Source of the DNA: a virus
Reading direction: 5' to 3' (one strand)
IMG/VR virus record: IMGVR_UViG_3300020459_000068
Location: 1-24,136 of that record
DNA: 24,136 nucleotides
Shown here: positions 1 to 24,136 of the stretch, piece after piece
How the letters are laid out: each line of letters begins with the position of its first letter
Numbering within the stretch: the stretch's first letter is position 1
The notes under the pieces: generated by a model
The model's database searches: none
What the model was told of the DNA's origin: nothing
The model's input: only the letters and a program-made list of their open reading frames with translations
Translations under genes and position numbers: made by a program

Positions 1-501
1 TTCAAAAGGGTCATAAATAAGCTTAAGTCTGAGTACAAGGTTATTGAGGTACAAACACTTGAAGCGGACGATTCTTTAGGGATTTACGCTACCAAACACC
101 CCGGAAATATTATTGTCTCTCCTGATAAGGATATGAGACAGATCCCGGGAAAACTCTATGACTTTAAAGAAGTAGTAGACATCACACCAGAAGAGGGTGC
201 TCGATGGCATCTAATACAATCGTTAGCTGGGGATAACACCGACGGCTACGCAGGATGCCCTTCAATAGGCATCAAAAGAGCTACAAGTATCTTCCAAGAG
301 AAAGGATACACATGGAAAGCAGTCGCTGAGACCTTCGTAGAGAAAGGCTTGACTGAAGCAGACGCATTAGTTAATGCACGACTCGCACGAATACTTACCA
401 CTGAAGACTTTGACCATGACAAACAAGAACCAATCTTATGGACCCCCGCCCCCGAGTATGGAGTTGACGACGGAGCAAGAGTTCCGGATCAGGACAATTG
501 A
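1..501 (+). CDS. 5'-3' exonuclease, T7 gp6-like (3' part only)
   Basis: The reading frame is open from base 1, so the N terminus lies outside the window; about 166 residues are present. It looks like the FEN/5'-nuclease fold used by T7 gp6: an EADD acidic cluster near residue 22, the SPDKDMRQIPG segment near residue 40 (metal-binding DKD of the family), and GDNTDGYAGCPSIGIKRA near residue 76, which is the helix-three-turn-helix DNA-binding signature (GDxxDxxxGxxGIGxKxA) with a phage-typical variation. In T7 this enzyme removes RNA primers and degrades host DNA to recycle nucleotides, which fits the nucleotide-metabolism genes immediately downstream. The last 44 bases overlap the start of the NblA-like ORF. 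The acidic, Pro-rich C-terminal tail is not conserved in any way I recognise. The family call is secure; the exact orthology to gp6 is inferred from order. Confidence 0.88.
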   Translation, partial: FKRVINKLKSEYKVIEVQTLEADDSLGIYATKHPGNIIVSPDKDMRQIPGKLYDFKEVVDITPEEGARWHLIQSLAGDNTDGYAGCPSIGIKRATSIFQEKGYTWKAVAETFVEKGLTEADALVNARLARILTTEDFDHDKQEPILWTPAPEYGVDDGARVPDQDN

Positions 502-721
502 GATAGCAGTCAATGATCCTAAGACAGAAAAGAAAGATCTGATCACTCTCTTAATGGCTCTGCAAAGACAAAACTTTGTACTGGGCAATGCAGTTACTAA
601 CTTATTAAATTCATGGCCGAAACCACCAACGACCAAGGACCAGAATATTACCGACGAGGTTCCATTGATGTTTGGGATTTTATTAGGGACCAAGAACTTG
701 GATTCCACCTCGGAAACGTAA
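458..721 (+). CDS. nblA: NblA-like phycobilisome degradation protein
   Basis: This is an 87-residue frame whose first ~50 residues align by eye with NblA. It begins MELTTEQEFRIR, against the ELSxEQQFxIR found in cyanobacterial NblA. A conserved Val follows, then a second helix with DLITLLMALQRQ and a terminal LLNSW, matching the second helix of NblA (DFLxxLYxQM...LLKxxW). Host NblA is a small helical adaptor (~55-65 aa) that binds phycobiliproteins and Clp chaperone and triggers antenna breakdown. The extra C-terminal ~37 residues lie almost wholly in the overlap with the next gene and may be dispensable. The start at 458 gives the NblA-like N terminus; an in-frame ATG at 416 would add 14 residues with a PPPPS stretch. 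It overlaps the exonuclease by 44 bases. The match is from memory of family sequences; a small unrelated two-helix protein remains possible. Confidence 0.62.
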   Translation: MELTTEQEFRIRTIEIAVNDPKTEKKDLITLLMALQRQNFVLGNAVTNLLNSWPKPPTTKDQNITDEVPLMFGILLGTKNLDSTSET

Positions 722-876
722 TCAAATATGTATGCCGAGCAGGGTATAAACACGACGACATAGACGACCTATCAAAAGCCATCCATTACTTAAACAATGA
801 AATCGAATACAGAACAAGCGAACGAGTTCAGGACTGCGTACAATATAGTAGACAGTCCAGACAAGACGAGTCGTAG
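613..876 (+). CDS. DUF3310 family protein (T7 gp1.7-related)
   Basis: An 87-residue protein. Residues 12-66 carry the DUF3310 pattern: a YYRRGSIDVWDFIRD segment, ELGFHLGNVIKYVCRAGYK, and DLSKAIHYLNNEIEYR. The family is common in phages; T7 gp1.7, a nucleotide kinase affecting dideoxythymidine sensitivity, belongs to it, but most members are uncharacterised, so a role in nucleotide metabolism here is an inference strengthened by its neighbours (pyrophosphohydrolase and RNR). The last ~20 residues, rich in Arg, Ser and Gln, come from the zone that overlaps the next gene and look unconserved. The gene overlaps the NblA-like frame by 109 bases and the next gene by 80 bases. Confidence 0.8.
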   Translation: MAETTNDQGPEYYRRGSIDVWDFIRDQELGFHLGNVIKYVCRAGYKHDDIDDLSKAIHYLNNEIEYRTSERVQDCVQYSRQSRQDES

Positions 877-1171
877 TAGACAACGAAAGCTAATCGTTGA
901 AGAATTCCGTGAGTTCATGGATGCCGAAGAGTTTCTCTTTAGAAATAACGACCAACTACATGCTGACTGCTTAAAAGAACTCGGAGACCTTGTTTATGTA
1001 GCGTACCAATACGCGGCGAACTTAGGCTGGGATCTTGACGAAGCACTGCGAAGAATACATGCCAGTAATTTATCTAAACTTGATGAGACCGGACATCCAA
1101 TCAAGAGAGGAGATGGCAAGGTCTTAAAAGGACCAAACTATAAACCACCACACCTTAACGACCTGATATAA
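797..1171 (+). CDS. MazG/PRA-PH-like NTP pyrophosphohydrolase
   Basis: A 124-residue all-alpha NTP pyrophosphatase. It shows the family motif EExxE(12-28)ExxD: E35-E36-x-x-E39, then 21 residues, then E61-L-G-D64. The C-terminal third (SNLSKLDETGHPIKRGDGKV, then KGPNYKPPHL) is the tail typical of phage PRA-PH/HisE-like enzymes. The family hydrolyses nucleoside triphosphates to monophosphates and pyrophosphate with magnesium; phage members prefer dNTPs or modify nucleotide pools, while cyanophage MazG has also been discussed as acting on (p)ppGpp, with weak direct support. Here it lies between DUF3310 and RNR, which fits nucleotide pool control. The first ~25 residues overlap the previous gene; the stop directly abuts the RNR start codon, so translation is likely coupled. 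Confidence 0.83.
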   Translation: MKSNTEQANEFRTAYNIVDSPDKTSRSRQRKLIVEEFREFMDAEEFLFRNNDQLHADCLKELGDLVYVAYQYAANLGWDLDEALRRIHASNLSKLDETGHPIKRGDGKVLKGPNYKPPHLNDLI

Positions 1172-2560
1172 ATGGCAAACAAAATAGCACGTACTGGCAG
1201 AGTCCAGTCATGGATAGACGATCCCACCTCACGTCTCCCGGTGTCGTGCACCGTATTTGTAGTAGACGACTCAATGGAGGGAGAGAATGGACTCGAATCA
1301 TCGTGGAGATTTGTATCACATGCTCTACGAAATGGAGCAGGCGTCGCAGTACACCTGTCGAAGTTACGACCCAAAGGAACCGAAAGCATTAAAGGAAATG
1401 ACACACTTGTTGCAAGTGGACCAGTGTCATTCGCAAAAATCTATTCAACATTAAATGAAATTCTTAGAAGAGGTGGCACGTACAGGAACGGGGCGTGTGT
1501 TATTACTCTCGACATTTTTCACCCCGATATTATTGACTTCGTGCAAGCTCCCCGTGCTGAACTTCCTTGGGTCAAGCGATGTATTAACCTCACCCCAAAA
1601 GACTGGAGTGATTCAAACGCTGAAACAAAGGAAGCAATACTTAGAGGAATTGCAAGAGGGGACATATGGCTTGCCAAAATAAAGCACGATCAACATGGAA
1701 ATAGAATCTTTTCTAACGTCTGCCTCGAAGTCTTCATCGGGAGCAGATCCACATGTTTGCTTCAGCACATTAACTTGGGAGCTTGTGACATTGGAGGATT
1801 ACGTTCAGCTTTCGCTGAAGGTATGTCCTCGTTGTGCGACCTCCACGGCAAAACAGGTGTTGGATCTAGTGGGGAATATAAACCGCCCGAAGAGGACCGC
1901 CAAGTCGGACTTGGACTCCTTGGACTAGCTAACTTCTTAAGACAAAACAAAATAACTTATGCCCAGTTTGCTGACTCACTTGAGAAACAGAACAACGGAG
2001 AGTGGGTCGAAGGTACCAGTGGCATCGCAGCACGGGAACTTTACATGGGCATTGAACAAGCTGCGGAGATAGCAAGACATAACAAGATGGATAGAGCATT
2101 CGCCATAGCTCCAACTGCATCTTGTTCATACAGAAGTAAAGATCTCGAAGGCTTCACGTCAACTCCAGAGATCGCACCACCTATATCAAGGAGTGTAGAT
2201 AGAGACTCAGGTACATTTGGGGTACAACATTATGAATATGGTGACGTAGAGATCGCATCCGAAGTTGGATGGGATACATATAAGAAAGTAGCTGATCAAA
2301 TAATGATCATGCTAGATAGAACAGGATTGCTACATGGCTATAGCTTCAATTCTTGGAGTGATATGGTGACTTACGATGAAGCATTTATAGACGAGTGGCT
2401 GAAGAGTCCACAAACGTCTCTCTATTATAGCCTGCAAGTTATGTCAGACGTACAGGATAAGTCAGATGCTTATGCTGCCCTAGATCAGGAAGACGTTGAT
2501 AGTTACTTAGCAGACATATTGAGTAACCCCGAAGAAATTACCTGTGACTGCCAACAATGA
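1172..2560 (+). CDS. nrdA: Class I ribonucleotide reductase, alpha subunit (short form)
   Basis: A 462-residue catalytic subunit that reduces ribonucleotides to deoxyribonucleotides. Visible active-site features: LPVSC with Cys26 (first redox Cys), SNVCLEV at 181-187 with Cys184 (thiyl radical) and Glu186, Cys195 (redox partner) in STCLLQHINLG, PTASCS at 314-319, and LYY with Tyr418-Tyr419, which is the radical-transfer pair specific to class I enzymes. The C terminus ends CDCQQ, matching the mobile reducing Cys pair. There is no ATP-cone domain, and at 462 residues it is far shorter than E. coli NrdA (761). Enzymes of this type in cyanopodoviruses (P-SSP7) were long misannotated as class II; the Tyr-Tyr pair and the beta subunit downstream support class I. 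The stop overlaps the beta start by ATGA. Confidence 0.92.
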   Translation: MANKIARTGRVQSWIDDPTSRLPVSCTVFVVDDSMEGENGLESSWRFVSHALRNGAGVAVHLSKLRPKGTESIKGNDTLVASGPVSFAKIYSTLNEILRRGGTYRNGACVITLDIFHPDIIDFVQAPRAELPWVKRCINLTPKDWSDSNAETKEAILRGIARGDIWLAKIKHDQHGNRIFSNVCLEVFIGSRSTCLLQHINLGACDIGGLRSAFAEGMSSLCDLHGKTGVGSSGEYKPPEEDRQVGLGLLGLANFLRQNKITYAQFADSLEKQNNGEWVEGTSGIAARELYMGIEQAAEIARHNKMDRAFAIAPTASCSYRSKDLEGFTSTPEIAPPISRSVDRDSGTFGVQHYEYGDVEIASEVGWDTYKKVADQIMIMLDRTGLLHGYSFNSWSDMVTYDEAFIDEWLKSPQTSLYYSLQVMSDVQDKSDAYAALDQEDVDSYLADILSNPEEITCDCQQ

Positions 2561-3273
2561 ACCCGTATGAGAAGTTACTCGCAAGAAAGAGAACATGGAA
2601 CCCTGTCCAGACAACAAGAGGAAAGTTTAAAGAAGGAGCTGAAGAGACCCTCTTCCGTGCTTTGGCAATACGTCACATGGAAGTACCAGTGGGGGATTTT
2701 ATCACCGACGCTCTTGAGAAGGATGTACCTTCTCGTGCACGGAAACTCTTAGAGTCGAACGTAGTAGATGAAGAGAGGCATGACTTAGCATTAAATTATA
2801 TAGTCAATGCACATGGTGTAAATGAGAACGCAGAGAAAGAAGCTTTCCTATTAAGAGACGCATGGAATAGTCATCCTGATCACACCATTACTAAAGCATT
2901 GGTAATTGAGCGTGCGATATTTTTCGTGCTCTTACCGTTCTTTAGATTCAATGGTGACGCAGGATTAGCTACTGTAAGTGCAGACATCTCAAGGGACGAG
3001 CAGATTCACGTTGCAACGAACTCACTTGTATGCGCGGAGCTGGGGCACGACCCTAGCCCATCGCTAGACAAGCTTCGTAAAGCGACGATCAACTGGATCA
3101 TGCAACCTCTTAAGTATGAGAACAGCGATCAATATTTGAGCAGAAAATTCTGGCTCGAAACAAGCGATAACCTTATGTATAAGGGGAAAGCACCACAACT
3201 AAATGCCACCAAAGCTGGAAGAATGCCAGCATTTTTTGAACATGACAACCGGAATCTCCCTCAATACGCTTAA
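2557..3273 (+). CDS. nrdB: Class I ribonucleotide reductase, beta (radical-generating) subunit
   Basis: A 238-residue ferritin-like subunit, shorter than E. coli NrdB (375). Dimetal ligands are visible as two ExxH motifs, E72-x-x-H75 (DEERH) and E148-x-x-H151 (DEQIH), plus E118 in the helix VIERAIFFVLL; the first carboxylate ligand is probably E42 or D47 but I cannot decide. The position four residues after His75, where classical class Ia/Ib enzymes have the radical Tyr, is Leu79, so radical storage is probably unlike E. coli. This agrees with the published suggestion that the P-SSP7 RNR forms its own class I subclass. It starts inside the alpha stop codon (ATGA) and is surely co-translated. 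The last 32 bases overlap the next small ORF. Confidence 0.85.
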   Translation: MNPYEKLLARKRTWNPVQTTRGKFKEGAEETLFRALAIRHMEVPVGDFITDALEKDVPSRARKLLESNVVDEERHDLALNYIVNAHGVNENAEKEAFLLRDAWNSHPDHTITKALVIERAIFFVLLPFFRFNGDAGLATVSADISRDEQIHVATNSLVCAELGHDPSPSLDKLRKATINWIMQPLKYENSDQYLSRKFWLETSDNLMYKGKAPQLNATKAGRMPAFFEHDNRNLPQYA

Positions 3274-3433
3274 GCTCCACAACGATAGGTTGGATGAGCT
3301 GATCAATAGGCTTGAGGATAACTTTGGTTGGAAACCTATCCACCCTAAAGAAGACATACAGTCAATCATGTATCGCGCTGGTCAAGCCAGCGTAATTGAA
3401 TACATCAAATCAATAATGGATGAAGAAATCTAA
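3242..3433 (+). CDS. Small hypothetical protein upstream of the portal region
   Basis: A 63-residue protein starting at ATG 3242, inside the end of nrdB; an in-frame ATG at 3203 is possible but lies deeper in nrdB. It is mostly helical by composition: HNDRLDELINRLEDNFGW, then KPIHPKEDIQSIMYRAGQ and a C-terminal VIEYIKSIMDEE. I recall similar small proteins in other cyanopodoviruses at this place, but I know no function. The stop overlaps the next start as TAATG, so it is coupled to the proline-rich protein. The regular pattern of charged and hydrophobic residues argues that it is real. Confidence 0.65.
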   Translation: MTTGISLNTLKLHNDRLDELINRLEDNFGWKPIHPKEDIQSIMYRAGQASVIEYIKSIMDEEI

Positions 3434-3720
3434 TGTGTCTATTTAATCAAAAGTCATCACCGCCACCACCACCACTACCCCCAGCTCCACCACCACCATT
3501 GCCTCCAGCACCTACTGCACCGCCTCCAGATCCAATCATTAAGGATGTTAATCCAAATGTAAGGAGAGCTAAGAAGGACCGTGGTAACAAAACAAAGGGT
3601 GAGTTCTCTAAAGGAACTGGCTCAATGAGAATCAAAAAGAATACTGGTGTTAACACAGGCGGCGGAGCTGCTGATGGAGGTCTTAACACTGGTGCACAAA
3701 CAGTTCGTAAGGTGTTCTAA
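3433..3720 (+). CDS. Proline-rich small protein in the T7 gp7.3 position
   Basis: A 95-residue protein with three parts: a short MCLFNQKSS head, a run of about 27 residues made almost only of Pro with Ala and Leu (residues 10-36), and a basic Gly/Thr/Asn-rich tail with KGTGSMRIKKNTGVNTGGG. Immediately before the portal gene, T7-like phages carry gp7.3, a small virion protein needed for adsorption, whose C terminus is also basic and Gly/Ser-rich. The positional and compositional likeness suggests a gp7.3-like structural role, but the Pro run is not a feature of T7 gp7.3 and no real homology can be claimed by eye. The coding strand shows no frame break and the stop abuts the portal ATG. A purine-rich AAGG lies upstream of the portal start within its last codons. 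Confidence 0.68.
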   Translation: MCLFNQKSSPPPPPLPPAPPPPLPPAPTAPPPDPIIKDVNPNVRRAKKDRGNKTKGEFSKGTGSMRIKKNTGVNTGGGAADGGLNTGAQTVRKVF

Positions 3721-5289
3721 ATGTTAGCCCGTGAGAGATACAATCAACTGACAACAGATCGACGACAATTCCTAGACAAAGCAGTTGAATGTTCCAAGCT
3801 CACGTTACCTTATTTAATACAAGACGATACATCTTCAAGACCTAGACACGAAACCTTAACTGTACCTTGGCAGTCAGTGGGAGCCAAGTGTTGTGTAGCG
3901 TTAGCAGCAAAGCTAATGCTTAGCATCCTTCCTCCCCAGACTAGCTTCTTTAAGCTACAGGTAAGAGACGATAAGCTAGGCGAAGATATACCAGCCGAAG
4001 CAAAGAGTGAATTAGATTTATCTTTCTCCAAGATGGAGCGAATGGTCATGGACTATATCGCTGCATCAAATGACAGAGTCGTTATCCATCAAGCACTTAA
4101 ACATTTAATTGTTGGTGGTAATGCTCTGTTGTTTATGGGTAAAGATGGAATAAAGAACTATCCGCTTACAAGGTATGTCGTCAACAGAGATGGAAATGGT
4201 AACGTCCTAGAAATAGTTACAAAGGAATTGATAAGTAAAGATGTTCTCGGTTTTGACCTTCCAGTCCCTACCCCGAACACTGGTATCGACGAAACTCAAG
4301 GTGGAGCTACCGATGATGTCGAAGTTTACACGTACGTGAAACTAGATAACGGCAGATGGGTATGGCATCAAGAGGTTCTCGATCAGATAATCCCACAGAC
4401 AAGAAGTACTGCACCTAAGAGTGCAAGCCCATGGCTTGTGCTGACCTTTAACGAGGTTGACGGAGAACAGTATGGACGCGGAAGAGTTGAAGAATTCTTA
4501 GGCGACCTCAAATCTTTAGAAGGATTATCACAAGCCCTAGTTGAAGGAGCAGCAGCAGCAAGTAAGGTTATCTTCCTTGTCTCACCTAGCTCTACAACTA
4601 AGCCAGCAACCATAGCTAAAGCAGCTAATGGTGCAATCGTTCAAGGGCGCGCTGAAGACGTACAAGTTGTGCAAGTTGGAAAGACTGCTGACTTTGCTAC
4701 GGCTGCACAGATGGCTCAAACAATTGAGAAGAGATTGCTAGAAGCTTTCCTTGTCATGAACGTAAGGAATGCAGAAAGAGTTACAGCCGAGGAAGTTCGA
4801 CTTACACAGTTAGAACTTGAACAACAACTTGGAGGGATCTTCTCCTTACTAACTGTCTCTTTCCTCATACCATATTTAGCTAGAACTCTATTGGTCTTAC
4901 AAAGATCTAATGAACTACCAAAGCTACCTAAAGATATAGTACGCCCCAAGATTGTTGCGGGTGTTAATGCATTAGGTAGAGGTCAGGATAGAGAAAGCTT
5001 AAATATGTTTATCCAAACTATTGCTCAGACATTAGGTCCGGAAGCATTGATGAGATACCTCAACCCAGAAGAAGCTATCAAACGTTTAGCTGCTGCACAG
5101 GGTATAGATGTATTGAACTTAATTAAGACTCAAGAGCAGATGGCAGAAGAGAAGGAAGAGCAGATGTCTAATCAACAGAACCAAACCTTACTAGAACAGG
5201 CTGGACAGTTCGCTAATTCAAAGATGGCTGACAGTCAAAACCTACAAGGTATGCAAGGAGAACAAGCACCACCACCACCTACGGAGTAA
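3721..5289 (+). CDS. Portal (head-tail connector) protein, T7 gp8-like
   Basis: A 522-residue protein that forms the dodecameric portal at one capsid vertex, through which DNA is packaged and ejected. The N-terminal part matches T7 gp8: an RERYNQLTTDRRQFLDKA helix, then TVPWQSVGAK at 47-56 followed by AAKLMLSILPPQTSFFKL, equivalent to TPWQAVGARGLNNLASKLML...PMQTWMRL in T7. A central VLTFNEVDGEQYGRGRVEEF segment is the usual portal wing/crown transition, and RVTAEEVRLTQLELEQQLGG is a conserved portal motif. The last ~60 residues are Gln/Glu/Met-rich and end in PPPPTE. Length is close to T7 gp8 (536). The stop abuts the scaffold ATG. Confidence 0.93.
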   Translation: MLARERYNQLTTDRRQFLDKAVECSKLTLPYLIQDDTSSRPRHETLTVPWQSVGAKCCVALAAKLMLSILPPQTSFFKLQVRDDKLGEDIPAEAKSELDLSFSKMERMVMDYIAASNDRVVIHQALKHLIVGGNALLFMGKDGIKNYPLTRYVVNRDGNGNVLEIVTKELISKDVLGFDLPVPTPNTGIDETQGGATDDVEVYTYVKLDNGRWVWHQEVLDQIIPQTRSTAPKSASPWLVLTFNEVDGEQYGRGRVEEFLGDLKSLEGLSQALVEGAAAASKVIFLVSPSSTTKPATIAKAANGAIVQGRAEDVQVVQVGKTADFATAAQMAQTIEKRLLEAFLVMNVRNAERVTAEEVRLTQLELEQQLGGIFSLLTVSFLIPYLARTLLVLQRSNELPKLPKDIVRPKIVAGVNALGRGQDRESLNMFIQTIAQTLGPEALMRYLNPEEAIKRLAAAQGIDVLNLIKTQEQMAEEKEEQMSNQQNQTLLEQAGQFANSKMADSQNLQGMQGEQAPPPPTE

Positions 5290-6075
5290 ATGGCAGAAAC
5301 ATTATCGTATGACAACACACCAGACACAGAAGTCCTAACCGATGAGGAACAGGACTCTCTGGAAGTCGGTGAAGAGTTAGAAGCTCAACACGAACAACTA
5401 CTAGCAGGTAAGTATAAGAACGCTGAAGATCTTGAGTCGGCTTACCTAGAACTACAAAAGAAACTAGGTACTAATGACGAAGAAGGAGAAGGAAGCGAAG
5501 AAGAAGGAGAAGGAGATTATGAGGAGGTACCTGATGCGTCTCCTGCGGTCAGTTTAATAGAGGAAGCCTCGGCTGAATACTATGAAAACGATGGTGAACT
5601 AACTCCTGAGACAATTGACAAGTTCTCTAGTATGAGTAGCCAAGATTTAGTCAATGCTTACATTGAAATTCAAAAGAATAATCCACAAGCTCAGCAAACT
5701 CAAGCAGTTGAATTAAGTGATTCAAATGTTAATGAGATACAAAATGCTGCTGGTGGATCGAATGCTTATGACCAACTAACTAGCTGGGCTGCTGACAATT
5801 TACCTGATCAAGAGATAGATGCTTTTGACAACCTTATAGATAGTGGCAACGTCGCTGCTATCAAGATGGGATTAACAGCTTTGCAATCTAAGTACAACGA
5901 CGCTAATGGATATGAAGGACGAATGCTACAAGGCAAGAGTCCTAATTCTTCTGGTCAGGTATATAGAAGCCAAGCTGAATTAGTACAAGCCATGGGTGAT
6001 CCTCGCTATGAGAATGATCCAGCCTATAGACAAGACGTCATAGAAAGATTAAACAACTCAGACCTTAATTTCTAA
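5290..6075 (+). CDS. Capsid assembly scaffolding protein, T7 gp9-like
   Basis: A 261-residue strongly acidic protein directly after the portal gene, where T7 has gp9 scaffold. It carries LAGKYKNAEDLESAYLELQKKLG (residues 39-61), a helix recurring in podovirus scaffolds, then a Glu/Gly run (EGEGSEEEGEGDYEE, 66-80), a helical centre, and a C terminus with GDPRYENDPAYRQDVIERL, a conserved scaffold C-terminal motif (capsid contact in relatives). It guides assembly of gp10-like capsid subunits into the procapsid and is then lost. A GGAG lies just ahead of the start. In T7 the capsid gene follows directly; here about 2.4 kb of auxiliary genes intervene. The stop overlaps the next tiny ORF as TAATG. 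Confidence 0.9.
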   Translation: MAETLSYDNTPDTEVLTDEEQDSLEVGEELEAQHEQLLAGKYKNAEDLESAYLELQKKLGTNDEEGEGSEEEGEGDYEEVPDASPAVSLIEEASAEYYENDGELTPETIDKFSSMSSQDLVNAYIEIQKNNPQAQQTQAVELSDSNVNEIQNAAGGSNAYDQLTSWAADNLPDQEIDAFDNLIDSGNVAAIKMGLTALQSKYNDANGYEGRMLQGKSPNSSGQVYRSQAELVQAMGDPRYENDPAYRQDVIERLNNSDLNF

Positions 6076-6185
6076 TGGGAAAAAAATTAAACTCACCACC
6101 AAAGAGACCTTGTCCTTCTGGTTTCGTTAGGAACTCTAAAGGACAGTGCGTACAGAAAGGAGTAGGACCAGCTTACAAACCTTAA
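6075..6185 (+). CDS. Tiny basic ORF, 36 aa, with two cysteines
   Basis: A 36-residue ORF begins in the scaffold stop codon (TAATG). It encodes a Lys/Pro-rich peptide, MGKKLNSPPKRPCPSGFVRN, followed by SKGQCVQKGVGPAYKP. The CPSGFVRNSKGQC spacing (11 residues between the cysteines, with a Gly-Phe after the first) resembles a minimal disulfide or metal loop. I do not recognise the family. Coupled start, absence of rare-looking codons and position support translation, but so short a frame could be chance. Confidence 0.45.
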   Translation: MGKKLNSPPKRPCPSGFVRNSKGQCVQKGVGPAYKP

Positions 6186-6186
6186 T

Positions 6187-6306
6187 ATGAGTCTTGGACA
6201 AAACAAAGCCACTTTAATTAAAACAAAAATTGAAGCAGGTTATGCTTCTGAGTCTGAGAAAGTATGGCTCAAGAAATGGAATAAGAAAAAGTTGAAAATT
6301 AAATAG
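6187..6306 (+). CDS. Tiny lysine-rich ORF, 39 aa
   Basis: A 39-residue ORF starting one base after the previous stop. It has an amphipathic helix-like run (ATLIKTKIEAGYASESEKVW) and a very basic end, LKKWNKKKLKIK. No known family. Charge would suit nucleic-acid or membrane binding, but that is only composition. It is the last ORF before the 53-base gap leading to hli; its stop sits in the left arm of a possible stem-loop. Confidence 0.42.
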   Translation: MSLGQNKATLIKTKIEAGYASESEKVWLKKWNKKKLKIK

Positions 6307-6348
6307 GTAGTCATGGCGACCTGAACTTTCATCATCGCCTAACACCTA
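6304..6348 (+). promoter_or_regulatory. Possible stem-loop ahead of hli-psbA
   Basis: The 53-base gap before hli (6307-6359) can fold: TAGGT 6304-6308 with ACCTA 6344-6348, and GGCGA 6315-6319 with TCGCC 6335-6339, enclosing a 15-base loop. There is no T-run after it, so it is not a standard terminator; an mRNA processing or stability element ahead of the photosynthesis genes is conceivable. No promoter hexamers or Shine-Dalgarno sequence stand out in the gap. Confidence 0.3.
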
Positions 6349-6359
6349 CTTTGAATTCA

Positions 6360-6557
6360 ATGACAACTACTACCGAATACGGTAAGCAGAACATCTTCGC
6401 AAAAGAACCACCGATACAACTTATGGAAAACCATAACCACGAAGGCGATCCTATGCACATCGCTGAAGAGCTTAATGGACGAGTAGCAATGCTTGGTATT
6501 GTTGCAGCTCTAGGTGCATACCTAACAACCGGACAAATTATTCCCGGCATATTTTAA
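6360..6557 (+). CDS. hli: High-light-inducible protein (Hlip)
   Basis: A 65-residue single-helix member of the chlorophyll a/b-binding superfamily. The defining segment is AEELNGRVAMLGIVAALGAY (residues 35-54), with the ExxNGRxAMxG chlorophyll-binding motif, followed by the short TTGQIIPGIF end typical of phage Hlips. Such proteins sit in the thylakoid membrane, bind chlorophyll and carotenoid, and protect photosystem II or newly made D1. I chose ATG 6360; a TTG at 6351 is in frame but adds only three residues. The stop directly abuts psbA, so hli and psbA form one unit, as in other clade B cyanopodoviruses. Clear Shine-Dalgarno is lacking. Confidence 0.93.
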   Translation: MTTTTEYGKQNIFAKEPPIQLMENHNHEGDPMHIAEELNGRVAMLGIVAALGAYLTTGQIIPGIF

Positions 6558-7613
6558 ATGAACACAACAGCCACATTAACTAAACCTACAAACTGGAATA
6601 GCTTTTGTGACTGGGTTACTAGCACCAACAACCGACTTTACGTTGGTTGGTTTGGTGTGCTTATGATTCCCGCACTCTTAACAGCAGCTACTGCCTTTCT
6701 AATTGCATTCGTAGCAGCACCACCCGTAGATATTGATGGAATACGTGAACCAGTTGCAGGCTCACTACTCTATGGAAACAACATCATCTCGGGGGCAATC
6801 GTACCCAGCTCAAATGCAATCGGTCTCCACTTCTATCCCATCTGGGAAGCAGCCAATCTCGATGAATGGCTTTACAACGGTGGACCCTACCAGCTCATCG
6901 TCTTCCACTTCCTTATCGGTATCTCAGCTTACTTGGGACGCCAATGGGAACTTAGTTACAGACTAGGAATGCGACCATGGATTTGCGTAGCTTATTCCGC
7001 ACCAGTTGCAGCATCCTTTGCTGTCTTCCTCGTGTACCCCTTCGGTCAGGGGAGCTTCAGTGATGGTATGCCTCTTGGTATTAGCGGTACTTTCAATTTC
7101 ATGTTCGTATTCCAAGCCGAACATAATATCCTCATGCATCCTTTCCACATGCTCGGTGTTGCTGGGGTATTCGGCGGTGCTCTTTTCGCTGCAATGCACG
7201 GAAGTCTTGTTACTTCCTCACTTATTAAGGAAACAACTGGCTTAATTTCTCAGAACTATGGATACAAGTTCGGTCAAGAGGAAGAGACGTATAACATTGT
7301 TGCGGCTCATGGGTACTTTGGGAGACTTATCTTTCAGTATGCCTCTTTTAATAATAGCCGGAGTCTACATTTTTTCCTTGCTACTTTCCCCGTCGTTTGC
7401 ATTTGGCTTACCTCTATGGGAATCTCCACTATGGCTTTTAATCTCAACGGCTTTAACTTTAACCAGTCAGTCGTTGCTGCCAACGGAAGAGTCGTCCCCA
7501 CTTGGGCTGATGTTCTCAACCGTGCCGACTTAGGCATGGAAGTAATGCATGAAAGAAATGCACATAATTTCCCGCTTGATCTAGCGGCTAAAGAGATCGC
7601 ACCCGTCGCTTAA
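6558..7613 (+). CDS. psbA: Photosystem II D1 protein
   Basis: A complete, uninterrupted 351-residue D1 of the phage type. Functional residues are in place (own numbering is one less than the standard): Tyr160 (redox-active Yz), Asp169, His189, His197 chlorophyll ligand, His214, Ser263 and His271 around QB and iron, and the C-terminal manganese ligands His331, Glu332, His336, Asp341 and Ala343. A short 8-residue tail after Ala343 would be removed by CtpA. Residue 129 is Gln (standard 130), as in the D1:1 form. The PEST-like region reads KETTGLISQ at 224-232, instead of the RETTExES of many hosts. The protein replaces photodamaged host D1 so that photosynthesis supports phage growth. It sits right after hli, with no Shine-Dalgarno of its own. 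Confidence 0.98.
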
Positions 7614-7618
7614 CGATA

Positions 7619-7691
7619 CTTCCGTTCATCCCTTCGGGACGCATGAAACCTTAGACATGGAACGGGGTCTGAGGTACTTGGAGTTTTCCAA
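7619..7691 (+). promoter_or_regulatory. Glutamine riboswitch, Downstream-peptide type (candidate)
   Basis: The gap after psbA folds as a compact RNA. P1 pairs CCGTTC 7622-7627 with GAACGG 7660-7665. P2 is a CCC-TTC-GGG hairpin at 7630-7638, followed by the ACGCATGAA junction. A pseudoknot pairs ACCTTAGAC 7648-7656 with GTCTGAGGT 7667-7675 (nine pairs, one G-U), crossing P1. This order, with CGTTCA, GGGACGCA and TGGAACGGGG, is how I remember the Downstream-peptide RNA motif of marine Synechococcus, Prochlorococcus and their phages, a relative of the glnA RNA; both bind L-glutamine. Next to it, TTGGA 7678-7682 can pair with TCCAA 7687-7691, which would hide the GGAG (7680-7683) of the small ORF at 7691: a likely translational expression platform. 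Ligand and direction of control are inferred. Confidence 0.75.
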
Positions 7692-7753
7692 TGACAATCA
7701 AAGTCACATACAAGTATCGCGGCGTTTCTTACACAAAAGCTAAAACTATTTAA
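7691..7753 (+). CDS. Riboswitch-controlled 20-aa peptide, DUF4278-like
   Basis: A 20-residue ORF with a good Shine-Dalgarno (GGAG 7680-7683, seven bases before ATG). It reads MTIKVTYKYRG then VSYTKAKTI. The TYxYRGVSY core resembles the N-terminal strand of DUF4278 proteins, short peptides found in cyanobacteria and cyanophages. The Downstream-peptide RNA motif is named for sitting ahead of such short ORFs, which agrees with the element just upstream. Molecular function is unknown; in hosts related riboswitches control small inhibitors of glutamine synthetase, but this peptide does not look like one. Its stop lies four bases before the next gene, so it may also serve as a leader for translational coupling. 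Confidence 0.65.
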   Translation: MTIKVTYKYRGVSYTKAKTI

Positions 7754-7757
7754 TTTA

Positions 7758-8114
7758 ATGAAATCTATTGCACTTGCTCTAGCAGCATCCACCTTTGCAG
7801 TACCAGCATTCGCAGGTCCATACGTGAATGTAGAATCCAATGCTAACTACACTGGATCTGATTACACATCAAGAGCTACCGACCTACACGTAGGTTATGA
7901 AAACAATATCGGCGATCTTGCTTACTACATACAAGGTGGTAAGACAATTAATGCTGCTGATGGCGTTGATGCAGAGTCTAATTTCTCTGGGAAGCTTGGT
8001 GGTTCTGTCTCTGCTACAGATAAACTTGGTCTCTATGGTGAAGTATCTTTCGCACAAGTGGAAGACGCTGACAACACATACGGCACAAAGTTAGGAGCTA
8101 AGTTCTCTTTCTAA
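7758..8114 (+). CDS. Exported small beta-barrel-like outer membrane protein
   Basis: A 118-residue protein with a clear signal peptide (residues 1-19, MKSIALALAASTFAVPAFA, cleavage after AFA). The mature ~99 residues alternate polar and hydrophobic residues with Gly/Tyr-rich strands (LHVGYENNIGDLAYYIQGGK, GKLGGSVSATDKLGLYGEVS) and end LGAKFSF, with the C-terminal Phe recognised by the BAM machinery. This suggests a small outer-membrane barrel of perhaps eight strands. I recall similar proteins of unknown role near psbA in cyanomyoviruses. No Shine-Dalgarno is visible, and the start is four bases after the riboswitch peptide, so its translation probably depends on that of the peptide. Possible roles include altering permeability or blocking superinfection; none is shown by sequence. 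The stop overlaps the next ORF as TAATG. Confidence 0.78.
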   Translation: MKSIALALAASTFAVPAFAGPYVNVESNANYTGSDYTSRATDLHVGYENNIGDLAYYIQGGKTINAADGVDAESNFSGKLGGSVSATDKLGLYGEVSFAQVEDADNTYGTKLGAKFSF

Positions 8115-8257
8115 TGGCACATCAATCAGACAAGATGAGAGCTTCAATTACATCCTTTGATGTAGAAGCTCATCACAACAAACCTGAAGAGCACGAAGAA
8201 ACTAAAGAGAAGTTCGATGAGGACATCTCTTTAGAAGAAGCTCTCTCCACATTATAA
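8114..8257 (+). CDS. Small acidic ORF, 47 aa, sharing the capsid N-terminal MAHQS
   Basis: A 47-residue ORF starting in the preceding stop codon (TAATG). It encodes MAHQSDKMRASITSFDVEAH followed by a Glu/Lys-rich acidic half ending SLEEALSTL. No family is recognised. The first five codons match those of the capsid gene at 8533 except for one synonymous base (CAA/CAG). Composition suggests a soluble, possibly helical protein. Coupling to the outer-membrane-like gene makes co-expression likely. Confidence 0.5.
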   Translation: MAHQSDKMRASITSFDVEAHHNKPEEHEETKEKFDEDISLEEALSTL

Positions 8258-8262
8258 GTAAC

Positions 8263-8364
8263 ATGTCAGAAAACGTTAGAGGTTGGAAGCAAACTACTAC
8301 AGGTAGAAAGCAAATTCCAATCACAGTTGCTAAGAAAACAACTAAAAAAAAAGAGACTGAATAA
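8263..8364 (+). CDS. Tiny basic ORF, 33 aa
   Basis: A 33-residue ORF five bases after the previous stop, ending immediately before the terminator hairpin. It encodes MSENVRGWKQTTTGRKQIPI and a tail of Lys and Thr (VAKKTTKKKETE). No family is recognised; as the last frame before a terminator, its position suits a real last gene of the transcript. Confidence is limited by length. Confidence 0.42.
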   Translation: MSENVRGWKQTTTGRKQIPITVAKKTTKKKETE

Positions 8365-8371
8365 GTCTCTG

Positions 8372-8409
8372 GAAGAGAGGCACCTCAGAGTCGGACCTCT
8401 CTTTCTTTT
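8372..8409 (+). terminator. Rho-independent terminator at end of the psbA cassette
   Basis: AAGAGAGG at 8373-8380 pairs with CCTCTCTT at 8396-8403 (eight base pairs), enclosing a 15-base loop, and is followed by TCTTTT. It closes the transcript carrying hli, psbA and the small ORFs and separates them from the capsid gene. Confidence 0.72.
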
Positions 8410-8532
8410 GGCTTTCAGCCCCCGAGGGGATACCTGTTAGCCGTCTAGACGGTGGGAAAGACCACAAAAATATCGATTTTAATTTGCGCGCATAGGTTAA
8501 TACATACCCCTTACATTTTAAATTAAAGAAAA
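8410..8532 (+). promoter_or_regulatory. Structured leader / candidate promoter region of the capsid gene
   Basis: After the terminator there are 123 non-coding bases. The first half is GC-rich and self-complementary: a CCC-CGAG-GGG hairpin (8420-8429), a perfect 12-base palindrome CCGTCTAGACGG (8441-8452), and GTGG-GAAAGA-CCAC (8452-8465). The second half is AT-rich and contains TTAATACATACCCC (8497-8510), whose TAATAC is shared with the T7 promoter core, though the rest fits poorly (about 9 of 20 positions). A late phage promoter or an RNA processing site here would suit the abundant capsid protein. The Shine-Dalgarno ahead of 8533 is weak (AAAG). Confidence 0.45.
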
Positions 8533-9678
8533 ATGGCACATCAGTCATCTGATTTAACTACCTCGCTTACACGCCCGGGTCAGTTAAACTCAGCAAACGA
8601 CGCCAGAGCCCTTTACCTTAAATTGTTTTCAGGTGAGATGTTCAAAGGATTCCAGCATGAGTCAATAGCTCGTGACATGGTAATGAAGAGAACATTGAAG
8701 AATGGAAAATCTTTGCAGTTCATCTACACAGGTAGAACAACTGCGGAATTCCATACCCCCGGAAATTCAATACTAGGTAATAGCGACGGCGCACCTCCAG
8801 TTGCAGAAAAAACTGTGACTTGCGATGATCTCCTTATCAGTTCAGCTTTCGTTTATGAGCTCGATGAGACACTTGCTCATTATGAGCTTCGTGGAGAGAT
8901 ATCAAAAAAAATCGGCTACGCTCTTGCAGAGAAATACGATAAGTTAATCTTTAGAGCTATAACAAAAGGTGCAAGACTTGCTTCACCTGTTTCTAAGACA
9001 AACTTTGTTGAACCCGGTGGTACTCAGATTCGTGTAGGTACAACTACAAACGATTCAGATGCTTACAGTGCAACAGGCTTGGTAAATGCATTTTATGATG
9101 CAGCAGCAGCACTCGACGAAAAGGGAGTTTCCTCTCAGGGTCGTTGTGCAGTATTAAACCCACGTCAGTACTATGCTCTAATCCAGCAAACAGGCGACAA
9201 CGGTCTAATCAACAGAGACGTTCAAGGATCTGCATTGCAGTCCGGAAAAGGTGTTGTTGAGATTGCAGGCATCAAGATCTACAAGTCAATGAACATTCCG
9301 TTCCAAGCTAAGCACGGTGTTGCTTATGGCGGAACAACAGGTGAGACAGCACCCGGTAACTTAGGTTCTCATGTCGGTACAGCTATCGGCGATGCAAGAG
9401 CTTCTGTTACAGGTTTAAACAACAACTACGGTAACTCTACTGACTTCGCTAAGTCATGTGGTCTTATCTTCCAAAAGGAAGCCGCAGCAGTTGTAGAAGC
9501 TATCGGTCCACAGGTACAAGTTACTTCAGGGGACGTTTCAGTGGTTTACCAAGGAGATGTCATTCTAGGTAGGTTGGCAATGGGAGCCGACTTCCTAAAC
9601 CCAGCAGCCGCAGTTGAGCTATATACAGGTACTACTGCTCCAGCAGCATTCGGTGCTACATATCCAGCTAACGCTTAA
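8533..9678 (+). CDS. Major capsid protein, T7 gp10-like
   Basis: A 381-residue protein of the HK97 fold as used by T7 gp10A (345 aa in T7). Recognisable parts: GQLNSANDARALYLKLFSGE near residue 17 with FKGFQHESIARDMVMKRTLK, the region that in relatives forms the N arm; KSLQFIYTGRTTAEFHTPG near 60 (E-loop area); VTCDDLLISSAFVYELDETL near 95; and RCAVLNPRQYYALIQQ near 205, a conserved podovirus capsid motif. It forms the icosahedral shell with the scaffold and portal encoded upstream. There is no visible gp10B-type frameshift site near the end: the frame stops at TAA and a strong terminator follows at once. It has its own leader and its own terminator, so it can be a separate, highly expressed transcript. 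Confidence 0.95.
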   Translation: MAHQSSDLTTSLTRPGQLNSANDARALYLKLFSGEMFKGFQHESIARDMVMKRTLKNGKSLQFIYTGRTTAEFHTPGNSILGNSDGAPPVAEKTVTCDDLLISSAFVYELDETLAHYELRGEISKKIGYALAEKYDKLIFRAITKGARLASPVSKTNFVEPGGTQIRVGTTTNDSDAYSATGLVNAFYDAAAALDEKGVSSQGRCAVLNPRQYYALIQQTGDNGLINRDVQGSALQSGKGVVEIAGIKIYKSMNIPFQAKHGVAYGGTTGETAPGNLGSHVGTAIGDARASVTGLNNNYGNSTDFAKSCGLIFQKEAAAVVEAIGPQVQVTSGDVSVVYQGDVILGRLAMGADFLNPAAAVELYTGTTAPAAFGATYPANA

Positions 9679-9694
9679 TTTATACATTTTATAC

Positions 9695-9719
9695 GGGGGG
9701 CTTCGGCTCCCCTTTTTTT
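9695..9719 (+). terminator. Strong terminator after capsid, abutting the next start codon
   Basis: GGGGGGC 9695-9701 pairs with GCTCCCC 9706-9712 (seven pairs, one G-U) around a TTCG tetraloop, followed by seven T (9713-9719). The next base begins the ATG of tail tubular protein A. It corresponds in place to the T7 terminator after gene 10. Read-through is required for all tail and core genes unless a promoter lies inside the capsid gene. Confidence 0.93.
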
Positions 9720-10331
9720 ATGACTACTTCAATACAAGCAAGCGATACAGAACTATCCGCAGTTAACTCAATATTGAGTAGCATAGGTCAATCGCCAATA
9801 ACTACTCTTAACTTTACTAACCCCGAAGTTTCTTTAATACATAACCTACTAATGGAATGTAATAAGGATGTCCAGAATGAGGGTTGGCATTTCAATGTAG
9901 AAGAACATGTAAAAGTATCTCCGGATGCTAATGGTCAATTCTTAGTTCCAACAAACTATCTCAGATATGATATACACGATGGTCAAGTTGATCGTAATCG
10001 TGATGTCGTAGTAAGAGATGGCAAGATCTATGACAACGTTCTACATACAGATATATTCACTTCGGATTTTTATTTTGATATAACCAGACTCGTAGCATTT
10101 GTTGATGTACCTGCTGTTATCCAGAGATACATCATAGCTAGTGCTGCTGTAAGAGCCGCTACTCAATTGGTATCAAATACAGAATTAGTTAAACTACTCA
10201 ACTTAAATAAAGAAAAAACTAAAGCTAACGCAACTGAATACGACTGCGAGATGGGTGATCATTCCTTCTTTGGTTGGCCGCATGAAAGTTCATATAGACC
10301 TTATCAACCGTACAACGCACTAGCACGCTAA
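9720..10331 (+). CDS. Tail tubular protein A, T7 gp11-like
   Basis: A 203-residue gatekeeper protein (196 in T7) forming the ring between portal and nozzle. The start region ELSAVNSILSSIGQSPITTL (residues 12-31) is the conserved gp11 beginning (LEAVNxxLxxIGExPVxSL). Further marks are LLMECNKDVQNEGWHFNVEEH and LRYDIHDGQVDRNRDVVVRDGKIYDNVLHTDIF, followed by a C-terminal helix region (VIQRYIIASAAVRAATQL). The ATG follows the T-run of a terminator with no Shine-Dalgarno; no other start is available without losing the conserved part, so initiation is unusual. The stop overlaps gp12 as TAATG. Confidence 0.92.
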   Translation: MTTSIQASDTELSAVNSILSSIGQSPITTLNFTNPEVSLIHNLLMECNKDVQNEGWHFNVEEHVKVSPDANGQFLVPTNYLRYDIHDGQVDRNRDVVVRDGKIYDNVLHTDIFTSDFYFDITRLVAFVDVPAVIQRYIIASAAVRAATQLVSNTELVKLLNLNKEKTKANATEYDCEMGDHSFFGWPHESSYRPYQPYNALAR

Positions 10332-13300
10332 TGGCAAATATCACGCAAACGATTCCCAACTTAACTCAAGGTATTTCACAACAGCCTGACGAATATAAGA
10401 TCCCGGGACAAGTCAAGGATATGGTTAATACCTTACCTGACATAACTCAAGGATTACTGAAGAGACCTGCTGGTAAGTTCGTGGGATCTTTGAGTGATGG
10501 GAGTAAGAATTCATCCGCTAATGGAAGATGGTTTCATTACTATCGAGACGAGACAGAACAATACATAGGACAGATCCATCAAGACGGTACTGTCCGTATG
10601 TGGGATTGTTTAACAGGTGCAGAAAAGAATGTTGTTGATGCAACTACCAGTGGTTCGCTTACTTATGTAGACGATACAACTGGTAGTTATAAATATCTGA
10701 AACATTCTGGTGACGAGGATATTCAAACCTTAACTCTTAACGACTTTACCTATTTAACAAATAGGCAAGTTAAGACAGAGATGGGTGCACTAACAGAACC
10801 TGACACAAATTATAAGAAAGAAATTTTTGTCGAATTAAAAACTCTTTCGTATGCGAAGCAGTATGCGTTAAACATTTTTGATCAAGATGGAAGTCAGACC
10901 TCTCACTTTTCTACAGTAACCACCGCCACACGAATCAATGTTGAACTTGTCAGATCGTCAAATAATTATTGCGACACTAACGGCTTCATGCGTACTCATG
11001 CTAATCGTGGAACGAATCCATACGGTAGGTGTGATGACTCGGCTGGAGACGGAAGAGATGCGTACGCGCCCAACGTCGCCACAAGGATATTTTCAATCGA
11101 TTCAGGAAAAGCCTTAACAGATGAAGGAGCTACAGGTGGTATCAAGGCAGATACAAACCAAAGCGATATTGAATATGACTATAACGTCAGCGTCTATAAC
11201 CAAGCAGGTACAGCAGGTCAGTCAGGAAGAAAGAATCTCTACTTCCGTATAGCCACGACTGGTCAGTCAGTACCTTACACAACTGGATCAGGAGAAACTC
11301 AGGCAACCACATACCAAGCAAGATACACAACTACCTACGACCTACTACATGGTGGAGAGGGTTGGCTTGCTGGTGATTATTTCTATGTCTGGATGAAAGA
11401 TGGATTTTATAAGGTAACTGTTGAAACTATCAGTACATCTAAAGTTCAAGCAAACCTTGCGCTAGTCAGACCACAGCCAACTCCATTTGATACAGAGACA
11501 ACCATTACTGCCGAGAGTATTCTTGGTGATATAAGAACAGCTATCGTTGCTGGTGGAAATATATCAGATTCAGATATAACCACGATTGGTACAGGATTAC
11601 ATATTAAACGTAATGCAGTGTTCAATGCTTCTACTCCAGTAGGAGAGTTACTTAATGTTGTTGCTGGAAAAGTTAATGACGTTGGTGATTTACCTTCTCA
11701 GTGTAAACACGGTATGGTTATAGAAGTAGTCAATAGTTCTGCTGACGAGGATAACCACTACGTTAAATTCTTTGGTAATAACGATAGAGATGGTGAGGGT
11801 GTATGGGAAGAATGTGCAGAGCCGGGTAGGAAGATAAGGTTTAAGCGTCATAGTATGCCAGTAGCTCTTATCAGAACTGCTGACGGTAATTTCAGATTAG
11901 CTGAATTAGATGGTGCTACTTATACAATCTCAAGCGTAGACTATACACACCCTCAATGGGATGACTGCATAGTCGGAGACGAGGTCACGAATGCGGAACC
12001 ATCGTTTATTGGTAAAGGTATTAATAAGATGCTGTTCTTTAGGAACAGATTAGCTCTACTAGCAGATGAGAATATTGTCTTATCTAGACCGGGAGATTTC
12101 TTTAACTTCTGGGCTAAGTCAGCTATAGCTTTTGTACCTAGTGATCCAATAGATCTATCTGCTAGTTCGGAATATCCAGCAGTTTTATATGACGGCATAC
12201 AAGTAAATACAGGATTAATTTTATTCACTAAGAATCAGCAGTTCATGCTGACAACAGACAGTGATGTACTAAGTATTCAAACAGCAAAGATCAATGCTAT
12301 ATCCAGCTATAATTTTAACTACGCTACTAATCCTATTTCTCTCGGGACTACGGTGGGATTCCTAGATAATGCTGGGAAATACTCACGGTTCTTTGAGATG
12401 GCTGGTGTGCTCCGAGAGGGGGAACCACAGGTAATAGAACAAAGTGCAGTAGTTTCTAGATTATTCAATAAGGATTTAAAACTTATATCTAACTCAAGAG
12501 AAAACTCAGTCATCTTCTTTAGTGAAGAGGGTACATCTACCTTATATGGGTACAGATATTTCGATCAGATAAATGATCGGAAAATGGCATCTTGGTTTAA
12601 GTGGACTGTCACAGGTGATATCCAATATCACTGTATGCAAGACGATGCACTATATGTAGTGGTTAGGAATAATTCCAAAGATCAGCTATTAAAGTATTCA
12701 TTAAAGATGGATGCTAATACCTTTACTGTTGACACAACAAACAGGGTCCATTTAGATCATTTAATGTCTACGACTGGTTGGTCTTATAATGCAACTACTA
12801 ACAAATCGACAAAGGCAAAGCCAACAGGTTTAGAAAGTACAAACCAATTAGCAGCTTATGATGTTGATGATACTGTTTCCTCTGGAAATCCTACTAATGC
12901 AATTGGTAGATATGCAGAGATAACAGTTGATGGAAGTGATTTAGTACTAACAGGAGACTGGTCAGGTCAAACATTCCTTATTGGTTATTTGTTTACTATG
13001 CAGGTAGACATTCCTACTATCTATTACCGGAAGCAATCTGGTAGTACGTGGCAGTCTGACACTAGAGCTAATACTGTAGTACATAGAGTTAAATTAGGTT
13101 TTGGTCCTGTAGGTATATATGAAACAACTGTCACTAGGACTGGGAAACCTAACTATGATGACTTGTTTGAAGTAACTCCAGCCGATCAATACTTAGCAAA
13201 CTACTCCGGTATATTTGACGATAATGTTTTAAGAACAGTTCCTATATACGACAGAAATACAAACACATCTTTAACTATTAAATCTACACACCCTGCACCA

Positions 13301-13363
13301 GCGACATTACATAACATGACGTGGGAAGGAGTGTATAACAATAACTATTACGAGCGTGTCTAA
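10331..13363 (+). CDS. Tail tubular protein B (nozzle), T7 gp12-like
   Basis: A 1010-residue nozzle protein, longer than T7 gp12 (794). The N terminus NLTQGISQQPDEYKIPGQVK and DMVNTLPDITQGLLKRPAGK is the family signature (xxQGVSQQPxxxRxxGQ...NxxxxxxxGLxxRPP). IGKGINKMLFFRNRLALLADENIVLSRPGDFFNFW near residue 555 is a second signature, followed by PIDLSASSEYPAVLYDGIQVNTGLILFTKNQQFML. The extra length seems to lie mainly around residues 200-320, in a Gly/Thr/Asn-rich segment with three cysteines, and near 820-900. The subunits form the six-bladed nozzle below gp11 and carry the fibers. It is coupled to gp11 by TAATG; its stop overlaps the next gene by eight bases. Confidence 0.94.
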   Translation: MANITQTIPNLTQGISQQPDEYKIPGQVKDMVNTLPDITQGLLKRPAGKFVGSLSDGSKNSSANGRWFHYYRDETEQYIGQIHQDGTVRMWDCLTGAEKNVVDATTSGSLTYVDDTTGSYKYLKHSGDEDIQTLTLNDFTYLTNRQVKTEMGALTEPDTNYKKEIFVELKTLSYAKQYALNIFDQDGSQTSHFSTVTTATRINVELVRSSNNYCDTNGFMRTHANRGTNPYGRCDDSAGDGRDAYAPNVATRIFSIDSGKALTDEGATGGIKADTNQSDIEYDYNVSVYNQAGTAGQSGRKNLYFRIATTGQSVPYTTGSGETQATTYQARYTTTYDLLHGGEGWLAGDYFYVWMKDGFYKVTVETISTSKVQANLALVRPQPTPFDTETTITAESILGDIRTAIVAGGNISDSDITTIGTGLHIKRNAVFNASTPVGELLNVVAGKVNDVGDLPSQCKHGMVIEVVNSSADEDNHYVKFFGNNDRDGEGVWEECAEPGRKIRFKRHSMPVALIRTADGNFRLAELDGATYTISSVDYTHPQWDDCIVGDEVTNAEPSFIGKGINKMLFFRNRLALLADENIVLSRPGDFFNFWAKSAIAFVPSDPIDLSASSEYPAVLYDGIQVNTGLILFTKNQQFMLTTDSDVLSIQTAKINAISSYNFNYATNPISLGTTVGFLDNAGKYSRFFEMAGVLREGEPQVIEQSAVVSRLFNKDLKLISNSRENSVIFFSEEGTSTLYGYRYFDQINDRKMASWFKWTVTGDIQYHCMQDDALYVVVRNNSKDQLLKYSLKMDANTFTVDTTNRVHLDHLMSTTGWSYNATTNKSTKAKPTGLESTNQLAAYDVDDTVSSGNPTNAIGRYAEITVDGSDLVLTGDWSGQTFLIGYLFTMQVDIPTIYYRKQSGSTWQSDTRANTVVHRVKLGFGPVGIYETTVTRTGKPNYDDLFEVTPADQYLANYSGIFDDNVLRTVPIYDRNTNTSLTIKSTHPAPATLHNMTWEGVYNNNYYERV

Positions 13364-13850
13364 ATACATCCACCAAGCAACGGTTGGAGCTGCCCTTGAG
13401 GTGGCTCTCAATCTGCTGCCAGATGATCGTAGTGAAGTACAAGAGGGTCATGGACATGATCCTAAAACAGCATTAGTAGATTCAATCCGACATTGCGACT
13501 CAGTCTATTTTGAAGTACCTAACGGAAAAATAGCAGGGCTTGCAGGTGTCCATGGAAATGGACAAATATGGATGCTCTGTACTCCAGCTATCTACGACTA
13601 CCCACATACCTTTGCTAGAGAAGCTAAAAGATATGTGGATGAACGACGAGAGAAGTTACTGTGGAACATTGTCGATGAACGCAATGAAGTCCATTTAAAG
13701 TTACTTCGCTTTCTAGGTTTTAAGTTTATAAGAAGACTTAATTACGGACCTAATAATTTAACCTTTATAGAGTTTGCCCGTGTGCAGTCCAGCAGCAATT
13801 GGTCCCGCCGTAGGCGCAATGGGATCAGCAATGGAGGCTTCCAGAGCTAA
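13356..13850 (+). CDS. Internal virion protein, T7 gp13-like (DUF2833)
   Basis: A 164-residue protein starting at GTG 13356, eight bases inside the gp12 gene. It matches the DUF2833/gp13 pattern: LPDDRSEVQEGHGHDPKTAL (residues 21-40), GKIAGLAGVHGNGQIWMLCT (57-76) with PAIYDYPHTF, then KLLWNIVDERNEVHLKLLRF (99-118) with LGFKFIRRLNYGP and FIEFARV. The layout is GNAT acetyltransferase-like, as noted for this family; catalysis is not established. T7 gp13 is 138 aa and is needed for proper incorporation of the core. The last ~22 residues, RRRRNGISNGG-like, are encoded in the overlap with the next gene and are probably unconserved. Confidence 0.85.
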   Translation: MSKYIHQATVGAALEVALNLLPDDRSEVQEGHGHDPKTALVDSIRHCDSVYFEVPNGKIAGLAGVHGNGQIWMLCTPAIYDYPHTFAREAKRYVDERREKLLWNIVDERNEVHLKLLRFLGFKFIRRLNYGPNNLTFIEFARVQSSSNWSRRRRNGISNGGFQS

Positions 13851-14634
13851 TAAGGAAGCCCAAAGAAATTACAACTACAAATTAAAAGTACGTGAACGTA
13901 AATGGATGCAACGGCGTACTACATACGCATCCAAGAAAGTACAGTTTGAGCAAGAAGTTGACATGGCTAACATGGCAGCTCAACGCGCTTACACAAGAAC
14001 ACAGATCCAATTAAACAATGCTAGATCTATGGCGATCTTGCAGAACCAAGAAGACTTTAAGAAGATGCTTGATTCTGAAGGTGCTATAGAAGCAAAGATG
14101 TTATCTAGAGGTTTAACAGGGAAGAGCTTAGCTAGAGCACTTGTAATGAACAAGGGTGCCTTTGGTATGAGCCAAGCCATGAGAGCTAGAGGGTTAGCCC
14201 AAGCTAGTTACATGTATAAGGAGACAGTACAAGACGTGAATAGAAATCTAAAAGGACAACTAAATAAATCCTTCGGTAAGGTAGCTATTCAACCAGTAGC
14301 TGACTTAGCACCACCAGCTCCTGTGAAAAGGAATGTTGGTATGACACTTGCATTAGGTATGGCGAAAGCTATAGGTGCAGGTATAGAAGGAATGCCAGAT
14401 AACAGTGGTGGAAACTACGGCAGTTCGATTGATACAAGTTTCACTAACAATGCAGGCTTTGGCACGAGTTCAATCAGTAATTCTCAAGCCTTTGGTGGGT
14501 CTGCTCCAAGTATGGGGTATGGCGGATATTCCTCCGGTTTTGGTGGTTCATATGACTCTTCTTTAGGTACCCCTTCCCTTTCATGGGGAAACATGCAGTC
14601 ATCTGGGGCTTATTCATTTGCCAATTCATATTAA
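13780..14634 (+). CDS. Internal virion protein, T7 gp14-like
   Basis: A 284-residue protein. I chose the GTG at 13780, which yields MCSPAAIGPAVGAMGSAMEA, the usual phage gp14 beginning (MC-P-followed by small residues); the frame is open to TTG 13774. It has a hydrophobic N terminus, then a long helical part, KEAQRNYNYKLKVRERKWMQ to about residue 165, including RGLTGKSLARALVMNKGAF, as in other podovirus gp14 proteins. It is ejected into the host envelope in T7, where it forms the outer-membrane pore. The last ~75 residues are a Gly/Ser/Phe/Tyr/Asn-rich low-complexity tail absent from T7 gp14 (196 aa). It overlaps gp13 by 71 bases. Confidence 0.86.
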   Translation: MCSPAAIGPAVGAMGSAMEASRANKEAQRNYNYKLKVRERKWMQRRTTYASKKVQFEQEVDMANMAAQRAYTRTQIQLNNARSMAILQNQEDFKKMLDSEGAIEAKMLSRGLTGKSLARALVMNKGAFGMSQAMRARGLAQASYMYKETVQDVNRNLKGQLNKSFGKVAIQPVADLAPPAPVKRNVGMTLALGMAKAIGAGIEGMPDNSGGNYGSSIDTSFTNNAGFGTSSISNSQAFGGSAPSMGYGGYSSGFGGSYDSSLGTPSLSWGNMQSSGAYSFANSY

Positions 14635-14643
14635 ATAATCATT

Positions 14644-16698
14644 ATGGCATTAGTACCTCAATATCAAGTAGGGGGTAATACAGCAGTAACCCCTGAACAG
14701 ATCGTTGACATCATTCCGGAACAGGAAGCGGAAGATCAACGAATACAACAATCAGAACAAAACTATTTAAACGAACTAGAAGCTAACTCTCAAAAGCGCA
14801 TAGCTAATGAAGAGAAGATGTGGGGTCAGTTAGGAGATCTATCTACCACTATTCAAGGCATAGTTCAAAAGAAAAGAGACAAGTACATAGAAGATAGAAA
14901 AGCTCAAATATCTTTTGATGTATTAACTAAAGGTGTATCTCCTGAACTAGAAGCTCACTTCGAAGGTGAACGTGAATTACTATTTGATACTGATTTAAAG
15001 ACTCAGGAATTTGCTCATAAGTATGAGGCTGAGACTGGAGATAGTCTTACAGCTAATGAGTTTCGTAACATGTCTGGCTGGGAGAAGTATCACCTAGCAG
15101 AGGAGTATGCGAGACAGAAGGCTAAAGGGTATAACGAGTACTTCTATAAAGCTTATGAAGATACAACAGTCACAGTAATTAGAGATGGTAAAGAAGTAAC
15201 TATAAATAATGAAACAGTAAATTCTCCTTCTGAACAGGCAGCCTTAGATGAGAAAATCAAGTTCAACTATGCAAAACAATTCTCAGGTTTAAACGAAGCT
15301 CTAGTAGCTAAGATCGTGAAACCAGAAATAGATAAATATGATGAACTAAGACGAACTAAGCAGGCAACAGAGAGAGAGAATGCTTATCAATTAAAAAGAC
15401 AAGAATCTGATAAAAGATTTATAGAATTTGGATTTGCCACAGCTAACCCTGCTGATGGTTATAACAACGCTCATAAATTTGCAGCTAGGTATGCAGCTCA
15501 AAATGGAACTTCCATTTCTGTAGGTCGAATGGCTTTTAAGGATTATCTTGTTGATCTAGTTAGTGAAAATAAGATCACCTATCCAGAAGCTATGTCTATT
15601 CTTTATCACGAAGAACAGGCTAGAGATGGTTCTATGAAGTCGATGACCTCATGGAAAGAGTGGTCTGACTTACCACATGACTTAGCTAAAGCTGCTGAGA
15701 AGGGAACTCAAGCAAAGAAAGATCTAGAAGAAGCCAACATAGCTGCTGACCTACAAGTTATTAGACAGCAAGATAATTTAACTAATCAGCAAAAAGCTCA
15801 GATGATGGATGTCTATCGTCAGAAATATGATGGCTATGTTCCTAGTGAAATCCAAGGTGCATTAGCTGGTCACTTAGATGATGACAGAGCTAGAGATATG
15901 CTGAAGCAAGCAGATCGTTATCAAAATGGAGTATATGATTTTCAGTTAGCTAATGTAAGTACAGACGTTTACAACGAATATAAGGATAAGATAATTGGAA
16001 CTAGCGCGCTAACTCCGGGGTCTTCTGACGCAAAGAAAGCTTCTGCACTTATTAAGGCATATACAAACCAAGGTACAGGAGATACTTTTGGAGAAACAGA
16101 TGCTAAATCAGTTGAGTGGCTAACTCTTAATGACAATCTAACTGAAGTATTTAATGAGGCTTATCAAGCTCAGTACATGCGTAATGGTCAAGTTGTTTCT
16201 ACTCCACAAGAAGCATATAAGGCTGGGATGAGAGCTGTAGAAGAAGTTATAGCTAATGACGGTAAAGTTAGAGAGCTTATGAAACCTGACTTCGAAGCAG
16301 GCTCAGATGACTATGAAAGAAGTATAAGAGTTGCTATGGGTCAGGCTGGTGGCGGGAAATGGAAGAAGAATAAAATAACTTCTAGTCCAACAATAGATAA
16401 AGAATTACTTGATTGGAGTCAGTCTCCTTTAAAGCAAACAAAAGATTTACCTCAGTACATAAAAGATGTCGCAAGACGAATTGGTATCAGTCCATTTGAC
16501 TTAGCTCAATCTCAACTGAAGTATCTACAAGAAGACTACAAACCAGAGAAGCCAAAAGAACAAGATCCAGATGTATCTAAATTAATTTATTTTCATCCAA
16601 CCCCCTCAAGAATCACAAGAGCACGAATCTTGTCTGAATCTAAAGGTGAAGAAACAAACATCTACAACACAAAAGCTCTAAGAAGAGACGACATGTAA
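14644..16698 (+). CDS. Internal virion protein, T7 gp15-like
   Basis: A 684-residue protein (747 in T7) between gp14-like and gp16-like genes. It is largely helical, polar and rich in Gln, Lys and Glu, without signal peptide or membrane segment. Marks include VVSTPQEAYKAGMRAVEEVI and MKSMTSWKEWSDLPHDLAKA; the N-terminal QEAEDQRIQQSEQNYLNELE region is coiled-coil-like. In T7 gp15 is ejected with gp14 and gp16 and forms a periplasmic tube and DNA translocation motor. The identification rests on order, size and composition more than on sharp motifs. The start has no Shine-Dalgarno; ATG follows the previous stop by nine bases. Confidence 0.83.
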   Translation: MALVPQYQVGGNTAVTPEQIVDIIPEQEAEDQRIQQSEQNYLNELEANSQKRIANEEKMWGQLGDLSTTIQGIVQKKRDKYIEDRKAQISFDVLTKGVSPELEAHFEGERELLFDTDLKTQEFAHKYEAETGDSLTANEFRNMSGWEKYHLAEEYARQKAKGYNEYFYKAYEDTTVTVIRDGKEVTINNETVNSPSEQAALDEKIKFNYAKQFSGLNEALVAKIVKPEIDKYDELRRTKQATERENAYQLKRQESDKRFIEFGFATANPADGYNNAHKFAARYAAQNGTSISVGRMAFKDYLVDLVSENKITYPEAMSILYHEEQARDGSMKSMTSWKEWSDLPHDLAKAAEKGTQAKKDLEEANIAADLQVIRQQDNLTNQQKAQMMDVYRQKYDGYVPSEIQGALAGHLDDDRARDMLKQADRYQNGVYDFQLANVSTDVYNEYKDKIIGTSALTPGSSDAKKASALIKAYTNQGTGDTFGETDAKSVEWLTLNDNLTEVFNEAYQAQYMRNGQVVSTPQEAYKAGMRAVEEVIANDGKVRELMKPDFEAGSDDYERSIRVAMGQAGGGKWKKNKITSSPTIDKELLDWSQSPLKQTKDLPQYIKDVARRIGISPFDLAQSQLKYLQEDYKPEKPKEQDPDVSKLIYFHPTPSRITRARILSESKGEETNIYNTKALRRDDM

Positions 16699-16741
16699 CT
16701 GCGGTTTACATGCTCTCTAAGGGGCATATTTACTACGGTAA
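16692..16741 (+). promoter_or_regulatory. Stacked hairpins in the gp15-gp16 gap
   Basis: In the 45-base gap three small stems can form: CATGTAA 16692-16698 with TTACATG 16706-16712 (covering the gp15 stop), ATGCTC 16710-16715 with GGGCAT 16722-16727 (one G-U), and TTAC 16730-16733 with GTAA 16738-16741 around TACG, a UNCG-type tetraloop. The first two share 16710-16712 and exclude each other. No T-run follows. An mRNA processing site or translation control of gp16 is possible. Confidence 0.38.
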
Positions 16742-16743
16742 CA

Positions 16744-19700
16744 ATGAACGAATTTGAACCATCCCTTGAGATAGGACTCTCAGAGGGTATGTCTGAGGAG
16801 GAGACTGCTGCGGCAGTTGCTAACTCTGAAGCAGCAGAAAAAACTAGAGCAGAAATCAGAGCACAAAAGGAATCAGAAGATGCCCAAGCAGAAGTGGATG
16901 CAAATCAACAAGACAAACCTGATCTTGGTGATTACGTTAAAGACACTGCTGTTGGCGTTGCTGGTGGTTTACAAGATACAGCTTCCTCACTAATCACATT
17001 GCCAGAGAGAGTCATTGACTTCTTCACTGGTGAGATGGGAGAAGAGGGTGACGATTATGATACAGAGTGGGACGACTGGTTCGTTAACGACGAGAACCCT
17101 ATCGAGACAAAGACTTGGTGGGGCGGATTAGTTAGAGGTACTACTCATGTAGGTACCACCTTATTAGCTACTGGAGGTACTGGCGGCATATTTAAAGCAG
17201 GTGCTGGACTTGGGACAAGATTAGCTAGTAGTGCATTAAGCGGTGCAAGGTTTGACCTTGTATCTAAAACATCTCAGGACCATAATGTTCAAGGGATGTT
17301 AAAGGATAAGATTCCTTTCTTAGATACTCCATTAGCTACTAAAGAAGGCGATCACCCAATGATGAAGACATTGAAGAATGTCGTCGAAGGTATGGGTATT
17401 GGTCTTGTATTTGATGGTGTCTATGAAGGTATTAAGTTTGGGATGAACTCCGTAGCTGGAGATCAGATAACTAACTTTGTTAAATCAACTGGTGCAGCCG
17501 CCGAATATAAAGGTAAGAAAGTTATCTCTGCTGCTGAAGAGCAGTGGAAGAACAGAAACAAAAGCGTTAAGTACCAACAAGTTCAGAAAGCAAAAGAACA
17601 GTTAAAAACAAAAGCCTACGGTGCTTTTAAAAACAGCAAGATCTCTGACATATGGCAGGGAACTGCTATGTCAAATGAAACTGCTAAGAGTGTTAGAAAA
17701 GGTTTAAAAGATATAAGGACTAAGTGGGGCGCTGAAGAAGGTACTGCTGGGTCTTTCTTATCTAACGTAGAAGTAGATAACATTGCGCGTAGTTCTAAAG
17801 AAGCTAGGAAAACAGTTAGACAAGTACTTAAGAAAGCATATAGTCAGAATAAGATTTCTCAGCTTGAAGAGACAGCAGCAAGACAAGGTAAGTCTTTAGA
17901 AGAATTAGTAGAACTAGATGTAGAGCTATCACAAAGAATATATGAAGGTAGAGCTACTTCTGGTTTAACACATCAAGAATTCTGGGCTGATATACAGAAG
18001 AATAGATTTAAAGCAGAAGGTCAGGATTTAACTGGAGCTAAGGTTGACTATGACTTCGTAAGACCTGAGTTTGCTAATACTATTGATTTAATCAACGGTT
18101 CACTATTAAGTGATATAAGAGCTTTAGGTATAACTGGAAGAGAGTTAGCAGACGTCGTAGATGTTAGAGATGTAGATGGACCAGCACAGCAATTAATAGA
18201 AAAGTTTGTAGCTGGTTTAAGGATTAGAAAGCAGATGAAGGCTGAGTGGTCTCAGATGGGTAGAGACTTAGACCAACGAGTACCAAGAGTAAAATTAGAT
18301 GCAGAAGTAGATGCAGATTTAGGTCAAAGCATAGACGCATTTCGTATGGCTTTAGAAATGGCTCCGGAAGATGGTGGTGATGATTTATTCAAAGCCATAT
18401 TTGAAGGTATATCCATGGCTAAAGATGTCCATACACTCGACGACTTCGATGCGTTCATGCGTCAGAAGTTAAAAGGTGGAACATTTAAAGGTGGAGAGAA
18501 AAAGACTGGTGCATTAATCAAAGAGATGGGAACTATGTTTACTCATAGTGTCTTATCTGGTCCCAAGACTGCTGTAAGAGCAATCATGGGTACATCTAGT
18601 GCAACCTTTACCAGACCTATGGCTATGGCAATAGGTGGTGCTATGCGTGGTGACTGGGCTACATCCAGAGCTGCGTTGGCTTCATTAAATGCTATGCGCG
18701 AAGCAGTTCCAGAATCGTTTGAATTATTTAAACGTAGATTAAATTCTTACTGGGCTGGTGATATATCAACAATGAAGACTAGATATATCGAAAGAACTAA
18801 GGCAGATGACCAATGGCAAATGTATGGTCACTGGGCTGAGACCAGAGGTAGTAAGTCAGATAAGCTTACATACCGCATGGCTAACTTAGTTAGAGGTGCT
18901 AACGATAATAGATTCTTAACTTATTCAACCAAGCTAATGGCAGCTACTGATGATGCTTTCGGGCTAATCATTGGTAGAGCTAGAGCTAGAGAGAAAGCAT
19001 TCTTAAAAGCTGCTGACGAGTTACCTGATGGAAACTTCGTTGACTTCGATGCACAGTTCTTTAAGAGAATGGAGGATGATTTCAATGCACAAATCTTTGA
19101 TGCAGATGGAAACATCACCGATGCTGCTGCTGCTTATAGCAAGAAAGAAGCAACACTAACTCAGGACTTAACTGGTTTTACTAAGAAGCTAGAAACTGCT
19201 TTCAATGAAACCCCATGGGCTAGACCTTTCTTCTTATTTGCAAGAACAGGTATTAATGGTCTTTCTTTAACTGCTAAACATACCCCCGGTTTTAACTTCC
19301 TAGTTAAAGAGTGGAATGATATTAATTTCGCAAAACCCGGTAGTGATCTATCAGGTCTAAAGGCTTATGGAATAGAAAATACTCAAGATCTTATGAACGC
19401 CAAGGCTGTTCAAGCTGGTCGATTAGCTATGGGTAGCTCAGCTATATTTATGGCTGGACAAGCATTCCTAAATGGCGGCTTACATGGAAACGGTCCTACT
19501 GATAGACAAAAGAGACAAGCATGGATAGACGCAGGCTGGAAACCAAGGACAATTAAACTTGGTAATGTTTGGGTTAACTATGACGCTTTTGAACCATACA
19601 ACCAGATACTTGCATTAGTAGGAGACATAGGTGATCACCAAGAGTTAATGGGTGAAGAGTGGTCTGAAGATCAATTTGCAAAGTTAAGTATGGCACTAGC

Positions 19701-20466
19701 TGGAACTATTACCAGTAAGTCATATCTAGCTGGATTACAATCTTTCGTTGACTTGTTCTCTGGACAACCCGGTCAACAAAACAGAATCATTGCTGCATTG
19801 ATGAATAACACTTTACCTCTATCAAGTTTAAGAAATGAGATAGGTAAGGTTCTAACTCCTTATACACGAGAGTTAGGTTCTGATATTGAAAGCTCTATAA
19901 GGAATAGAAACCTTATATCTGAGAATGTTGCTTTTGATCCACTACCTATTAAATACGACATCCTTACTGGAAGACCAATCAAAGATCATAACTTTATGAC
20001 TCGTATGTTTAATGCGGTGTCTCCAGTTAATTTCAATCTAGATTATTCTCCCGGGAGAGAGTTGTTATTTAATAGTGGATACGATCTTAGAACGTCTACA
20101 TATGCAGCTCCTGATGGTACAGATTTAAGTGATAGTCCAAGAGTCAGATCTATGTTCCAGAAAGCCATAGGTGAACAGAACTTAGAGAAGACATTAAATG
20201 AAATGGCTGCTGATGAGGCTGTGCAGCTATCAGTAGCTGAAATGAATTATGAGAGAAAATCTGGTAATAAATCTACTGAACCTAGATCATTCCCTCATTA
20301 TAAAAAGATTTCAAAAGCATTTGATAGAGCTAAGAAAAGAGCTTGGGCACAGATCAAAAAAGACAACAATATCCAGAAACTACTTATAGAAGAGAGAAAT
20401 CAGAAACTACAAAACCGAGAAGCTAACAAAAGAACAATCGACAAAATCTTAGACATTCCAAAATAA
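16744..20466 (+). CDS. Internal virion protein, T7 gp16-like (large core protein)
   Basis: A 1240-residue core protein (1318 in T7). The N terminus (residues 1-60) is acidic, followed by Gly/Ala-rich segments able to enter membranes (about 70-80, 127-165 and 212-235, e.g. [20 protein letters not shown]). A long helical centre leads to a well-conserved-looking C half with [15 protein letters not shown]-type, [40 protein letters not shown] and [18 protein letters not shown]7 gp16 begins with a lytic transglycosylase domain; I see none here (no recognisable catalytic ES/GxxQ pattern at the N terminus). After ejection gp16 forms the inner-membrane part of the DNA translocation channel. It is likely co-translated from the late transcript; no Shine-Dalgarno is seen. 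Confidence 0.86.
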
Positions 20467-20477
20467 CAAATTAATCC

Positions 20478-23400
20478 ATGGCGACAACTGAACAATTCTT
20501 AACTAGCGGTAGTGCCACCACCAGCTACACGTTTAGTATCGATAAAATTAAAGACTCAGACATTAAGGTTAAAGTCAACGGCTCTAACCTTACATATACA
20601 ACTTCAACACCATCCGCCGGACAATATAAAATTAGTGGTTCAGGTATAACTCTAGGAACAGCAGTTGATGCTATCCATGTATATAGAGAGACTGAACTAG
20701 AGAATGGAGATAGCGCGACCTATGTAGCTGGTTCTTCTATTAGAGCTGCTGACTTAAATGCGAACCACAAATTAGTTCGCTTTGCTAGTCAGGAACAGAA
20801 TCAAATCGTAACTACTGAGGACATAAGAGACTCAGCAATTACAAGTGCACAAATAAAAGATGGAACTATTGTCGATGGTGACATTTCATCTACTGCTGAA
20901 ATAGCTGTTAATAAGCTTGCTCAAAGCGGAACCAATAGACAGGTTTTACAAACTAATGGTACTAACGTTGAGTGGACAAGTAATGTTGATTTACCCGGAA
21001 CCCTAGATGTTTCAGGAGCAGCAGACTTTGACAGCAATGTAACTGTAGATGGTAATCAAACAGTAGGCGGAACTCTCGGAGTAACTGGAGCTACAACACT
21101 ATCTAGTCTTAACGCCTCTGGTAATACAGTCATTGGAGGAAACCTAGACGTTACTGGAACCTTTGATGTAACTGGTACTTCTAACTACACAGGACAACAG
21201 ACAGTTCCCGGAGGAGCACTAGTTAAGAATATAAGAGTTGGTCTTGATGGGGCTTCAGAAGTCAGTACAAGTAGCGGTAATTTAACTTTAGACTCAGCTA
21301 CTGGTACTGTAGCGGTTGACGATGCATTAACAGTTGCTGGATCGTTAACAGTTACTGGTACTACAAACTTAGCTAACGATTCTATCGGTAGTGCGGAAAT
21401 AGATAGCTCTATTGTAGATGGTAATATTGCAGCTGGAGCAGCAATAGCTCATACAAAACTAGCTGGAGCAGCTGGTGGTAAAGTACTGCTAGGTAACTCT
21501 AGTAACGTTGTTACTGCTACAACAGTTAGTGGTGATGTCACTATTAATAGTTCAGGTGTTACATCAATTGCGTCTGGATCAATAGTTGAAGGTGATATAG
21601 CAAATAACGCTGTCACTATGGCTAAACTAGCTAGTGGTGCATTACCTACAGATATAACTGTTAACGCTGATAACCTTGTAGCTAACTCTGTTGGTACCAG
21701 TGAGATAGCAACAGATGCTGTAAATGGTACTAAACTTGCAGACAATGCTGTTGATACTGAGCATATAGCAGCTGATGCTGTAACTACAGCTAAGATAAAT
21801 AATTCAGCAGTAACTAATGCTAAAGTCGCTACTAATGCTATAGACGCAGGTAAGCTACAAGACAGCTGTGTTATATCTCAAAAGATAGCTGCAAATGCTG
21901 TAAATGGTACAAAGATTGCAGATGATGCGATTAACTCAGAACATTACGTTGATGGATCTATAGATACAGCTCATATAGCTAACAGTAATATTACTACAGC
22001 TAAGATAGCGGACTCTAATATAACTACAGCTAAGATAGCTGATGATGCTGTAACAAACGCAAAGATAGCTGATGGCACATTGGATGGTAGATATTACACA
22101 GAGACAGAACTAAATGCTGGTCAACTAGATAACAGATATTATACAGAAACAGAACTAAATGCCGGTCAGTTAGATAACAGGTATTACACAGAAACAGAGT
22201 CGGATGCTAGGTATTTCAATATAAGTACAGGCGACACAATAAAAGATGGTGATACATTTCCAGATAACGATACAACAATAGCTACAACTGCTGCTATCAA
22301 TGACAGGATTATTGATCTTGTTGATGACGTAGGTGGTTTTGTCCCTATAGCAAATGAAACATCTTTTCCTAACGCTAACCCTGACGTTAATAACGGCACT
22401 GGAACTCTTGTATCTATTAAAGCTCTCAGCAGCAACCTCACCTCCAATGGATCAGGAGTGGCTACGATTGCTAATGGCACTGTCGGTAACTCAACCGTCA
22501 CCATTACTGGTTTAGCTAATAGCACAACTTACTTATCAACGTATGGTCTGATTGTAGAGACAACATCTACATTAAATACTTATACATTCCATAGACAAGT
22601 ACCAATAGCAACAGAAATATCAAGCGTAGCTGGAAGTATTTCTAACGTTAATACCGTAGCTGGATCAATTAGTAATGTTAATGCTGTAGCTGGTAACGCT
22701 ACTAATATTAATGCTGTAGCGGCAGATGCAACTGATATCGGAGCTGTAGCTGGTAAAGCAACCGAAATAGGAAGATTAGGTACAGCTGATGCTGTGTCTG
22801 ATATGAATACATTGGGTACTACAGCTATAGTATCTGATCTAAATACGTTGGCTGATATTTCAAGTAACATAACAACTGTCGCTGGAGTAAGTACAAACGT
22901 TACAACAGTTGCAGGTATATCAGGAAATGTCACAACAGTTGCTGGTAATAATTCTAATATTACTGCTGTAGCTGGAAACGCTACTAATATAAACTCTGCT
23001 GTAAGTAATGCATCAAACATTAACGCAACAGCTGGAAGTATCTCAAATGTTAATACCGTAGCAGGATCAATATCCAATGTTAATACTACAGCTGGATCTA
23101 TTGCCAATGTTAATACAGTAGCCTCTAATATAGGTACTGTTAATGACTTTAGTGCTAGATATAGAACAGGAGCTAATAACCCAACATCAAGTTTAGATAC
23201 TGGAGACTTATTCTTTAATACGTCTGCTAATGAACTAAAGGTTTATAATGGTAGTTCTTGGCAAGGTGGTGTAACAGCTAGTGGTAACTTTGCATCAACT
23301 ACTGGTAATACGTGGACTGGAGATAACTTATATAACGATACCGTTAAAGCTAAGTTTGGGACTGGATCGGATCTACAAGTCAACCATTCAGGAAGCCATG

Positions 23401-24136
23401 CTTTTATACAAAACTCAACTGGTAGTTTAATATTTGAATCAGGTACTACTGTACTTAGAAGTGGCTCACAAGAGAATTACTTAGTAGGTACGTTAAATGG
23501 TGGAGTAGAAATTTTTTATGATGGCGTGAAGAAGTGGGAGTCAACTAGCGATGGAACATCTATTACTGGAAATTTAACTTTAACAAGCACAGCACCTTAT
23601 ATACAATTTACGGATAGTAATAGTAATCCTGATTGGCTACTTCAAAATTCAAACGGTGCGTTTGTTTTCCATGACGGTACAACAACTAGATTACAGTTAA
23701 ACACCGATGGACACGTTGATGTAACTGGCAATTTAGACGTTGGTGCTGGTGTTGATGTAACAGGGAATATCACAGTATCAGGAACAGTTGACGGTGTAGA
23801 CATTGCTGCACTTAACTCAACAGTTAGTGGTCTTACAACTAACGCAACTCACTCAGGAGAAGTTACAGGTAGTGGTGCTTTAACTATTGCAGATAATGTA
23901 GTAGACGAAGCAAACCTAAAGGTATCTAACTCACCTACTAATGGCTACTTTTTATCAGCACAGTCTAGTAATACAGGTGGTTTAACTTGGGCGGAGGTTA
24001 ATCTAAGTTCCTTAAATGCTAGTAATTTAACTTCTGGTACAGTTGCAGCAGCAAGATTAGACACAGCTACGACCCAATCAGCAGGAAATAATAGTACAAA
24101 AATAGCAACGACAGCCTATACAGACACAGCGATTTC
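20478..24136 (+). CDS. Tail fiber, T7 gp17-type N terminus (3' end beyond window)
   Basis: The frame is open from ATG 20478 to the window end, at least 1219 residues (T7 gp17 has 553). Residues 1-150 are the T7 fiber attachment domain: ATTEQFLTSGSATTSYTFSI, YRETELENGDSATYVAGSSI and RAADLNANHKLVRFASQEQN. Then follow GNLDVTGTFDVTG-like beta repeats (about 180-300), a long run of NAVTTAKIADxAV units (375-537), three YYTETELNAGQLDN repeats (538-580), decapeptide VAGSISNVNT repeats (716-890), and a distal part with ANELKVYNGSSW, APYIQFTDSNSNPDWLLQNS and further GNLDVTGNITVSGTVDGVDI repeats, which in other phages precede a chaperone or tip domain. The receptor-binding tip is outside the window. An intramolecular chaperone (S74) may follow, but this cannot be seen. 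Confidence 0.94.
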   Translation, partial: MATTEQFLTSGSATTSYTFSIDKIKDSDIKVKVNGSNLTYTTSTPSAGQYKISGSGITLGTAVDAIHVYRETELENGDSATYVAGSSIRAADLNANHKLVRFASQEQNQIVTTEDIRDSAITSAQIKDGTIVDGDISSTAEIAVNKLAQSGTNRQVLQTNGTNVEWTSNVDLPGTLDVSGAADFDSNVTVDGNQTVGGTLGVTGATTLSSLNASGNTVIGGNLDVTGTFDVTGTSNYTGQQTVPGGALVKNIRVGLDGASEVSTSSGNLTLDSATGTVAVDDALTVAGSLTVTGTTNLANDSIGSAEIDSSIVDGNIAAGAAIAHTKLAGAAGGKVLLGNSSNVVTATTVSGDVTINSSGVTSIASGSIVEGDIANNAVTMAKLASGALPTDITVNADNLVANSVGTSEIATDAVNGTKLADNAVDTEHIAADAVTTAKINNSAVTNAKVATNAIDAGKLQDSCVISQKIAANAVNGTKIADDAINSEHYVDGSIDTAHIANSNITTAKIADSNITTAKIADDAVTNAKIADGTLDGRYYTETELNAGQLDNRYYTETELNAGQLDNRYYTETESDARYFNISTGDTIKDGDTFPDNDTTIATTAAINDRIIDLVDDVGGFVPIANETSFPNANPDVNNGTGTLVSIKALSSNLTSNGSGVATIANGTVGNSTVTITGLANSTTYLSTYGLIVETTSTLNTYTFHRQVPIATEISSVAGSISNVNTVAGSISNVNAVAGNATNINAVAADATDIGAVAGKATEIGRLGTADAVSDMNTLGTTAIVSDLNTLADISSNITTVAGVSTNVTTVAGISGNVTTVAGNNSNITAVAGNATNINSAVSNASNINATAGSISNVNTVAGSISNVNTTAGSIANVNTVASNIGTVNDFSARYRTGANNPTSSLDTGDLFFNTSANELKVYNGSSWQGGVTASGNFASTTGNTWTGDNLYNDTVKAKFGTGSDLQVNHSGSHAFIQNSTGSLIFESGTTVLRSGSQENYLVGTLNGGVEIFYDGVKKWESTSDGTSITGNLTLTSTAPYIQFTDSNSNPDWLLQNSNGAFVFHDGTTTRLQLNTDGHVDVTGNLDVGAGVDVTGNITVSGTVDGVDIAALNSTVSGLTTNATHSGEVTGSGALTIADNVVDEANLKVSNSPTNGYFLSAQSSNTGGLTWAEVNLSSLNASNLTSGTVAAARLDTATTQSAGNNSTKIATTAYTDTAI
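22089..22217 (+). repeat. 45-base tandem repeat in the tail fiber
   Basis: Three consecutive units, 22089-22133, 22134-22178 and a shortened 22179-22217, encode RYYTETELNAGQLDN. They differ mostly at synonymous positions (TAC/TAT, GAG/GAA, GCT/GCC, CAA/CAG, CTA/TTA), so the protein sequence is kept while the DNA has diverged. Probable coiled or beta-stalk segment of the fiber. Confidence 0.85.
22624..23140 (+). repeat. Decapeptide repeat array (VAGxxxNVNT) in the tail fiber
   Basis: About 14 degenerate 30-base units encode ten-residue repeats such as VAGSISNVNT, VAGNATNINA and VAGISGNVTT. They are interrupted once, near 22770-22860, by LGTADAVSDMNTLGTTAIVS. The regular spacing of Val/Ile and Asn suggests a trimeric beta or coiled stalk. 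This composition also gives long spurious open frames on the opposite strand. Confidence 0.85.

Follow-up and report, generated by a model that had tools for sequence, protein, structure and literature searches.

A probable viral nblA gene overlapping exonuclease and DUF3310 genes in a T7-like cyanophage

Gene content and start of the nblA-type gene

The window, by which we mean the whole stretch of DNA analysed here, is a 24,136-base IMG/VR record and represents part of a T7-like cyanophage. It encodes an exonuclease (cut), a DUF3310 protein, a MazG/PRA-PH-type protein, ribonucleotide reductase, portal, hli, psbA, capsid and tail genes. The features referred to below are the following.

1..501, plus strand: T7-like exonuclease (gp6 type), cut by the window start (phrog_107, 3.2e-37)
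416..721, plus strand: nblA-type CDS, 101 amino acids (conserved upstream ATG; phrog_27006, 4e-32 for the longer frame 374-721)
416..501, plus strand: two-frame stretch, where the exonuclease ends and the nblA-type gene begins (third-position diversity in the exonuclease frame)
458..616, plus strand: NblA-like helix-loop-helix core, residues 15-67 (hhalign to cyanobacterial NblA; AlphaFold2)
502..612, plus strand: stretch read as the nblA-type gene only (dN/dS in two clades)
613..721, plus strand: two-frame stretch, variable tail of the nblA-type gene and start of DUF3310 (DUF3310 PF11753 match; tail length variation)
613..876, plus strand: DUF3310 protein, 'nucleotide kinase' in PHROGs naming (PF11753, 9.2e-15)
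797..1171, plus strand: MazG/PRA-PH-type nucleotide pyrophosphohydrolase (PF01503, 7.3e-07; phrog_671, 1.2e-32)
1172..2560, plus strand: ribonucleotide reductase (PF02867, 5.2e-23)
6351..6557, plus strand: high-light inducible protein, hli (phrog_178, 2.8e-26)
6558..7613, plus strand: psbA, photosystem II D1 (PF00124, 9.6e-87)

The order of exonuclease, nblA-type gene, DUF3310 and/or MazG, and ribonucleotide reductase is common to the window, S-TIP37, P-SSP7, P-SSP2, S-CBP3 and others. Judged by portal identity, the nearest isolate is P-GSP1 (84.1%), followed by P-SSP7, P-SSP2 and P-SSP3 (78%) and by NATL1A-7 and S-TIP37 (70.8%), and P-GSP1 also came first in a nucleotide comparison of window positions 6000-13400. 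The G+C content of the window, 41.1%, is nearer that of the P-SSP7 and P-GSP1 regions (40.6% and 41.6%) than that of S-TIP37 (50.0%). Scans for promoters and terminators around the nblA-type gene gave no more matches than in shuffled sequences, and PADLOC returned no match. Elsewhere in the window, positions 3433-3720 hold a 95-amino-acid ORF with a long Pro-rich N-terminus and without a Pfam match at E≤0.001, and positions 7758-8114, downstream of psbA, encode a cyanophage outer-membrane-like beta-barrel protein (PF24653, 1.8e-45).

The gene was originally predicted as an ORF at 458-721, and such an ORF is present on the plus strand as described, with an ATG at 458, a stop codon at 719-721 and 87 codons reading MELTTEQEFRIR...LQRQ...LLNSW. 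It shares 44 bases with the exonuclease frame, which runs to 501, and 109 bases with the DUF3310 frame (613-876), again as predicted. Relatives are encoded at 232 places in IMG/VR viral contigs, and counts of relatives given in this study rest on the best 80 of these. The frame is open in all 80, so that the ORF stands as a real gene, whereas its start does not. An in-frame ATG lies at most 30 codons upstream of the match in 80/80 relatives, the nearest one being 14-18 codons before the match in 79, while Met occupies the position equivalent to 458 in only 13. Because the upstream ATG is kept throughout and Met at 458 is not, the true start is almost certainly 416, which makes the gene 416-721, its product 101 amino acids and its overlap with the exonuclease 86 bases. 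The conserved N-terminus of this longer product includes a Pro-rich stretch and is followed by a conserved core of residues 15-67 (458-616). After the conserved Trp67 the C-terminal tail, which lies over DUF3310, varies from 11 to 34 residues among relatives and probably exists owing to DUF3310.

Distribution, annotation and selection

A tblastn search of the phage collection matched 38 records, of which 37 are cyanophages or cyanophage-like uncultured phages; the remaining one, a Staphylococcus phage, was a weak and unrelated match. The family profile found nothing at E≤1 in 9515-10a, NATL2A-133, P-SSP10, S-CBP2, SS120-1, Syn5 and P60. With none of these seven further genomes matched, the gene is not universal in T7-like cyanophages, and the seven come from both hosts, Prochlorococcus and Synechococcus. 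Annotation was examined in 21 of the 37 cyanophage records, mainly RefSeq duplicates having been left out. A CDS in the nblA-type frame was annotated in 11 of them and none in the other 10, ten of the 11 CDSs begin downstream of the conserved ATG, and no record (0/21) carries the name NblA; the expectation that gene callers easily miss this gene is thereby borne out. In S-RIP1 (L247, 401-511) the family profile matches in two frames, so this copy is interrupted, either by a frameshift or through an error in sequencing. NblA-type genes also occur in T7-like cyanophage DNA, namely contigs L227 and L228, filed in genome bins (contig 12 of G538 and contig 3 of G314). The bins are picocyanobacterial, and their copies were considered as host intermediates and rejected, since these contigs carry a T7-like DNA polymerase, exonuclease and portal; being phage DNA in bins, they were not counted as host genes.

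A frame overlapped at both ends, with a length-variable tail past residue 67 and lacking a CDS in those 10 records, could be imagined as an accidental open frame whose conservation is borrowed from the exonuclease and DUF3310 frames. Over the same 156 bases in which the nblA-type frame is open in all of the best 80 of the 232 relatives, however, the exonuclease/DUF3310 frame is open in none and the antisense frame in 26, which also led to rejection of an antisense ORF at 436-753. Where only the nblA-type frame is read (502-612, 111 bases), dN/dS was 0.186 in the window's clade, represented by 13 distinct and long enough sequences out of 17, and 0.056 in the corresponding stretch of a second clade of 18 sequences. 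The non-overlapped part of the gene is under purifying selection in its own frame. Inside the 416-501 overlap the third-position diversity of the exonuclease is 0.087 in the window's clade, down from 0.227, and in the exonuclease overlap of the second clade it is 0.004, down from 0.293 (permutation p 0.002 and 0.00005, respectively, over sites with phylogeny ignored). This silencing is confined to the overlap, within which exonuclease first positions, equivalent to third positions of the nblA-type gene, gain diversity. In L227 (7583-7795, minus strand) the gene lies free between exonuclease and DUF3310, the latter judged by eye, and the overlaps are therefore not essential to it. The selection and overlap results refute the idea of an accidental frame, to which we give next to no credence. 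The original prediction was to be abandoned if conservation in relatives followed the exonuclease and DUF3310 frames; it follows the nblA-type frame.

The exonuclease of the relatives L005 and L018 ends three codons before its usual stop, and the last exonuclease residues in the overlap are thus dispensable.

Relationship to cyanobacterial NblA

The Pfam NblA profile (PF04485) matched the window protein at 16.8 bits (E 0.0094) over 56 amino acids, at 15.1 bits for 87 and at 14.6 bits for 101. The match anticipated in the original prediction is thus present, but the window protein alone stays below the curated cut-off of 25 bits, which is a scoring convention and not a biological feature, and a Pfam match of this kind falls short of proving NblA identity on its own. 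NCBIfam NblA gave no match for the window protein, the P-SSP7 copy had no Pfam match at E≤1, and a single-sequence search of the PDB gave nothing useful.

A profile of 27 phage copies was aligned to one of 54 NblA sequences from cyanobacteria, a set from which six divergent or phage-like sequences had been left out. The hhalign score was 95.9% over 54 columns (E 6.3e-9 for one comparison) and 96.2% for the core only; none of 200 column shuffles exceeded 6.7%, and a reversed profile gave 0.19%. Ten of the 54 sequences had first been chosen by the phage profile, which introduces circularity, and in the stricter set without these ten the scores were 89.5% (E 2e-6) and, for the core, 91.4%. An HMM of the NblA set gave each of the 16 phage copies tested 15.8-30.3 bits (21.5 for the window), and none of 960 shuffled decoys scored above 7.8. 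When the HMM was built from the stricter set, 14 of the 16 copies were above the best decoy (8.8 bits), the window among them at 15.1, and the S-B28 and WH11-B copies fell below it. Dropping the ten circular loci lowers the scores and leaves the conclusion of NblA homology unchanged.

Reciprocal searches led to the same family. The phage profile matched 12 of 291 cyanobacterial genomes at E≤0.001. Ten of these matches fall on NblA loci that a separate Pfam search had also detected; the other two, in G085 and G060, lie inside a 443-amino-acid ORF and are not NblA. Searched against 177,635 distinct PDB sequences at E≤10, the core profile gave three matches only, all of them NblA (E 0.11, 0.69 and 0.8). 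Pfam NblA was matched at E≤0.1 by 24 of the 27 phage copies, with a best value of 3.5e-7, and the Pfam cut-off is exceeded by the copy of S-TIP37, at 28.0 bits, which occupies the same slot past the exonuclease and is the sole Pfam NblA match in its genome, and that of the T7-like phage contig L227, at 28.1 bits. Ten residues (L17, T18, E20, Q21, Q50, Q52, N53, N58, L63 and W67) are invariant in all 27 copies. As indicated by hhalign, the reciprocal genome search and the same-slot orthologues, the homology spans the whole NblA domain.

Structure prediction with AlphaFold2 on the 56-residue core, from an alignment that held no cyanobacterial NblA sequence, gave helices at 5-19 and 25-51 with a mean pLDDT of 90.7, and the modelled core matches the short helix, loop and long helix of NblA. 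The first model, of the full 101 amino acids, had a pLDDT of 67.0. Weak and unspecific matches, with no NblA chain listed, were all that structure searches returned, both for this full-length model and for the 56-residue core hairpin (Foldseek and VIA-align).

Compared with cyanobacterial NblA (PF04485; structures 1OJH, 3CS5, 2Q8V and 2QDO), the window protein has in common the ELTxEQxF start and, according to the model, the arrangement of helices, with a conserved Leu close to where the long helix ends. It differs in scoring below the Pfam cut-off when taken alone and in a two-residue insertion in the loop, while the phage copies as a group have a longer N-terminus with the Pro-rich stretch, an invariant QxQN pattern and Trp, and the variable tail over DUF3310. 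Four residues conserved in 27/27 phage copies, L17, E20, Q21 and L63, appear to fall in the regions of the ClpC and phycobiliprotein motifs of NblA, and L63 aligns with Leu51 of Anabaena NblA. Work by Bienert in 2006 reportedly found that Leu51 and Lys53 of the Anabaena protein matter for antenna binding. At the position equivalent to this Lys, two before the conserved Trp, Lys is found in 57 of the best 80 of 232 relatives and Asn in the window.

A different origin for the protein would be a small helical phage protein, unrelated to NblA and with another function in host take-over or replication, whose likeness to NblA arose by chance. The sub-threshold Pfam score of the window protein, the absence of NblA chains among the structure matches and the position of the gene among DNA-metabolism genes are all compatible with this, as is its assignment in PHROGs, where ORF 458-721 matches phrog_27006 at 1.7e-32 and the family is filed as of unknown function. 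Such an explanation is nevertheless very improbable given an hhalign score far beyond those of the column shuffles, even with the stricter set, the 10 of 12 genome matches that are NblA loci, and the same-slot orthologues above the Pfam cut-off. Comparison of profiles, searches in both directions and orthologues at the syntenic position together thus support the identification of the product as an NblA homologue, as had been predicted from a two-helix pattern, and the absence of any NblA profile match, which would have spoken against it, was not what was found. Phrog_27006, of which the window protein is a member, is here identified as NblA-related.

Proposed function, published viral nblA and hosts without phycobilisomes

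We consider the ORF a genuine viral nblA whose product is homologous to cyanobacterial NblA and most likely acts as NblA does, with a probability of roughly 0.78. NblA is described as a protein of helix-loop-helix type whose dimers are four-helix bundles and which, as an adaptor, links ClpC to the proteins of the phycobilisome (PMC7966870). It contacts ClpC close to the N terminus and phycobiliproteins close to the C terminus, although structural mimicry is given as an alternative proposal for its action (PMC4103541). Encoded in the DNA-metabolism region by a gene overlapping those of the exonuclease and DUF3310, the phage product would be a small helix-loop-helix protein acting as a putative dimer. 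The C-terminal end of the dimer would bind its presumed target, a phycobiliprotein, and the N-terminal motif would bind the ClpC chaperone, whereby the host Clp protease would be directed to the antenna protein. Degradation of the antenna could then free amino acids and alter light harvesting during infection, with a presumed effect on host pigment. The role that fits best is that of a putative adaptor acting on phycobiliproteins.

The original prediction had gone further and combined the gene with psbA and hli into a programme that removes light-harvesting antennae while maintaining photosystem II. Both psbA and hli are present; the programme itself is hypothetical. It may not apply to the window's phage in the form first proposed, because the nearest isolates include phages of Prochlorococcus, whose strains are described as lacking phycobilisomes.

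In a 2025 study, Nadel and co-workers reportedly worked with a recombinant T7-like cyanophage and detected nblA in a sizeable proportion of the T7-like cyanophages of the ocean. PMC12892361 refers to the study (Nadel 2025, Nature 648:434) for the finding that NblA is encoded by many cyanophages in the ocean, together with an estimate that viral NblA reduces light capture by up to 5% in global photosynthesis. According to PMC9602691, an earlier prediction (Nadel 2019) placed nblA in 14 cyanopodoviruses and one cyanomyovirus, and the cyanopodovirus copies form one cluster. For the group to which P-GSP1 belongs, a table in a 2017 survey gives no photosynthetic genes other than hli and psbA (PMC5332604). 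The suggestion that the family is undercounted in T7-like phages had already been addressed in print, as far as these accounts go (Nadel 2019 via PMC9602691; Nadel 2025 as cited), and with 14 cyanopodovirus predictions in 2019 and a viral function published in 2025 the gene is not new in kind. Viral nblA in T7-like cyanophages is already known, and the window copy is an additional, genuine case. Relatives of the window gene occur in the 37 cyanophage records, S-TIP37 included, and we infer that the published cyanopodovirus nblA is the gene of this same slot; what the window adds is one more copy and its overlapping anatomy. The NblA proteins of freshwater cyanophages (Ma-LMM01, MaMV-DC and PaV-LD) and of marine cyanomyoviruses (S-TIM5 and S-SCSM1) are likewise virus-borne. 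Phycobilin loss is reported upon expression of the freshwater copies, from which marine cyanophage NblA is distant in the published tree (PMC9602691).

Correct detection of viral nblA matters because viral NblA is reported to lower global light capture. Here, an nblA-type gene lies under the Pfam cut-off and inside overlapping frames, and is missing or late-started in most annotations examined; a start at 416 together with a family profile would mend its annotation.

The host range of these phages raises a question of cargo. P-GSP1 is recorded on Prochlorococcus MED4, and P-SSP3 and NATL1A-7, also recorded on Prochlorococcus, carry intact copies. P-SSP7, whose record names no host and which we take to infect MED4, carries an nblA-type gene as well. 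Prochlorococcus is described as having chlorophyll antennae, and neither phycobilisomes nor nblA (PMC7439483, PMC2984593). In phages of such hosts the NblA fold and the role of ClpC adaptor may have been kept while the cargo changed to, for example, residual phycoerythrin, a component of the Pcb antenna or a host regulatory protein, and the window's phage may be included. This possibility, which we hold to be unlikely, draws on the intact copies in P-SSP3, NATL1A-7, P-GSP1 and P-SSP7 and on the closeness of the window to P-GSP1 by portal and to P-SSP7 and P-GSP1 by G+C content. With the first NblA HMM, four Prochlorococcus-phage copies scored 17.2-18.7 bits, below 8 of 10 Synechococcus-phage copies; however, the stricter NblA set removes this difference (13.3-14.0 bits for the Prochlorococcus phages and 7.7-19.8 for the Synechococcus phages), and the hint that the former had drifted from NblA is lost with it. 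Such phages may also infect Synechococcus, since the P-SSP2 record names WH8017 as host. We put forward only as a doubtful proposal that T7-like phages of Prochlorococcus keep an NblA homologue owing to a switch of cargo, as a ClpC adaptor that delivers to degradation a host protein other than those of the phycobilisome, and the window's phage, nearest P-GSP1, may be one of them. Action on phycobiliproteins remains the preferred reading, and the role of NblA in a host without phycobilisomes becomes a sharper, testable question.

The P-GSP1 copy itself, PRQG_00005 (L249, 2238-2468, minus strand), is strongly diverged, with 34.7% identity to L044 and loss of the conserved Trp. It directly precedes ribonucleotide reductase, with no DUF3310 or MazG annotated in between.

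Follow-up and report, generated by a model that had tools for sequence, protein, structure and literature searches.

What a glutamine-type RNA senses and controls when it lies directly behind psbA in a cyanophage genome is the question raised by the locus analysed here. The stretch of DNA under study, referred to as the window, is a virus record of 24,136 bases with the gene order of a T7-like cyanophage: ribonucleotide reductase, portal, scaffold, hli and psbA are followed by an intergenic region containing the riboswitch, the major capsid protein and tail genes. The names of hli, psbA and the capsid gene were obtained by profile, those of the other genes by synteny with annotated relatives. 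On the + strand, psbA (photosystem II D1; PF00124, phrog_182) provides the context gene at 6558–7613, and the major capsid protein (PF21703, 261 bits) at 8533–9678 serves as constant downstream landmark. Relatives of the locus were gathered by sequence similarity and with a degenerate pattern in IMG/VR and bacterial genomes; counts derived from this pattern refer to the matches listed and are not to be read as prevalence.

The aptamer and its predicted ligand site

Searching the entire window against all of Rfam with cmscan returned a single family, RF01704, the Glutamine-II riboswitch aptamer formerly called Downstream-peptide, at 7620–7673 of the + strand with 45.9 bits (gathering cut-off 33) and an E-value of 2.2e-8. 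The preliminary description had proposed a pseudoknotted RNA of this very type, built from P1, P2 and a crossing helix, and both the family match and all three helices could be confirmed. The pseudoknot helix CCGUUC/GAACGG, as read from the sequence, joins 7622–7627 with 7660–7665, the stem-loop UCCC UUC GGGA at 7629–7639 represents P1 of the crystal structure, and the long helix between 7648–7656 and 7667–7675, which comprises nine pairs including one G–U, represents its P2, all on the + strand. With numbering and contacts of the crystal structure taken from PMC6698751, the glutamine site could be assigned by homology to PDB 6QN3, where the ligand contacts C1, G18, C39 and G40 correspond to C7623, G7641, C7663 and G7664 of the window. 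The triple partner G2 (7624) and the long-range pair C19–G41 (7642–7665) are also present, and the glutamine-contact nucleotides of 6QN3 are thereby found as C7623, G7624, G7641, C7642, C7663, G7664 and G7665. Judged by sequence, the window RNA is a Glutamine-II aptamer with every published glutamine contact. Together, family match and full predicted ligand site argue for the glutamine-type identity proposed earlier, in a position suited to control the peptide that follows.

Comparison of 102 distinct phage aptamers, among the matches listed, revealed standard pairs in 94.7% of pair cells and a covariation score of 0.328, a value reached by 0 of 500 shuffles, compared to 0.119 after shuffling and at most 0.090 with slid partners. 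Covariation of the helices in related phages, which the earlier proposal had called for, is therefore evident for the long helix, left free by the search pattern, where two-sided changes occur at 7/7 counted pairs, and for part of the P1 hairpin (2/4 pairs). The pseudoknot strands, in contrast, were fixed by the pattern, and their invariance is a consequence of search design that does not constitute independent evidence. Glutamine-II RNA is also found in named isolates including P-SSP7, and isolates reached by BLAST, outside the pattern, carry the aptamer at 48–61 bits.

For the Glutamine-II class, stabilisation of the pseudoknot by glutamine has been reported to turn expression ON, probably at the level of translation, with an aptamer Kd of about 190 µM (PMC6698751, PMC6316151 for the glutamine-ON, probably translational switch; PMC6698751 for the affinity). 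We therefore considered how ribosome access might be switched in the phage RNA. The hairpin TTGGA/TCCAA over the GGAG at 7680–7683, noted earlier, does exist in the window (7678–7691, + strand, −3.9 kcal/mol), but it is not a feature of the family: a comparable Shine-Dalgarno hairpin was found in 13 of 89 relatives among the matches listed, with 9.4 ± 2.6 expected by chance from shuffles. A role as conserved expression platform was consequently rejected. Nested folding with the pseudoknot strands either free or blocked yielded no clear switch to an alternative fold masking the Shine-Dalgarno sequence.

The micropeptide and its host relatives

Behind the RNA, the 20-aa open reading frame noted earlier was found at 7691–7753 of the + strand. 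It encodes the micropeptide MTIKVTYKYRGVSYTKAKTI, in which open reading frame list, conservation and profile point to a single DUF4278-like YRGxxY repeat. Among the matches listed, a short YRGxxY open reading frame (13–79 aa) follows 125 of 130 phage aptamer copies, mostly starting 23–27 nt past the conserved aptamer core. In the remaining five copies the sequence on record breaks off after no more than about 100 nt, hence all 125 assessable copies are followed by such a frame, compared to 2 of 47,483 points drawn at random from these contigs. The peptide occurs mostly in a short form of 13–22 aa, e.g. MVTLKYRGVTYTK, and in a longer form of 32–51 aa with an N-terminal extension, with one case reaching 79 aa; its ribosome site is usually strong. 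Across 85 distinct core sequences among the matches listed, only synonymous changes are seen in the codons for Y, R, G and Y, and pN/pS amounts to 0.46 over the ten-codon core. Constraint of this kind on the amino-acid sequence speaks for a peptide with a function. From its recurrence in these loci, we take it that the conserved partner of the phage aptamer is the peptide. Most isolate records, P-SSP7 among the named isolates carrying it, hold no annotated feature at this site; the S-TIP37 record lists the peptide as a 38-aa hypothetical protein.

What the preliminary description had missed is the kinship of this peptide, which by profile is a single DUF4278 repeat akin to the protein the host keeps behind its own glutamine riboswitch. 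In Prochlorococcus, the Glutamine-II aptamer is followed by a protein of 55–58 aa with three YRG/YRR repeats, which is a DUF4278 protein (Pfam, E 6e-11). A profile built from the phage peptides matches the C-terminal repeat of the host protein with up to 21.7 bits, whereas 1,000 shuffled host sequences reach 5.2 bits at most, and the third repeat scores best by position-specific score in 31 of 37 hosts among the matches listed. Additionally, the shortest phage peptides end in YTK, as does the host DUF4278 protein. With 29.9 bits, one of the long phage forms exceeds the Pfam cut-off for DUF4278 (PF14105, 25.3 bits), whereas the other phage forms tried fall below it, and the 20-aa peptide of the window, too short to reach a match, gave none. 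Since profile kinship is thus combined with the lack of a Pfam match, the window peptide is best described as related to DUF4278, not as a formal member. In a structural model of the host DUF4278 protein that is too weak to build on (pLDDT 66), the first and last YRG units appear as short beta-hairpins. According to a review, type-2 glutamine riboswitches of picocyanobacteria are associated with DUF4278 proteins, whose expression the switch raises at nitrogen excess and which resemble the N-terminal part of the glutamine synthetase (GS) inactivating factor IF17; binding and inhibition of glutamine synthetase is a proposed but unproven function of these host proteins (PMC6316151).

Several features of the locus are shared with systems described before. 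Aptamer, ligand site, nearby short open reading frame and DUF4278-type product are common to the phage locus and the Glutamine-II RNA (RF01704) of marine picocyanobacteria (PMC2864571, PMC6698751, PMC6316151), a class known to occur with very short open reading frames of 17–100 aa (PMC2864571). The phage RNA, however, lies between operon genes instead of behind its own promoter region, and it is followed by a ribosome site that is usually strong and by a peptide of one repeat, whereas the host RNA precedes a three-repeat protein. With DUF4278 proteins (PF14105), including the N-terminal part of IF17 and Prochlorococcus PMM1846, the phage peptide has in common the YRGxxY repeat and the preceding glutamine riboswitch, but it comprises one repeat instead of three, mostly stays below the Pfam cut-off and lacks the inhibitory part of IF17. 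Glutamine riboswitches are already known in other marine phages (PMC9004378); those of T4-like phages and methylophages (PMC9004378, PMC9964418) are, however, glnA-like (type-1) and reside at other loci. In the literature, with subscription journals mostly outside coverage, we found no description of a Glutamine-II RNA or a one-repeat DUF4278 peptide in T7-like cyanophages.

What the riboswitch may control

The gene next to the peptide, at 7758–8114 of the + strand, encodes a cyanophage outer-membrane-like barrel with a signal peptide (PF24653, 154.6 bits at a Pfam cut-off of 27, E 1.8e-45; phrog_417), and its ATG lies four bases past the peptide stop and lacks a Shine-Dalgarno sequence, in agreement with the preliminary description. 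The AlphaFold model (pLDDT 85) displays six long strands behind the signal peptide; among solved folds, outer-membrane barrels including OmpX and OmpA come nearest, at no significant E-value, and the viral models most similar to it are further OMP-like proteins of cyanophages (E 1.1e-12). From this arrangement, gating of the barrel by glutamine through coupling had been proposed, in which case the peptide would mainly be a leader whose glutamine-dependent translation delivers ribosomes to the outer-membrane-like protein. The gap of −1 to +17 nt observed where both genes occur would allow coupling. However, no more than about 19 of 113 loci among the matches listed have the barrel behind the peptide, with the other 94 running from the peptide to the capsid gene without it, and the peptide sequence is constrained even in phages lacking the barrel. 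The missing Shine-Dalgarno sequence was rejected as an argument for coupling, since 18 of 19 barrels sited elsewhere lack one as well. As a rule for these phages, the proposed gating cannot be upheld, and we regard a mere leader function of the peptide as improbable. The barrel gene may rather be an optional passenger, the translation of which may or may not be coupled.

The neighbourhood of psbA could point in another direction, with the aptamer acting as a 3' element on psbA mRNA, which its glutamine-bound fold protects or shortens, so that D1 supply is tied to nitrogen. At 7611–7627 of the window, the psbA stop ends 9 nt before CGUUCA and the pseudoknot strand, and a distance of 8–11 nt from the psbA stop to the aptamer start is found in 35 of 89 loci among the matches listed, but the aptamer lies farther away in the other 54 and is located upstream of psbA, not downstream, in two (L039, L100). 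Moreover, RNA and peptide are kept in many intervals devoid of psbA, which is absent from the stored sequence in 15 of the 22 short scaffold-to-capsid intervals carrying the RNA among the matches listed, a sample defined by scaffold and capsid genes both near the aptamer, which favours short intervals and overstates psbA absence. This shows that psbA is dispensable at the riboswitch locus. Control specific to psbA is weakened by variable spacing and psbA-free intervals alike, the idea of a nitrogen sensor tied specifically to a photosynthesis cassette finds no support, and we consider a 3'-element function highly improbable. The constant feature is instead the position upstream of the capsid gene, which is retained with or without psbA, the capsid gene following in most loci. 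This fixed site, along with a second conserved RNA structure located past the peptide and before the capsid gene, would suit an RNA that acts on the capsid-region transcript, where glutamine-dependent translation of the peptide alters termination, processing or decay between early-middle genes and capsid mRNA and the peptide itself is a by-product. A search of the window's + strand from the peptide to the capsid gene found no intrinsic terminator, though, and the amino-acid constraint favours a functional peptide; we therefore judge this explanation unlikely, if the least so of the three.

We propose a model, to which we assign slightly better than even chances, in which a glutamine-ON translational riboswitch, located upstream of the capsid gene, directs synthesis of a peptide with one DUF4278 repeat, a mimic or competitor of a host nitrogen regulator. 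According to this model, the intercistronic Glutamine-II aptamer of T7-like cyanophages would act as translational switch for a micropeptide of mostly 13–22 or 32–51 aa with one DUF4278 (YRGxxY) repeat, and high host glutamine would lead to synthesis of the peptide. The peptide would then occupy whatever partner the host DUF4278 protein has, with glutamine synthetase and regulators of this enzyme as no more than candidates, and nitrogen assimilation would be biased during infection. The further-reaching notion that the phage carries a host nitrogen-regulatory protein reduced to a single repeat and placed under a host-type glutamine sensor, as a peptide-sized effector retuning nitrogen assimilation by glutamine level, is more tentative, and we would rate it as possible but rather doubtful.

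If the peptide works, the phage reads the nutrient state with an RNA of 54 nt and responds with a peptide that can be as short as 13 residues; the role of DUF4278 proteins in Prochlorococcus then becomes testable via a minimal natural version. P-SSP7 and other T7-like cyanophages serve as models for viruses that infect abundant marine photosynthesisers; sensor and peptide are unannotated in most of their records, and such a virus may be reading and answering the nitrogen state of its host. T7-like cyanophages are amenable to gene deletion by REEP (PMC8776855). As to the 8–11 nt spacing between psbA and aptamer, it is so short that a ribosome terminating on psbA could disturb folding of the RNA.

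Further structured elements near the capsid gene and in other phages

The second conserved structured RNA is located at 8408–8468 of the + strand, upstream of the capsid gene, and follows the scheme UUGGC..GCC-[stem UACG stem]-AUACC..GCCGUCUAGACGGUGGGAUAGACCAC. By similarity search, it was found in 103 riboswitch loci (96 distinct) among the matches listed, P-SSP7 included. Covariation is visible at the fourth pair of its outer stem (UA 45, AU 29 and GC 5 of 88) and at a pair of the tetraloop stem (CG 41, GC 26, UA 12), in an alignment of which some rows are incomplete at the 5' end. An Rfam search of this region returned chance-level matches only, and the element is absent from Rfam; it is possibly a processing signal or the leader of the capsid mRNA. 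Directly 5' of it, a hairpin is present at 8365–8407, which also occurs in L006 (4232–4302) and, past the peptide, in L008. In many phages this hairpin resembles a tRNA T-arm (GGGAGGUUCAAGUCCUCCC), and in NATL1A-7 a whole tRNA-Gly is found at this place.

In the T4-like phage P-SSM2 (L256, 556–952), a type-1 glutamine aptamer (35.1 bits, cut-off 35) is followed by a 49-aa open reading frame and then by the DUF4278 gene PSSM2_320, which lies about 200 nt behind the aptamer and encodes two YRG units (29 bits for DUF4278). Glutamine aptamer and YRG protein therefore meet in a second phage lineage. In S-SM1 (L257, 535–582), a sub-threshold RNA resembling a glutamine aptamer (28.9 bits for type-1, cut-off 35) lies directly 5' of a 56-aa open reading frame between nrdB and talC.
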